From the NCBI GenBank assembly GCA_001767525.1, contig MELF01000045.1, positions 105,277 to 169,276 of the forward strand: a stretch of 64,000 nt of DNA, written 5' to 3'. The notes beneath the pieces are model-generated. The model was not told the DNA's origin and searched no databases. It saw only the letters and a program-made list of their open reading frames with translations. Origin of the DNA: Acidobacteria bacterium RIFCSPLOWO2_12_FULL_68_19 (lineage in GTDB: Bacteria; Acidobacteriota; Vicinamibacteria; Vicinamibacterales; UBA2999). Numbering within the stretch: the first letter of the stretch is position 1; each line of letters opens with the position of its first letter. Made by a program: the position numbers and the translations under genes. This document shows, one piece after another, positions 1 to 64,000 of this stretch.

Positions 1-153
1 GTAGTCGAACGCGCGAGAGGCCAGATCTGCGCGATCGGCCTCACGGGCGACGGGAAATCTTCGCCGAACGTGGCGTGAAAATTCGCGCGCGAGACCCTGC
101 GAAATCGGCGGCGGGACCAGCGGACTGGCTGCCGCAGAAGGCGAAGGTGATCC

Positions 154-1269
154 ATGAGGGCACCCCGCAGGTGGCTCACTTCCGAGTTCGAGCGCCGCGG
201 CATCTCTCGCCGCGAGTTCATGGGGTTCTGCACCACGATGGCCGCCGCCCTGGCCCTTCCCTCCGCGGCCGCGGCTCAGATTGCCCGCGCCGTCGGACGG
301 GCCGAGAAGCCGATTCTGATCTGGCTCGAGTTCCAGGATTGCGCCGGGAACACCGAATCGTTCCTGCGCGCCAGTCGCCCGACGGCCGCCGAGGTCGTTC
401 TCGACGTGCTATCGCTCGACTACCACGAGACCGTCATGGCGGCGGCGGGCGAGCAGTCGCGGGCGAACCGCGACCGGACCGTCGCCGAGCGTCCCGGCGG
501 TTACATCGCTGTCGTCGAGGGCTCGATCCCGACCGGCGCGAACGGCGCGTACTGCACGATCGGCGGCGAGTCGGCGATTGACATCGCCCGCAAGGTCTGC
601 GGCAACGCCGCGGCGACCATCGCCCTTGGCACCTGCGCGACCTTCGGCGGGCTGCCCGCGGCCGCGCCTAATCCGACCGGTGCGCTCGGCGTGGCCGACG
701 CGGTGCCGGGCGTCGGCAATCTCATCAACCTGTCGGCCTGTCCGGCCAACGTCGAGAACCTCACGGCGCTCATCGTCCACTACCTGACGTTCAAGCGGTG
801 GCCTCCGCTCGATCACTACCGGCGGCCGCTGTTCGCCTACGGCAAGTCGATTCACGACAACTGCGAGCGCCGCGCCCACTACGACGCGGGCCAGTACGTC
901 GAAGCGTGGGGCGATGCGGGCCATCGGGCCGGCTACTGCCTCTACAAGATGGGGTGCAAGGGGCCGGTCACGTTCCAGAACTGCCCGAACGTGCGCTGGA
1001 ACGGCGGTACAAACTGGCCGATCGGCTGCGGGCATCCGTGCATCGGCTGCGCCGAGCCCGATTTCTGGGATCGCATGACGCCCTTCTACCAGCACCTGAT
1101 GGGCGTCCCGGGGTTCGGGGCGGGATCCAACATCGACACCATCGGCGGTCTGGCGGTGCTGGGCGTCGGCGCCGCCTTCGCCGGCCACGGCGTGATTCAG
1201 ATCATGAAGCGCGCCGCCGACAAGGCCGAGCCGGTCGTGCCGAACGGGCCGGCGAAGGGAGATGCGTGA
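154..1269 (+). CDS. hyaA: [NiFe] hydrogenase small subunit, Tat-exported
   Basis: This is the electron-transfer subunit of a group 1 membrane-bound uptake hydrogenase; it carries three Fe-S clusters from the NiFe site to the cytochrome b. A Tat motif SRREFM (residues 18-23) leads a signal segment ending near residue 41. Cluster motifs follow the HyaA/HybO pattern: GTCATFGG, ACPAN, HDNCERR, YCLYKMGCKGP and GHPCIGC. The C-terminal hydrophobic helix (GGLAVLGVGAAFAGHGV) would anchor it in the membrane. Oddity: the usual CxxC pair at the proximal cluster reads CAGN (Cys63, Asn66), so one ligand Cys is replaced. The extra Cys residues of the six-Cys O2-tolerant cluster are absent. The stop overlaps the large-subunit start (TGATG). 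The exact group 1 subclass is uncertain. Confidence 0.95.
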   Translation: MRAPRRWLTSEFERRGISRREFMGFCTTMAAALALPSAAAAQIARAVGRAEKPILIWLEFQDCAGNTESFLRASRPTAAEVVLDVLSLDYHETVMAAAGEQSRANRDRTVAERPGGYIAVVEGSIPTGANGAYCTIGGESAIDIARKVCGNAAATIALGTCATFGGLPAAAPNPTGALGVADAVPGVGNLINLSACPANVENLTALIVHYLTFKRWPPLDHYRRPLFAYGKSIHDNCERRAHYDAGQYVEAWGDAGHRAGYCLYKMGCKGPVTFQNCPNVRWNGGTNWPIGCGHPCIGCAEPDFWDRMTPFYQHLMGVPGFGAGSNIDTIGGLAVLGVGAAFAGHGVIQIMKRAADKAEPVVPNGPAKGDA

Positions 1270-2987
1270 TGGCTCGAGTGGTTGTCGATCCCGTGACGCG
1301 CATCGAAGGCCACCTCCGGATCGAGGCCGAAGTCGACGCTGGCGTGGTGCGCGACGCCTGGTCCTCGTCGACGATGTTCCGCGGCATCGAGCTGATTCTG
1401 AAGGGGCGCGACCCGCGCGACGCCTGGGCGTTCACGCAGCGGATCTGCGGTGTCTGCACCACGGTGCACGCCGTTGCGTCGATCCGGGCGGTGGAGAACG
1501 CGATTGGCGCCGCGCCGCCGCCGAACGCGCGGCTGCTGCGGAACCTGATCATCGGGGCGCAGGCGGTGCAGGACCACGTGATCCACTTCTACCACCTGCA
1601 CGCCCTCGACTGGGTCGACATCGTGTCGGCGCTCGCGGCCGACCCGGCGAAGACCTCGTCGCTCGCCCAGTCGATCTCCGACTGGCCGCTCTCGAGCCCG
1701 ACGTACTTCGCCGGGATCCGCGACCGCGTCAAGGGGTTCGTCGATCGCGGGCAGCTCGGGCCGTTCGCCAACGCCTACTGGGGGCATCCCGCCTACCGCC
1801 TGCCGCCCGAGGCGAACCTGATGGCGGTGGCGCATTATCTGGAGGCGCTCGACTGGCAGCGGGAAGTCATCAAGATGCACGCCGTGCTGGGCGGCAAGAA
1901 CCCGCACCTGCAGAGCTTCCTCGTGGGCGGCATGGCGACCCCGGTCGATCCCGACAGCCAGGCCGCGCTCAACGCCGGGACGATCGCCGAGCTGCAGCGG
2001 CTCGTCGCGAAGGCGCGCGACTTCGTGACGCGCGTCTACATCCCCGATCTCGTCGCGGTGGCGTCGTTCTACAAGGACTGGGCCGGGCACGGCCGCGGCG
2101 TGGGCAATTACCTGGCCTACGGGGAGTACCCCAACGACGACTCGGCAGCCCCCGCGCTGTTCCTGCCGCGCGGCGTCATCCGCGGGCGCGACCTGGCGGC
2201 GGTCGAGCCGTTCGACCCGGCGAAGGTGACCGAGTACGTCGCGCACTCCTGGTACCAGTACCAGCAGGGCGACGGCGCGGCGCTGCACCCGTATCAGGGT
2301 GAGACGTCGCCGGCCTACACCGGGCCGACGCCGCCCTACGATCTGCTCGGCCTCGATTCCGACACCGACAAGAAGTACTCGTGGCTGAAGTCGCCGCGCT
2401 ACGACGGCCTGCCGATGGAAGTCGGGCCGCTCGCGCGCATGCTCGTCGCCTATGCGTCGGGACATGCGCGCGTCAAGGCGCTGGTGGGCGCCGTGCTCAC
2501 GCGGCTCGGCGTCGGCCCAGAGGCGCTCTTCTCGACGCTCGGCCGGGTGGCGGCGCGCGGCATCGAGACGCAGGTCCTCGCCGAGAAGATGGCGGACTGG
2601 GTCGACGGACTCGCCGCCAACATGGCGGCGGGCGATCTCCGGATTCACGACAACTCGAAATGGGATCCCGCCTCATGGCCGGCCGAGGCGATGGGAGCCG
2701 GATTCCACGAGGCGCCGCGCGGCGCGCTCGGGCACTGGGTGTCGATCCGCAACGGCGCCATCGACAACTACCAGTGCGTGGTGCCGAGCACGTGGAACGC
2801 GGGTCCGCGCGACGCCAAAGGGCAGCGGGGGCCGTACGAGGAGGCGCTCATCGGCACGCCGGTCGCCGATCTCGGACGGCCGGTCGAGATCCTGCGCACC
2901 GTTCATTCCTTCGACCCGTGCATGGCGTGCGGCGTGCACGTCGTCGACGGGCGGCGCCGCGAGGTGGCGCACGTGAGGGTCCGATGA
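1269..2987 (+). CDS. hyaB: [NiFe] hydrogenase large subunit
   Basis: This is the catalytic subunit holding the NiFe(CN)2CO centre that oxidises H2. The N-terminal motif RICGVCTTVH (Cys60, Cys63) and the C-terminal DPCMACGVH (Cys551, Cys554, His557) supply the four Ni ligands. The 15 residues after His557 are the tail expected to be removed by the maturation protease encoded two genes downstream. Its length of 572 residues is normal for the family. The start (MARVVVDPVTRIEGH) is set by the strict N-terminal family motif and by the one-base overlap with the small-subunit stop. It is co-transcribed with the small subunit and the cytochrome b. Confidence 0.97.
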   Translation: MARVVVDPVTRIEGHLRIEAEVDAGVVRDAWSSSTMFRGIELILKGRDPRDAWAFTQRICGVCTTVHAVASIRAVENAIGAAPPPNARLLRNLIIGAQAVQDHVIHFYHLHALDWVDIVSALAADPAKTSSLAQSISDWPLSSPTYFAGIRDRVKGFVDRGQLGPFANAYWGHPAYRLPPEANLMAVAHYLEALDWQREVIKMHAVLGGKNPHLQSFLVGGMATPVDPDSQAALNAGTIAELQRLVAKARDFVTRVYIPDLVAVASFYKDWAGHGRGVGNYLAYGEYPNDDSAAPALFLPRGVIRGRDLAAVEPFDPAKVTEYVAHSWYQYQQGDGAALHPYQGETSPAYTGPTPPYDLLGLDSDTDKKYSWLKSPRYDGLPMEVGPLARMLVAYASGHARVKALVGAVLTRLGVGPEALFSTLGRVAARGIETQVLAEKMADWVDGLAANMAAGDLRIHDNSKWDPASWPAEAMGAGFHEAPRGALGHWVSIRNGAIDNYQCVVPSTWNAGPRDAKGQRGPYEEALIGTPVADLGRPVEILRTVHSFDPCMACGVHVVDGRRREVAHVRVR

Positions 2988-3697
2988 GCGCCCTCGTGCG
3001 CGTCTATGTCTGGGAGGTGCCGGTGCGCGTCACGCACTGGCTGATCGTGCTGTCGATCGCGGTGCTGTCGGTGACCGGCTTCTACATCGGGTATCCGTTC
3101 GTCACCGTCTCCGGTCCGGCCGGGCGGCACTTCGTGATGGGATGGACCAAGGTGATCCACATGTGGGCGGCCTGGGTGTTCCTGGGAGCCGTCTTCGTCC
3201 GGATCATCTGGATGTTCACCGGCAACAAGTACGCGCACTGGGACAAGTTCATTCCGGTCCACCGCTCGCGGCTGCGCGGGTGCTGGCCGACGATCAAGTT
3301 CTACCTGTTCGCCCTGCGGAAGCCGCCGGGCTTCGTCGGCCACAACCCGGTCGCCGGCGCCACCTACGTCCTGGTGTTCGGGCTGTACTTCGTGGCGATC
3401 GCCACCGGTCTCGTGCTGCGCGGCGCCAGCGCGGAGGTCGAGTCGCCGCTGCGGTGGTTCGCCTCGTGGGCCCCGCTCTTCGGCGGTCTGCAGATCGCCC
3501 GCTGGATCCACCACGCCCTTCTGTGGCTGCTCGTCGGCTTCGCCGTGCACCACGTCTACAGCAGCGTGCTGATGTCGACGATCGAAGCCAACGGCACGAT
3601 CGAATCGATCTTCTCGGGCTACAAGTTCGTGCCGCCCGAGGATCTGCAGTACTCGGGATACCGCTTCATCGATCGGAAGGGACAGGTCGATGAGTGA
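2984..3697 (+). CDS. hyaC: Hydrogenase b-type cytochrome
   Basis: This is a membrane di-haem cytochrome b that would accept electrons from the hydrogenase small subunit and reduce quinone. Four hydrophobic segments are visible: VTHWLIVLSIAVLSVTGF, the stretch after KVIHMWAAW, the one around TYVLVFGLYFVAIATG, and the one after RWIHHALLW. Their His residues are plausible haem ligands. At 237 residues it matches the HyaC/HupC family. It starts with an ATGA overlap on the large-subunit stop and overlaps the following protease gene by 8 nt, so the four structural and processing genes look translationally coupled. Confidence 0.92.
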   Translation: MSALVRVYVWEVPVRVTHWLIVLSIAVLSVTGFYIGYPFVTVSGPAGRHFVMGWTKVIHMWAAWVFLGAVFVRIIWMFTGNKYAHWDKFIPVHRSRLRGCWPTIKFYLFALRKPPGFVGHNPVAGATYVLVFGLYFVAIATGLVLRGASAEVESPLRWFASWAPLFGGLQIARWIHHALLWLLVGFAVHHVYSSVLMSTIEANGTIESIFSGYKFVPPEDLQYSGYRFIDRKGQVDE

Positions 3698-4247
3698 GGA
3701 GCGGACGCCGCTCCTCGTCCTGGGGCTCGGCAACGTCCTGCTCGAGGACGACGGCGTCGGAGCGGCGGCAGTGTCGCTCCTCCTCGACCGCTACGACGTG
3801 CCGCCGGAGGCGCGGGTGCTCGATGGCGGCACGCTCGGGCTGTCGCTGCTCCCGTGTCTCGAGGGGGCCGACGCCGTCATCCTGGTCGACGCGGTCCGCG
3901 CCGACCTCGCGCCGGGCACCTTCGTGCGCCTGGATGGCGACGCGGTGCCGCCGGCGGTCGCCGGGCGCCTCTCGCCGCACCAGGTCGGCGTCGCCGATCT
4001 GCTCGACGGGGCGCGGTGGCTCGGCCGCTATCCGCGGCGGCTGGTGCTCGTCGGCCTCGTCCCGGCATCGATGGATCTGGCCGTCGGCCTGTCACCGGCG
4101 GTGCGCGCGTCGCTCCCGGAACTGGTCGAGCGGATCGCCGGCGAGGCGCGGGCGCTCGGTGTCGTGTTCAGGCCGAAGACCGCCGGAACAGAGCCGGCGG
4201 TCGGGCCCCATGTGGACGTGGCGCGCCTCGCGAGGGGGCAGCCGTGA
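3690..4247 (+). CDS. hyaD: Hydrogenase maturation endopeptidase
   Basis: This HyaD/HupD-type protease would cut the C-terminal tail of the large subunit once Ni is inserted. The family signature GLGNVLLEDDGVG lies at residues 11-23, with the metal-binding Asp/Glu in LLEDDG, and the later SPHQVGVADLL motif carries the conserved His. Length is 185 residues, with a somewhat long, Pro/Gly-rich C-terminal tail after FRPKTAG. It overlaps the cytochrome b gene at its start and shares GTGA with hypF at its end. Confidence 0.93.
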   Translation: MSEERTPLLVLGLGNVLLEDDGVGAAAVSLLLDRYDVPPEARVLDGGTLGLSLLPCLEGADAVILVDAVRADLAPGTFVRLDGDAVPPAVAGRLSPHQVGVADLLDGARWLGRYPRRLVLVGLVPASMDLAVGLSPAVRASLPELVERIAGEARALGVVFRPKTAGTEPAVGPHVDVARLARGQP

Positions 4248-6526
4248 CAACGGTGGGCCGCCACATCGAGATCCGCGGCATCGTTCAAGGTGTCGGGTTT
4301 CGGCCGTGGGTCTATCGGCTGGCCACCGAAGAACAGGTCGCCGGCCGTGTGCGGAACGACACGACGGGCGTCACGATCGAGGCGTTCGGCCCCGAGGAGG
4401 CGGTCGATCTCTTCATGCGCCGCCTCGAGGACTCGGCGCCGCCGGCCGCCGCGGTGAGCGGCATCCGGTCGTGGGCGATCCCGGTCGAGGCCGCCGTCGG
4501 CTTCTCGATCGTCTCGAGCGCGTTCGGCCCGGAGCCCCGCGTGTCCATCCCGCCCGATCTCGCCACCTGTTCGGAATGCGTGGCGGAGGTCTTCGACCCG
4601 GCGAACCGCCGGTATCGCTATCCCTTCACCAACTGCACCAACTGCGGGCCGCGCTTCACGATCGCCCGTGAGGTGCCGTACGACCGGGCCGCCACGACGA
4701 TGGCCGCGTTCCGGATGTGTCCGGCGTGCCAGCGCGAATACGAGGACCCTTCCGACCGGCGGTTCCATGCGCAGCCGAACGCATGTCCGGCCTGCGGTCC
4801 GCGGCTCGCCGTGCTGACGCCCCGGGGCGACCAGGTCGCCTGCGACGATCCGATCGCACACGTGGCGGGGGCGCTCGCGGCCGGACGGATTGTCGCCGTG
4901 AAGGGCCTCGGCGGGTTTCACCTCGCCTGCGATGCCACGTCGCCCGAGGCGGTGGGCCGTCTGCGCCTGCGCAAGCGGCGCGACGAAAAGCCGTTTGCCG
5001 TCATGGTCGCCGGCCTCGCCGAGGCGGCCGCGTTGGCGACGATTGGCCCCGAGGAGTGGCGTCTGTTGACGTCGGTAGAGCGGCCGATCGTGCTGGCGAT
5101 GCGACGGAGGGAGAGCGGACTGGCGGAGGAGGTGGCGCCGCGGAGTCCGCTCGTCGGCGTGATGCTGCCGTACACGCCGCTGCATCACCTGCTGCTCGCC
5201 GAGACTGGCCGGCCGCTCGTGATGACCTCGGGCAATCTCTCGGAGGAGCCGCTCGCGTACCGCAACGACGAAGCGCTCGAGCGTCTCGGCGGCATGGCGG
5301 ATCTCTTCCTGCTGCACGACCGTGAGATTGACGCGCGCGCAGACGATTCGGTGGCGCGCGTCATTGCCGGGCGGCCCGTCGTGCTGCGCCGGGCGCGGGG
5401 CTACGTCCCGCGGCCCGTCGCGGTGAAGCCCCGGTTCGAAGCGCCGGTGCTGGCGTGCGGCGGCCTGCTGAAGAACACGGTCTGCATCGGCGAGGGCGAC
5501 GCGGCCTGGCTCGGTCCGCACGTTGGCGACCTGGAGAACCTCGAGACGTACCGGTCGTTCGAGGAGTCGATCGCGCGGATGGAGAAGTTCCTTCGGGTGG
5601 CGCCGGCCGTGATCGCCTACGACCTGCACCCCGACTACCTGTCGAGCCGCTACGCCCTGGCGCGACCGGAGCAGGTGAAGGTCGGCGTCCAGCACCACCA
5701 CGCCCACGTGGTCAGCGCCATGGCCGAGCACGGGCTGCCGGGTCCCGTGATTGGCGTCGCCTACGACGGCACCGGCTACGGCACCGACAAAACGGCATGG
5801 GGCGGGGAAGTGCTCGTCGCGCGCCACGACCGCTTCGAGCGCGTGGCGACGCTGCGCCCCCTCCCGCTCGCCGGCGGCGACGCGGCCATTCGGCATCCGT
5901 GGCGCCTTGCGCTGGCGCTGCTCGAGGACGCCTTCGACCTCCGGCCGCCGCTCGACGGGCTGCGCCTGTTCTCAGAGGTGCCGCCGGAGGAGGTCGCGGT
6001 CGTCCGCCAGATGCTGGCGACGCGGTTCTGCTCGCCCCTGGCGCACGGCGCCGGGCGCTACTTCGACGGGATCGGGTCGCTCGTGCTCTCCCGCCCCGAC
6101 TCGCGCTACGAGGGACAGGTCGCCCTCGAGTGGAACGGGGCGGCGGATCCAACCGGCCGGAGCCGCTACGGCTACGCCGTCGACTGGACGTCCTCGCCGT
6201 GGGAGATCGATTTGCGCCAGATGACCCGCGAGGTCGTGCGCGACCTGCGGGCCGGGGTGTGCGCAAAGGCGATCTCCGCGCGGTTTCACCAGACGCTCGT
6301 GGCGGCGACGGCCACGGTGGTGTGGGCGGCGGCGCGCCTGCACGGATCGATGCCGGTCGTCCTCACGGGCGGGTGCTTTCAGAACGCGCTGCTCGCAGAG
6401 CGGCTCGCGGGCGCATTGGTATCGGAGTTCAGCGTGCACCTGCATCGCCACGTGCCGCCCGGCGACGGCGGGCTCGCGCTGGGTCAGGCGGTGGTGGCTG
6501 CGGCCATCGCGAGAGGAAGCACGTAG
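4244..6526 (+). CDS. hypF: Carbamoyltransferase HypF
   Basis: HypF uses carbamoyl phosphate and ATP to make the thiocarbamate on HypE that becomes the CN ligands of the NiFe site. Domains in order are an acylphosphatase (GIVQGVGFRPWVYRLA), two zinc-finger pairs (CSECV...CTNCGPR and CPACQ...CPACGPR), a YrdC-like nucleotidyl domain (about residues 205-385, VKGLGGFHLACDA) and a Kae1-like domain (DLHPDYLSSRYA, VQHHHAHVVSAM, GGCFQNALL). The GTG start at 4244 overlaps the hyaD stop; upstream in-frame codons would extend into hyaD without homology. Length of 760 residues is normal. Confidence 0.96.
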   Translation: MTTVGRHIEIRGIVQGVGFRPWVYRLATEEQVAGRVRNDTTGVTIEAFGPEEAVDLFMRRLEDSAPPAAAVSGIRSWAIPVEAAVGFSIVSSAFGPEPRVSIPPDLATCSECVAEVFDPANRRYRYPFTNCTNCGPRFTIAREVPYDRAATTMAAFRMCPACQREYEDPSDRRFHAQPNACPACGPRLAVLTPRGDQVACDDPIAHVAGALAAGRIVAVKGLGGFHLACDATSPEAVGRLRLRKRRDEKPFAVMVAGLAEAAALATIGPEEWRLLTSVERPIVLAMRRRESGLAEEVAPRSPLVGVMLPYTPLHHLLLAETGRPLVMTSGNLSEEPLAYRNDEALERLGGMADLFLLHDREIDARADDSVARVIAGRPVVLRRARGYVPRPVAVKPRFEAPVLACGGLLKNTVCIGEGDAAWLGPHVGDLENLETYRSFEESIARMEKFLRVAPAVIAYDLHPDYLSSRYALARPEQVKVGVQHHHAHVVSAMAEHGLPGPVIGVAYDGTGYGTDKTAWGGEVLVARHDRFERVATLRPLPLAGGDAAIRHPWRLALALLEDAFDLRPPLDGLRLFSEVPPEEVAVVRQMLATRFCSPLAHGAGRYFDGIGSLVLSRPDSRYEGQVALEWNGAADPTGRSRYGYAVDWTSSPWEIDLRQMTREVVRDLRAGVCAKAISARFHQTLVAATATVVWAAARLHGSMPVVLTGGCFQNALLAERLAGALVSEFSVHLHRHVPPGDGGLALGQAVVAAAIARGST

Positions 6527-6553
6527 GGCGGGTTCCGCGACGCGGGCCCGCCG
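6527..6553. repeat. REP-like palindrome, copy 1
   Basis: This imperfect palindrome directly follows the hypF stop. It has GGCGGG and CCCGCC arms and the same flanking TAGGGCGGGT start as two other copies at 9857-9881 and 61173-61198. It lies in the 39-nt hypF-hypC gap. A role as a mild terminator, mRNA stabiliser or dispersed REP element is inference. Confidence 0.55.
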
Positions 6554-6565
6554 TGGAGCGACACG

Positions 6566-6850
6566 ATGTGTCTGGGTGTTCCCGGCAAGGTGATTGACGT
6601 GCAGGGGTCGGTCGCGACGGTCGATTTCTGGGGCGTGCGCCGGCAGGTCCGCCTCGATGTCGTCGACGAGCCCGTCGAGCCGGGCGACTACATCCTCAAC
6701 CACGTCGGCTACGCGATCCGCCGGATCCCGACGGGGGAGATCGAGGCGACGCTGGCGCTCTACGAGGAGCTGCTCGCCCGGGCCGACGCCGATCTCATGG
6801 CGGCCGACATCCGCGGCGAGATCCAGGGAGTTGGCGATGACCGTGCGTGA
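6566..6850 (+). CDS. hypC: Hydrogenase assembly chaperone HypC
   Basis: This small chaperone carries the Fe(CN)2CO unit with HypD and delivers it to the large subunit. It starts MCLGVPGKV with the essential Cys2, and keeps the beta-barrel pattern ATVDFWG...GDYILNHVGYAIRRI. Length is 94 residues, as expected. Its 3' end overlaps the hypD start by 14 nt. It is the first gene after the palindrome that separates it from hypF. Confidence 0.96.
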   Translation: MCLGVPGKVIDVQGSVATVDFWGVRRQVRLDVVDEPVEPGDYILNHVGYAIRRIPTGEIEATLALYEELLARADADLMAADIRGEIQGVGDDRA

Positions 6851-7991
6851 TCCAGGGCTCACCGAGCTCAAATTCCGCGACCCCGGGCGTGCCCGGGCGC
6901 TCGCCGGGACGCTGGCCAGGGTCGTGGGCGACATCGGCCGCGACCGGGTGTCGGTGATGCACGTCTGCGGGAGCCACGAGCAGGCGATTGCCCGGTTCGG
7001 TCTTCGCGCCGCGCTGCCGCGAACGCTCGACGTGATCATGGGCCCGGGCTGCCCGGTCTGCATCACCGACGTGCCGGAGGTCGATGAAGGGGTGGCGCTG
7101 GCGCGGCAGGGCGTGCGCGTGGCGACCTACGGCGACATGCTGAAGGTGCCGGGCACGTCGATGTCGCTCGCCGATGCGCAGGCCGAAGGGGCCCGGGTCG
7201 AGGTCGTCTACAGCGTCGCCCAGGCGGTCGACGCAGCCCGGCGGAGCGACGAGCCGCTCGTGTTCTTTGCGACAGGGTTCGAGACGACGGCGGTGGCGAC
7301 CGCCGCCGCCGTGCTGCAGGACCCGCCGCCGAACTTCTTCGTGCTGTCGGCGCACAAGTACATCCCGCCGGTCATGGAGATCGTCGCCGAGATGCCCGAG
7401 ACCCGCGTCGAGGGGTTCCTGGCGGCGGGACATGCGGCCACGATCACCGGCTGGGGCGTGTTCGAGCCGCTGGTCGCGCGCCATCGCCTGCCGGTCGTGG
7501 TGGCCGGGTTCGAGCCGCTCGACATTCTCGCCGGGCTGGTGAAGCTCGCCGAGCTGATACGCGACGGGCGCCCCTCGGTCGAGAACATGTTCCCGCGCTG
7601 CGTGACCAAGGAGGGGAACCTGCGGGCGCAGGAGCGGCTCTGGCGGGTGTTCCGGCCGATCGGCGGCCGGTGGCGCGGCATCGCCCACGTGCCGAACGGC
7701 AACCTGCGGCTGCGCGACGAGTGGGCGCACCTGGACGCGCGGCGGCAGTTCGACATCGACCTGCACCGGTTGTGCGACCACGCGCCGCCGGCGCTCGTCG
7801 AGGCGTGCCTCTGCGGCGACATCATGGCGGGCATCAAGGCGCCGACCGACTGCGGCCTGTTCGGACGCCAGTGCGTGCCCGGCGCGCCGGTGGGCGCCTG
7901 CATGGTGAGCAGCGAGGGCACCTGCCGGATCTGGTACCAGTACGGCGGTCATCCCGAGTTAGGAGGCTACGGTGCGGTCTGCGCTCGATGA
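6837..7991 (+). CDS. hypD: Hydrogenase formation protein HypD
   Basis: HypD is the Fe-S scaffold on which Fe(CN)2CO is assembled together with HypC. Family motifs are HVCGSHEQAI, GPGCPVCIT (redox Cys pair), GFETTAVATAA, and the C-terminal cluster region CLCGDIMAG, CGLFGRQC and SSEGTC. The ATG at 6837 (MTVRDPGLTEL) was chosen because the family begins close to the FRDP segment and because it couples to hypC. Length is 384 residues, typical for the family. It overlaps hypE by 20 nt. Confidence 0.96.
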   Translation: MTVRDPGLTELKFRDPGRARALAGTLARVVGDIGRDRVSVMHVCGSHEQAIARFGLRAALPRTLDVIMGPGCPVCITDVPEVDEGVALARQGVRVATYGDMLKVPGTSMSLADAQAEGARVEVVYSVAQAVDAARRSDEPLVFFATGFETTAVATAAAVLQDPPPNFFVLSAHKYIPPVMEIVAEMPETRVEGFLAAGHAATITGWGVFEPLVARHRLPVVVAGFEPLDILAGLVKLAELIRDGRPSVENMFPRCVTKEGNLRAQERLWRVFRPIGGRWRGIAHVPNGNLRLRDEWAHLDARRQFDIDLHRLCDHAPPALVEACLCGDIMAGIKAPTDCGLFGRQCVPGAPVGACMVSSEGTCRIWYQYGGHPELGGYGAVCAR

Positions 7992-9006
7992 TCGGATCAC
8001 CCTGAAGTACGGCGCCGGCGGACAGGCGATGCGCGCGCTCATCCGCGAGGTCTTCCTCGACGGCATGATCCCGGCGCACCCCAACGGCGATATCGGGCTC
8101 GCCGCCATGGACGACGGGGCGGCGCTGCGGGTCGGCGATCGCTGGCTCGTCGTAACGACCGACTCGCACGTCATCCATCCGATCTTCTTTCCGGGGGGCG
8201 ACATCGGCCGCCTGGCGGTGTCTGGCACGGTGAACGATCTGGCGATGATGGGCGCCACCGACGTGCTGGGACTCACCTGCGCGGTCATCATCGAAGAGGG
8301 ATTTTCCCGGGCGGATCTGGTCCGGATCCAGCAGTCGATCCGGGCCGCGTGTGAGGAAGCGGGCGCGATGGTGGTCGCCGGCGACACCAAGGTAATGGGC
8401 CGGGGAGAGCTCGACGGCGTCGTCCTCAATACGACCGGCATCGCCATGAGCGACCGCGTCGTGCCCGATTCCGGGCTTCGTCCCGGCGATTGCCTGGTCG
8501 TCACCGGCACGCTCGGCGACCACGGGATGGCGGTGATGGCGCGGCGCCACGGGCTGGCGCTCGATGCCGATCTGCGGTCCGACGTCGCGCCGTTGAACGG
8601 CCTCGTACGCGCGGCGCTCGACGCGGCGCCGGCCGCGATCGTCGCGATGAAGGACCCGACGCGCGGCGGGCTGGCGTCGGCGCTCCACGAAATGGCCGAG
8701 AAGAGCGGAGTGGGCGTGCTCCTCGACGAGCTGGCGCTGCCGATCGCGCCGGCGGTGCGCGCGGCGAGCGAGCTGCTCGGCATCGACCCGCTGCACGTGG
8801 CAAACGAAGGGAAGGCGGTCATCGGTGTGCGGCCCGAGGCGGTCGGGACGGTGCTCGACCGCCTGCGCGCGCATCCGCTCGGCCGCCACGCCGCCCTCAT
8901 CGGCCGCTGCGTCGCGGAGCGGCCCGGTTCCATCGTGCTCGACACCGGCTTCGGGCGTCGTCTCGTGACCGAGCCGGAGGGCGAGCCTCTGCCGAGGATC
9001 TGCTGA
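7972..9006 (+). CDS. hypE: Hydrogenase expression/formation protein HypE
   Basis: HypE is a PurM-like ATPase that dehydrates the HypF-made thiocarboxamide to thiocyanate and donates CN to iron. The sequence has LKYGAGGQAM, MDDGAAL, the nucleotide-binding segment around GDTKVMGRGELDG, KDPTRGGLASALHEM and a C-terminal PRIC ending in the catalytic Cys344. GTG start; preceded by a good AGGAGG-type site (gttaggaggctacg). It shares TGATG with the next gene. Confidence 0.96.
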   Translation: MRSALDDRITLKYGAGGQAMRALIREVFLDGMIPAHPNGDIGLAAMDDGAALRVGDRWLVVTTDSHVIHPIFFPGGDIGRLAVSGTVNDLAMMGATDVLGLTCAVIIEEGFSRADLVRIQQSIRAACEEAGAMVVAGDTKVMGRGELDGVVLNTTGIAMSDRVVPDSGLRPGDCLVVTGTLGDHGMAVMARRHGLALDADLRSDVAPLNGLVRAALDAAPAAIVAMKDPTRGGLASALHEMAEKSGVGVLLDELALPIAPAVRAASELLGIDPLHVANEGKAVIGVRPEAVGTVLDRLRAHPLGRHAALIGRCVAERPGSIVLDTGFGRRLVTEPEGEPLPRIC

Positions 9007-9812
9007 TGCGCCCGCTCCGAGTCGGCGTGCTCTGCTCCCGTCGCGCCCCGGGGTTGACGCATCTGCTCGACGGCGATCCCCATCGCGGCCGGCTGTACGA
9101 GGTGGTCTGCTGCCTCACGAGCGAAGACTCGTGCGCCGAGGCGCCGGCAGCCGCCGACCGCGGCGTCCCGATGCTGGTGCACCCGATCCGCGCCTTCTGC
9201 CGCGCCCGGGGCGTGCGGCTCGCCGACCCGGACGCTCGCGCCGCCTACGACCGTGAGACCGTGGCGCGGCTCACGCCGTACCGGGTCGATCTCGTCGTGC
9301 TCGCGAGCTATCTCTACGTCCTGTCGGCGCCGATGCTGGCCGCCTTCCGCGACCGCATCATCAACGTGCACCACGGCGACCTGACGCTGCGCCACCGGGA
9401 CGGCACGCCCCGGCTGCCCGGACTGCGCGCCGTGGGCGACGCGCTCGCCGCGGGGGCGGACGAGACCCGCGCCACCGTGCATCTGGTTACGGAGAAGCTC
9501 GATCAGGGACCACCGTTTCTCCGCTCGTGGCCGTTTCCGGTCTCGCCGCTCGTCGCCGACGCCGTCAGGGACCGCGCAGCCGATGTGTTCAAGGCGTACG
9601 CCTGGGCGCACCAGGAATGGATGATTCGCGCGACCTGGGGGCCGCTCCTCGCGCGAGCCATCGAACTCGTTGCCGACGGGCGCGTCGCCCTGCCGGCGCT
9701 GGCGCGGACGGGAGACGAGGACCTCCAGCCGCCGTGGGACCTCGACGAGGCCGGACGCCTGCACGGATCGGGTCCGCTGCCCGAGATGGACGTCGATGTT
9801 CGGATTGCGTGA
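9006..9812 (+). CDS. PurN-like formyltransferase in the hyp operon
   Basis: A formyltransferase-fold protein of 268 residues. It resembles GAR transformylase/PurN more than the N-domain of HypX. The fold's Asn-His-Asp set is visible: INVHHGDL (Asn, His) and EKLDQGPP (Asp). Genuine PurN would belong with purine genes; here the gene overlaps hypE by one base and precedes a crotonase and hypA. A reasonable inference is that it handles a formyl group for making the CO ligand of the NiFe site, the job HypX does from formyl-tetrahydrofolate in aerobic hydrogenase producers. The alternative is an unrelated formyl transfer. The 3' end runs into a 13-bp tandem repeat. Confidence 0.75.
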   Translation: MRPLRVGVLCSRRAPGLTHLLDGDPHRGRLYEVVCCLTSEDSCAEAPAAADRGVPMLVHPIRAFCRARGVRLADPDARAAYDRETVARLTPYRVDLVVLASYLYVLSAPMLAAFRDRIINVHHGDLTLRHRDGTPRLPGLRAVGDALAAGADETRATVHLVTEKLDQGPPFLRSWPFPVSPLVADAVRDRAADVFKAYAWAHQEWMIRATWGPLLARAIELVADGRVALPALARTGDEDLQPPWDLDEAGRLHGSGPLPEMDVDVRIA

Positions 9813-9860
9813 GATTGCGTCGTGAGATTAGGTCGTGAGATTGCATCGTGAGATTGCGTA
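9809..9860. repeat. Four 13-bp direct repeats
   Basis: Four head-to-tail units of consensus GTGAGATTGCGTC lie at 9809-9821, 9822-9834, 9835-9847 and 9848-9860. They differ by 0-2 bases from one another. The first unit contains the stop codon of the formyltransferase. No protein function is apparent; replication slippage at a gene junction is the simplest origin. Confidence 0.85.
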
Positions 9861-9881
9861 GGGCGGGTCCTTTGGACCCGC
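9857..9881. repeat. REP-like palindrome, copy 2
   Basis: A perfect 9-bp inverted repeat, GGCGGGTCC-TTT-GGACCCGCC, opened by the same TAGGGCGGGT seen at 6527 and, on the other strand, at 61198. It sits directly after the 13-bp repeats in the 80-nt gap before the crotonase gene. There is no T-tract, so a classical intrinsic terminator is not supported. Confidence 0.6.
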
Positions 9882-9892
9882 CGGGAACCGAT

Positions 9893-10741
9893 ATGGCACA
9901 AGTGGCGACCGAACACATCCGCACTCGCGTCGAGGACGCGGTGGGGACCATCACGATCGATCGTCCCGCCCGCTTCAACTCGCTGGACGTACGGACGGCG
10001 CAGGACCTGCGGCAGGCCGGCCTTGCCATGGCCCGGGACGAGCGCGTGCGGGCGGTCGTGCTCACCGGCGCCCACGGCGTGTTCTGCTCCGGCGCCGACC
10101 TGAAGTACATCCGCGCCGGAGGAGACGCCGGCGACCTGAGCTATCTGAGCCCCGGCGCCCGGGCGACGCCGGACGGCTTCGGGGAGCGCTTCAAGCAGAT
10201 CCTGGAGTACCTCCACAGCGCGATCGCGGAGATCCGCCGGGCGCCGAAACCGTTCATCGCGGCGGTCGACGGCATCGCGGCGGCCGGCGGCTTCGGACTC
10301 GCCATGTGCTGCGACCTCGTGGTCGCTTCCGATCGCGCCGTCTTCGAGTGGGCCTACTCGAAGACCGGCCTCACCGGCGCCGAGAGCTCCACGTTCATGC
10401 TGCCGCGGCTCGTCGGGTTCCACCGGGCGATGGAGCTGGTGCTGCTCAATCCGCGGCTCGATGCCGCCCGGGCGCTCGATCTCGGGCTGATCAACGCCGT
10501 GTACCCGGCGGCGTCGTTCGAGGGCGACCTTCGGCGTTTGACCGACGCGATCGTCCGGGGGCCGACGGCGGCCTTCGCCGTCGCCAAGCGCCTCCTCAAT
10601 CAGGCCGCCGGGATGGACCGGCTCGACACGCACCTCGACCAGGAGCTGGAGACCCTCGCACGGAGCGCGGATGGAGCGGAGTTTCGCGAGGGGATCGACA
10701 GCTTCCTTGCGAAGCGTCCGCCGCGCTTCGGGGAGCGGTAG
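9893..10741 (+). CDS. Enoyl-CoA hydratase/isomerase (crotonase) family protein
   Basis: A 282-residue crotonase-fold protein. The oxyanion-hole segments are clear: GVFCSGADLKYI and AVDGIAAAGGFGLAMCCDL. The two catalytic Glu positions of classical enoyl-CoA hydratase appear to be Ser/Lys and other residues (region FEWAYSKTGLTGAESS), so true hydratase activity is doubtful. It lies between the PurN-like gene and hypA in the same orientation. HypX joins a formyltransferase domain to a crotonase domain, so this pair could be a two-protein counterpart. The ATG at 9893 was chosen over an upstream in-frame GTG because the latter would translate the palindrome. Confidence 0.85.
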   Translation: MAQVATEHIRTRVEDAVGTITIDRPARFNSLDVRTAQDLRQAGLAMARDERVRAVVLTGAHGVFCSGADLKYIRAGGDAGDLSYLSPGARATPDGFGERFKQILEYLHSAIAEIRRAPKPFIAAVDGIAAAGGFGLAMCCDLVVASDRAVFEWAYSKTGLTGAESSTFMLPRLVGFHRAMELVLLNPRLDAARALDLGLINAVYPAASFEGDLRRLTDAIVRGPTAAFAVAKRLLNQAAGMDRLDTHLDQELETLARSADGAEFREGIDSFLAKRPPRFGER

Positions 10742-10743
10742 CG

Positions 10744-11085
10744 ATGCACGAGTACTCGATCGTCCAGGCGCTCTTCGAGCGGGTGGCGGCGGAAGCGCGC
10801 ACCCGGCGGGCGACCGCCGTGCACCGGCTGTCGATCCGCATCGGCGAGCTGTCCGGGGTCGAGCCGGATCTGCTGACGACCGCCTACGAGACCTTCCGGA
10901 CAGAGACGATCTGCGCCGGCGCGGCGCTCGACCTGCGGGTCGTCCCGGCACGCTGGACATGTCCCGGCTGCGGGCGCGGGTTCGACCGGGGTGACGTGCT
11001 GAGGTGCGCGGCCTGCGGGGTGCCCGCGCGCCTGGCCGGGGGGGACGAAATCATGCTCGACCGGATCGAAATGGAGGTGCCGTGA
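10744..11085 (+). CDS. hypA: Hydrogenase nickel metallochaperone HypA
   Basis: HypA passes Ni to the large-subunit precursor together with HypB. It starts MHEYSIV, with His2 as the Ni ligand, and has a zinc loop made of CPGCG and CAACG. Length of 113 residues is standard. It begins two bases after the crotonase stop and its own stop overlaps the hypB start (TGATG). Confidence 0.96.
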   Translation: MHEYSIVQALFERVAAEARTRRATAVHRLSIRIGELSGVEPDLLTTAYETFRTETICAGAALDLRVVPARWTCPGCGRGFDRGDVLRCAACGVPARLAGGDEIMLDRIEMEVP

Positions 11086-11813
11086 TGTGCGACACGTGTG
11101 GGTGCGGCGATCCGAAGGTCGTGCCGGTGGATGTGCACGAAAGGATTCTCGCCGGCAACGATCGCGCGGCCGCGCACAATCGCGTGCACTTTCGCGAGCA
11201 CGGCGTCGTGGCCGTCAACCTGATGGGGTCGCCCGGCGCCGGGAAGACGGCGGTGCTCGAGACGACCGCGCGGCGGCTGGCCGGCCGCGAGCGGCTCGGC
11301 GCGCTCGCCGGCGACCTCGCCACCGACCGCGACGCCGAGCGCCTGCGCGCCGCCGGCATCACGGCGGCCTCCATCACCACCGGCTCGGCGTGCCACCTCG
11401 ACGCCGACATGGTGCACTGCGGCCTGCACGAGCTCCCGTGGCGCGATCTCGACTACCTCTTCATCGAGAACGTCGGCAACCTCGTCTGTCCGGCGATCTA
11501 CGACCTCGGACAGGAGGCCAACGTGGTCGTGCTGTCGGTGACCGAGGGAGAGGACAAGCCGCTCAAGTACCCCGTGATGTTCCGCAAGGCCGACCTCGTG
11601 CTCATCACGAAGATCGACCTGCTTCCGCACCTCGCCGGCGTGCGTCTCGAGGCGATCGTCGACGCGCTGGCCCGGGTGATGCCGGAACCGGAATTCATTC
11701 CGCTCTCGGTCGTCACCGGGGAAGGTGTCGAGCGGTGGCTCGCGTGGCTGGAGCGTCTCGAACGGTTCGGCCCCGCCAGGCTGTCTCGAACTGCTGGTAG
11801 TCTCCGGCTCTAG
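11085..11813 (+). CDS. hypB: Hydrogenase nickel-incorporation GTPase HypB
   Basis: This GTPase drives Ni insertion with HypA. It has the N-terminal metal motif MCDTCGCGD, a P-loop GSPGAGKT, and later GTPase motifs including ENVGNLVCPA and a TKIDLLPH (NKxD-type) motif. There is no His-rich stretch, so Ni storage is unlikely. Length is 242 residues. It is the last gene of the hydrogenase operon; the next gene lies 245 nt downstream. Confidence 0.96.
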   Translation: MCDTCGCGDPKVVPVDVHERILAGNDRAAAHNRVHFREHGVVAVNLMGSPGAGKTAVLETTARRLAGRERLGALAGDLATDRDAERLRAAGITAASITTGSACHLDADMVHCGLHELPWRDLDYLFIENVGNLVCPAIYDLGQEANVVVLSVTEGEDKPLKYPVMFRKADLVLITKIDLLPHLAGVRLEAIVDALARVMPEPEFIPLSVVTGEGVERWLAWLERLERFGPARLSRTAGSLRL

Positions 11814-11867
11814 CGGACCGGCGCTGGCGCCGCGCGATCCCCGGTAGTTTCGGAGCCGGGCGAGATT

Positions 11868-11902
11868 GCGGGATTTCACCCGACCCGGGAAGGAATTCTC
11901 CC
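11868..11902. promoter_or_regulatory. Paired quasi-palindromic motif upstream of V/A-ATPase operon
   Basis: Two related motifs sit 18 nt apart, GCGGGATTTCACCCG (11868-11882) and CGGGAAGGAATTCTCCC (11886-11902). They resemble motifs near 22991, 49784, 52281, 58285 and 63631. The site lies about 160-190 nt upstream of the first ATPase gene. Function as an operator is inference from recurrence. Confidence 0.4.
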
Positions 11903-12058
11903 AACAGCCGCGGCGCATCCCGGTGCCGCCGCCTGGCGCGCGCGAAAACACGCCGGATTCGCGCCGCCCTCGCTTGTGCATAAAGGCACGAACCTTGGTG
12001 ATCCCAAAGTGTGGCTTCGACTCGCGCGTGGTCCGGGGTACGCACGGCCGACGACGAG

Positions 12059-12376
12059 ATGGATACCCTGGCCAGGCTCAGGGCGCACGAGCAGGAGTTG
12101 AGTCGCCGGCTGGAGGAGGCGCGCCGGGCCGCCGAGACGCGCCTGTTCGAGGCTCGTGAGGCAGCCTCGCGCGTCGAGGCGCTGGCCGAAGCGGACTGCC
12201 GCCAGGAACTGGCCCGCCTGCGCAATGAGCAGGCCCAACGGCTCGGCGCCGCGCTCGACGGCGTGAGCGAGGAGACGACCGAGCGGCTCGGTGGGCTGGC
12301 GCGGCGCGCCGCGGCCAACCGCGACCGCGTGCTGGCGCGTCTGCTCGCCGCCGTCACAGGAAGCGGGACGCCATGA
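12059..12376 (+). CDS. V/A-type ATPase subunit H/G-like stalk protein
   Basis: A 105-residue, mostly helical, Glu/Arg/Ala-rich protein (RRLEEARRAAETRLFEAREAASRVEAL) predicted to form a coiled coil, like the peripheral-stalk subunit H (G) that pairs with subunit E. It occupies the first slot of an H-I-K-E-C-F-A-B-D operon, the archaeal A-ATPase order, which supports the call because sequence similarity for this subunit is low. The ATG at 12059 is preferred to an upstream GTG at 12011 because only the later start begins the helical region. It overlaps atpI by 4 nt. Confidence 0.75.
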   Translation: MDTLARLRAHEQELSRRLEEARRAAETRLFEAREAASRVEALAEADCRQELARLRNEQAQRLGAALDGVSEETTERLGGLARRAAANRDRVLARLLAAVTGSGTP

Positions 12377-14280
12377 TTGTCCCGATGAGCAAGGTACAGG
12401 TGCTCGGGCCGCGGCGGCTCCTGCCGCGGACGCTTCAGGTGCTCCATGCTGCAGGGGTGCTCCAGATCCGCTCGTTGCCCGAAGGGCCGCGCGCCGCGCT
12501 CGACGGCGACCTCCGGCGGGCGCTTCGCGTGGTGCCGCTCGTGGAGGCGGAGCGGGCGACCGAACGCGCCCTGGCTGAGATCGCCGGGCGGCTGCAGGAG
12601 CTCCTGGTGCTTCTGCCTGCTCCCGACCGGATCACCGGTGGAACTGACGAGGAGCTTCCAGGCGATGTGGCGGCGCCCGAGTTCGCCTCCCGCCTGGAGC
12701 CCATCGAGGCGGAGGTCAGGGCCCTCAGCGCCCGGCGCGATACGCTCCAGACCGAGCGGGATCTCTCGGCGCGGTACGCGCGCCTGCTGACCGCGCTGGC
12801 GCCGCTCCGGCGCGCGCTGCCCGCCGGCGAGCAGGTGACGACGCTCGGAATGCTCCTCCGGCGCGATCGCGCGGAGATCCCGCAGATCCTCGAGCAGGAG
12901 GTGCGCCGAATGACCGGCGGCGCCTGCGTGCTGCTCTCGGGCGAGGTCGATCGGGAGCAGATCGGAGTCCTCCTCGCGGTTCCGCGCGATGCCGCGCCGG
13001 CGGTGTCGCGGTTCCTGTTCGAGCGCGGTATCGCCGAGATCCACCTTCCCGAGCGCTACGCCGGTCAGTCGCTGCTCGACGCCATGCTGCTCCTGACGCG
13101 GCGCATCCAGGAGCTGCCCGGGGAGATCCGCGAGGTCGAGGACGGCCTCATGGCGATCTCCCGCCGGTGGCACCGGAGGCTCGCGGCCGCGCGGCAGGCG
13201 GCCTGCCGCCGACGCACGCGGCTGGCCGTCATGGCCTCGTGCGGCGAGACCGATCACGCCTTTGTCATCCGCGGGTGGGCGCCGGCGGAGCAGTGTCCGC
13301 GGCTGGCAGGGACGCTCGACGCCGTCTTCGAGGGACGCGTGATGGTCGTCGACCATGCGGTGAGCGCCGCCGAGTACGACGAGGTGCCGGTCGTGCTGCG
13401 GAACCTCCCCTACGTGCGCGCGTTCGAGCCGCTCGTCGGGTTCTTCGCGTGGCCGCGCTACGGGTCGGTCGATCCGACGCCGTTGCTGGCCGGCTTCTTC
13501 CCGCTCTTCTTCGGCGTCATGCTCGGCGACATCGGTTTCGGCGGGCTCGCGCTGGCGCTCGCGTTGCTGGCGCGCGTCGAAGGCTGGGGCGGCGAGATGG
13601 GGCGGCGGCTCACGACCGTCGCCCTGGCCAGTTCGATGAGCGCCATCGGGTTCGGGGTTCTCTTCGGCGAGCTGTTCGGCGCGCTCGGCGAGCCGCTCGG
13701 CCTTCACCCGGTGCTCTTCGACCGGCGGACGGCGGCGCTGTCGTTCCTCGGCATGACCCTCGTCCTCGGCGTGTGCCACATCGTCATCGGTATCGGTCTG
13801 GCGCTCGGCAACGCGCTGCGCCATGGCCGCGGAAGGGAGGCGCTGGCCCGGGCCGTCACGCTCGGCCTCCTTGCGGCCGCTCTTGCCGCGGGACTGGCGC
13901 ATACCGGGTACGTCGCTTCGGCGGTCGAGCGCCCGGCGCTGATGGTCCTGGCGGTGCTCGCGGTCGCCACCGTCTTGCTCGGCGGCGCGCTCGCCGCGAT
14001 CGAGCTGGTGAGCACGCTCGGCAACATCCTGTCGTACGCGCGGCTGATGGCGCTCGGGACCGCGTCGGTGATGCTGGCGGAGGTCGCCAATCGGATGGTG
14101 GAGATCTTCAGCTCCCCGGCGGTGGGGCTCGCGGCGGCGGTGACGCTCCACGCGGTGAACTTTGCCATGGGACTGTTCAGTCCCACGATTCAGGCGCTGC
14201 GGCTCCACTACGTGGAGTTCTTCGACAAGTTCTTCGAGGGCGGCGGCAGGCCGTACGAGCCGTTCGCCCTGACGACGTGA
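12373..14280 (+). CDS. atpI: V/A-type ATPase subunit I (a subunit)
   Basis: This 635-residue membrane stator forms the ion half-channels against the c-ring. The N-terminal half (about residues 1-330) is soluble and helical, beginning MIVPMSKVQVLGPRRLLP. The C-terminal half has about seven or eight membrane helices, including PLLAGFFPLFFGVMLGDIG and the conserved SYARLMALGTASVMLAEVAN helix with its key Arg. It overlaps the preceding stalk gene and sits 13 nt before atpK. Confidence 0.94.
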   Translation: MIVPMSKVQVLGPRRLLPRTLQVLHAAGVLQIRSLPEGPRAALDGDLRRALRVVPLVEAERATERALAEIAGRLQELLVLLPAPDRITGGTDEELPGDVAAPEFASRLEPIEAEVRALSARRDTLQTERDLSARYARLLTALAPLRRALPAGEQVTTLGMLLRRDRAEIPQILEQEVRRMTGGACVLLSGEVDREQIGVLLAVPRDAAPAVSRFLFERGIAEIHLPERYAGQSLLDAMLLLTRRIQELPGEIREVEDGLMAISRRWHRRLAAARQAACRRRTRLAVMASCGETDHAFVIRGWAPAEQCPRLAGTLDAVFEGRVMVVDHAVSAAEYDEVPVVLRNLPYVRAFEPLVGFFAWPRYGSVDPTPLLAGFFPLFFGVMLGDIGFGGLALALALLARVEGWGGEMGRRLTTVALASSMSAIGFGVLFGELFGALGEPLGLHPVLFDRRTAALSFLGMTLVLGVCHIVIGIGLALGNALRHGRGREALARAVTLGLLAAALAAGLAHTGYVASAVERPALMVLAVLAVATVLLGGALAAIELVSTLGNILSYARLMALGTASVMLAEVANRMVEIFSSPAVGLAAAVTLHAVNFAMGLFSPTIQALRLHYVEFFDKFFEGGGRPYEPFALTT

Positions 14281-14293
14281 GGAGGAAGACGCT

Positions 14294-14512
14294 ATGGAAC
14301 GAGCGCTGACCGCGATCGCTGCGGCGCTGGCCATCGGGCTCTCCGCCCTGGCAACCGCCTGGGTGCAGTCCCGGATCGGATCGGCCGGCACCGGCGCCAT
14401 CGCCGAGAAGCCGGAGCTGCGCGGCATCGTCATCCTGATGCTCGCGATTCCGGAAACGATCGTGATCCTCGGCTTCGTGGTGGCCATGCTCCTGCTCTTC
14501 GGGGGATGGTAG
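14294..14512 (+). CDS. atpK: V/A-type ATPase proteolipid (c/K subunit)
   Basis: A 72-residue, two-helix proteolipid that forms the ion-carrying rotor ring. The conserved carboxylate is Glu54 in helix 2 (AIPETIVILG). Counting back from the loop Pro40, helix 1 has Gln25 exactly 15 residues away, the same spacing as the Na+-liganding Gln of Ilyobacter c subunits, and Glu54 is followed by Thr55 where Na+-type rings have Ser/Thr. This predicts Na+ rather than H+ specificity. It is single-hairpin, unlike the duplicated 16-kDa V-type proteolipids. Preceded by a strong GAGGAGGA site. Confidence 0.92.
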   Translation: MERALTAIAAALAIGLSALATAWVQSRIGSAGTGAIAEKPELRGIVILMLAIPETIVILGFVVAMLLLFGGW

Positions 14513-14516
14513 GCCC

Positions 14517-15122
14517 GTGGGCTACCACGAGCTGCTCGAGGCGCTCGAGGACGAGGTCGAGCGCCAGATCCGTCAGATCGAGGCGGACACGGAGGAGCAC
14601 TGCCAGCGGCTCGACGCGAAGGTTCGTCGTGAGCTGGTGGCGCGGCGCGACGGCGCGGTGGCCGCCGAGCAGCGCCGTCTCGACGCGGAGGCGCAGCGCG
14701 CCCTCAGCCGCGCCCGCTTCCAACAGGCGCGCACGCTGCTCGTCGAGCAGCGGCGCCTGCTGGCGGAGGTTCGGCAGGAGGCCGAACGGCGCCTGCCGGC
14801 GCTCGACGAGGCGGCGCCCGCCGTCCGGCTCGTGGACGAGGTCGTGCCCGAGCTCGGGGAGGGCCCCGTGGAGTTTCGCGTCAGCCCCGGACGGGAAGCG
14901 GCGTTCATGGAGGCGCTCGCGCGGCGTCATCCGGGGCTGGCGCGCCGCTCCACCGTCTCGAGCCTGGACGGCGGGGGCGGAGGTATCGTCGCCGCGTTCG
15001 ACCGAGGACGGCAGCTCCTGGACAACTCGTTCCGGTCGCGATTGGAGAGGGCGTGGCAGCAGATGGAAGGCGAGCTGGCCGCCGAGCTCTTCGGAGATCT
15101 GACCGATGGCAGCCGGCTGTGA
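14517..15122 (+). CDS. atpE: V/A-type ATPase subunit E
   Basis: Peripheral-stalk subunit of 201 residues. It has a long charged N-terminal helix (about residues 5-105) and a globular C-terminal part including the SSLDGGGGGIVAAFDRGRQL turn typical of the family's ENTLESRL-like region (here DNSFRSRLERA). GTG start four bases after the atpK stop. It overlaps atpC by 17 nt. Confidence 0.87.
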   Translation: MGYHELLEALEDEVERQIRQIEADTEEHCQRLDAKVRRELVARRDGAVAAEQRRLDAEAQRALSRARFQQARTLLVEQRRLLAEVRQEAERRLPALDEAAPAVRLVDEVVPELGEGPVEFRVSPGREAAFMEALARRHPGLARRSTVSSLDGGGGGIVAAFDRGRQLLDNSFRSRLERAWQQMEGELAAELFGDLTDGSRL

Positions 15123-16146
15123 CTACGCCGTCGCGCGCGTCCGCGCCATGCGCGGCCGGTTGCTCGGACGCGCCGGCATTGCCGCGCTCCTGGCGGAGCC
15201 GGGGCTCGCCGCCCGCCTCGAATTCCTGAAGCGAACCGACTACGGCGAGGCCATCGCGGCGCATCTGGGAGGCGAGCCAGACCCGCTCGCCGGCGTCGAA
15301 CGCGGACTGCGCGCCCGCCTGATGGACGACCTGGCGCGCATCGACCGCTTCCTCGCGGGAGAGCGGGTGCGCGCGCTCTTTCGATCGGTGCTGGCCTTCG
15401 AGGACGGGTGGACCATCAAGACCATCCTGCGCGGCGTGGCGGCCGGGGAGGCGCCCGAGCGGATGTTCCTCCTGCTCCTGCCGACGCCGGAACTCGATCG
15501 CCCGGCGCTGGAGCAGCTGGTGCGCCAGCGCGAGGTCAAGGCGGTGGTGGATCTGCTGGCGACGTGGCGCAGCCCGTACGCCGGCGCGCTCGCCGGCGGG
15601 CTCGCCGCCTATGCGCATCGCCCCGATCTCCTGTATCTCGAGGTGGCGCTCGATGGCGATCTCTTCAGCCGGGCGCTGGCGGCGGCCCGCCGTGGCGGCG
15701 AGGACGGCCGGGCGCTGCTGGCGTTCCTCGAGACCGAGATCGACCTCGTGAATGCCGCCACTCTGCTCAAGCTCGTCGGCCACGGCGATGCCGGCGAGTT
15801 CTTCATCGCCGGGGGGCGTGCCATCGGCCTCCATCGCTATCGCCGGTACGCTCGACTCGATGCGGCGTCGCTCAAGCAGATGCTCGTCGGTGAGCGCGTG
15901 CTCCTGTCGGTGCCCGGGCTCAGGACGCTCGTGGCGCTCGACGACCCGGTGGCGACGGACGAACTGCTCCATCGAGCCCTCGGCGAGGCGCTGCGACGTG
16001 AGGCGCTGCGGAACCCGGTCTCGCTCGCCGTTCCGCTGTCGTTCGTGCTCGCCCGGCGCGCCGAGATCCAGCGAATCCGCCTCGTGCTGCGCGGCACGGA
16101 GTTCGGGTTGCCGGCGCCCGAGCTGCTCGAGCTGGTCGAGGCCTGA
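15106..16146 (+). CDS. atpC: V/A-type ATPase subunit C (d-type)
   Basis: A 346-residue, all-helical funnel protein that links the central shaft to the c-ring. It shows the family's repeated-helix layout with motifs such as YAVARVRAMRGRLL near the start, KTILRG in the middle and IRLVLRG near the end. The start overlaps atpE; the stop lies 9 nt before atpF. Its place in the operon supports the call. Confidence 0.88.
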   Translation: MAAGCDYAVARVRAMRGRLLGRAGIAALLAEPGLAARLEFLKRTDYGEAIAAHLGGEPDPLAGVERGLRARLMDDLARIDRFLAGERVRALFRSVLAFEDGWTIKTILRGVAAGEAPERMFLLLLPTPELDRPALEQLVRQREVKAVVDLLATWRSPYAGALAGGLAAYAHRPDLLYLEVALDGDLFSRALAAARRGGEDGRALLAFLETEIDLVNAATLLKLVGHGDAGEFFIAGGRAIGLHRYRRYARLDAASLKQMLVGERVLLSVPGLRTLVALDDPVATDELLHRALGEALRREALRNPVSLAVPLSFVLARRAEIQRIRLVLRGTEFGLPAPELLELVEA

Positions 16147-16155
16147 GGAGGCGCG

Positions 16156-16488
16156 ATGACCGAATACCGGCTGAAGGTCGTGACGAGGCCCGGCGCGGGC
16201 CTCGGGTTCCGCCTCGCCGGGGTCGCGGTGGAAGAGGTGAGCGTCGCCGCCGGCCCCGAGCGGATTGCCGCGCTCGTCGACGAGCCTGGACTCGGCATCC
16301 TGGCGATCGACGAGGATCTCCTGCGCGGCGTGCCGCGGGAGGTGTTCGAGCGGCCGGGACGCGGCGGCGTGCCGATCGTGCTGCCGTTCACGCTGCCGGC
16401 CAGGTGGGAGGAGCGCGCCGGCGGAGAGGAATACGTCGCGGCGCTCATCCGCCGCGCGATTGGGTACCACATCAAGATCCAGCCCTGA
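16156..16488 (+). CDS. atpF: V/A-type ATPase subunit F
   Basis: This small central-shaft subunit of 110 residues has a Rossmann-like fold. Visible features are the N-terminal [17 protein letters not shown] strand-loop, [12 protein letters not shown], and a C-terminal [11 protein letters not shown] helix. A GAGGAGGCG ribosome site precedes the ATG. Regulation or coupling of the rotor is known for the family. Confidence 0.9.
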
Positions 16489-16501
16489 GGAGGGGGAGAG
16501 C

Positions 16502-18256
16502 GTGCCTGGCTCCAGCGCCGGTTCCATCGTGCGGGTCTCCGGCCCGACGGTCGTCGCCGAGGGCCTCGAGGGCGTGGCGCTCAACGAGGTGGTGCGCGTG
16601 GGGCGCGACGGCCTGCTCGGAGAGGTCATCCGTATCCGCGGCGGGCAGGCGACGCTGCAGGTGTACGAGGAGACCGCCGGCCTCGTGCTCGGCGAGCCGG
16701 TCGACGCCACCGGGGAGCCGCTGGCCGTGGAGCTCGGCCCCGGACTCCTCGGCCAGGTCGTCGACGGGATCGAGCGGCCCCTCGACGCGCTCGCGGCGCG
16801 GACCGGCGACTTCATCGTGCGGGGCGTGATGCATCCCGCGCTCGACCGGCAGCGCCGCTGGCACTTCGTGCCGCGGGTCGATCCGGGCGACCAGCTCCAG
16901 GGGGGCGCGGTCGCCGGGGTGGTGCAGGAAACGGCGAGCCTCGTGCACCGGATCCTCGTACCGCCGGGCCTGTCGGGGCGCGTGCGGGCCGTCACGCCGG
17001 GGGATGCGACCGTCACCGACCCGATCCTGGTCCTCGAGGACGGCCGGACGCTGTCGATGCTGCAGCGATGGCCCGTCCGGCAGCGGCGGCCGTTCCTGCG
17101 CCGGCTCACCCCGGAGCGTCCCTTCCTGACGGGGCAGCGCGTGCTGGACGTCTTCTTTCCGATCGCCGCCGGAGGCACGGCGATCGTCCCGGGCGGGTTC
17201 GGCACCGGCAAGACGGTGCTCGAGCAGACGCTGGCGAAGTTCGCGGCGGCCGACGTCATCGTGTACGTCGGGTGCGGCGAGCGCGGAAACGAGATGACCG
17301 ACGTGCTCGCCGAGTTTCCGAGGCTCAAGGATCCCCGCACGGGCTCGCCGCTCATGGAGCGGACGGTGCTGGTGGTGAACACCTCCAACATGCCGGTGGC
17401 GGCGCGGGAGGCGTCGATCTACACGGGCATCACGCTCGCGGAGTACTTCCGCGACATGAGCTATCAGGTGGCGCTCATGGTCGATAGCACCTCCCGGTGG
17501 GCCGAGGCGCTGCGCGAGATCTCCGCGCGCCTGTCGGAGATGCCCGGGGAGGAGGGCTATCCGACCTACCTCGCCACACGCCTCGGGCAGTTCTACGAGC
17601 GCGCGGGGCGCGTGGTGCCGCTCAGCGGCGATGGAGAGGGCGCGGTGACGGTCACCGGCGCCGTGTCGCCTCCGGGCGGCGACTTCTCCGAGCCGGTAAC
17701 CCAGGCGTCGCTCCGGGTGGCGGGCGCGCTCTGGGCGCTGACCACCGACCTCGCGCATCGCCGCCACTTTCCCGCCATCGACTGGACCCAGAGCTTCACG
17801 CTGTACGCCGACCGGCTGGCGGCCTGGTTCGAGCACGAGGTCGGGGAGGAATGGGCCTCCCTCCGGCAGGAGGCGATGCGGCTGCTCGAGCGCGAGCGCG
17901 AGCTGCAGGAGATCGTCCAGCTCGTGGGTCTGGAAGCGATGCAGGACCAGGAGCGCATCGTGCTCGAGGCGGCACGGCTGCTGCGGGAAGGGTTCCTGCG
18001 GCAGAACGCCTTCCACGACGTCGATGCGGCGTGTCTGCCGGCCAAGTCTCTCGCCATGCTGCGCACGATTCTCCACTTCGCCCGTCGCGCCGCGGCCAGC
18101 ATCGAGAGGGGCGCGCCGCTGCGTGCGATTCTCGCGGCCGGGCTCGACGAGCCGCTGCTGCGCCTCGGGGAGGTGCCGGGGGAGCGCATGGAGGCGGCCG
18201 GCGCGGCGCTCGTGGCGGAGATCGACGACACGCTGGCGCGGGTGGGAGGGCGCTGA
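16502..18256 (+). CDS. atpA: V/A-type ATPase catalytic subunit A
   Basis: This 584-residue catalytic subunit hydrolyses or makes ATP. The P-loop region reads [12 protein letters not shown], preceded by [14 protein letters not shown]; the Walker B and arginine-finger regions ([19 protein letters not shown]) are intact, and the family-specific non-homologous insert is present between about residues 110 and 190. The GTG start at 16502 follows GAGGAGGGGGAG. An unlinked upstream extension in the same frame overlaps atpF and was not used. Confidence 0.96.
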
Positions 18257-18258
18257 CC

Positions 18259-19737
<1,479 letters not shown>

Positions 19738-20268
19738 GGCGCTGGCGAGCGAGTTCGTCCGGCTGACGCGCGGCGTCATCGCCGGGCGGGCGCAGCTCGC
19801 CGCGCGCCTGCGGGAGGCGACGCGCGCCCTCACGCTGGCGCGCGCGCTGCAAGGGGAGGAGACGCTCGCCTCGCTCGCGCTCGCCGCGGTCCGGCGGATT
19901 CCGCTCGCCATCGAGCCGCGGACCGTGTGGGGGGTCCCGAGCCCGGAGGTCAAGGGTCCGCAGCTCGTGCGCGCCATCGACGCGCGCGGCACGTCGCCGG
20001 TCGGCTGGGGGCTGGCGGCGGCCGAGGCGGCGCGACGCCACGAGGAAGCGGCCGAGACGCTCATCGCCATCAGCGCCGAGGAGCTGCGGCTGAAGCGGCT
20101 CGGCGAGGAGATCCGCAAGGCGTCGCGCAAGATCAACGCGCTCGAACAGGTCCTGATTCCCGAGCTCGAACAGGAGATCACGCGCGTCGAGGTGGCCCTC
20201 GAGGAGCGGGAGCGGGAAGGGATCGGCCGGCTCAAGCGCTTCAAGGCCAGGCGGGAAGGAGGCTCGTC

Positions 20269-20853
20269 ATGATCGCGCCGGACGCGTTCGCCATTCGAAA
20301 CATTCTCGTGGCCACCGACTTCTCTCCCTGCTCGGAGCGGGCGGTTCACGCGGCGCTCGCCCTCGCGCGGCGCTTCGGCGCCACGCTCCACCTGCTCCAC
20401 GTGGTGCACCGCCCGGCGGAGCGCGAGGCCGCCCTCGATCGGCTCGGTGATTACGCCGAAGCGCAGGGCGACGGCGTGCCGTTCACGGCGTCGATCGCGG
20501 TAGGGCGGCCGGAGCAGGAGATCGTCCGGTACGCCGCCCGCGAACAGATGGATCTCGTCGTGATGGGCACGCACGGCCGCACCGGCCTGGCCCACGTCGT
20601 CATGGGCAGCGTCGCCGAGACGGTGGTCCGGACCGCGCCCTGCCAGGTCCTCACCATTCGCCTGCAGGCGCCGAAGGAGGAGCCGGCGCCCCATCCGGTC
20701 GAGGCGCCCGCGGTCGCCGAGAGCCATTGTCTGGTCTGCGCCCTGCCGTCCCAGGATCGGATCTGCGAGCCGTGCGCCGCCCGGATCCGGGGCGAGGCGC
20801 TGGAGCGGCTGCTCGAGGACGAGAAGGCGGGCCGGCGCGGGTCGGCGATGTGA
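20269..20853 (+). CDS. Universal stress protein with C-terminal zinc ribbon
   Basis: A 194-residue protein. Residues 5-140 form a USP domain with the ATP motif GTHGRTGLAHVVMGS. After a Pro/Ala linker comes a small Cys-rich tail, CLVCAL...CEPCAARIRGEALER, resembling a treble-clef zinc ribbon. USP plus zinc ribbon in one protein is uncommon. The start overlaps the atpD stop (ATGA), so production should be tied to the ATPase operon. A sensor or regulator of the ATPase is a possible role, but that is inference. Confidence 0.85.
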   Translation: MIAPDAFAIRNILVATDFSPCSERAVHAALALARRFGATLHLLHVVHRPAEREAALDRLGDYAEAQGDGVPFTASIAVGRPEQEIVRYAAREQMDLVVMGTHGRTGLAHVVMGSVAETVVRTAPCQVLTIRLQAPKEEPAPHPVEAPAVAESHCLVCALPSQDRICEPCAARIRGEALERLLEDEKAGRRGSAM

Positions 20854-20866
20854 GGAGGGAATGGAG

Positions 20867-21292
20867 ATGAGCGTGCATGACGTGCCGCGCGGCCGGTGGG
20901 CCGAGGTGCTCGCGCAGTTCAGCCGGGCCCATCACGGGTGGCTGACGCGAGTGACGCGCGTCGGCCGCGGCCCCGAACTGCTGTCCAGCACGGACTGGCA
21001 GCCACTCGACTCGATCGCCCTCGCGCCGGCCGGCGCGCCGGTCGCCCAGATCCGGGTCTGCTTCTGGAACGCGCCCCCCGTGTCGGTCGGCGCCCCGCGG
21101 GCGCTCGCCGTGGATCGGCGGGAGAGGGAACCCGAGCGGGCGCTCGAAATCGACGGCGGCGGTGGCGAGTTCGTGCGCGTGGTATTTCGCGCGCCCGGTG
21201 TCACTTCTTCGGTTCGGCCCGGAGGAGCAGAACCGGTATCCGCAGTTCGTGTCTCACCCGATCGACCGTCGTGCCGCGAATCAGATCGTTGA
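20867..21292 (+). CDS. DUF5335-like small protein
   Basis: A protein of about 141 residues resembling the DUF5335 family (WAEVLAQFSRAHHGWLTRV, then a beta-rich core ending near EFVRVVFRAPG). Function is unknown; such genes often neighbour USP and stress genes. Of two in-frame ATGs (20861, 20867), the second has better spacing to GAGGAGGG. The last 30 residues are antisense to the end of the converging USP gene, giving a 92-nt overlap, so the natural stop may have been lost or the tail may be non-functional. Confidence 0.65.
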   Translation: MSVHDVPRGRWAEVLAQFSRAHHGWLTRVTRVGRGPELLSSTDWQPLDSIALAPAGAPVAQIRVCFWNAPPVSVGAPRALAVDRREREPERALEIDGGGGEFVRVVFRAPGVTSSVRPGGAEPVSAVRVSPDRPSCRESDR

Positions 21293-21632
21293 GGAAGCGA
21301 TGGCCGTGTGTGGCCATGGCGACCAGATCCACCGCTTCGCTCCGCGCCGTGTTGATGAGTTCGGTCGCCGGGTCGCCGAGCGCGAGCTTGCCTCTCGCCG
21401 TGAGACCCGCGCCGTTCAGCCTGGCCACGAGGCCTTCCAGGTAGACGCGGTCCTCCCGCATTTCCTCGGACTCACGAAGGTCCAGGTCCTCGAAGTGGCG
21501 TGCCGCAAAGCCGTCGGCGACGTGCACGAGCAGGAGCGACGCGCCGGCCTGTCTGGCGAGCTGCTCCACGTGCCGCAGGATCGTGTCATCGGCGTCCGAG
21601 TGTTCGATCGCGACGAGGATGTTCCGGTACAT
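21201..21632 (-). CDS. Universal stress protein (UspA family)
   Basis: A single-domain USP of 143 residues starting MYRNILVAIEHSDADD. The nucleotide-binding segment reads ATHGHRFLNDLIRGTT, with Ala in place of the first Gly of the Gx2Gx9G(S/T) motif, so ATP binding may be weaker. It is the last gene of a two-gene unit: the Nramp gene ends 4 nt upstream of its start. USP/Nramp coupling suggests a role in metal or oxidative stress. Confidence 0.9.
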   Translation of the reverse strand: MYRNILVAIEHSDADDTILRHVEQLARQAGASLLLVHVADGFAARHFEDLDLRESEEMREDRVYLEGLVARLNGAGLTARGKLALGDPATELINTARSEAVDLVAMATHGHRFLNDLIRGTTVDRVRHELRIPVLLLRAEPKK

Positions 21633-21636
21633 GGGC

Positions 21637-22980
21637 TCACCCTCCGAATGTCTGAACGAGCAGCCACAGGTTCAGCGCGGCGATCACCACCGCCGTCGGC
21701 CACGCGAGCATGCGGACCCAGGTGGGCGCCACCAGCGTGCCCATCTTGCGCCGATCCGTCGTGAACATCACCAGGGGGAAGACGGCGAACGGCAGTTGAA
21801 GGCTCAAGACGACCTGACTCAGGATCAACAGGGAGCCGACGCCGCGTTCCCCGTACAGGACCGTGACCACGATCGCCGGGATGATGGCGAGCAGCCGCGT
21901 GATCAGCCGGCGCAGCCAGGGCCGCAGACGCAGGTCGAGGAAGCCTTCCATGACGATCTGGCCGGCGAGGGTCCCGGTCAACGTCGCGTTCTGACCCGAC
22001 AGCAGCAGCGCCACGGCGAACAGGGTGCTCGCCGCCCCCGTGCCGAGCAGCGGCGACAGCAGGTGGTAGGCGTCGCTGATGTCGGCCACGTTCTCGTGGC
22101 TCGTCCCGTGAAAGACTGCCGCCGCCACGACGAGGATCGCCGCGTTGATGAAGAGCGCGGACATCAGCGCGATCGTCGAGTCGAGCGTGGCGAAGCGGAT
22201 CGCCTCGCGCCGGCTGCCGAGCGCGTCGCCGTACTTCCGCGTCTGGACGATGGAGGAGTGCAGGTAGAGGTTGTGGGGCATGACGGTCGCCCCGAGGATG
22301 CCGATCGCGATGTACAGCATGTCGGCGTCCGCGAGGACCGCCGGCGTCGGCAGGAAGCCGCGCGCGAGGTCGGCGCCGTCCGGTCGTGCCAGGTACAGCT
22401 CGACCGCGAACGAGGCGCCGATGGCGAGAATCAGGCCGAGGACGAGCGCCTCGACGTACCGGAAGCCGCGGTGCTGCAGATACAGGACGAGCAGCACGTC
22501 GAGGGCCGTGAGGCAGACGCCCCAGACGAGCGGCAATCCGAACAGCAGGTTGAGCGCCACGGCGGCGCCGATGACCTCGGCGAGGTCGCACGCCGCAATC
22601 GCGATCTCGCAGAGCACCCATAACACGATCGTGGCGGAGGGCGAGTAGGCGTCGCGGCACGCCTGCGCGAGGTCGCGCCCGGTCGCGATGCCGAGGCGCG
22701 CCGCGAGCGCCTGCAGCAGAATCGCCATCAGGTTCGACAGCAGGATCACGCTCAGCAGCGCGTAACCGTACCGGGCGCCGCCGGCCAGGTCGGTGGCCCA
22801 GTTGCCCGGGTCCATGTAGCCGACCGCCACGAGGTAGCCCGGGCCGGCAAAGGCGACGAACTTGCGCCAGGACCCCGTGGTCGGGATCGGAATCGTGGCA
22901 TGCACTTCCGGCAGCGTGACCGTGTTACGCGGCGTGCGCCAGGCCGGCTCCGCGTCAGGGACCCGTGATTCGTGGACCAT
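21637..22980 (-). CDS. mntH: Nramp-family divalent metal (Mn/Fe) transporter
   Basis: A 447-residue inner-membrane proton-coupled importer of Mn(II) or Fe(II). The helix 1 metal motif is [11 protein letters not shown] and the helix 6 motif is [13 protein letters not shown], both intact. About 11 hydrophobic segments are present. The N-terminal 35 residues are polar. It is divergent from the SoxC-like gene, with an 81-nt intergenic region holding a GGAAAATTCACCC motif. Confidence 0.95.
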
Positions 22981-22990
22981 CAGTTCGACA

Positions 22991-23005
22991 TGGAAAATTC
23001 ACCCA
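22991..23005. promoter_or_regulatory. Single copy of recurrent motif between mntH and soxC-like gene
   Basis: The sequence TGGAAAATTCACCCA lies 11 nt upstream of the mntH start and matches half-sites at 49784 and 63653. A TATAAT box at 23038-23043 lies 18 nt before the soxC-like ATG and could be its -10 element. No clear -35 box was found. Assignment as an operator is inference. Confidence 0.35.
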
Positions 23006-23061
23006 CCACATTACCAAAACGATGGTCATCGGTTGCTCTATAATCGCGCCGAGGTGGATCG

Positions 23062-24276
23062 ATGAAACCTTCCTTCCCGACGAGTCGACGGGACATCCTG
23101 CGGATGGGCGCGGCGGCCATGGGCGGAACGCTGCTGTCCGAGCAGGAGGCCCTGGCGCTCGACACCCCAGGCACGCTCGGCGCTCCGCTCGGTCCGTATG
23201 GGGACCGGTCACCCTTCGAGAAGGCGGTCCGCTGGCGGCGGGAGTCGAAGACACCGGAAACAGGTTCCAGCTTCACGCCGTTGCAGGACTCGGTGGGCAC
23301 GCTGACGCCGTCCTCACTTCACTACGAGCGCCACCACTCCGGCATCCCCACGATCGATCCGGCCCGGCATCGGCTGGTGATTCACGGCATGGTGGATCGA
23401 CCGCTCTCGCTGTCGATGGCCGACATCAGGCGCCTCCCCTCGGTGACGCGAACCATGGTCCTCGAGTGCGGCGGGAACAGCGCGTCGGAATGGGCCGCCA
23501 CCACCGCGCCGGACGTCCAGCGCAGCTTTGGCCTGGCCAGTTGCAGCGAGTGGACGGGGGTCTCGCTGCCGCTGCTGCTCGCCGAAGCTCGTGTCCGGCC
23601 AGGGGCGAGTTGGGTGATCGCGGAAGGAGCGGACGCGTGCCGCATGGAGCGCAGCATCCCTCTGGCGAAGGCGCTCGATGATGCGTTCCTGGCGTACGGA
23701 CAGAACGGCGAAGCCCTTCGCCCTGCCCAGGGCTATCCGCTGCGGCTGCGCCTTCCGGGGTGGGAGGGCAACGCGAACGTCAAGTGGCTCCACAGCCTGA
23801 AGCTGACCGACCAGCCCTACATGGCGAGGGACGAAACCTCCAAGTACTCGGACCTGATGCCGGACGGCAAGGCCCGGATCTTCTCGTACCGAATGGAAGC
23901 GAAGTCCGTCATCACGTTCCCCTCGGGCGGGCAGACCGTGCCTGGGCCGGGGGTGTACGAGTTGACCGGCCTGGCGTGGTCCGGGCTCGGGCGCATCGAG
24001 CGCGTCGAGATCACGACCGACGGCGGGAAGACGTGGACGAACGCAAAGCTGCAGGAGCCGCGGCTGCCGATCGCGTTCACGCGCTTCCGGCTGCCGTGGC
24101 GCTTCGACGGCCGGGAGGCCGTCATCGCCTCGCGCGCGACCGACGAGACCGGCTACCTCCAGCCGTCGCGGGAGGCGCTCGTCGCGGTGCGGGGCACCAA
24201 TTCCGTCTATCACTTCAACGGGATGAAGTTCTGGCGCGTGCGAGCCGACGGGGCCGTGTCCAATGTGGAGGTGTAG
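23062..24276 (+). CDS. SoxC-like molybdopterin sulfite/sulfane dehydrogenase
   Basis: A 404-residue periplasmic molybdenum enzyme of the sulfite oxidase family. The Tat motif SRRDILRMG (residues 8-16) is followed by a short hydrophobic stretch. The Mo-binding core has VLECGGNSASEW, where the Cys is the expected Mo ligand, and ASCSEWTGVSL; the C-terminal dimerisation domain contains ITTDGGKTWTNAKL. It overlaps the downstream cytochrome c by 14 nt, as in SoxCD or SorAB pairs. No soxABXYZ is nearby, so oxidation of sulfite or another small substrate is more likely than full thiosulfate oxidation. Confidence 0.88.
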   Translation: MKPSFPTSRRDILRMGAAAMGGTLLSEQEALALDTPGTLGAPLGPYGDRSPFEKAVRWRRESKTPETGSSFTPLQDSVGTLTPSSLHYERHHSGIPTIDPARHRLVIHGMVDRPLSLSMADIRRLPSVTRTMVLECGGNSASEWAATTAPDVQRSFGLASCSEWTGVSLPLLLAEARVRPGASWVIAEGADACRMERSIPLAKALDDAFLAYGQNGEALRPAQGYPLRLRLPGWEGNANVKWLHSLKLTDQPYMARDETSKYSDLMPDGKARIFSYRMEAKSVITFPSGGQTVPGPGVYELTGLAWSGLGRIERVEITTDGGKTWTNAKLQEPRLPIAFTRFRLPWRFDGREAVIASRATDETGYLQPSREALVAVRGTNSVYHFNGMKFWRVRADGAVSNVEV

Positions 24277-24817
24277 CCTCGTCGTGGTGGCCCTCTGGGG
24301 GGCGGTCCCGCTGGCCGCGCAGTCACCCCTGTCCGGCGTGGGACGGACGGCGACGCCGGAGGAGATCCGCGGCTTGGGACTTGCCATCGGCCCCGACGGC
24401 AGCGGCCTGCCCGAAGGCTCGGGCACCGTGGCGGCCGGACGGGAGCTGTTCGCGACGCACTGTTCCCGGTGTCACGGGCCGAAGGGCGAAGGCGAGGTGG
24501 GGCCGGCGCTCCTGGGCGGGCAGGGCACGCTCGCGACGGCGAAGCCGTTCAAGACCGTGGGAAGCTTCTGGCCCTATGCGACGACGCTCTGGGACTACAT
24601 CAACCGGGCGATGCCCTTCGACAAGCCCGGCCTGCTGAAACCGCCCGAGGTCTACGCGGCGGTGGCGTTCATCCTGAACCTGAACGGCATCATCGGGGAC
24701 GGCGCCGTGATGGATGCCAGCAGCCTGCCGAAGGTGAAGATGCCGAACCGTGACGGCTTCGTCGCCGATACCCGTCCGGATGTCGGCCCCGGCGCGCCGA
24801 GCCGCCCTCAACCGTAG
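24263..24817 (+). CDS. SoxD-like cytochrome c
   Basis: A 184-residue c-type cytochrome with a Sec signal peptide (MWRCSLVVVALWGAVPLAAQ), one haem site CSRCH, and a distal region SFWPYATTLWDYINRAMPFD supplying the axial Met. It is very likely the electron acceptor of the preceding SoxC-like enzyme because the two genes overlap. SoxD proteins usually end in a similar Pro-rich tail. Confidence 0.9.
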   Translation: MWRCSLVVVALWGAVPLAAQSPLSGVGRTATPEEIRGLGLAIGPDGSGLPEGSGTVAAGRELFATHCSRCHGPKGEGEVGPALLGGQGTLATAKPFKTVGSFWPYATTLWDYINRAMPFDKPGLLKPPEVYAAVAFILNLNGIIGDGAVMDASSLPKVKMPNRDGFVADTRPDVGPGAPSRPQP

Positions 24818-24820
24818 GGC

Positions 24821-24835
24821 GTGCGGGCGCCGCAC
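24821..24835. terminator. Short hairpin between convergent genes
   Basis: A 6-bp stem GTGCGG/CCGCAC with a 3-nt loop lies in the 23-nt gap between the cytochrome c and the OYE gene. There is no T-tract. It could serve as a weak bidirectional terminator; its sequence context (GTAGGGCG) also resembles the REP-like palindromes. Confidence 0.35.
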
Positions 24836-24840
24836 GAGCG

Positions 24841-25956
24841 TCACGCCGGCGTCTGGCGGCGGGGGAAGACCTGCGGCCGCAGTGCCGGATGGCAGCTCTT
24901 CATCTTCGGCGCGTACTCGGTTTCCACGCCCAGCGCCTCGGCGGCATGCCACGCCCAGCGCGGGTCCCACATGACGCCGCGCCCGAGCGCGACCATGTCG
25001 GCGCGACCTCCGGCGACAATGTCCTCGGCCAGCGCCGGATCGGTGATGAGCCCCACCGTCATCGTCGGAATGCCGGCTTCGGTCCGTACCTTTCGGGCGA
25101 ACGGCGTCTGGTAGGCCGGCGCCAGCGGAAGCTTCTGGCGCAGGTCGAGGCCGCCCGAGGACACATCCATGTAGTCGCAGCCACGCTGCTCGAGTTCGCG
25201 GGCGAATGCGACCGTCTCGTCGGGCGTCCAGCCGCCGTCGACCCAGTCGGTGGCCGAGACGCGTATCCCCATGGGCTTGTCGGCGGGCCAAGCCGCACGC
25301 ATCGCCGCGAAGAGCTCGAGCGGGAAGCGCATGCGACTTGCGAGGCTGCCGCCGTAGTCGTCCCGGCGCTGATTGCTGAGCGGCGAGAGGAACTGGTGCA
25401 CCAGGTAGCCGTGGCCGCCGTGCAGCTCCACGAGATCGTAGCCGATGCGCTCGGCGCGCTCGACCGCCGACACGAACTCGCCGATGAGCGTCTGGAGGCG
25501 CGCCCTGCTCATCTCGGCCGGCACCGGCCAGTCGGGCCCGTACGGGAGCGCCGAGGGCGCTTCGGTCTGCCAGCCGCCGTCAATGCCGGGTGCGAGCGGC
25601 CTGCCGCCCAGCAGCGGCGGCTCGGTCGACCCCTTGCGGCCGGCATGCGCGAGCTGGATGCCCTGTCGGGCGACGCCGTACGTCTTGCAGAAGTCGATGA
25701 CGCGCTTCAGGCCCGCTTCGTTCTCGTCCGACCACAGGCCGGCGCACTTCGGGGTGATGCGCCCGGCGGGGGTGACGTTGGTCATCTCGGTCATGACGAG
25801 GGCGGCCGCGCCGAGCGACATCGAACCCAGATGCATCAGGTGCCAGTCGGTGGCGGTGCCGTTGTCCGAACTGTACTGGCACATCGGCGAGACGACGATG
25901 CGGTTCGGCAGCGTCAGGCCGCGAAGGGTGATGGGGGAGAACAGGGCGCTGGCCAT
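24841..25956 (-). CDS. Old yellow enzyme-family ene-reductase (YqjM-like)
   Basis: A 371-residue FMN oxidoreductase of the thermophilic-like OYE class. The redox Cys motif is SPMCQYSS and the substrate-binding HGGHGYLVHQFLSPL segment is intact; the FMN-phosphate region GLITDPALAEDIV and GRADMVALGRG follow. These enzymes reduce activated C=C bonds, quinones and nitro compounds with NAD(P)H. It stands alone on this strand and has a palindromic operator candidate 67-86 nt upstream. Confidence 0.95.
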   Translation of the reverse strand: MASALFSPITLRGLTLPNRIVVSPMCQYSSDNGTATDWHLMHLGSMSLGAAALVMTEMTNVTPAGRITPKCAGLWSDENEAGLKRVIDFCKTYGVARQGIQLAHAGRKGSTEPPLLGGRPLAPGIDGGWQTEAPSALPYGPDWPVPAEMSRARLQTLIGEFVSAVERAERIGYDLVELHGGHGYLVHQFLSPLSNQRRDDYGGSLASRMRFPLELFAAMRAAWPADKPMGIRVSATDWVDGGWTPDETVAFARELEQRGCDYMDVSSGGLDLRQKLPLAPAYQTPFARKVRTEAGIPTMTVGLITDPALAEDIVAGGRADMVALGRGVMWDPRWAWHAAEALGVETEYAPKMKSCHPALRPQVFPRRQTPA

Positions 25957-26022
25957 GCGACGGACCTTTCACGGTGGTGGTGGATGCGGGAGCGAGGATG
26001 CATTCGACGCGCGGGCTCTACC

Positions 26023-26042
26023 CTATCGGAAGAGACCGATAG
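26023..26042. promoter_or_regulatory. Perfect inverted repeat, candidate operator of the OYE gene
   Basis: CTATCGG-N6-CCGATAG is a perfect 7-bp inverted repeat with a 6-nt spacer, located 67-86 nt upstream of the OYE ATG. The arm and spacer size suit a TetR- or MarR-type dimer, the kind of regulator known for ene-reductases (for example NemR for nemA). No regulator gene is adjacent. Confidence 0.45.
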
Positions 26043-26639
26043 TTTCAAGGTTCCGAGGCGCAGATTGAAGAGGGCGAAGTACTGCGCTTGACAAGCCTGC
26101 AACGTCGGACGAGGATTCCGGTCCAATCGTGACGTGTATTCCATCAGCGGCGGCCGGCGACCGAGGTCGAAGGAGCGGCGCCGTCCCAGTTGCACTCGAA
26201 GGACGCCATGTGCCGATTCCCCACGTTAGAATGACGCCGAGATGATCAGCCCTTTCTGGTGGCAGGCACGAGCTCACGACGCGCGGATCGGTGGCTCTGA
26301 CGATCTCAAACCCACATCGTCGTGACATTGGGGTCGGCCTGCCAGGGTGCGTTGGGGATGTGACCTGGGCTGTCACGGTGCGCTCGGATAATCCTCGGGT
26401 AGCGGCATCGGCTATCGGAGGACGGGTGCACGGATATTCGGCCGGTCGTGCGGGCGAATAGGCGAATAGAACGGCTTCGGCGGAGCGAGGAGAGAATCCA
26501 ATCGGGTCTTGACCGAGGAGGAGCGATGGACGCTCTGACACTTGACGTTCTTCACGAAGCGGTCAAAGGATCGGCGGCTGCGTTTCGTTGTCGCCGGTGA
26601 CCCAGTGTTTGTGCGGTTCCACCAAGATCGAGCTCGTAG
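26043..26639. other. 597-nt region without a recognisable gene, upstream of cas genes
   Basis: No open frame here shows protein-like composition; the longest (reverse strand, to 26541) is Pro/Ser/Arg-rich and looks like chance. Third-position GC bias is weaker than in the flanking ATPase and hydrogenase genes. A TTGACA sequence at 26089-26094 is the best -35 candidate but lacks a good -10 box. The stretch probably holds the cas promoter and the edge of the transferred CRISPR-Cas block. Confidence 0.5.
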
Positions 26640-29600
26640 ATGAATGCTCCGACTGAGTTCGAGCCCGAGTTCGAGGCTCTGACCGGCCACCGGGCGCTTT
26701 GCTGGCAGATTCGTCTCTACGGCGAAATCGTAGAGGGAAGAATCCCGCCCGTTGCTGACTTACCTACCGGCCTCGGCAAGACCTCCGTCATCCCAATCTG
26801 GCTGATCGCTTTGGCGCACTCTTCGCGAGTAGACGGCGCCCGTGCACGGGTGCCGAGGCGCCTCGTCTACGTCGTGAACCGCCGAACCGTCGTCGACCAG
26901 GCTACAGACGTTGTCGAGCAGATGCGCGAACGGCTCAATACGCCAAGTGACGATCGTTGGCGCAAATCGGCGGAGGACCTGAAAGACATCGTCAATCGCT
27001 TGCGGGCGTTTTCGCTGAGCAGCGAGAACGAACCGCTCGGAGTCAGCACGCTCCGCGGCGAGCGTGCGGACAACGAGGAGTGGAAGACTGATCCGGCCCG
27101 TCCGGCGATCATCATTGGCACGATCGATATGGTCGGGAGCAAGCTGCTGTTCAGCGGCTACGGGGATAGGCGCTACTCGCGTGCTCACCACGCGGGGTTG
27201 ATCGGTCAAGACGTGCTGATCGTTCATGATGAAGCGCACCTTACTCCGGCCTTCTCGAGGCTTCTTTGGAGGGTGGAGCGACACCAGCGGGAATCTGGCG
27301 AGAGTCGTGCCGTGTACGTCCTGGAGCTGTCGGCCACGAGGCGGGCGGCGGACGATGACGATCGGGTCCGCACGGTACGCCTGCGGCCTCGCTACTCTCA
27401 GGAAGCCGAAGAGGGCCGTCCGTTTCTACTACTGCCGGACGATGAGCAGGACAAGTTTGTCCGCGAACGGCTCGACGCCGTAAAGCGGCTGCATCTGCAG
27501 CCGTTGTCGGGCGAGCAGCTCCGGGAGGCCACGCGACCGCCCGAGGGCAAGACCAAGGCGCCAACGTTGGAAGAGACGCTGGCCAGTGTGGCGTTGCGCC
27601 ACGGCGGCGCCATGGCGCGCGTGCTGGTGTATGTCGGCTCACCGGAGCATGCCCAGGGCGTGACCGCCGCGTTGCGGAAGAAGCTGGCCGATCCCGGTGG
27701 CGAACGCGTCGCTCTGTTGACCGGCACCATCCGCGGTCACGAGCGGGATCGCTTGGTTAAACAAGACGTCTTTCGCGCGCTCCTGCATCGCGAAGCCCCT
27801 CTGGAGCGAACCCTCTATCTAGTCAGCACCTCAGCCGGTGAGGTCGGGATCGATCTCGATGCGGACCACATGGTCTGCGACCTCACAACGCTTGACTCGC
27901 TTATCCAGCGCCTGGGTCGCGTCAACCGGAGCAGTGGTCCAAGCCGGGAAGCACGCGTGGATGTTGTGTGGGAGAACGAGAACTCAGAGGCGAAGGAGAA
28001 GGTTTCCCCAACGAACGAGGCGAGAGCGGCGACCCTCCGGATTCTGAAACGGTGGGTCGGCGACTCGGCGGACGGTGTGCTCGTTGGTCCGCGCCGTTTG
28101 CGGGAACTGCTCGATTACGTGCCTGCCGAAGAGCGCGAGGCCGCATTCGCTCCCAAAGGAACGATCGCGCCGCTCACCGACATCCTGCTCGACAACTGGT
28201 CCCTGACGAGCTTCGACGAGATGCCCGGTCGTCCCGAGGTAGCCGCGTACCTCCACGGGCTGACCACTGATCCTCCGGAGACATATGTCGCTTGGCGAAG
28301 AGAACTGCGCTTGCTCGAGCGTCTGGAGCCATCCTCTGAGGGATTGTCAGAGGGCGCGTACCGGAAAGCCAGGGCGGACTTCGAGGGGACGTTGCGTGAT
28401 TGGTTCGCTGCCTGCCGCATCGAGGCCCGAGAGCGACTGCGCGACACCACGGGTCGCGTGCGAAAGAAGCTCGGTGCGCTTCTAGAGGCGCATCGCAAGC
28501 GCGCCACGCCCACGTTCGATTTCCCGGTCGTTCTGCTGGACGAACGCGGCCGAGCATCATGGTCAACGCTCTCGGCGATCGTCAAGAAGCCGGAGAACAA
28601 CCAGACGGATGTGCTGTGGTATCGCACGGTGGTCCTTCCAGTTGAGATCGGCGGACTGAACCTGGACGGGGCGCTCGACGCGCAGTTCGTCAATCCCGCG
28701 GACGAGATCGACGTCGCCGATACTGGACTCCGGGAGCGTTGGCTGCACTCTTCGAGCGCGGCAGAACGCTACACGCGGCTCGCGACAGGCGAAACGGCTG
28801 AGAAGCTTCCCTCAGGGTTCCGTGAAAAAGAACGCATCACGTTGACTGAGCCGTCGGAGAGCGAGGAAGACGACGCCGACGTACTCGAATTGATGCTTCT
28901 GACGACGCCCGCGGAAGCTGCAATCGAGAACCCGGAAACAGCAAGGTTCCGACAAACACTATCGAGCCACACCCAAGAGATTCTCCAAGAGATCGACCGC
29001 ATCGCAAGGGCGCTGAACCTCGACCCCGACTTGCACGGAGCCCTTGTACATGCGGCTCAACGCCACGATCGAGGCAAGGACCGACCGTGTTGGCAGTACT
29101 ACGCATGGAACGAAGACGGAAGCGAACCAGTCGCGAAGTCGACACGCTATCGTGACCCACGCCGCGCGCTCAGCGGCTATCGCCACGAGTTCGGCTCGCT
29201 GGTGGAGGCGATGGCGGCCAGTGACTTCGTCGATCACCCGGAACGCGACCTCATCCTGCACCTCATCGCCGCGCACCACGGCTGGGCGCGGCCGCACTTC
29301 GAACCGCGCGCGTACGACCGCGAAGGGCCGCTTGACAGCCACACGAGCCAGCGACAGCCGCCGACGACGGCCGAGAGCCAACGAGTGGCCGTCGAGATGC
29401 TTCAACGTTTCGGCCGCCTCCAGCAGCGCTTTGGGCGCTGGGGCCTGGCATCGTTGGAGTCGTTGTTGCGGTGCGCAGATATCGCGGCCTCGAGACGGGT
29501 AGCAGAGTCTACGGAGGGAAGGGAAACAACCGAGACGTCCGGTCTCGGGAACCCTGAACCCGCTCGCGACCAAGCATATGGCGCCACAGTCCTGTCGACA

Positions 29601-30428
29601 GACACCTCCTCCCCCCCCGACGCACGACCTGTGATTTGTGCGGGCGGCGTGGAGGAACCGAGTTTCGGCATCGAAGTTGACGTCACAAATCCTGGGCAAT
29701 TCTTCGCGTGCTGCGGCTTACTGGAACTGGCACACAGGCTGTGGCCCGGTGCCCAAGGCTGGTTCGGTAATGGTCGCTTCTTCGTCGCTGCGCCATTCCG
29801 CCGGGATGCCTCGCCTCTCGATCTGCTGAGCCCCTTGCTCGATTGCAGCGTCGAAGTCGCAAAGGGGACACAGGACGAGAAGACGGCACCCTTGGAACTT
29901 GGTTCACCGATTCTCCTGCACCTCGACTGGTGGCTTGACGGTAACGGGAAGCCAACTCCCTTCAAGACCTGGGCGGCAAATGCGACGTCGAGGCAGATGT
30001 TCTGCAAGTGGCGCGACCCATTGAAGGAGAGTTTACGTGCGGTGGCGGGTGACTTCTTGGCGCTGCTTCAACTGGGCACGCGCCTTCAGGGCTCCTACGG
30101 CTTCGATAGTCACCTCGGTTGGGATGCATTGCGCGTTGGTTTCTCTTTGAACGAGCATGTCGGACTCAAGGATCTCCCAACGCGGCCAGTGATTGAACTT
30201 GTCGGGGCGATTGGATTGCAGCGATTCCTCCCCAGGCTCGACAGAAAGCAGTATGAAGTGCGCTACAGCCCATGGGGTCATCCGCTGTCGGCACCCGTAG
30301 CCCGCGTCGCGTCGATAGGATTGGTTCAAACCAACGGCAGTCGAACGTTGCGGACGAGATTCGTTTCGCGAGGCTCGTTCAAGGGCCTTGATGCTGCCTC
30401 GACGTTCCAGGGGGAGTTCGATGAGTGA
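26640..30428 (+). CDS. cas3: Cas3 helicase-HD nuclease fused to Csb3 (type I-G)
   Basis: A 1262-residue open frame. Residues 1-750 are a DExH helicase: Walker A PTGLGKTS (42-49), DEAH (197-200), and the LIQRLGRVNR motif VI. Around residues 780-960 is an HD nuclease (SSHTQEI, RHDRGKD with His809-Asp810, AAHHGWARPH), in the helicase-first order typical of type I-G/I-U. Residues about 1000-1262 match Csb3 (NPGQFFACCGLLELAHRLW), normally a separate protein. The join falls in a Ser/Thr/Pro linker encoded by an 8-C tract at 29611-29618. With 7 C, Cas3 would end after 997 residues at a TGA overlapping a GTG start for a 265-residue Csb3. Whether this is a true fusion, a phase-variable site or an assembly indel cannot be told here. 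Confidence 0.88.
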   Translation: MNAPTEFEPEFEALTGHRALCWQIRLYGEIVEGRIPPVADLPTGLGKTSVIPIWLIALAHSSRVDGARARVPRRLVYVVNRRTVVDQATDVVEQMRERLNTPSDDRWRKSAEDLKDIVNRLRAFSLSSENEPLGVSTLRGERADNEEWKTDPARPAIIIGTIDMVGSKLLFSGYGDRRYSRAHHAGLIGQDVLIVHDEAHLTPAFSRLLWRVERHQRESGESRAVYVLELSATRRAADDDDRVRTVRLRPRYSQEAEEGRPFLLLPDDEQDKFVRERLDAVKRLHLQPLSGEQLREATRPPEGKTKAPTLEETLASVALRHGGAMARVLVYVGSPEHAQGVTAALRKKLADPGGERVALLTGTIRGHERDRLVKQDVFRALLHREAPLERTLYLVSTSAGEVGIDLDADHMVCDLTTLDSLIQRLGRVNRSSGPSREARVDVVWENENSEAKEKVSPTNEARAATLRILKRWVGDSADGVLVGPRRLRELLDYVPAEEREAAFAPKGTIAPLTDILLDNWSLTSFDEMPGRPEVAAYLHGLTTDPPETYVAWRRELRLLERLEPSSEGLSEGAYRKARADFEGTLRDWFAACRIEARERLRDTTGRVRKKLGALLEAHRKRATPTFDFPVVLLDERGRASWSTLSAIVKKPENNQTDVLWYRTVVLPVEIGGLNLDGALDAQFVNPADEIDVADTGLRERWLHSSSAAERYTRLATGETAEKLPSGFREKERITLTEPSESEEDDADVLELMLLTTPAEAAIENPETARFRQTLSSHTQEILQEIDRIARALNLDPDLHGALVHAAQRHDRGKDRPCWQYYAWNEDGSEPVAKSTRYRDPRRALSGYRHEFGSLVEAMAASDFVDHPERDLILHLIAAHHGWARPHFEPRAYDREGPLDSHTSQRQPPTTAESQRVAVEMLQRFGRLQQRFGRWGLASLESLLRCADIAASRRVAESTEGRETTETSGLGNPEPARDQAYGATVLSTDTSSPPDARPVICAGGVEEPSFGIEVDVTNPGQFFACCGLLELAHRLWPGAQGWFGNGRFFVAAPFRRDASPLDLLSPLLDCSVEVAKGTQDEKTAPLELGSPILLHLDWWLDGNGKPTPFKTWAANATSRQMFCKWRDPLKESLRAVAGDFLALLQLGTRLQGSYGFDSHLGWDALRVGFSLNEHVGLKDLPTRPVIELVGAIGLQRFLPRLDRKQYEVRYSPWGHPLSAPVARVASIGLVQTNGSRTLRTRFVSRGSFKGLDAASTFQGEFDE
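29611..29618. other. 8-C homopolymer at the cas3/csb3 junction
   Basis: Eight consecutive C residues follow CCTCCT inside the linker. Removing one C changes the frame to read ...THDL and then TGA at 29632-29634, overlapping GTG at 29631-29633, which opens the Csb3 part. This is the same stop-start overlap style used by neighbouring genes. Confidence 0.9.
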
Positions 30429-31641
30429 GATTGCAACGAAATTCGACAGTTGGCTGGAAGACGGCAGTGATATCGCCGCTCTGGTGATGCGTCAGTGGCT
30501 CCTGCCGATCGAGGGCAAGGAAGGCGTTATCTTTCCACCGACATACGCCAAGCCCGAGCGAATGCGAGACGAGGACTGGACCGGGTACAACATCGATCGT
30601 TTCGAAGACGGCACAAACGTCTGCCAGATCGACAGCGTTGGGTCCCAGGCCAACCGAATGGAGCCGATCTTCAAGCGCAAGAAGTACAGGCACCTTGTAC
30701 CGCAGATCGTCATCGTGGCTCGCGAAAACGGGCAAACACGGGAAGTCCATCTTCTGGACGCTGGCCACCGTGCGGCAGATGCGATCGTGCGGTTTTCGAC
30801 GATTGGGCCGCAGCTATTCGAGGCATTCCTGGCATTCCAGCGGACAGGGAATGCAGAAAGGCTTGCGCGCATCGCGCCAACCTCGCTCGTCTTCGGATCG
30901 TGGGATTCCAGAGCGACTCAAGCCAAGTTGCCGCGGATCGTGCGGTCGGTGATCCGTGCTTTCAACGTGCAAGCGATGCATCGCTCAGCACAGTACAGCA
31001 CCATTGCTGGTGAGATCCTTGAGGGTTCTGATGCCGAGGTGACCGTGAAAGGACCGAAGGCAGAACTCGGTCTGGCACACGTGCCTGCGGTCATGACTCA
31101 CGGCGGCGTCTGGATCAAGAATGGCAGTGAGATTCGGCGCGACGCTGTCTTAAGCCTGGTCCCGTTGCGTGCACTGTGCGCGGAATCCGGGCAAGGTGAG
31201 GACACCCTGGTGCTCAGACGTTACATCCTGGGTGTGGCGCTCGTTGCATTCTCGGCACCGCCTGAGACGTGTCTTCGCGAAGGCTGCCAAGTCGTTCCCG
31301 ACAAGTCGCGCCCAGCCGAGTTGAGTCTGGTCAATCATGACGGCGGTCGCGACGAGTGGGTGCTCACTGATCGGGACGCTCTAGCCTTCGCCGATGAAGC
31401 CGCGAAAGCGTTTCACGTTCAGCAGCCATCGCAGTCCGCGGAATGGGACGGAGAACTAGCGCGGACCGTCTTGGGCCTAAATGAGCAACAGCGAAAGGAG
31501 TTGCTCAGAGGAGGGCCAGTGACCCGTGCGAGGCTCGAGCAAGTGTCCTCGCAGCAGAGTACGCGTGGGCGAGGGACGACGGGCAGGAACGCGGCCCGCG
31601 CCGAAGGGCAAGGTGCGGTGGCGGAGCCGGACACGCGTTGA
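30421..31641 (+). CDS. csb1: Csb1 (Cas7-like backbone, type I-G)
   Basis: The backbone subunit of the I-G Cascade, 406 residues, of the GSU0053/Csb1 family. Recognisable segments are FPPTYA near the start, DSVGSQANRMEPIF, DAGHRAADAIVRFS, LVFGSWDSR and RSAQYS. The ATG at 30421 overlaps the preceding stop by 8 nt and starts the conserved N-terminus; an upstream in-frame ATG lies inside Csb3. The C-terminal 30 residues are a low-complexity Arg/Gly tail. The gene uses more A/T at third positions than the hydrogenase genes, in keeping with transfer. Confidence 0.92.
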   Translation: MSEIATKFDSWLEDGSDIAALVMRQWLLPIEGKEGVIFPPTYAKPERMRDEDWTGYNIDRFEDGTNVCQIDSVGSQANRMEPIFKRKKYRHLVPQIVIVARENGQTREVHLLDAGHRAADAIVRFSTIGPQLFEAFLAFQRTGNAERLARIAPTSLVFGSWDSRATQAKLPRIVRSVIRAFNVQAMHRSAQYSTIAGEILEGSDAEVTVKGPKAELGLAHVPAVMTHGGVWIKNGSEIRRDAVLSLVPLRALCAESGQGEDTLVLRRYILGVALVAFSAPPETCLREGCQVVPDKSRPAELSLVNHDGGRDEWVLTDRDALAFADEAAKAFHVQQPSQSAEWDGELARTVLGLNEQQRKELLRGGPVTRARLEQVSSQQSTRGRGTTGRNAARAEGQGAVAEPDTR

Positions 31642-33203
31642 TGAGCGCCCACCTCTGCATCTCCGTGACGCTTCTCGATCGGCTTTTTCACGGTCAGGGA
31701 GAGGACGAGCCGGAGTGGCCACCGTCGCCAATGCGACTCTTTCAGGCGCTCGTCGCTGGGTCTCGCGCCGGGTGGCGCAATGGTCGGTGGACCGGCAAAG
31801 ACGGCAATGAGTTGCGAACGGCATTCGAATGGCTGGAGCGCCGAGAGGCGCCAGAGATCGTAGCGCCAGAGGCGCACAAAGGCGCAGCCTACAAATTCTT
31901 CGTGCCGAACAACGACAGCGACCAGAAGTTCGAACGGCAGGATCGCCTGACTGAAAAGATCGTTCGACCGCACCGACTTGCGACCAGCGTGAACGACGCC
32001 GATCGGCCCCACATCATTCACTACGTGTGGTCTATCGGCGACTTGGAGTGGTCATCTTCGAGGCCGCATGCGGAAGTGCTCTGCCGGGAAGCCCGTCATC
32101 TGATGGCGCTTGGCTGGGGCATCGACCAGGCTGCGGGTGACGGACAAATTCTGACCACCGCCGAAGCCGCAGCACTTCGAGGGATTCGCTGGCGTGCCTG
32201 GCGCGGCGCCTCTCCGGGCCGGCAGTGCCTGCGGATTCCCCAGGCGGGGTCGCTGAGCGACTGTGAGTTGGTACACACCTCGTTCGTCAACCGTGTTCGC
32301 ATTGCACGGCGTGGGAGGGCCGCCGTACTCGAATACGCGCCTGCGGAGAAGCTGCGCTGTTTCGACACGGTTGTCTACTTGCCCGTTGGTCAAATGCCGC
32401 CGCGGCACTACGCTGCCTTCGACCTGCCCGACGGCGTTGCATTTCGACAGGAGTCCACGATCGAGGTAGCGGCGATGCTGCGCTCGCTCGTCTGCGACGA
32501 CGTGAGATACCGCAACCGACAGGACTTCAGCGAGCAGTTCCCAGGCGTAGAGCTTGACGTATATCTCGCCGGACACATCGCCAACACTCCCGACCGTCGG
32601 AAGAACCAGCCGCAGCGGTTCTCGTACCTGCCGCTCCCGACGATCGGCCATCAGCACGCTGATGGGATGATCCGCCGCGTACTGATCGCCGAGCCGTCTG
32701 GCGGCCACGGAGCGTACGCGCGCTGGGCAGACCAGCGCCTCCGCGGCCAGTCCCTGCGCGACAAGGACGGCCATGAGCGGGGCGTGCTGCTCGACGCCTG
32801 GAGACGGAGTTCGTCAGGAATGCTCGATCGATACGTAGCCCAAAGCACGAGCTGGGCGACTGTCACGCCCGTGATCCTGCCCGGGTTCGATGATTTCAGG
32901 GGTGTTCGCACCAACAAGCGAGAACAGCCGACGAAAGCTGAGCGGCTGTTTCTCAAGGCGGTCGAACAGTCGGGCGTGCCGCTCGAGGCGGTCAGGGATG
33001 TCACACTGCGCAGGGCTCCCTTCTGGCCAGGGTCACAGCATCCTGCCTCGTACCGGCGTCCGGACTATCTCGACTCGCCGAAGAACCGCCGGTTTTCCGC
33101 CTGGCATGCGTGTCTGACGTTCCGCGAGCCGGTGACTGGACCGCTCGCCATCGGCGCCGGGCGTCATATTGGTCTCGGCCTCTTTGCGATCTGGGAAAGG
33201 TGA
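31641..33203 (+). CDS. csb2: Csb2 (Cas5-Cas6 fusion, type I-G)
   Basis: A 520-residue protein of the GSU0054/Csb2 family, which combines a Cas5-like part and a Cas6-like crRNA endonuclease. The N-terminus (LCISVTLLDRLFHG, then WPPSPMRLFQALVAGS) is characteristic; the C-terminal half contains RAPFWPGSQHP and ends in a Gly-rich GAGRHIGLGLF loop typical of RAMP/Cas6 domains. It would process the array transcript and cap the Cascade. The start shares one base with the csb1 stop. Confidence 0.9.
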   Translation: MSAHLCISVTLLDRLFHGQGEDEPEWPPSPMRLFQALVAGSRAGWRNGRWTGKDGNELRTAFEWLERREAPEIVAPEAHKGAAYKFFVPNNDSDQKFERQDRLTEKIVRPHRLATSVNDADRPHIIHYVWSIGDLEWSSSRPHAEVLCREARHLMALGWGIDQAAGDGQILTTAEAAALRGIRWRAWRGASPGRQCLRIPQAGSLSDCELVHTSFVNRVRIARRGRAAVLEYAPAEKLRCFDTVVYLPVGQMPPRHYAAFDLPDGVAFRQESTIEVAAMLRSLVCDDVRYRNRQDFSEQFPGVELDVYLAGHIANTPDRRKNQPQRFSYLPLPTIGHQHADGMIRRVLIAEPSGGHGAYARWADQRLRGQSLRDKDGHERGVLLDAWRRSSSGMLDRYVAQSTSWATVTPVILPGFDDFRGVRTNKREQPTKAERLFLKAVEQSGVPLEAVRDVTLRRAPFWPGSQHPASYRRPDYLDSPKNRRFSAWHACLTFREPVTGPLAIGAGRHIGLGLFAIWER

Positions 33204-33206
33204 AGT

Positions 33207-33557
33207 GTGACAAGTCAGCCCGTTGCGACCGAATCACTGCTCGATCTGGATCCCGTCCTCGCGGAGATCGTCCGCCGCCTCGCGGCCGCCTACCAGCCGG
33301 AGCGCATCTACCTCTTCGGCTCGAAGGCCCGCGGCGACGCCGGCCCCGACAGCGACTACGACCTCCTCGTCGTCGCGCCCGACGATGCGCCGCCGGAACG
33401 GCGCGACAGCAAGCTCGCCTACGAGGTGCTGTGGGGTGTCGAAGCCTCGGTCGATGCCGTCGTGTGTCGCAGCAGCTGGTTTCACGCCCGCACGCATCTG
33501 AAGGCGTCGTTGCCTGGAACCGTTCTGCGGGAAGGCAGGTTGCTCCATGCCGCATGA
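33207..33557 (+). CDS. MNT-type nucleotidyltransferase (antitoxin-like)
   Basis: A 116-residue minimal nucleotidyltransferase. The GSx10DxD motif is complete: GSKARGDAGPDSDYD, with a further acidic residue in EASVDAVV. MNT proteins of HEPN/MNT pairs act as antitoxins that AMPylate or block the HEPN partner. The gene starts 3 nt after the csb2 stop and overlaps the HEPN gene by 11 nt, so the pair sits inside the cas operon. Confidence 0.9.
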   Translation: MTSQPVATESLLDLDPVLAEIVRRLAAAYQPERIYLFGSKARGDAGPDSDYDLLVVAPDDAPPERRDSKLAYEVLWGVEASVDAVVCRSSWFHARTHLKASLPGTVLREGRLLHAA

Positions 33558-33963
33558 CCCGGCGCGCGTGGAAGACACGCGGGTCTGGATGACGAAGGCC
33601 AGAACCGATCTTCACGCCGGGGCGCACGGATTGACCGCGGTCCCACCGATTACGACCGACGCCGTCTTTCACGCGCAACAAGCGGCCGAGAAGGCGCTCA
33701 AAGGATTCCTCGCGTGGCACGACGAGCCCTTCGGCAAGACTCACGATCTGGCTGCCCTGTGCCGGTTGTGTACGCCCATCGAGCAAAGCTTCGAGTCGAT
33801 GGGGCGGCGCGCCGCACGCCTGACCGACTACGCCTGGAAGTACCGCTATCCGGGAGAGCCTGGTGAGCCCTCCCGCGAGGAAGCGGAGTCAGCGCTCGCG
33901 CTGGCTCGCGAGGTCTACGACGCCGTGCTCGAACTCCTCCCGAGTGAGGCGCGGCCAGCGTGA
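33547..33963 (+). CDS. HEPN-domain protein (toxin-like)
   Basis: A 138-residue helical HEPN protein with the family core FHAQQAAEKALKGFLAWH, KTHDLAALC and DYAWKYRYPGEP. No clear Rx4-6H RNase motif is visible, so it may belong to the class without classical HEPN RNase residues. It is translationally coupled to the MNT gene and is the likely partner. The pair may act as an abortive or addiction module within the CRISPR locus (inference). Confidence 0.88.
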   Translation: MPHDPARVEDTRVWMTKARTDLHAGAHGLTAVPPITTDAVFHAQQAAEKALKGFLAWHDEPFGKTHDLAALCRLCTPIEQSFESMGRRAARLTDYAWKYRYPGEPGEPSREEAESALALAREVYDAVLELLPSEARPA

Positions 33964-34014
33964 CGGTGTAGCACGCTCTTTGACAACTGAAGAATCCGGC
34001 CCGGTCTCTCTGGC

Positions 34015-34050
34015 TGCGCACGGCCGCCGGTTCCCGGCGGGCCGTGCGCA
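34015..34050. promoter_or_regulatory. Large hairpin in the HEPN-cas2 gap
   Basis: Arms TGCGCACGGCCGCCGG (34015-34030) and CCGGCGGGCCGTGCGCA (34034-34050) pair over 16 positions with a single bulge and a 3-nt loop. It lies in the 156-nt gap before cas2, after a TTTGACA sequence. There is no T-tract downstream. It could reduce read-through into cas2 or protect mRNA ends (inference). Confidence 0.7.
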
Positions 34051-34119
34051 CGTTTCGGCAGGGCTGCGGCCCGCCCATGTGCCCGGACACACCTGCGTCC
34101 GATAGTCTCCGCAGAAGCC

Positions 34120-34512
34120 GTGCGCAACACCTACCTCGTCTGCTACGACATCTCGGACGACACCCGCCTGCGCCGCGTTCACAAGACGATGACCGGCTTC
34201 GGCGACCGGCTGCAGTACTCGGTCTTCGAGTGCAAGTTCGCCCAGGCCGACCTGGCCCGCTGCAGGCACGCCCTCGAGAAGCTGATCCACCACCGCGAGG
34301 ACCAGGTTCTCTTCGTCGACCTCGGCCCCGTCGAGGGTCGCGGCGAGCGCGTCATCACGGCCATCGGCCGCGCCTACTCCACACTCGACGCCCCCTGCAT
34401 CATCGTCGACGGCGAGGACGATCGCGGCGAGGTGGCCGGCACGAAGAGGAGGGTTGACGCGATCCAGCGCGCCAGGATGGAACGTGCCGAGCGCGCCGAG
34501 GAGGAGGAATGA
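34120..34512 (+). CDS. cas2: Cas2 with extended C-terminus
   Basis: The adaptation subunit that forms the integrase core with Cas1. The N-terminus MRNTYLVCYDISDDTRLRRV has the conserved Asp after YD, and the ferredoxin-like fold ends near DLGPVEGR. At 130 residues it is longer than the usual 85-100; the extra tail after CIIVDGED is highly charged (RARMERAERAEEEE). GTG start, 4-nt overlap with cas4-cas1. Confidence 0.95.
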   Translation: MRNTYLVCYDISDDTRLRRVHKTMTGFGDRLQYSVFECKFAQADLARCRHALEKLIHHREDQVLFVDLGPVEGRGERVITAIGRAYSTLDAPCIIVDGEDDRGEVAGTKRRVDAIQRARMERAERAEEEE

Positions 34513-36332
34513 GCACCGACCCGCTGCCGTCTCCGCTGGCGTTCCCGTCGCGGCCAATCCCCGTGAAGGCGGGCTTGCGGCGGCCGGTGGAGCTGCCGCC
34601 GTACCTCCCCGCTCGCATGCTCAACGAGCTCGTCTACTGCCCGCGGCTGTTCTTCTACGAGTGGGTGGAGGGCGTCTTCGCGCACAGCGCCGACACGGTG
34701 GAAGGCGCGCTGCGGCACGACACGCTCGGCGAGAAGGCCGGCGCGCTGCCGCCCGCGGCCGACGCGGCAGACCAGCGAATCCACTCCCGATCGGTCTCGC
34801 TGTCGAGCGACCGCTACGGTCTGACGGCCGTGATCGACCTGGTGGAAGGCGAGGGCGGCCGCGTCTCGCCGGTGGACTACAAGCACGGCGCGCCGCGCGA
34901 GCAGGATGGCGCGCTCGAGGCGTGGCCGACCGATCGCGTGCAGGTGTGCGTGCAGGCGCTCATCCTGCGTGAGCACGGCTACACGTGCGACGAGGCGGTC
35001 GTCTACTACAACCAGACGAAGCAGCGCGTGCGCGTGCCGATTGACGACGAGCTCGTCGCATCCACCCTCGCCGGCGTCGAAGCGGCTCGTCGCATCGCCG
35101 GGTCCGGCCGGATCCCGGAGCCGCTGGTTGACAGCCCGAAGTGCCCGCGTTGCTCGCTCGTCGGCATCTGCCTTCCCGACGAGACACGGGCGCTGCTCCA
35201 CGGCGGCCTGCGACCGGAGGAGGCAGTCGACGCCGAACAGTTGTCGCTGTTCGAGGAGGCGCCGGTTGGTCCGCCCGCCGGGTCGCGGTCGGTCGACGTC
35301 CGTCGCCTGATTCCGGCGGGTGACGACCTGCGTCCGCTCTACGTCACCGGGTACGGGTTCAGCATCGGCCGGTCGGGTGGCGTCCTGCAGATCAAGGAAA
35401 AGGGGAGCCTCGTGCAGGAGGCACGGCTCAACGACGTGTCGCAGGTGAACGTCTTCGGGAGCGCGTCGGTGACGACCGGCGCCGTGCAGGCGCTGGCTGA
35501 GCTCGAGCGCCCGATCGCGTACTTCACCACGGGCGGCTGGTTCTACGGGATGACGACGGCACTCGGGCTGAAGAACGTCTTCCTGCGACGCGAGCAGTTT
35601 CGCCGCGCCGATGACGAAGCGTTCTGCCTGCGGATCGCCCGCCGGATCGTGGCAACGAAGATCCGGAACCAGCGCACGATGCTGCAGCGCAATCACCTGG
35701 AGCCGCCGGCGCGGGCGCTCGACGCGTTGCGGCGGCTGGCGCGCCAGGCGGCGGAGGCCGGCGCGCTCGACTCGCTGCTCGGCATCGAGGGGACCGCCGC
35801 GCACTACTATTTCGGCCACTTCCGCGGGATGTTGAAGGTGGACGACGAGCAGGAGCGCCCGGCGTTCGACTTCACGCGGCGCAACCGGCGTCCGCCGCGC
35901 GACCCGGTGAACGCGCTGCTGTCGCTCGGCTACAGTCTGCTGGTGCGCGACCTGACGTTCGTCTGTCATACGATCGGATTCGATCCGTTCATCGGGTTCT
36001 TTCACCAGCCGCGGTTCGGGCGGCCGGCGCTGCCGCTCGATCTGATGGAAGGATTCCGGCCGCTCGTCGTCGACTCGGCGGTGCTGTCGGCGGTCAACAC
36101 GCGCATGGTGGCGCCGGACGACTTCCGGCAGGTCGGTGAATCGGTGATGCTCACGCCGCGGGGGCGGAAGCGGTTCCTGCAGGCCTACGAGCAGCGGATG
36201 GACGCTCAGGCGACGCACCCGCTCTTCGGCTATCGTGTGAGCTACCGGCGGGTGCTGGAGATCCAGGCGCGGCTGTTGGCCCGCGTGGTGACGGGGGAGC
36301 TGCCCGAGTATCCTGGGTTCGAGACGCGGTGA
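34509..36332 (+). CDS. cas4-cas1: Cas4-Cas1 fusion
   Basis: A 607-residue adaptation protein. Residues about 30-235 form Cas4, with cluster ligands Cys44 (LVYCPRLFFYEW) and Cys212, Cys215, Cys221 (CPRCSLVGIC), and a RecB-type VDYKHG motif. Residues about 270-607 form Cas1, with active-site Glu427 (GIEGTA), His499 (FFHQPR) and Asp511/Glu514 (DLMEGF). Such fusions are a mark of type I-G and select PAM-bearing spacers. It is followed directly by the leader and array. Confidence 0.97.
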   Translation: MSTDPLPSPLAFPSRPIPVKAGLRRPVELPPYLPARMLNELVYCPRLFFYEWVEGVFAHSADTVEGALRHDTLGEKAGALPPAADAADQRIHSRSVSLSSDRYGLTAVIDLVEGEGGRVSPVDYKHGAPREQDGALEAWPTDRVQVCVQALILREHGYTCDEAVVYYNQTKQRVRVPIDDELVASTLAGVEAARRIAGSGRIPEPLVDSPKCPRCSLVGICLPDETRALLHGGLRPEEAVDAEQLSLFEEAPVGPPAGSRSVDVRRLIPAGDDLRPLYVTGYGFSIGRSGGVLQIKEKGSLVQEARLNDVSQVNVFGSASVTTGAVQALAELERPIAYFTTGGWFYGMTTALGLKNVFLRREQFRRADDEAFCLRIARRIVATKIRNQRTMLQRNHLEPPARALDALRRLARQAAEAGALDSLLGIEGTAAHYYFGHFRGMLKVDDEQERPAFDFTRRNRRPPRDPVNALLSLGYSLLVRDLTFVCHTIGFDPFIGFFHQPRFGRPALPLDLMEGFRPLVVDSAVLSAVNTRMVAPDDFRQVGESVMLTPRGRKRFLQAYEQRMDAQATHPLFGYRVSYRRVLEIQARLLARVVTGELPEYPGFETR

Positions 36333-36517
36333 CCGTCGCGAGCGGCGGGGTGGTCGGCTAACCACGGACGCCGCTCGAAAGGAGGAAACTCTGAGAGAAT
36401 TGCATGACCTCAGCTTGGTCCGAGGGCGGACGCGCCGGGTGGTGCGACGGTCGTGGGCGCACCGCTCGCGGAGGGCGCAGCAAGCTATTGGCGGGCGAGG
36501 GTTTTGCGAGCGGTCGG
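36333..36517 (+). promoter_or_regulatory. CRISPR leader
   Basis: These 185 nt lie between the cas4-cas1 stop and the first repeat and have no open frame of note. The location next to the adaptation genes and the repeat orientation (ending ATTGAAGC) mark this side as the leader, with transcription towards higher coordinates. An AAAGGAGGAAACT stretch occurs at 36379-36391. Confidence 0.7.
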
Positions 36518-37700
36518 GATTCCGCGGCGAATGAGCCGCGGCCTCATTGAAGCGAGTCCTCGGCGGGTTCGCAGAGCAAGTGCGTTTTCGATTCCGCGGC
36601 GAATGAGCCGCGGCCTCATTGAAGCACCGTGATGGTCGTCTGGTCATCGGCTCCCGTCAGCGATTCCGCGGCGAATGAGCCGCGGCCTCATTGAAGCAAT
36701 TGCGCCCCGTGAATCGTCAGCACGTCCTGCAGCGATTCCGCGGCGAATGAGCCGCGGCCTCATTGAAGCGCTGTAGGCGCCATGCCGCGTCCGCCCGCCT
36801 CGGATCGATTCCGCGGCGAATGAGCCGCGGCCTCATTGAAGCTCGGGCCACTGGTAGGACTCCTTCCCCCAGGTGCCGATTCCGCGGCGAATGAGCCGCG
36901 GCCTCATTGAAGCGCGGATCCCGCGTTCCACGCCGGCGAGCTGCCGCCGATTCCGCGGCGAATGAGCCGCGGCCTCATTGAAGCCCGGTCACGATTCATT
37001 GGGTCAGTGAATCCACGCCGACGATTCCGCGGCGAATGAGCCGCGGCCTCATTGAAGCATCCCGATCCAGGCCAGCGCCTGCCCGACCTTGGCGATTCCG
37101 CGGCGAATGAGCCGCGGCCTCATTGAAGCCATGTCGATCCTCACGATACGGGTATACGTTTACGGATTCCGCGGCGAATGAGCCGCGGCCTCATTGAAGC
37201 ACCCGGCCGGTTGAGGAGTTCACCGGGCGTGTGGCGATTCCGCGGCGAATGAGCCGCGGCCTCATTGAAGCGTGCAGACCCCGATGTTGGTCGCGGAAGA
37301 TGCCGCCGATTCCGCGGCGAATGAGCCGCGGCCTCATTGAAGCTCGTCATGCGAGTACGTCTTCTACCTCACTGATGTTGATTCCGCGGCGAATGAGCCG
37401 CGGCCTCATTGAAGCCGCAGTTCCGCCCACGTCTCGCCAGGCAGGGTTGTGGATTCCGCGGCGAATGAGCCGCGGCCTCATTGAAGCAGCTCCTGTTTTG
37501 TCAAGGGTAATGACGCGTGTCAGATTCCGCGGCGAATGAGCCGCGGCCTCATTGAAGCGGTTTACCCCCACTCGGACCAGAAGGGGATGTGACGATTCCG
37601 CGGCGAATGAGCCGCGGCCTCATTGAAGCGCCCCCACCGTCTGCCAGTCGGCGTCTGAGTCGAGGATTCCGCGGCGAATGAGCCGCGGCCTCATTGAAGC
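36518..37700 (+). CRISPR. CRISPR array, 17 repeats and 16 spacers
   Basis: The 36-nt repeat begins GATTCCGCGGCGAATGAG and ends CCTCATTGAAGC; all 17 copies look identical. Starts are at 36518, 36590, 36662, 36734, 36807, 36878, 36949, 37023, 37094, 37165, 37236, 37308, 37380, 37452, 37523, 37594 and 37665. Spacers are 35-38 nt. The repeat holds a 7-bp stem CCGCGGC/GCCGCGG with loop GAATGA, and the 3' ATTGAAGC matches a typical crRNA 5' handle, so + strand transcription is predicted. Identical repeats with no decay at the leader-distal end suggest a maintained array. Confidence 0.98.
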
Positions 37701-37843
37701 GTCGCGCGCGGCGGCGAATGCCCATGCGGTGGCGACCGCGCGGATCGACAACGGGAGCATCGTGAGTCATTGAGGGTGACCAACACGGTCATGGAATCGC
37801 GTCGCGCGTCCCGGATTCTGCGGGGCGAGCGCCACGCACGGGC

Positions 37844-38452
37844 TCAGGACAACGGAGTCTCGCCACGCAGCCGGTCGACCGTCGCGCCAAGCCACGCGGC
37901 CGCCGCTCCGTACGGCGCCGAGTCGGTGGCGGCAAGCGACTCGAGGAACGGCGCGATCCAGAAGCCGAGGTGGTCGCGCAGGAACGCGTCGTACGCCTGG
38001 GTGGTGACCTCCAGCTCCTCGGCGAGCTGCGCGTCGGCCGCGAACGCCCCCTTGAAGGCGAGATAGGCGAGGAAGTCGAGCTCGACGGCGATGTTGTCGG
38101 GGACCTCGCGCGGCTGCGCCTCGGGGTCGTAGGCGAACGCCTGGTAGAAGCCGCCGATGGCGGCGAGCAGCGGCCCGCGGCCGGCGAGCGTCGCCCGGTC
38201 GAAAGACGACTCGCAGGAGGGGAGCCCGGCCGGACCGAGCACGCGGTGGAACTCGCGCTCCCACGTGTCGAGATGCACGTCGAGCAGCGGCACGGCGCCG
38301 TCGCGCGCCTCCCCAGGGAGCATCGGCAGCAGCACGCGCAGTTCCCTCAGCCCGTCCGCCGTGGGTGGGCGGAAGAGCGTCGAGGCAAACCGCCAGCACA
38401 CCGCCCGTTCGAGCCACGGGCCGAACGGCGCCGCGTCCGGTTGCGCGCTCAC
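37844..38452 (-). CDS. TorD/DmsD/NarJ-like molybdoenzyme chaperone
   Basis: A 202-residue helical protein of the redox-enzyme maturation chaperone family. The middle shows the typical GGFYQAFAYD...PDNIAVELDFLAYLAFK region. It would bind the Tat signal of the alpha subunit and help cofactor insertion. The GTG at 38452 is chosen because the upstream frame runs through a 24-bp repeat element. It is the last gene of the NXR-like operon. Confidence 0.85.
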   Translation of the reverse strand: MSAQPDAAPFGPWLERAVCWRFASTLFRPPTADGLRELRVLLPMLPGEARDGAVPLLDVHLDTWEREFHRVLGPAGLPSCESSFDRATLAGRGPLLAAIGGFYQAFAYDPEAQPREVPDNIAVELDFLAYLAFKGAFAADAQLAEELEVTTQAYDAFLRDHLGFWIAPFLESLAATDSAPYGAAAAWLGATVDRLRGETPLS

Positions 38453-38461
38453 AGGTATTGG

Positions 38462-38485
38462 CCTCCGTGTCTCTGTGCCTCTGTG
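38462..38485. repeat. (YCTCNGTG)3 element, copy 1
   Basis: Three 8-nt units of the pattern YCTCNGTG lie in the gap between the gamma-subunit stop and the chaperone start. Two further copies in opposite orientations lie at 39406-39471. Likely a dispersed short-period repeat. Confidence 0.6.
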
Positions 38486-38505
38486 GCCCGTCGAAGGGGT
38501 CACCG

Positions 38506-39432
38506 TTATCGCGCCGCGTGCAGGACCAACGGGATCCATACCGACCGCATCTTCCGCGCGCCCGCCTGCCGCAACGCGCCGTCCCAGACCGCCACCGCCA
38601 CGAACGTCCGCTGTCCGACCGTCAACCGGGCCACCCCGTCGCCTTCCTCCAGCGGACGGGCGATCGCGACGAGCCACCGGCCGTCGCGCCAGACGCCCCG
38701 GCCGAGCGCCTTCTGCGTCGCCGCGGCCGTCGTCGTGCCGTAGCCTTCCGCGACGAGCTCCTGCACGGGCGACGTGCTCGCGCGTCGCGTGATCGGGTTG
38801 CCCGCCGCGTCGGCGGGCGCGTAGCGCCGCGCCATCTCCTCTTTCGCGGCCGGATTGGCGAGGAACGGATAGTGATCGATCGCCGCGTTGGGATAGAGGG
38901 CGGAGACGCGGTCCTGTCCCCTCACGGCCCGTTCGGCGTCGTCCTGCCAGAGCGCTTTCCAGTAGAGGAGGTGGACCGCTTTGCCCACTTCACCCATGGC
39001 CGGGTCCGGCACCTGGCTGCCCGCCTGCACCGGAAACTGAATCGCCACGCTGTCGGAGGTGACGCCGGACTGGGCCAGCATCGACCTGGTGGCGTCCGCC
39101 CACCCGAGCCGGAAGGCGATCCACTCGCCGTTGTGCAGCGCCCGGACGTCGACGCGCGTGACGCCCGGCTGGAGGAGCTTCGGCTCCACGATGTCCTGCA
39201 CGAGGAGCGCCGCCGGGTGCTCCGGCGCGCGGTCCCAGAGCGCCGAGAGCGGATCGTCGGTCGGCAGCGCGCCGCTCGCCGCGACGGCGGCGATCTGTAT
39301 CGTATCGATGGCCGGCCCACGCCGGCATGCGCCGGTGATGACGACGGCGAAAGCGAGCGATGCGATGCAGAGACGACGGGTGGCGCGCCTTGCGCGTCCA
39401 CGTACCACCGAGACGCCGAGACACAGAGGCAT
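38506..39432 (-). CDS. Haem-binding gamma subunit of DMSO-reductase-type enzyme (lipoprotein)
   Basis: A protein of about 308 residues. After a positively charged start, the signal SLAFAVVITGAC suggests lipidation at the Cys. The mature part matches the haem-b-binding domain of EbdC/DdhC/SerC/NxrC-type gamma subunits, with segments LHNGEWIAFRLGWADATRS, PVQAGSQVPDPAMG and GVWRDGRWLVAIARPL. It would relay electrons between the beta subunit and the cytochromes. The start is uncertain: ATG 39432 or GTG 39408, the latter inside a repeat arm. Confidence 0.82.
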   Translation of the reverse strand: MPLCLGVSVVRGRARRATRRLCIASLAFAVVITGACRRGPAIDTIQIAAVAASGALPTDDPLSALWDRAPEHPAALLVQDIVEPKLLQPGVTRVDVRALHNGEWIAFRLGWADATRSMLAQSGVTSDSVAIQFPVQAGSQVPDPAMGEVGKAVHLLYWKALWQDDAERAVRGQDRVSALYPNAAIDHYPFLANPAAKEEMARRYAPADAAGNPITRRASTSPVQELVAEGYGTTTAAATQKALGRGVWRDGRWLVAIARPLEEGDGVARLTVGQRTFVAVAVWDGALRQAGARKMRSVWIPLVLHAAR

Positions 39433-39471
39433 GTCTTCCCAGATTGGCCTCGGTGCCTCAGTGTCTCGGTG
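39406..39471. repeat. Inverted pair of (YCTCNGTG)3 elements
   Basis: Two 24-nt elements in opposite orientation (39406-39429 and 39448-39471, matching at about 20 of 24 positions) form a potential long hairpin with an 18-nt loop. They overlap the presumed start of the gamma subunit and lie in the beta-gamma gap. The hairpin could lower expression of gamma relative to beta. Confidence 0.65.
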
Positions 39472-39506
39472 TTCCGCACATGTGAAGAAGGGTCTCATGA
39501 CGCGCG

Positions 39507-40634
<1,128 letters not shown>

Positions 40635-40638
40635 CGCG

Positions 40639-43600
40639 CTATTCCTTCTTCCTGATGAAGCCGCCCTCGAGGAAGCGCTTCACCGCGTCGCTCTCGTAGC
40701 CGGGCCGGAGGCCGAGGGCGGCCGGGCGCCACAGCCCCTTGCCCTCGAGGCCGCCCGGCTCGGCGCGGGTGATCTTCACGATCGACTCGCGCGGCGCGCC
40801 GGTGGGGCAGTGCGAGTCGGGGAGGAACCCCTGTCCCATCACCTGGCCCAGCAGCTCCTTGCGCGGGAGCGAGTCGGTCATCAGCGTCGGCTTCAGCCAC
40901 CCGCGCGTGGTGCTCTGGTGGCTGCCCGAGCGGAACATCGCCTGATAGTTCGTGTCGGGATTCTTCGCGAGCCGGTCGACCCGCATGCGGCTGCCCCGGA
41001 GGCTGCCGGGCGTGGCGCCGTACATGTTGAACCACATGCGCGTGACGCCGGGGGGCGTGCCCGGGTAGTACCGCGCCCGGCACAGGAGCCGCGCCACCTC
41101 GTAGGCCGGGTCGCCCTGCTTCCAGCCGCGGTAGGGGCGGTCCGACGGGTCCGAGTCGATCCAGACGTAGTCGCCGTCGTCGACGCCCAGCTCCCTGGCG
41201 TCGAGCGGGTTGATGTCGACGTACCCCTCGGTGACGAACGGGGCGCGCGGGTCGCGGCGGTAGACGTCGCCGAAGGGGCCGAAGAGCACCGCCACCATGT
41301 CGGTGTCGATCGGCGTGGTGTGCGCGCCGTGCCGGTACTTGGGGGTGTGGAAGATGAAGCGGTAGCCGTCGCGCCGGAGCGGATGCTCGGTCCTGGCGAC
41401 CTCCGACCACGGCTTCACCACGTTGCGCACCTGGCGCGCCTCGCACGACAGGTCGTCCGCCTCGAGGCCGTACTCCTCCGGTCCCTCCTGGCGGAAGCAC
41501 GGATGCTCGGCGCCGACGATCACGTTCGGTTCGTAGAAGGTGGAGTCGATCGGCTCGCGGTAGACCGGGAGGTTCTCGCAGTACGCGATGAACTCGTCCT
41601 CGTCGCGGTAGAACTCGAGGCGGCCCGACTTGGTCCACCAGGGCTTGGATTCCTGCGTCTGCTCCCAGCCGCCGGCGCGCGGGTTGGTGCGCGTCATCAT
41701 CAGCGCCGGCACGCCGCGCGTCGCCTTCGCCTCGAGGTCGGCGATCTGATACCCCTTCGTCGCGCTGCTGTTGTCGAGAATCCGCTGCAGGTGGACGTCG
41801 GTGCGCCCCTCGCGGACGAACCGGAAGTAGTCCTCGAACCGCCGGTCGCCGGTGAGCGCGGCGAGCTTCGACGCCACGAGCGCCACCGCCTCGGCGTCGC
41901 CTCTGGTCTCGAAGATGCGCGGCAGCGGCGTCCGCGGAAACACCTGGAGGAACGGATTGGTCACCGACGCGGTCATGTCGGGCTGCTTCAGCTCCGCCCA
42001 CGAATCAATCGCAAAGACGATGTCCGCGTACTCGCAGGAGGTGGACCACCACCACTCGTTGACGCCGATGAACTCCATCTTCGGCAGCTGGTTGTTGACG
42101 ACGTTGTAGTGCCACTTGACGTTGCCGAGGATGGAATTGGCGTTGGCGAACCAGAGCGACTTGGTCGGCGTCGGGATGTGGCCCTTGCCGGTGAACATCC
42201 GGTTGCCGACTTTGAGCGGGTGGTCCTCGTGGTTGTAGTAGTGGGCGGATTCTGCGCGCCAGTACTGCCGCACGCGCGCCGGCTTCGCGGGATCGAGCTC
42301 GATGTCGAACGGGTTCTCGTTCATGTACTGCGGCAGCCCGTTGAAGAGTGCGATGCGGTAGTTGCCGGCGTAGCTGCCCACGTTGCCGCCGATGTGGCCG
42401 ACGTTGTTGGTCAGCGCCGCCAGCAGGAACACGGCGCGGTCCTTCAGATCGTTGTTGAAGAACTGGTTCGGCCCCATGCCGAGCGCCATCAGCGTGCCGG
42501 CGGGGGAGGCGGCCACCTCCCGCGCCAGGCCCTCGACGGCCGCCCGGGGCGCCCACGTCATCGCTTCGGTGGCCTCCGGCGGGAAGTTGTCGATGACGTA
42601 CTGCCGCACCAGGTCGAACGTCGGCCGGCAGCGCACGTCCCGGCCGTCCTTCAGCCGCACGGTCACCTCGCCCTCGAGCTGCGGGTCGAGGCCGGCGCGG
42701 TCGAAATGCGTGCCGACGGCGTCGCGCGAGAGGGGCACGGCGGCCTGCCGCGTGCGGTCCCAGACGACCGCGTCGCCCCACTGCTCGCGGAGCGCCGCCG
42801 GAATGAGCTGCTCCCGGTGGGTGCCGGGCGGCGGCGGGACCTCGCCCTTGGCCATCACGCGCGTGAAATTGCCGAGCGGCGGAAGCGGCGGCGCGCCCTG
42901 CAGATCAGAGGCGCGCAGCTTTTTGAGCGTGTCGAGCCGGACGAGGAGCGGCAGGTCGGTGAAACGCTTGACGAACGCGTCGTCGTACAACCGGTCGCGG
43001 AAGATGACGTGGCAGAGGCCGAGCGCCAGCGCCGGCGTCGTCCCCGGGCGCACGACGATCACCTGGTCGCCCTTGTGCGCCGTAGCGCTGTACTCGCAGG
43101 CGATGACGACGACCTTGGTGCCCTTGAGGCGCGCCTCGGTCAGCCAGTGCGAGTCGGGCATCTTGGTGGTGATCCAGTTCATGCCCCAGACGAGCACGAT
43201 CCTGGCGCGCTCCACCGAGAACAGGTCGAATTCCACCGTCTGCGTGCCGGTGACCATCGTGTGCCCGGGCGGCAGGTCCGTGTGCCACGAGTAGTTGTCC
43301 CAGCCGCGCCCGCCGAGCGCCTGGTCGGGGCCGACGCCGCGCATCTTCGCGTCGAGGAGCGCCATCGAGCCGGCCAGCCGGTACATCGCCATGACGCGGG
43401 TGACGCCGAGCAGCGGCATGCCGCCGCGGAACTTGAGGCACTGCGTGCCGGCGCCAGCCATCGCCTCGACCGATTCCTTGTCGTACCCCTGCGCGGCCAG
43501 GCGGCGCGCCCCCTCGGGGCCGGCGTAGGTGGCGGCGATGTTCTGGAGCGTGCGGGCGGTCATGTCGGCGGCCGCGTCCCAGCCGACGCGCTCCCAGCCG

Positions 43601-44097
43601 TCCCAGCCGCGCCGGAAGTACTCGGCGGGCGGACGGCCGTCGGCGCCGCGCGGAAAGCCGTTGTCGACCCAGGCCTTGAACCCTTTGCGCACCATCGGAT
43701 AGCGCACGCGCCGATCGCCGTAGAAGCGCCGCGTGAGCGCGAGCCCCTTCTGGCAGCACCGCGGATCCCACCGGTGCGACGTGCGGTTCCCCAGCAGATC
43801 CGTCGCCTCTCCGTACCCCATCGTCGGGCCGATGCGGGTGACCACGCCGTTGCGGACGTAGGCGCGGAGCAGGCAGTTGTGCGTGTCGTTCGGCGCGCAG
43901 AGGAAGACGAACGAGTCGTCTACCGCGAAGAGATCCCTGTAGACGCGCTCCCACCCGCGGTCGGGATACCGGGCGAGCGGGTTGTCGATGCGATCGAGCG
44001 ACCAGGAGCGCGTGGCGGCGGCGACGAGACCGCCGAACCCGGCCGCGGCGGCGTGCTGGAGGAACGTGCGTCGATCCATCTCTCGTCTCCCGCTCAT
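40639..44097 (-). CDS. Molybdopterin oxidoreductase alpha subunit, NxrA/NarG-like, Tat-exported
   Basis: A 1152-residue type II DMSO-reductase-family catalytic subunit. The Tat motif DRRTFLQ starts at residue 8. Candidate ligands of the first Fe-S cluster are Cys67, Asp71, Cys75 and Cys114 or Cys115 ([11 protein letters not shown] ... DPRCCQKG). The probable Mo-ligand Asp is Asp274 in SWHTDLPPG, the position of Asp222 in NarG. Other family segments include [16 protein letters not shown] and a [12 protein letters not shown] turn. Substrate is not provable: nitrite/nitrate is favoured by resemblance to NxrA, but chlorate, selenate or hydrocarbon substrates occur in the same family. The ATGA overlap with the cytochrome gene fixes the start. 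Confidence 0.93.
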
Positions 44098-45812
44098 CTC
44101 GCCTCGGGCGGAGCGCCCGGCAGCCCGGCTGCGACAAACGCGCTGATGTCGAGGATCTCGTCGGCGGTCAGCGCCGAGTGGTTCACGCCGTCGAGACGGA
44201 AGGCGGGCATCGGCGTGTCGGCACGCCCGCGCGCGACCATCGCGGCGACGTAGCCGAGACTCGTCACCTGCTGAAAGCCCGAGTTGGCGAGCGACGTGCC
44301 GGTCTTCCCCTGGCCGCGATCGCCGTGGCACCCGGCGCAGTGCCGGCCGTAGAGGCCGCCCCCGCGCTCGGGCGAGCCGGGCGCCTGGCGCCAGGCGGCG
44401 CCTGAGCCGTCGATCCGGGACAAGCCAATCACGGCGTCGGTCACCGCGCGCATCATCGCGGCGTCGTAGATGCGGTAGGCCGGCATCGCCGTGCCCGCGA
44501 CACCGCGCGCCAGCGCCTCGTAGAGGCGATCGCGCGAGCGCGCCGGCGCGTCGGCGGTGGCGAGCGGCGATCCGAGCGCCGTGCCCTCGCCCGAAGGTCC
44601 GTGGCAGATGGCGCAGTCGCGCCGGTAGAGTTCCGGGCCGAGCGCCGGATCGGGCCGGGCCGCCTCGACCTCCGCCCGCGGGGGGACGGAGGGACCGAGG
44701 CTGCGCAGGTACCCGACGATCGAGGTGAGCTCCTCGGGGCGCAGCGTGCCGTTCGGCCCAGCCAGCGGCGGCATCCGGCGCCCCGGGCGCCCGTTCGTGA
44801 TCGTCCCTTCGAGAAACGCATTGGAGGCGACGTCGAGGAAGTCCGGCGAGGCGATCGCCGGAAAACGCGTCGGCTGCCCGCCGTAGTTGGCGCCCTGTCC
44901 CTTCGGGCCGTGACACCCGCTGCAGTAGGCGCCGAAGGCCGCCTCGCCCGACAGCAGCGGACGCGTCTCGGCCAGCAGCGTCCGCCGCACGCGGTCGCGC
45001 GGGAGGTACTCGGCCGGGAGCGGCCGCCGGCGCAGCGACAGGACCCACGTGGTCAGCAGATCCGCCTCGGCGGCGGTCACCGGCTGCGGCACCATCAGGC
45101 TGCCGGCCACGACGCCGGCCGGGTCGAGCAGGTGCCGGCGCATGTAGTTGGCGAGCGTCTGTTCGCCCGGCACGCCCGAGAAGTTGAGGTCGCCAATCGG
45201 CTTGAGGCCCGCCGTGTCGAGCACGGGCGCCTCGTCGCCGCCGCGGCCGTCCACCTTGTGGCAGCCGAGGCAGCCCTTCCGCAGCGCGAGCGCCTCGGCT
45301 TCCGCGAGTCGCGGCGTGGGCGAGTCGTTGTGGCAGGTGCCGCAGCCGGCCTCGACGTGCTCGCGCGGCAGCATCTGCTGGTCCCAGTGCGAGACGAAGC
45401 CGTGGGCGGCCTCCCTGGTCGTGGCGCGTCCCTGGCCGCCGTGGCACGACGTGCAGCCGAACTCCAGCGCATCGTGGGGGATCGTCGGGTGCGCCCGAAA
45501 CAGCGGGTCGCCGGCGACCGGCGCCGACTCGCCCATGCCCAGATGGCACGAGATGCACCGATCGGTGATGCCGAGCTCGGGCTTCCAGATCTGCTGGAGC
45601 GCGACCGGAATCGGGCGCGCGCCGTTGGCGCCGGCCAGCGCGTTGTAGCGCTGCTGCGCCCGCCGCCACTCGGCGAAGTAGGGGCCGAGCGGCGCCACGG
45701 CGAGCGCGGCGAGGAAGACGACGCTCACCGCCGCCAGGACGCGAACCAGCCACCCCAGGCCGGCGTCGCCCGGCCGCATCGACGCGCCGCGAAGGTCGTC
45801 AGTAGATGCCAT
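44094..45812 (-). CDS. Seven-haem membrane-anchored cytochrome c
   Basis: A 572-residue protein with an N-terminal membrane helix ([19 protein letters not shown]) and seven CxxCH sites: CISCH, CTSCH, CGTCH, CLGCH, CSGCH, CAICH and CAGCH. The first four sit in a multihaem-like part and the last three in separate cytochrome-c domains. Its place between the b-type subunits and the alpha subunit suggests it links the Rieske/cyt b complex to the molybdoenzyme. It overlaps the subunit IV-like gene by 14 nt and shares ATGA with alpha. Confidence 0.92.
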
Positions 45813-46515
45813 CGCTCCAGGGCAGCGTGAACGCCCAGCCCGGACCGCGGAAGAGCACACCAATCACGGTGAGCGCCGTCGTCGCGAGCAGGAACCAGGT
45901 GAAGATCCAGAACGCCAGACTGCGCCGTCCGATCCAGCCGACGATGCCGCTCGGCCGGCGCCAGATCTCCGGCAGCGTCATCAGGACGGCCACCAGCCAC
46001 AGCGGCACGAGCACGGGCCACAGCGGGTGGCTGGCGGTCGCAAGGAGCAGGGCCGAGAGCAGACCCACGCCGGCCCAGAGCCCGACGAGCACTCGCGGCC
46101 TCCCGTCCGACAGCGGCCGCCGCTCGAGGTTCACGTTGAAGTAAGGAATGACGACGAGCGCCACGATGACCGCCGCCGGCATCAACACGCCGGAGACGAC
46201 CGGCGGGTAGTAGTGGAGCAGCTCCTGCAGGCCGAGGAAGTACCACGGCGCCTTGGCCGGGTTCGGCGTCTTGAGCGGGTTGGCCATCTCCTCGAGCGGC
46301 GCGTCGACGAAGATCGCCAGCAGCACGAGGGCGAGCGAGAAGACGAGCAGCGCAATCAGCTCGCGCACCAGCAGGTGCGGCATCGTCATCACGACCGGCT
46401 CCCCCGTCTCGTCCACGGCGGGGCGCCGCTCGTCCTGGACGACGACCAGGCGGACCGGCGTGCGGCGGGCGTCCTCGCCCGTCTCGAGCACGAAGCGCGG
46501 CGGCGCGGCGCTCAC
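45799..46515 (-). CDS. Cytochrome b subunit IV-like (PetD-like) protein
   Basis: A 238-residue membrane protein matching the C-terminal part of cytochrome b. It has the quinol-site-like [16 protein letters not shown] (PEWY-type motif), TPNPAKA, and about four to five helices. The GTG start overlaps the cytochrome b6-like stop (GTGA). The first 70 residues are polar. Together with the next gene upstream it forms a split b-type cytochrome, as in b6f-type and many deep-branching bacterial complexes. Confidence 0.9.
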
Positions 46516-47318
46516 GACGCGGCCTCCGTGGAGGTTGGGAGTTGGACGTTGGGCGTTGACCCGCGTCCGCCCGGCGATCCGAGGTAGATCCCGCCGTCCT
46601 TGCGGATGCGCCAGAGGTGCACGCACGCGCCGAGCACCAGGAAGAGCGGCAGCACCACGCAGTGCAGGACGTAGAAGCGGAGCAGGGCGTTCTCGCTGAC
46701 CGCGCGGCCGCCGAGGAGCACGAACTTGGTGGGCGGCCCGAGCAGCGGCATCGCGTCGGCCATGTTGGTGCCCACCGTCACGCCCCAGAAGGCGAGCTGA
46801 TCCCACGGCAGCAGGTACCCGGTATAGGAGAGGAGCACCGTGAGGACGAGCAGGACGACGCCAATCACCCAGTTGAACTCCCGGGGCGGCCGGTACGCGC
46901 CGGCGAAGAACACGCGGATCATGTGGAGGAAGACGAGCGCGACCATCGCGTGCGCCGCCCAGCGGTGCAGGTTGCGCAGGAAGGGTCCCATGTAGACGGC
47001 GTACTGCAGATCCTTCATGTCCTCGTACGCCCGCGGCACCGACGGATGGTAGTAGAACATCAGGAACACGCCGGTCACGACGAGGATCAGGTAGCTCGCC
47101 GCCGACAGGCCGCCGAGGTAGAGCGTGCGGGTGAACGCGATCGCCCGCAGTCGCACCTTCACGGGGTGGATGTGGAGGAAGAAGTTGCCGAAGACCGCCA
47201 GCGAGCGGTTCCGGTTCGTGTCGAGCGGACCGTGGCGGACGATGGAGCGGTAGACGCGGTTCCGGCCCAGGCGCGCCAGAAGCTTCGCCGTCCGCGTCTC
47301 GTGCCGGGCCAGGCTCAT
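46512..47318 (-). CDS. Cytochrome b6-like protein
   Basis: A 268-residue di-haem cytochrome b, N-terminal part. Haem ligands are the paired His in [15 protein letters not shown] and in [17 protein letters not shown], and the quinone-site motif [13 protein letters not shown] is intact. Four membrane helices are visible. The last 15 residues are encoded by a 7-bp tandem repeat and look non-conserved. It overlaps the Rieske gene by 4 nt. Confidence 0.94.
46534..46561. repeat. Four 7-bp tandem repeats inside the cyt b6-like gene end
   Basis: Units GTTGGGA, GTTGGAC, GTTGGGC and GTTGACC run head to tail and encode part of the PNVQLPTS tail on the other strand. Heptamer repeats like this are typical of slippage-prone short repeats at gene ends. 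Confidence 0.75.
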
Positions 47319-47803
47319 ACCGTCAGCACCGCGTCGCGTGGCACGACGACCGCCGTGTCAACGACGAGAACCCCGTTGTCCAGCGTGAGCGCCAGCCGCG
47401 GCAGCGGCCGCGGCGCCGGACCGTTGACCACCGCGCCGTCGGGGGCGAAGCGGCTGCCGTGGCAGGGACAGAAGACGACGTTGTTCTCGGCTTCGTACCG
47501 CGTCAGGCACCCCAGGTGCGTGCACACCGCGGTCATTGCGAAGAAGCCCGCGGCGGCGCGCATGAGGTAGACCCGCTGCTCCGGCAGCACGACGAGCGTG
47601 CCGACCGGGATGTCCTCGGGACGGCCCACGCGGAAGCGCGTTGGCGCCTCGAAGAGCACCTCCGGCCACATGAAGCGTACGGCGGTGACGCTGGTGCCGA
47701 GGCCGGCCATGGCGACCGCCGCGGCGCCCAGGGCGGCGAGGAACTCGCGCCGCGTGCGCTCGCGGTCGTCGATCGGGAGTTGGAGGTCGTCTACGAGGTA
47801 CAT
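47315..47803 (-). CDS. Rieske 2Fe-2S protein
   Basis: A 162-residue Rieske subunit. It has a Tat-type start ([11 protein letters not shown]) and one membrane helix, then the cluster motifs CTHLGC and CPCHGSRF. It would take electrons from quinol and pass them to the cytochrome c. The ATG at 47803 lies 4 nt after the stop of the flavoprotein gene. It is the first of three genes forming a bc-type core. Confidence 0.94.
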
Positions 47804-47807
47804 AGGC

Positions 47808-49679
47808 TCACATGACCACATCGGCCATCTGCATGACGGCCGCTTCGTCCGCACGGTAGAACGCCTGCATCGTGATGCACGAGGTCGGACAGCGGCGCGC
47901 GCACAGGCCGCAGCGGATGCAGGCGGTTTCGTCCTTGAGGAGCAGCGCGCCGTTGGGCGCCTCGACCAACGCCGCCGGCGCGCCGTTCGGCAAAAGCGCC
48001 AGCGCCTCGGTCGTCGCCTCGGCGATCCGCACGACCGACCCCAGCTCGATGCACTGCTCGGGACAGACGTCGGCGCAGCCCCCGCACTGGATGCACTCGC
48101 TGCCGCGCACGGCCGAGGAGTCGAAGATGGTGTTCACCCAGCAGTGCAGGCAGCGGCTTCCCTCCTCGCGCGCCTCTGCCTCCGAGAGCGGCAGCTCCAC
48201 TTCTTCGCGCGCCTGCCGGCGCTCGATGGGCAGCACCGCCACGCGGTGCCTCGGCACCAGCTCGTAGTCGCCTCGCGCGAACGGATGGTCGTAGCCGAAG
48301 GCAGGGAAGACCCGCACCGCATACGAGGGCGGTGAATCAAGGCGCCCGGTGAGGCACGTGTCGATCGATCTGGCCGCCTTCCGGCCGTCGGCGACGGCCG
48401 AGATGAGAATGCGCGGGCCGAACGCGATGTCGCCGCCGGCATAGACGCCCGGGAGCGACGTCGCGAGATGGGCGTCGACGACGATCGTCTGCTGCGGCGT
48501 CACCGCCAGGCCGGACGTGTCGCCGAGGAAGCCCAGATCCGCGATCTGGCCGACCGCGAGAATCACCGTGTCACAGGGGATCTCCTGCTCCGAGTCGGCG
48601 ACGAACTCGGGCGCGAACCGGCCGCTCGCATCGAAGACACGGGCGACATCGACCGTCTGGAGCGCGCGAACGCGGCCGTTGCCGACAATCGCCTTCGGCC
48701 CGCGGCGGTGCACGAGACGGATCCCCTCGTGCGAGCCCTCCTCGATTTCCTCCGGGTCGGCGGGCATCTCCTCCCGTGATTCGAGCGAGACGAGCGTCAC
48801 GTCGCGGCGGAGCAGGCGCGCGGCGACGATCGCCGCGTCGACGGCGAGCTGGTGATGCTCCTCGCCGGGCTGCGTGGTGCCGCCGAAGCGGCGCGCCGAC
48901 CGCGCCACGTCGAAGGCGACGTTGCCGCCGCCGACCACGACCACCCGGCGACCCACCTCGAGCGGCACGCCGAGATTCACGTTGGCGAGGAAATCGACCG
49001 CCGTGAGTACGCCCGGAAGATCCGCCCCCGGGAGCCTGAGCATCTTGCCCTTGCGGCAGCCGGCGGCGATAAAGACCGCATCGAACTCGTCTCGGAGCTG
49101 GCGGAACAGGATGTCGCGGCCGATCTCCACGCCCAGGCGGAACTCGACGCCCAGGTGCCGAATGAACTCGACCTCCCGGTCGACGAGTTCCCGCGGCAGG
49201 CGATACGCCGGGATGCCGAGCCGCATCATGCCGCCGACGACCGGCGCCGCGTCGAAGACGACGGCCCGGTGCCCCATGAGGGCCAGGTCGTGGGCGCAGG
49301 CGAGCCCGGCCGGGCCGGCGCCAATAACGGCGACCCGCCCGGGGCGGTCGGCCGGCGGGCGCGGCCGGTCCACCACGCGGGCGATCTCATCGAAGCTGGC
49401 CCGGCTTTCCACGCCGAAGCGCTCGGTGACCACCCGCTTCATGGCACGGATGGCGATGGGTGTGTCTATCTGACCGCGCCGGCACGCCGCCTCGCACGGG
49501 TGCGCGCAGACGCGCCCGCACACCGAGGCGAGCGGGTTCGGCGCCCGGGCGAGCAGATACGCCTCGCGGTAGCGCCCCTGGGCGATGAGACTCACGTAAC
49601 CGCCGGCGTTGGTGTTCACCGGACAGGCAGCGCGGCACGGGAAGTTGGTTTCGAGGTAGCTGGCGACGGGCGAACTCAT
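47808..49679 (-). CDS. GltD-like NAD(P) oxidoreductase with C-terminal ferredoxin clusters
   Basis: A 623-residue flavoprotein. The N-terminal Cys-rich domain (CRAACPVNT, CGRVCAHPCEAAC) and the FAD (VIGAGPAGLACAHDL) and NAD(P) (VVVVGGGNVAFDVA) binding motifs follow the glutamate synthase small-subunit plan. Two 4Fe-4S motifs near the end, CIQCGGCADVCPEQC and CIRCGLCARRCPTSC, are added. Comparable subunits occur in anammox Rieske/cyt b clusters. As first gene of the operon it could join NAD(P)H to quinone or drive reverse electron flow (inference). Confidence 0.9.
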   Translation of the reverse strand: MSSPVASYLETNFPCRAACPVNTNAGGYVSLIAQGRYREAYLLARAPNPLASVCGRVCAHPCEAACRRGQIDTPIAIRAMKRVVTERFGVESRASFDEIARVVDRPRPPADRPGRVAVIGAGPAGLACAHDLALMGHRAVVFDAAPVVGGMMRLGIPAYRLPRELVDREVEFIRHLGVEFRLGVEIGRDILFRQLRDEFDAVFIAAGCRKGKMLRLPGADLPGVLTAVDFLANVNLGVPLEVGRRVVVVGGGNVAFDVARSARRFGGTTQPGEEHHQLAVDAAIVAARLLRRDVTLVSLESREEMPADPEEIEEGSHEGIRLVHRRGPKAIVGNGRVRALQTVDVARVFDASGRFAPEFVADSEQEIPCDTVILAVGQIADLGFLGDTSGLAVTPQQTIVVDAHLATSLPGVYAGGDIAFGPRILISAVADGRKAARSIDTCLTGRLDSPPSYAVRVFPAFGYDHPFARGDYELVPRHRVAVLPIERRQAREEVELPLSEAEAREEGSRCLHCWVNTIFDSSAVRGSECIQCGGCADVCPEQCIELGSVVRIAEATTEALALLPNGAPAALVEAPNGALLLKDETACIRCGLCARRCPTSCITMQAFYRADEAAVMQMADVVM

Positions 49680-49783
49680 CGAGCACCTCACCGGACTGCA
49701 ACGTCCATACCCTGACGGGGTCGGCCGGCCGTCCGGGAAACCGTGCCGGATATTGCCCAAGGTGGGTAACTAGCCCGGTCTGC

Positions 49784-49814
49784 GCGGAAAATCACCCGCG
49801 TCGGGGAAAAGTCC
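49784..49814. promoter_or_regulatory. Paired motif upstream of the NXR-like operon
   Basis: GCGGAAAATCACCCG (49784-49798) and CGGGGAAAAGTCC (49802-49814) lie 105-135 nt upstream of the flavoprotein start. They match the paired sites near 11868, 52281 and 63631. The region 49680-49856 otherwise holds no gene and probably carries the promoter of the operon. Confidence 0.4.
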
Positions 49815-49856
49815 GTGTCTATCGCGCTTTACGCCCTGTAACCGCTCTACGACACT

Positions 49857-52163
<2,307 letters not shown>

Positions 52164-52280
52164 CCTCCCGTCGAGTGACGTACGCCGGGGGCAAGAGCGG
52201 TGCCAGACGGCGAGGTGCGCTGAGGCCGTGCGCGCCGACGCGGAACCCCGAGGGTGGGTCGCCACGGCCCGGTCCGCACC

Positions 52281-52314
52281 GTGGAATATTCAGCGGCAGC
52301 GGAACTTTCCCGCG
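52281..52314. promoter_or_regulatory. Paired motif upstream of the Clp-like gene
   Basis: GTGGAATATTCAGCG (52281-52295) and GCGGAACTTTCCCGCG (52299-52314) lie 118-151 nt upstream of the clp-like start. The second resembles the site at 58285 near the NtrC-type regulator. Operator function is inference. Confidence 0.4.
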
Positions 52315-52365
52315 CTCGTCAGGTTTCGGTCGTCGCGGGACCTCGGCGAGCGAGCGGCGCGGATG

Positions 52366-52905
52366 TCACAGCCTTCGCGGCAGCCGCGCGAGGATCCGCA
52401 CGACGGCCTCGTCGATCTCCTGCTCCATCCACTCCTGCTTCTCGAGGACCCGTTCGATGCTGCGCTCGGCCCATCCCCGCCAGACCAGTCGCCCGGTCCG
52501 GGCGTCCACGAGGTCGAGCGTCAGCGTGCCGGCGTCGTACGCGCTCGGCTGGCAGTCGTCGCAGTAGCCGTACTTCCGATCGATTTCGTTGACGTCGAGC
52601 CGTTGCGTGATGCTCACGTGATAGTGCAGCAGGAGGGCGGCCGAGTCGGGGGCGCTCTGCTCGTAGCCGCGCGCGGCGAGCTGCGCGTTGGCGGCGGCCT
52701 GGAGCCGATCGCGGAAGAAGGTGTTGCTGTCGAGACGCGGGTCGCCGGTCGCGAACGTGTCGGCCGGACCCCAGCCGTACGTCCGGTACCGCGAGAAGTC
52801 GGCGCCGCGCTCGACATACGATCGCACCGTCGCGGCGCAGCCCGCGAGGGCGAGCGCGGCGACGGCCGCCACGGCGAGCGGCCATGCCCGTCGATGCCGG
52901 GTCAT
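52366..52905 (-). CDS. DUF4136 lipoprotein A
   Basis: A 179-residue envelope lipoprotein. The signal ends ALALAGCAATV (lipobox Cys). The mature part has the DUF4136 layout: SYVERGADFSRYRTYGWGP, then LLLHYHVSITQRLDV, and LDLVDARTGRLVWRGWAE. Function is unknown. It is a paralogue of the next gene upstream, with which it shares ATGA, so the two arose by tandem duplication. Confidence 0.88.
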   Translation of the reverse strand: MTRHRRAWPLAVAAVAALALAGCAATVRSYVERGADFSRYRTYGWGPADTFATGDPRLDSNTFFRDRLQAAANAQLAARGYEQSAPDSAALLLHYHVSITQRLDVNEIDRKYGYCDDCQPSAYDAGTLTLDLVDARTGRLVWRGWAERSIERVLEKQEWMEQEIDEAVVRILARLPRRL

Positions 52906-53492
52906 TTCGCGCCTCCTCTCTCGGCCGGCGGCGTCCCGACCGTCAGTTGCGCGCCGCCGGGCATTGTCTCGAGCATGCCGGTGACCGCCTCGTTGACGCG
53001 CGCCGCCATGCGATCGGGATTGTCGAGGATCTCGGCAACCCCGTGCTGCGCCCATCCCCGCCAGACCAGCCGGCCGGTGCGCGCGTCGACGATGTCGAAC
53101 ACCAGCATGCCGGCCTCGAATTCCCGCACCCGCACGCCGCAGGTTTCGTGGTAGCAGGCGCCGAGCGCCCGGTCGAACGGATCGACGGCGATGCGCTGCG
53201 TGACGCTGGCGTGGTAGTGAATCAGCAGGTCCGGCGAGGCCGCCGGCGCCAGACCGAAGCCCTTGCCGGCCAGGCCGCGCTGGATCGCACCCTGCACGTA
53301 GTCCTGGAAGTACGGGTTCTTGGCGAGCCGCGGATCGGCGGCCGGCAGTGCGTCGGGCGGCGCCCAATCGTAGGTGCGGTACTGCGTGAAGTCGATGCCG
53401 CGTTCGACGTACGAGCCGGCGTGCCGTGCCGCGCACCCGCCGGCGGCGAGCGCCAGCGAGACGGCGGCGAACCAGGTCACCAGTCGCGTCAT
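52902..53492 (-). CDS. DUF4136 lipoprotein B
   Basis: A 196-residue paralogue of the downstream lipoprotein. The signal ends SLALAAGGCAAR. Shared segments include SYVERGIDFTQYRTYDWAP, LIHYHASVTQRIAV and DIVDARTGRLVWRGWAQ; it differs by a Cys pair in GACYHETCGVR. It overlaps both neighbours by 4 nt, so three small genes (53734-52366) form one transcript. Confidence 0.88.
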   Translation of the reverse strand: MTRLVTWFAAVSLALAAGGCAARHAGSYVERGIDFTQYRTYDWAPPDALPAADPRLAKNPYFQDYVQGAIQRGLAGKGFGLAPAASPDLLIHYHASVTQRIAVDPFDRALGACYHETCGVRVREFEAGMLVFDIVDARTGRLVWRGWAQHGVAEILDNPDRMAARVNEAVTGMLETMPGGAQLTVGTPPAERGGAK

Positions 53493-53734
53493 GAGTGGAT
53501 ACCTCGATGCCATCCCGCCTCGCGCAGCCGACAGGCCAGTTCCGCGTGACGCTCGAAGGCGCGATGCACCGTGTCGAACCGCTCGATCGACGAGGCGGAG
53601 ACATCCCAGTGCGGGACGATGCAGACGTCGAAGGCCCGCTCGCCCGCGGTGTCGATTTCGCAGGTGATCGCATCCTCGTCCCGGTGGAACACCCACCGAA
53701 GTGCCGGAGTGGATTGAGGCTGGGGAACGCTCAT
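53489..53734 (-). CDS. Small conserved-type hypothetical protein
   Basis: An 81-residue protein starting MSVPQPQSTPALRWVFHRDEDA. It is acidic and soluble, with no membrane segment, and has no family I recognise. Coupling to the two DUF4136 lipoproteins by a 4-nt overlap supports it being real. A longer frame upstream exists but lacks a good start. Confidence 0.6.
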   Translation of the reverse strand: MSVPQPQSTPALRWVFHRDEDAITCEIDTAGERAFDVCIVPHWDVSASSIERFDTVHRAFERHAELACRLREAGWHRGIHS

Positions 53735-53844
53735 GGCATCCTTCTGGAGCGCAACAGCGATGCCACCGTCTCGGCGCCCTGATTTCAACGGCTTACGGTG
53801 GACGGTCGTCGAGCACCCCCGTGCTCGGGCGGATTCTCGCGCAC

Positions 53845-53879
53845 CCTGGGACGAAAAAATCCCCCGGTCGAGTCCCAGG
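53845..53879. promoter_or_regulatory. Inverted repeat between divergent genes
   Basis: CCTGGGAC (53845-53852) and GTCCCAGG (53872-53879) are perfect 8-bp arms 19 nt apart around an A-rich GAAAAAATC core, between the small hypothetical gene and the USP at 53940. Possible operator for divergent control. Confidence 0.4.
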
Positions 53880-53939
53880 CCCATCGTTCAATCAGCGGTC
53901 GTTGGTACGAAGGATGCTCCGTGAATTGTCGAGGTTCGC

Positions 53940-54443
53940 ATGCAGCTCTCGATTTCGCGAATCCTTGTCCCGGTCGATTTCAGCGCACACTCGGAGGTCG
54001 CGCTCCAGTACGCGATCGCGCTCGCGAGTCGGCTCGCCGCGTCGCTTCACGTGCTGCACGTCGTCGAGGATCCGGTGGCGACCGGCGCCTGGGGCTCCGA
54101 GGGCGTGCTCCCGGATCTGACCGAGCTGCGGAGTGAGCTCGTCGCCGACGCCGAGCGGCGGCTGTTGGCCTACCGGGGCGAGGCGGAGCGCGCACGGGTG
54201 CCGGTCGTGACCACGGCGCAGATGGGGCTGACCTCAAACACGATCGTCGAGTACGCACGGGCGCTCGACATCGATCTGATCGTGATGGGAACACACGGGC
54301 GCACCGGTGTCGCGCATTTGTTCATGGGCAGCGTCGCCGAGCGCGTGCTGCGCCACGCGCCGTGCCCCGTGCTCACCGTGCGCGCCGGTGCGCGCGGTCA
54401 AGAGGCGCACGAGGCGCCGTCGCGGGCGCCGTCGCGGAAATAG
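53940..54443 (+). CDS. Universal stress protein
   Basis: A 167-residue single-domain USP, MQLSISRILVPVDFSAHSE to GTHGRTGVAHLFMGSVAERVL, with an intact ATP-binding Gx2Gx9GS motif. The C-terminal 20 residues are a low-complexity Ala/Arg/Pro tail. It stands at the head of a + strand group (USP, HhH protein, double USP, BON protein). Confidence 0.92.
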   Translation: MQLSISRILVPVDFSAHSEVALQYAIALASRLAASLHVLHVVEDPVATGAWGSEGVLPDLTELRSELVADAERRLLAYRGEAERARVPVVTTAQMGLTSNTIVEYARALDIDLIVMGTHGRTGVAHLFMGSVAERVLRHAPCPVLTVRAGARGQEAHEAPSRAPSRK

Positions 54444-54471
54444 GCAAGGGAAGGGGGCAAGGGGGTGGGCC

Positions 54472-55320
54472 GTGGCCCACACGATCAACCTTCAGGTGGC
54501 AGGACGGCTGGAAGAAGCGGCCCGGTTGCTCCGCGACCAGGACGCGGACCCCTACCGCGTGCGGGCGTACCGGCGGGCGGCGATGACCGTACGCGGGTGT
54601 CCACGTCCGGTCGATGACATCTTCCGGCGGCAGGGACTCGACGGGCTCGAGGAGCTCCGCGGCGTCGGCAGCAGCATCGCCCGGGCGATCCGGGAGCTCG
54701 TCGTGCACGGCCGTCTCCCGATGCTCGAGCGGCTGCGCGGCGCGTCGGACCCAGTGGCGCTGCTGGCGTCGGTCCCGGGCATCGGCTTCCGCCTGGCCGA
54801 CCGCCTCCACGAGGAGCTCGGGCTCGAGACGCTGGCCGACCTCGAGACGGCGGCGCACGACGGCCGCCTCGAGACGATCGCGGGTTTCGGCGAGAAGCGG
54901 CTGGCCGGCATCCGCGACTCGCTGGCCCATCGGCTCGGCCGCGTGCGAACGGCCCCGGCGGGCGGTCCGCGTCCGCCCGTCGCCGAGCTGCTCGACGTGG
55001 ACCGGGAGTACCGGGACCGGGCGGCCGCCGGCGCGCTGCCGCGCATCGCACCCCGTCGCTTCAATCCCTCGCGCGCGGCATGGTTGCCGGTGCTGCACAC
55101 GCGGCGCGGTCGCCGCGCGTACACGGCGCTCTTCTCGAACACGGCGCGGGCGCACCGGGCCGGCCGGACGACCGACTGGGTCGTGCTCTACGAAGACGAC
55201 GGAAGCGGCGAGCGGCTGCATACCGTGATTACCGCCGACCGGGGATCGCTCGCCGGACGGCGGATCGTGGCCGGCCGCGAGGCGGAGTGCGACGCGTACT
55301 ACGCCGGGCGGGCGGCGTGA
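54472..55320 (+). CDS. Helix-hairpin-helix protein related to the N-terminus of PolX
   Basis: A 282-residue protein. Residues 1-160 resemble the 8-kDa/HhH domain of family X polymerases: LEEAARLLRDQDADPYRVRAYRRAA, LRGVGSSIARAIREL and VPGIGFRLADRLHEELG. The palm and PHP domains of PolX are absent. The C-terminal 120 residues (LFSNTARAHRAGRTTDWVVLYEDDGS) are not recognised. It probably binds DNA ends or gaps; a repair role is inferred. GTG start 28 nt after the USP stop. Confidence 0.75.
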   Translation: MAHTINLQVAGRLEEAARLLRDQDADPYRVRAYRRAAMTVRGCPRPVDDIFRRQGLDGLEELRGVGSSIARAIRELVVHGRLPMLERLRGASDPVALLASVPGIGFRLADRLHEELGLETLADLETAAHDGRLETIAGFGEKRLAGIRDSLAHRLGRVRTAPAGGPRPPVAELLDVDREYRDRAAAGALPRIAPRRFNPSRAAWLPVLHTRRGRRAYTALFSNTARAHRAGRTTDWVVLYEDDGSGERLHTVITADRGSLAGRRIVAGREAECDAYYAGRAA

Positions 55321-55332
55321 AAGGCGGGCGCC

Positions 55333-56241
55333 ATGATTGAGTTCCAGCGGATTCTCTGTCCGATCGACTTCTCCGACTACTCGCGCCACGCGCTCGATCA
55401 CGCGGCGACGCTCGCCCGGTGGTACGACTCGACGATCACGGTGCTCTACGTGCATCCGATCGTGCCGATTGCCGCCTCGGCGCCCGGTGCGCCCGCCTTC
55501 CCGCCGCTCGTGGCGACCGACCGCGATCGCGACCAGCTGCTCGAATCGATGCAGGGCTTCGCCCGGGGCGCGTCCGACGGCGGTGTGCCGATGACGTGCG
55601 AGATCATCGAGGGGACGGCGGCGGCGGTCATCCTCGCCCGTGCCGAGGAGCTGCCGGCCGATCTCATCGTCCTCGGGACGCACGGCCGGTCCGGTTTCGA
55701 GCGCCTCGTGCTCGGATCGGTGACCGAGAAGGTGCTGCGCAAGTCGTCGTGCCCGGTGCTGTCGGTGCCGCCGCGCGTGCACGGCGTGGCGCACCGGCCG
55801 CCGCTCTTCACCCGCATCCTCTGCGCGGTGGACTTCTCCGACTGCTCGGTCAGCGCGCTCGCCTACGCGATGTCGATTGCGCAGGAAGCCGACGCGCATC
55901 TCACCGTCCTGCATGTCATGGAGGTCCCGCTCGAGGCGGAGGAGTTCCTCTCGGGCGACTCCGAGGCGCTTCGCGACTACACGGCGGGCGCGCGGGAGGC
56001 GCGGCGGGAGCGGCTGCAGACCATCGTCCCTGATGCCGTGCGCGCGTACTGCACCGTGGAGACGATGCTGGCGGAAGGGAAGCCGTCCCGGGAGATCCTG
56101 CGCGTGACGCGCGAACAGCAGAGCGACCTCGTCGTGATCGGCATCCACGGCCGCAGCGCCGCGGATGTCCTCTTCTTCGGGTCGACGACGCAGCACGTGG
56201 TGCGCGAGGCGACCTGTCCGGTGTTGACGCTGCGGCGGTGA
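55333..56241 (+). CDS. Tandem-domain universal stress protein
   Basis: A 302-residue protein with two USP domains (residues about 3-145 and 155-300). The first has GTHGRSGFERLVLGSVTEKV; the second has GIHGRSAADVLFFGSTTQHV, both close to the ATP-binding pattern. It is coupled to the BON gene, whose reading frame begins at or near its stop. Confidence 0.93.
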   Translation: MIEFQRILCPIDFSDYSRHALDHAATLARWYDSTITVLYVHPIVPIAASAPGAPAFPPLVATDRDRDQLLESMQGFARGASDGGVPMTCEIIEGTAAAVILARAEELPADLIVLGTHGRSGFERLVLGSVTEKVLRKSSCPVLSVPPRVHGVAHRPPLFTRILCAVDFSDCSVSALAYAMSIAQEADAHLTVLHVMEVPLEAEEFLSGDSEALRDYTAGAREARRERLQTIVPDAVRAYCTVETMLAEGKPSREILRVTREQQSDLVVIGIHGRSAADVLFFGSTTQHVVREATCPVLTLRR

Positions 56242-56258
56242 ACCAGGAGGGTAGCGAC

Positions 56259-56954
56259 ATGACGACGATGAGTCTGACCGACGCCGACGTCCGCGTCCGT
56301 GAGCAAGTGCGCCGGCAGCTCGACTGGGACCCGGATGTCGACAACAGCGCCGTCGGCGTCGTCGCCAGGAACGGCGTGGTGACGCTCACCGGGTTCATCG
56401 ACAGCTACGCGGGCAAGCTGGCCGCCGAGCGCGCGGCCAAGCGCGTGCGCGGCGTGCGGGCGGTCGCCAACGACATCGAGGTGCGCCTGAAGCTCGACCG
56501 AACCGACGCCGACGTCGCCCGGGATGCGGCGCGGGCGCTCGAACTGCGCATCGGTGTGCCCGACTCGGTCCAGCTGACCGTCCACCATGGGCACGTGACG
56601 CTCACCGGAAAGGTCAGCTGGATCGCGCAGAAGAAGAACGCCGAGAAGGCGATCCAGCACGTCCGCGGCGTCAAGGGCATCTTCAATCACATCGAGGTGA
56701 CCCCCGATCGCACCCACCACGACGTGCGCAAGCGCATCGTCGAGGCGCTCCACCGCCAGGCCGACGTGCAGGCCCGGCACATTTCCGTCGGCATCAGCGG
56801 CGACGTCGCGGTGCTGACCGGCACCGTCGGCTCGTGGTGCGAGCGCGAGGCGGCCGAGCGCGCGGCGGCGGACGCGCCTGGAATCCGGTGGGTGGACAAC
56901 CGGATCGTCGTGGAGCCGGCGGATCGTTCGGGAGACCTGGACGAGATCTGCTGA
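56259..56954 (+). CDS. Three-BON-domain protein
   Basis: A 231-residue protein with three BON repeats (about residues 10-75, 85-150 and 155-225), each with a VTLTG or VLTGTV core and a following helix. It has no signal peptide. BON proteins act in osmotic or envelope stress; binding of phospholipid or partner proteins is known for the family. The ATG at 56259 has an AGGAGGG site 8 nt upstream; a GTG at 56238 overlaps the previous stop but lacks one. Confidence 0.88.
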   Translation: MTTMSLTDADVRVREQVRRQLDWDPDVDNSAVGVVARNGVVTLTGFIDSYAGKLAAERAAKRVRGVRAVANDIEVRLKLDRTDADVARDAARALELRIGVPDSVQLTVHHGHVTLTGKVSWIAQKKNAEKAIQHVRGVKGIFNHIEVTPDRTHHDVRKRIVEALHRQADVQARHISVGISGDVAVLTGTVGSWCEREAAERAAADAPGIRWVDNRIVVEPADRSGDLDEIC

Positions 56955-56963
56955 GCGGCGGCC

Positions 56964-57584
56964 TCAGACCGAGGTCGGTGGCAGGAAGGCGCGCCGAAGC
57001 AGCGTGACCAGCCGGGCGGCGAGCGGCTCCGGCCGTTCGGTGCCCGGCTTATGCGTCAACGGCAGCGCGCTGACGAGCCCGAGCAACACGACCCCAATCC
57101 AGTGCGGATCCTCGGCGGGGTCGCAGAGCTCGGCCCGCTGCCACTCCTGCACGAGCGGCACGAACGCGGCGGCGAGCGTTCCCGGTACGTCGCCGCTCGG
57201 CGTCCATTGGTTGGAACACGACAGGCGGAGGAGCGTGTTCGGCGCCTGCGGATCCGACCGCTCGTTGAGCGCCACCAGTTCCGTGACGACGGCGAGCAGG
57301 CGCGCCGCCGGGAGCGCCCCCGGATCGGCATCCCAGATCTGCCGGCAGCGCGCGACCAGGCCGGCCGCGCCGTATTCGAGCGCCGCCCGAAAGAGCGCGT
57401 CTCGCGACTCGAAGTGGCGGTAGATGCTCCCCTTGCCGATGCCGACGGCGGTCGCCACGGCGTCCAGGTTCGTGGCGAAGCAGCCGCGCTCGGCGAAGAT
57501 GTCGAGCAGCGCGCGGAGAATCTCGACCTCCCGCAGCGCCATCGCCCGGTTGCTGAACCGGCTCTCCGGAGTGACGCCGCTCAT
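56964..57584 (-). CDS. TetR-family regulator
   Basis: A 206-residue repressor. The N-terminal HTH is clear (ILRALLDIFAERGCFATNLDAVATAVGIGKGSIYRHFESRD, quoted by its ends ILRALL and HFESRD). The C-terminal ligand domain is not diagnostic. It is coupled by ATGA to the zinc-ribbon gene upstream and ends convergently with the BON gene. Confidence 0.92.
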   Translation of the reverse strand: MSGVTPESRFSNRAMALREVEILRALLDIFAERGCFATNLDAVATAVGIGKGSIYRHFESRDALFRAALEYGAAGLVARCRQIWDADPGALPAARLLAVVTELVALNERSDPQAPNTLLRLSCSNQWTPSGDVPGTLAAAFVPLVQEWQRAELCDPAEDPHWIGVVLLGLVSALPLTHKPGTERPEPLAARLVTLLRRAFLPPTSV

Positions 57585-58096
57585 CGGTGCCACCAGACGC
57601 GCGCCAGCTTGTTCTCGTGCGAGAAGCCGTAGTGCACGTCGCCGTCGTACGCCTTTTCCAGCGCGTGCCCGAGACGCTGGGCCAGGTGCTCGGTGGCGGT
57701 CGCTATGAGCAGACCGCCGCCCTCGAGATCGGTCCACGCGAGAATCTGATGCAGCGGGTTGTCCTCGCGGGCGCGCTCGACCTCGTTCCGGAGCAGCGGC
57801 TCGATGTCGCTCCGGTGGGTCGTGAAGAAGTCCCCGTCGACATGGAGGTATCCGTGCGGGACGCCGTGCTGGCGCCGCCGGCACGCGGCGCAGACCCGGA
57901 CGGCGAACGGCGCGGCCAGGCCGACGGCCTGCAACCGCGACGCCGCGGAGCGGCTCCAGCGGCGCTTGACGTACACCGCCCCGCAGCCCGGGCACACCGC
58001 CGGCTCGGCGGGCGCCCGCGGCGGTCGATGGCGGCCGCCGTCGTGATCGACCCGCTTGGTGAACGTTTGGTTCGTGAATGCCTTGGCGCTTCGCAT
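57581..58096 (-). CDS. Zinc-ribbon hypothetical protein (BCAM0308-like)
   Basis: A 171-residue soluble protein with one zinc ribbon, CPGCGAVY and CAACRR, after a basic N-terminus. The rest has alternating strands and helices ending [13 protein letters not shown]. It resembles BCAM0308/NMD3-type proteins of stress regulons, from memory. It forms a two-gene unit with the TetR regulator. Confidence 0.7.
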
Positions 58097-58284
58097 CGAC
58101 GCACCTCGGACCCCGTGGAGCAAGGGGGATACCAGCGTCCCGAGGTCTGGAACCGTCTCCGGTCACCACGTCGAGCGTCGGGCGCACCGGGGCGACGGGT
58201 GCAGCTGCCCTAGCGGCCCGAAAGTTGCTCAACTCGCACAAAGCCTCGCCGGTGGCACTTTATACGGGGGATGTTTCGCACGTG

Positions 58285-58302
58285 CTGGGAACTTTTCCCC
58301 AG
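58285..58302. promoter_or_regulatory. Motif upstream of NtrC-type regulator 1
   Basis: CTGGGAACTTTTCCCCAG, a near-palindrome 12-29 nt before the ATG. It shares GGAACTTT-CCC with the second half-site at 52299 and, on the reverse strand, GGGGAAAAGT with 49803. Its position could allow autoregulation. Confidence 0.4.
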
Positions 58303-58313
58303 GGGCGCATTGT

Positions 58314-59720
58314 ATGACTGCAAACGTGCTAATCGTCGATGATGAGGATCTGGTTCGTTGGTCGCTGCGCGAACGGCTCGCGCGTGAGGGGTACACGGTG
58401 CGGGAGGCGGCCACCGCGGCGGCTGCCTTGGAGCAGATGGCCGAGGAGGTCGACCTCGTGCTGCTCGATTTCCGGCTCCCGGACGCCGACGGTCTGTCGG
58501 TGCTCCGTCGGGTGAAGGAGATCTCGCCCGACACCCTCGTCATCCTGATGACGGCGTATTCGACGGTGCAGAACGCGGTGGAGGCGATGCGGCTCGGCGC
58601 GTACCACTACGTGAACAAGCCGTTCAATCTCGACGAAGTGGCGGTGATGGTCGAAAAGGCGCTCGAGACCAGCCGGCTGCGCCGGGAGGTGCGGTCGCTC
58701 CGGTCGAGCCAGGGGCGCGAGTACAGCTTCGACGCGATCATCGGCGCCTCGCCGGCGATGGTGCAGGCGAAGCGGCTGATGGCGCGCGTGGCGTCGAGCC
58801 CGGCGTCGACGGTGCTGCTGACGGGGGAAACCGGGACGGGCAAGGACCTGGCCGCCAAGGCCATCCACTACAACAGCGAGCGCGCCAGCCGTCCGTTCGT
58901 CAACATCACCGCCTCGGCGCTGCCGGAGCAGCTCCTCGAAAGCGAGCTGTTCGGCCACGAGCGCGGCGCCTTCACCGACGCGCGGCAGCAGAAGCGCGGT
59001 CTGGTCGAGATCGCCGACGGCGGCACGGTGTTTCTCGACGAGATCGGCGAGATGACGCCGGGGCTGCAGGCCAAGCTGCTGCGCTTCCTGGAGGAGAAGA
59101 CCTTCAAGCGCGTCGGCGGCCTCGCCGACATCCGCGTCGACGTGCGGGTGATTGCCGCGACCAACCGGAACCTCGAGTCGGAGGTACGAGTCGGAAAGTT
59201 CCGCGAAGACCTCTTCTACCGGCTGCAGGTCATGCCGATCGCGCTGCCGCCGCTGCGCGACCGGGCCGGCGACATTCCGCTGCTGGTCAACTACTACATC
59301 GACCGCTACAACCGCGAGTTCCGGAAGCGGGTGCGCGGCGCGACCGCGGAGTCGATGGCGCTGCTCGAGCGGTACGGCTGGCCGGGAAACATCCGGGAGC
59401 TGCGCAACGCGATCGAGCGCGCCATGCTGCTGATGGACCGCGAGTGGCTCGAGCCGCACGACTTCACCACACTCACCCGGACGACGGCGAGCCCGCTGCA
59501 GTTCCAACTGCCGCCCAACGGGGTGGTGCTCGAAGAGGTGGAGCGGCAGCTGCTCGTACAGGCGCTCGAGCGCGCCCGGGGCAACCAGACGCACGCCGGG
59601 CACCTGCTGGGGATCAACCGCGATCAGGTGCGCTACCGGATCGAGAAGTTCGGCCTTGCCCGGCCGCACGCGGGGCGCGCGTCCGAGGGCGAGGCGACGC
59701 CGGCCCACCTGCACGCCTAG
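58314..59720 (+). CDS. NtrC-family response regulator 1
   Basis: A 468-residue sigma54 activator: receiver ([15 protein letters not shown], phospho-Asp in LLDFRLPD, Lys in YVNKPF), AAA+ domain ([24 protein letters not shown]) and a Fis-type HTH at the C-terminus. The sigma54-contact loop reads GAFTDA instead of GAFTGA. Its stop and that of the converging kinase share one CTAG. It is a paralogue of the regulator at 61208. Confidence 0.95.
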
Positions 59721-61159
59721 GCGCGGGCTTCCAACCCCGCCGCCGGCTCGGCGGGCGCAGCCGCCGGCTGGAGCGGCAGCGCCAGCGTGAAGAGGCAGCC
59801 GCCATCCGGCGGGCACGCGAGGGTGAGCGTGCCGCCGTGGAGCTCGGCGGTTCGCCGGGCGATCGGCAACCCCAGGCCTCCGCCGCGCGCCTTGGTCGTG
59901 AAGAACGGCTCGAACACCCGCTCCCGCAGCTCCGGCGGAATGCCGGGTCCGCCGTCGCGGATGTCGAGGACGCACTGCTCGTCGCGCCGGGCGATCCTCA
60001 CCGCGATGCGCCCCTTGCCCTGACTGGCCTGCGCCGCGTTGAGGAACAGGTTGAGGACGGCCGCCCTGAGCAGCTCGGCGTCCGCCGTGAGCGTGCAGTC
60101 CGGTCCCTCGATGGTGACTTCGAGGGCGGCGCCGGCCGGATCCCGCCGGAGCTGTAGCGCCGCCTCCATCAGGAGCGAGCGCACCTGCACCGCCGTGGGC
60201 TGCGGCGCACGCGGGCGCGCGAACACCATCAGGTCGTTGATGAGATCGCCCAGCGCGTCGATGCGCGTGACGACGTCCCGCATCACCGGCGCCTCGGCGT
60301 CCGACGCCGAACGCCGCGACAGCATCACCTGAATCGCCCCCTTGATGCCGGCGAGCGGGTTGCGCACCTCATGCGCCACCACGGCCGCCATCTGGCCGAG
60401 GCGCGCGAGCGCCGCCTGCTGCGCCAGTCGCTCCTCGGCGGCCTTGCGCGCGGTGATGTCGGCGCGGATCGCGATGTACTGATACGGCTTTCCCCGGGCG
60501 TCGAGGAACGGCACGATCGTCGTGTCCACCCAGTACAGCGTGCCGTCCTTCGCCCGGTTGCGGATCTCGCCGTGCCAGACGTGGCCCTGGGCGATCGTCT
60601 GCCAGAGATCGCGCATGAACGCCTTGGGGTGATATCCGGAGTTGATGATCCGGTGGTCCTGCCCGAGGAGCTCGTGGCGGGCGTACTTCGAAATCTCGCA
60701 GAACTTGTCGTTCGCGTACGTGATTCGCCCGGTGACGTCGGTCGTCGCGACGATGGCGGCGTGGTCGAGGGCGCGCTTGATGTCGGCCAGTTGCTGCAAG
60801 TCCGCGGACCACCGGTGCTCGAGGCGCTTGAAGTGCATGACGAGGGTGGCGGCGGCGACGAACACGAGCGCCATCAGCGGGCGATTCACGAACACCGAGG
60901 CCGGCGCGTCCGGCCCCCACCCCACAATGGCGTCGACGATGAGGAGCACGGTGGCCACCGACGCGGCCACAATCGGATAGCCGGGCCAGTTCGTCCACAG
61001 CCCCAACAGGATGACCAGCACGTACAGGATGCCGATCGCGTAACCGAGCGGCTGCTGCAGGTCGATGAGGAAGACCGCGGCGATGGCGGCCACGGCGCCC
61101 GCGTAGATCCATGTCTGGCGGGTCCTTTCGGTGGCGCCGGTCGGTGGAGGGATCGTCAT
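59717..61159 (-). CDS. PAS-domain membrane histidine kinase (NtrB-like)
   Basis: A 480-residue kinase. Four membrane helices lie in residues 18-105, then a PAS domain ([19 protein letters not shown]...[16 protein letters not shown]), a HisKA box with [15 protein letters not shown], and a HATPase with [19 protein letters not shown] and [11 protein letters not shown]. The PAS type resembles those of redox and aerotaxis sensors. It lies between the two NtrC-type regulators, convergent with the first and divergent from the second, so either could be its partner. Confidence 0.94.
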
Positions 61160-61172
61160 CTGTATACTAGAC

Positions 61173-61198
61173 GGCGGGTCCGATTCGCGGCACCCGCC
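61173..61198. repeat. REP-like palindrome, copy 3
   Basis: Arms GGCGGGT (61173-61179) and ACCCGCC (61192-61198) lie between the divergent kinase and regulator 2. Read on the reverse strand it begins TAGGGCGGGT like the copies at 6527 and 9857. Confidence 0.55.
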
Positions 61199-61207
61199 CT
61201 ATTGCCC

Positions 61208-62572
<1,365 letters not shown>

Positions 62573-62574
62573 GC

Positions 62575-63504
62575 CTACGAGGCGGCGGCCGCCTCGGCCC
62601 GCACGCCCAGCGCGACCAGACACGGCCGCTCGCCGCGCGTCGTGACGACGGGACAGGAAGCGCCTCGAACGACCCGCTCCGCCACGCTCCCCATCAGCAG
62701 GTGCGCCAGGCCGGTTCGCCCGTGCGTGCCCATCACAATCAGGTCGAAGCCGTTGTCGGCGGCGTGGTGCACAATCGTGTCCGCCGCCGGCCCGAGCACG
62801 ACCTCCGATGTCAGGCGCGCGCTCTCCCGGCCGCCGGTCGGGACGCGGTGGGAGAGCCGCGCCCGGGCGTCCCGCAGCCGCGCCGCGCGCCTCTCGGCCG
62901 GCGCCGCCACGAACACTTCGCCGCCGAACGGTCCCTCGAGCAGCGCGTCCTCGAGGACGTGCAGCAGGTGGACCGAGGCGCCGAATCGAAGCTGGAGCAG
63001 CCGCGCGCACTCGAAGGCCGCATCCGACGGACTGCTGAAGTCGGTGGGTACCAGGATCCGGCTGAACGATTCGCGCGGCCTCGTCGCGGCGTGTGTGGTC
63101 AGGACCGGGCACGGCGCCCCGCGCACCACCGCTTCGGCCACGCTTCCCAAGAGGAAGTGGGCGGCGCCCCGCCGGCCGTGCGTCCCCATGACGACGAGGT
63201 CGATGTCGGCCGTCCTCGCGTAGTCGAGAATCACCTCGGCTGCCGCGCCTCGTTCGACCAGACGAATCGTCACGTCGTGGCGCTGGTCCCCGTCAGTGAG
63301 CCGCTCCCGGATCCGCCGCAGCGCCGCCGGCTCGATATTCCGGCGGCCGTCCGGCTCACCGGCGCGCGGCGGAGTCACCCGTTCGCCGGTGACGTGCAGC
63401 ACGTGCAGCGCCGCGTCCCAGGTTCGGGCGAACATCCGGGCGTACTCGAGCGCCGCGTCCGACGGGACGCCGAGATCGGTCGGAACGAGTATCTGGGCGA
63501 ACAT
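62575..63504 (-). CDS. Tandem-domain universal stress protein
   Basis: A 309-residue protein with two USP domains (residues about 1-140 and 148-290). Motifs are GTHGRRGAAHFLLGSVAEAV and GTHGRTGLAHLLMGSVAERV, both intact. It converges on regulator 2 with only 2 nt between stops. Paired stress-type motifs lie 127-163 nt upstream. Confidence 0.94.
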   Translation of the reverse strand: MFAQILVPTDLGVPSDAALEYARMFARTWDAALHVLHVTGERVTPPRAGEPDGRRNIEPAALRRIRERLTDGDQRHDVTIRLVERGAAAEVILDYARTADIDLVVMGTHGRRGAAHFLLGSVAEAVVRGAPCPVLTTHAATRPRESFSRILVPTDFSSPSDAAFECARLLQLRFGASVHLLHVLEDALLEGPFGGEVFVAAPAERRAARLRDARARLSHRVPTGGRESARLTSEVVLGPAADTIVHHAADNGFDLIVMGTHGRTGLAHLLMGSVAERVVRGASCPVVTTRGERPCLVALGVRAEAAAAS

Positions 63505-63630
63505 CTCGGTCCCCCTCTGCCCCAGGACCCATGAGCAGGCGCCGTACCAGCTATTCGCCTCCTGAAAGGCGTGGTTCTTCCCTGCAGATCCCCGGCAAAC
63601 ACCGTTGGCCGCCTACTCGTGTCGGCCGCT

Positions 63631-63667
63631 GCGGGATATTTCCCCGTGCGCTGCGGAATATTCACCC
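63631..63667. promoter_or_regulatory. Paired motif upstream of the double USP
   Basis: GCGGGATATTTCCCC (63631-63645) and GCGGAATATTCACCC (63653-63667), spaced 22 nt start to start, are the clearest examples of the recurring motif. The second overlaps the stop of the partial USP gene. Confidence 0.45.
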
Positions 63668-64000
63668 CTGGCCGCCCTGAGCCGGAATGTTGGCGGTTGT
63701 TCGGGCGTGCCGCATCGTGACCACCGCGCACGGCGCGTCGCGGATGACCCGCTCGGCGACGCTTCCCATCAACAGATGTGACAAGCCCGTGCGGCCGTGT
63801 GTCCCCATGACAATGAGGTCGAACCCGTTGTCGGCGGCATAGTCGACGATGGCGCTGGCGGCGTGTCCCAGGACCGCTCCGGCGGTCGCGTGCAGGAGGG
63901 CGACGTCGTCGCTGGTCAGGCGTTTGGCCAGCCGTTCGGTCGCCTCCTGCAGGTGCGCCGCCCGGCGCTCCCGCGACCCGACTTCGACGAGCTCGGTTGC
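63662..64000 (-). CDS. Universal stress protein, partial
   Basis: The last 112 residues of a USP whose start lies beyond the window. The ATP motif GTHGRTGLSHLLMGSVAERV is present and the protein ends in a Gly/Gln-rich tail (NIPAQGGQG). The same segment ADNGFDLIVMGTHGRTGL occurs in the neighbouring double USP, so the two genes are recent relatives. Confidence 0.9.
   Translation of the reverse strand, partial: ATELVEVGSRERRAAHLQEATERLAKRLTSDDVALLHATAGAVLGHAASAIVDYAADNGFDLIVMGTHGRTGLSHLLMGSVAERVIRDAPCAVVTMRHARTTANIPAQGGQG

Follow-up and report, generated by a model that had tools for sequence, protein, structure and literature searches.

Probable fusion of cas3 and csb3 in a type I-G CRISPR-Cas operon of an Acidobacteria bacterium

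In the genome of Acidobacteria bacterium RIFCSPLOWO2_12_FULL_68_19, the Cas3 helicase-nuclease and the Cascade subunit Csb3 (Cas8g2) of a type I-G CRISPR-Cas system are read as one open frame, with a run of eight C residues between the two domains. This arrangement raises the question of whether the organism makes a single Cas3-Csb3 chain or whether the continuous frame reflects an assembly indel, a slippage-based switch or a ribosomal frameshift site. The locus was analyzed within a window of 64,000 nucleotides (the whole stretch of DNA under study) and compared with related loci in other genomes. Based on these comparisons, the frame is probably a real Cas3-Cas8g2 gene fusion, derived from separate, coupled genes.

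The fused frame within its operon

The frame contains no internal stop and joins a complete Cas3g to Csb3 (Table 1). The Cas3g family TIGR02621 (NCBIfam) is matched along its entire profile (positions 1-854 of 854, 620 bits, cut-off 400), and the match to TIGR04106 (Cas8g2/Csb3; NCBIfam) begins at aa 1009 in the same frame (126.3 bits, cut-off 125); both domains are thus complete within one open frame, as in a natural fusion of Cas3 with a large subunit. The eight C residues lie between T29610 and G29619. In a version with seven, Cas3 would end as ...SSPPTHDL* at TGA 29632-29634 and GTG 29631 would stand in the csb3 frame. Reading frames and family matches bear out the original prediction on both points, namely that the C residues fall in a frame running from Cas3 to Csb3 and that one C fewer creates a Cas3 stop overlapping this GTG.

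Table 1. Coordinates of the fused frame, its parts and the neighboring type I-G genes in the window
Feature	Coordinates	Strand	Basis or remark
cas3-csb3 fused frame	26640..30428	+	1262 aa, one open frame
Cas3g region (aa 6-952), helicase and HD nuclease	26655..29495	+	TIGR02621, PDLC00939
Linker (aa 953-1008), between both family matches	29496..29663	+	gap between profile matches
C8 tract	29611..29618	+	read from sequence
GTGA	29631..29634	+	start codon GTG as read in the fused frame; stop TGA once one base is lost
Csb3 (Cas8g2) region (aa 1009 to ~1244)	29664..30371	+	TIGR04106, PDLC01375 (to aa 1244); predicted fold similar to 8b2x Cas8g
csb1 (cas7g)	30421..31641	+	PF09617, TIGR02570; start overlaps csb3 end by 8 nt
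csb2 (cas5-cas6)	31638..33203	+	PF09609, TIGR02165
cas2	34120..34512	+	PF09827
cas4-cas1 fusion, type I-G form	34509..36332	+	NF049935
CRISPR array	36518..37700		at least 17 identical 36-nt repeats

The assignment to type I-G is supported by a Cas3g of the GSU0051 family, Csb1 and Csb2 (TIGR02570, 132 bits, and TIGR02165, 255 bits, both above cut-off), a Cas4-Cas1 fusion (NF049935, 745 bits, cut-off 560) and a Csb3/Cas8g2 large subunit. Since the operon continues from csb1 to cas4-cas1 and is followed by an array of identical repeats, the system looks intact. Like type I-G systems (formerly I-U) of the GSU0051-GSU0054 kind, it contains cas3g, csb3 (cas8g2), csb1, csb2, cas4-cas1 and cas2, with the usual effector gene order, the cas4-cas1 fusion and an intact array. 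It differs from them in that cas3 and csb3 form one frame instead of two overlapping genes, and in a nucleotidyltransferase/HEPN pair located between csb2 and cas2.

Gene boundaries in relatives and the origin of the join

The cas3/csb3 junction was read in 33 loci obtained from 1,783 genome searches (some genomes repeated), centered on the organism's own phylum, Gemmatimonadota and Chloroflexota, and from one genome-contig scan; Csb3 matches with no usable junction (short fragments in genomes G569 and G237, a decayed locus in G124) were excluded. The two genes are separate in 31 of the 33 junctions and fused in two, those of the window and of genome G238. In the separate loci csb3 lies mostly in the -1 frame and is reached via ATGA, GTGA or TGATG; in locus L080 both genes share a frame with a TGA between them, and L033 shows a run of seven C ahead of a GTGA overlap at this boundary. 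In L067, the sister locus (56% identity), the genes are separate, with an ATGA overlap and a strong Shine-Dalgarno. Because separate genes with such overlaps prevail, there is strong support for an ancestral state in which the two genes were coupled and csb3 occupied the -1 frame, as the original prediction had implied. The only same-genus genome examined gave no match to the locus, no Csb3 relatives were found in plasmid records and viral contigs yielded no match; additional surveys around G564 and G463 added neither fused nor closer loci. Two side observations concern these relatives: adjoining short cas3 and csb3 fragments at G124:C63:32883-33444 (L021, L058; frames of 161 and 77 aa) look like a decayed I-G locus, and L033 carries a second, partial copy of csb2 (C-terminal part, L033:13163-13489) between csb2 and cas4-cas1.

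From a type I-G operon in which cas3 and csb3 overlapped by a few bases, the present frame would have arisen by a net +1 change located somewhere from about 29503 to 29631, most likely, as far as single places go, at the C tract but possibly at others, while loss of the ribosome-binding site of csb3 and growth of the linker would have completed the conversion to one gene. Upstream of TGA 29632, its frame meets no stop until 29500, and therefore the tract is just one among many possible join sites: any +1 shift within the interval of about 29503-29631 joins the genes in the same manner. Codon use at 29531-29610 best fits the Cas3 frame, and between the C tract and Csb3 it does not discriminate among frames.

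The GTGA stop-start overlap, on which the original prediction leaned, carries little weight. When single bases were deleted at random from genes of this genome, 43% of the resulting frames (n=4,240) ended at ATGA or GTGA; such overlaps are frequent by chance, since an A or G in front of a TGA is enough to set a start codon in the right frame. Given this chance rate and the many equivalent shift positions, the coincidence is weak evidence for an ancestral overlap. The proximity of the alternative stop to the csb3 start sites of relatives mildly favors one.

The second fused case, in G238, is a single frame for Cas3g plus Cas8g2 at L102:3944-8005, with csb1 and csb2 coming next; its Cas8g2 match reaches 61 bits against a curated cut-off of 125, in a region common to the close separate relatives L005 and L069. 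In a tree of the C-terminal part of Cas3 plus Csb3, G238 groups with L005 and L069 and the window with L067 (100/100), and the two fusions are united in 0% of bootstrap trees. Because the tree places them apart, the two fusions had separate origins; no csb3 was present in other genomes of the order of G238 among those searched. Both cases share the domain order, the single frame, the csb1-csb2 neighbors and the lack of a good Shine-Dalgarno at a residual GTG, whereas G238, besides its independent origin, has a shorter linker and a join that lacks any homopolymer of 6 or more. The existence of a second, independent case suggests that such fusions are real. The csb1 of G238 (L102:7983-9452) has a C-terminal half containing successive SKTDE-like pentapeptide repeats.

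Alternative explanations for the eighth C

The ribosome-binding signals and the linker bear most directly on the choice between one gene and two. Among 30 separate loci, 29 have a Shine-Dalgarno of -4 kcal/mol or stronger ahead of csb3, and the window GTG 29631 (+0.4) and the residual GTG of G238 (-2.1) are the two weakest among 32, a ranking expected about once in 500 by rank alone. Two points temper this contrast: at 5 of 12 4-nt overlaps in the organism's own genome the Shine-Dalgarno is weaker than -4, and GTG 29649 is preceded by a moderate one (-5.8). With seven C, the Cas3 tail would comprise 46 aa, the longest measured, compared to 7-40 (median 14) in 28 separate relatives. As a repeat elsewhere in the genome, the linker gave chance matches only. 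A site at 29512-29518 (-10 kcal/mol, at about the position seen in relatives) that might be a fossil Shine-Dalgarno was rejected as evidence, as equally strong sites occur in 20% of random 175-nt stretches.

The behavior of homopolymers was sampled over 828 kb of this assembly. Wherever a G/C tract of 7 or more was flanked on both sides by coding sequence that could be scored, the frame was preserved (22 of 22), which gives a rule-of-three upper bound of about 13% per tract; runs of 8 or more are uncommon (six in 828 kb). Four apparent frame changes occur at 6-nt tracts, of which three look like gene boundaries (L096, L118, L120) and the fourth (L095) sits in a long gene on the opposite strand. 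Because all 22 tracts keep the frame, the assembly is not prone to indels in general, leaving a single error at the C8 tract possible. In a 428-kb sample of this genome, four G/C runs of 8 or more were counted against about 18 by a first-order self-transition estimate, as if they were avoided.

The most serious competitor of a fixed fusion treats the eighth C as an error of assembly or consensus, or as an indel that the sequenced strain alone acquired recently; the normal gene would then have seven C, and GTGA would couple cas3 to a separate csb3. This explanation is tenable but unlikely. It needs one base only, in the most indel-prone type of sequence, and agrees with the separate genes in 31 of 33 junctions, mostly in this very frame relation, with the seven C and GTGA overlap of L033 and with an alternative stop near the csb3 starts of relatives. 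It is opposed by the frame-clean tracts of this assembly, by a Cas3 tail that would be exceptionally long and by the missing Shine-Dalgarno, which a separate csb3 would be expected to have; the GTGA itself adds little, given its frequency after random deletions. Prior odds for a genuine fusion and for a one-base error are estimated as similar, with one other fusion among 32 loci on one side and, on the other, an indel probability at such a tract of no more than a few per cent. The absent Shine-Dalgarno and the long linker favor the fusion, and the position of the alternative stop favors seven C, now or recently.

A reversible C7/C8 switch, in which slippage at replication would alternate tethered Cas3-Cas8 (eight C) with separately made Cas3 and Cas8 (seven C), is improbable. 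The length of the C8 tract falls in the range of known phase-variable G/C tracts and the products would be sensible in both frames. Nevertheless, the tract is not conserved, L033 (C7) being the only locus with a run among the relatives scanned for junction runs of 6 or more; similar tracts occur inside other genes of this genome, and the seven-C form would lack a Shine-Dalgarno for csb3. A +1 ribosomal shift on the C run, giving some separate Cas3 from the eight-C gene, is very improbable: CCC-C runs can shift ribosomes +1 in principle, through proline tRNAs, but the decoding site holds no stop codon, no such site is conserved in relatives and no Shine-Dalgarno is present to restart csb3 at GTG 29631. 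Thus, of the four possibilities raised by the original prediction, the fixed fusion is the best supported, by the independent fused relative, the absent Shine-Dalgarno, the long linker and the frame-clean homopolymers elsewhere; nothing was found in favor of slippage or a programmed frameshift, and the assembly indel retains the lesser probability given above.

Possible consequences of tethering Cas3 to Csb3

A predicted model of Csb3 (mean pLDDT 88.7) resembles the Cas8g chain of a type I-G effector (8b2x; Z 11.3 over 209 residues) and, to a lesser degree, a type I-A Cascade chain (7tr6_C; Z 8.2), the following rows being near 4; Foldseek alone gave a marginal match to 8b2x (E 0.009), and a sequence search for a solved Csb3 structure found none. 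Csb3 is thus predicted to fold like Cas8g, the Cas3-binding subunit of type I-G, and was described earlier as RAMP-like, its helical tail resembling that of Cas8 (PMC3150331). In the type I-G effector studied, Cas8g links Cas3 to Cascade and Cas3 aids target binding (PMC9638904). That Cas8g is of the Csx17 kind, and a role of Csb3 in binding Cas3 is proposed by analogy.

If the fusion is genuine, its product would be a Cas3 helicase-nuclease tethered via a linker of about 50 residues to the Cascade subunit that is expected to bind it, Cas8g2, and therefore each Cascade with this subunit would carry its own nuclease in a 1:1 ratio. We infer that the eight C are truly present in the DNA of the organism, that both domains are made as one chain and that a tethered Cas3 no longer has to be recruited. 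In such a chain Cas3 and Cas8g2 would be linked covalently, like the partners in the Cas3-Cse1 fusion of type I-E; that fusion occurs naturally and, when tried in yeast, improved interference (PMC9241507). In both systems Cas3 is joined N-terminally to the Cascade large subunit, but the present case, read from sequence alone, belongs to another subtype and involves a different large-subunit family. While fusion of Cas3 to a Cascade large subunit is already documented for type I-E, no report of one in type I-G was found among the open-access papers covered, where absence is not proof. If real, such a fusion arose at least twice in type I-G, fits the report of type I-G Cas3 as a built-in subunit and not a late recruit, and would provide structural work, as well as compact DNA-shredding tools, with a Cas3-Cas8 that is naturally one chain.

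Two minor observations concern the operon as a whole. The pair between csb2 and cas2 (33207-33963) consists of an MntA-like nucleotidyltransferase and a HEPN protein and resembles a type VII toxin-antitoxin placed inside the I-G operon; neither member was matched in L033. The cas operon (26640-33200) has a G+C content of about 60-66%, compared to 68% in the sampled genome, and its closest relatives are in other phyla, as if it had been acquired horizontally.
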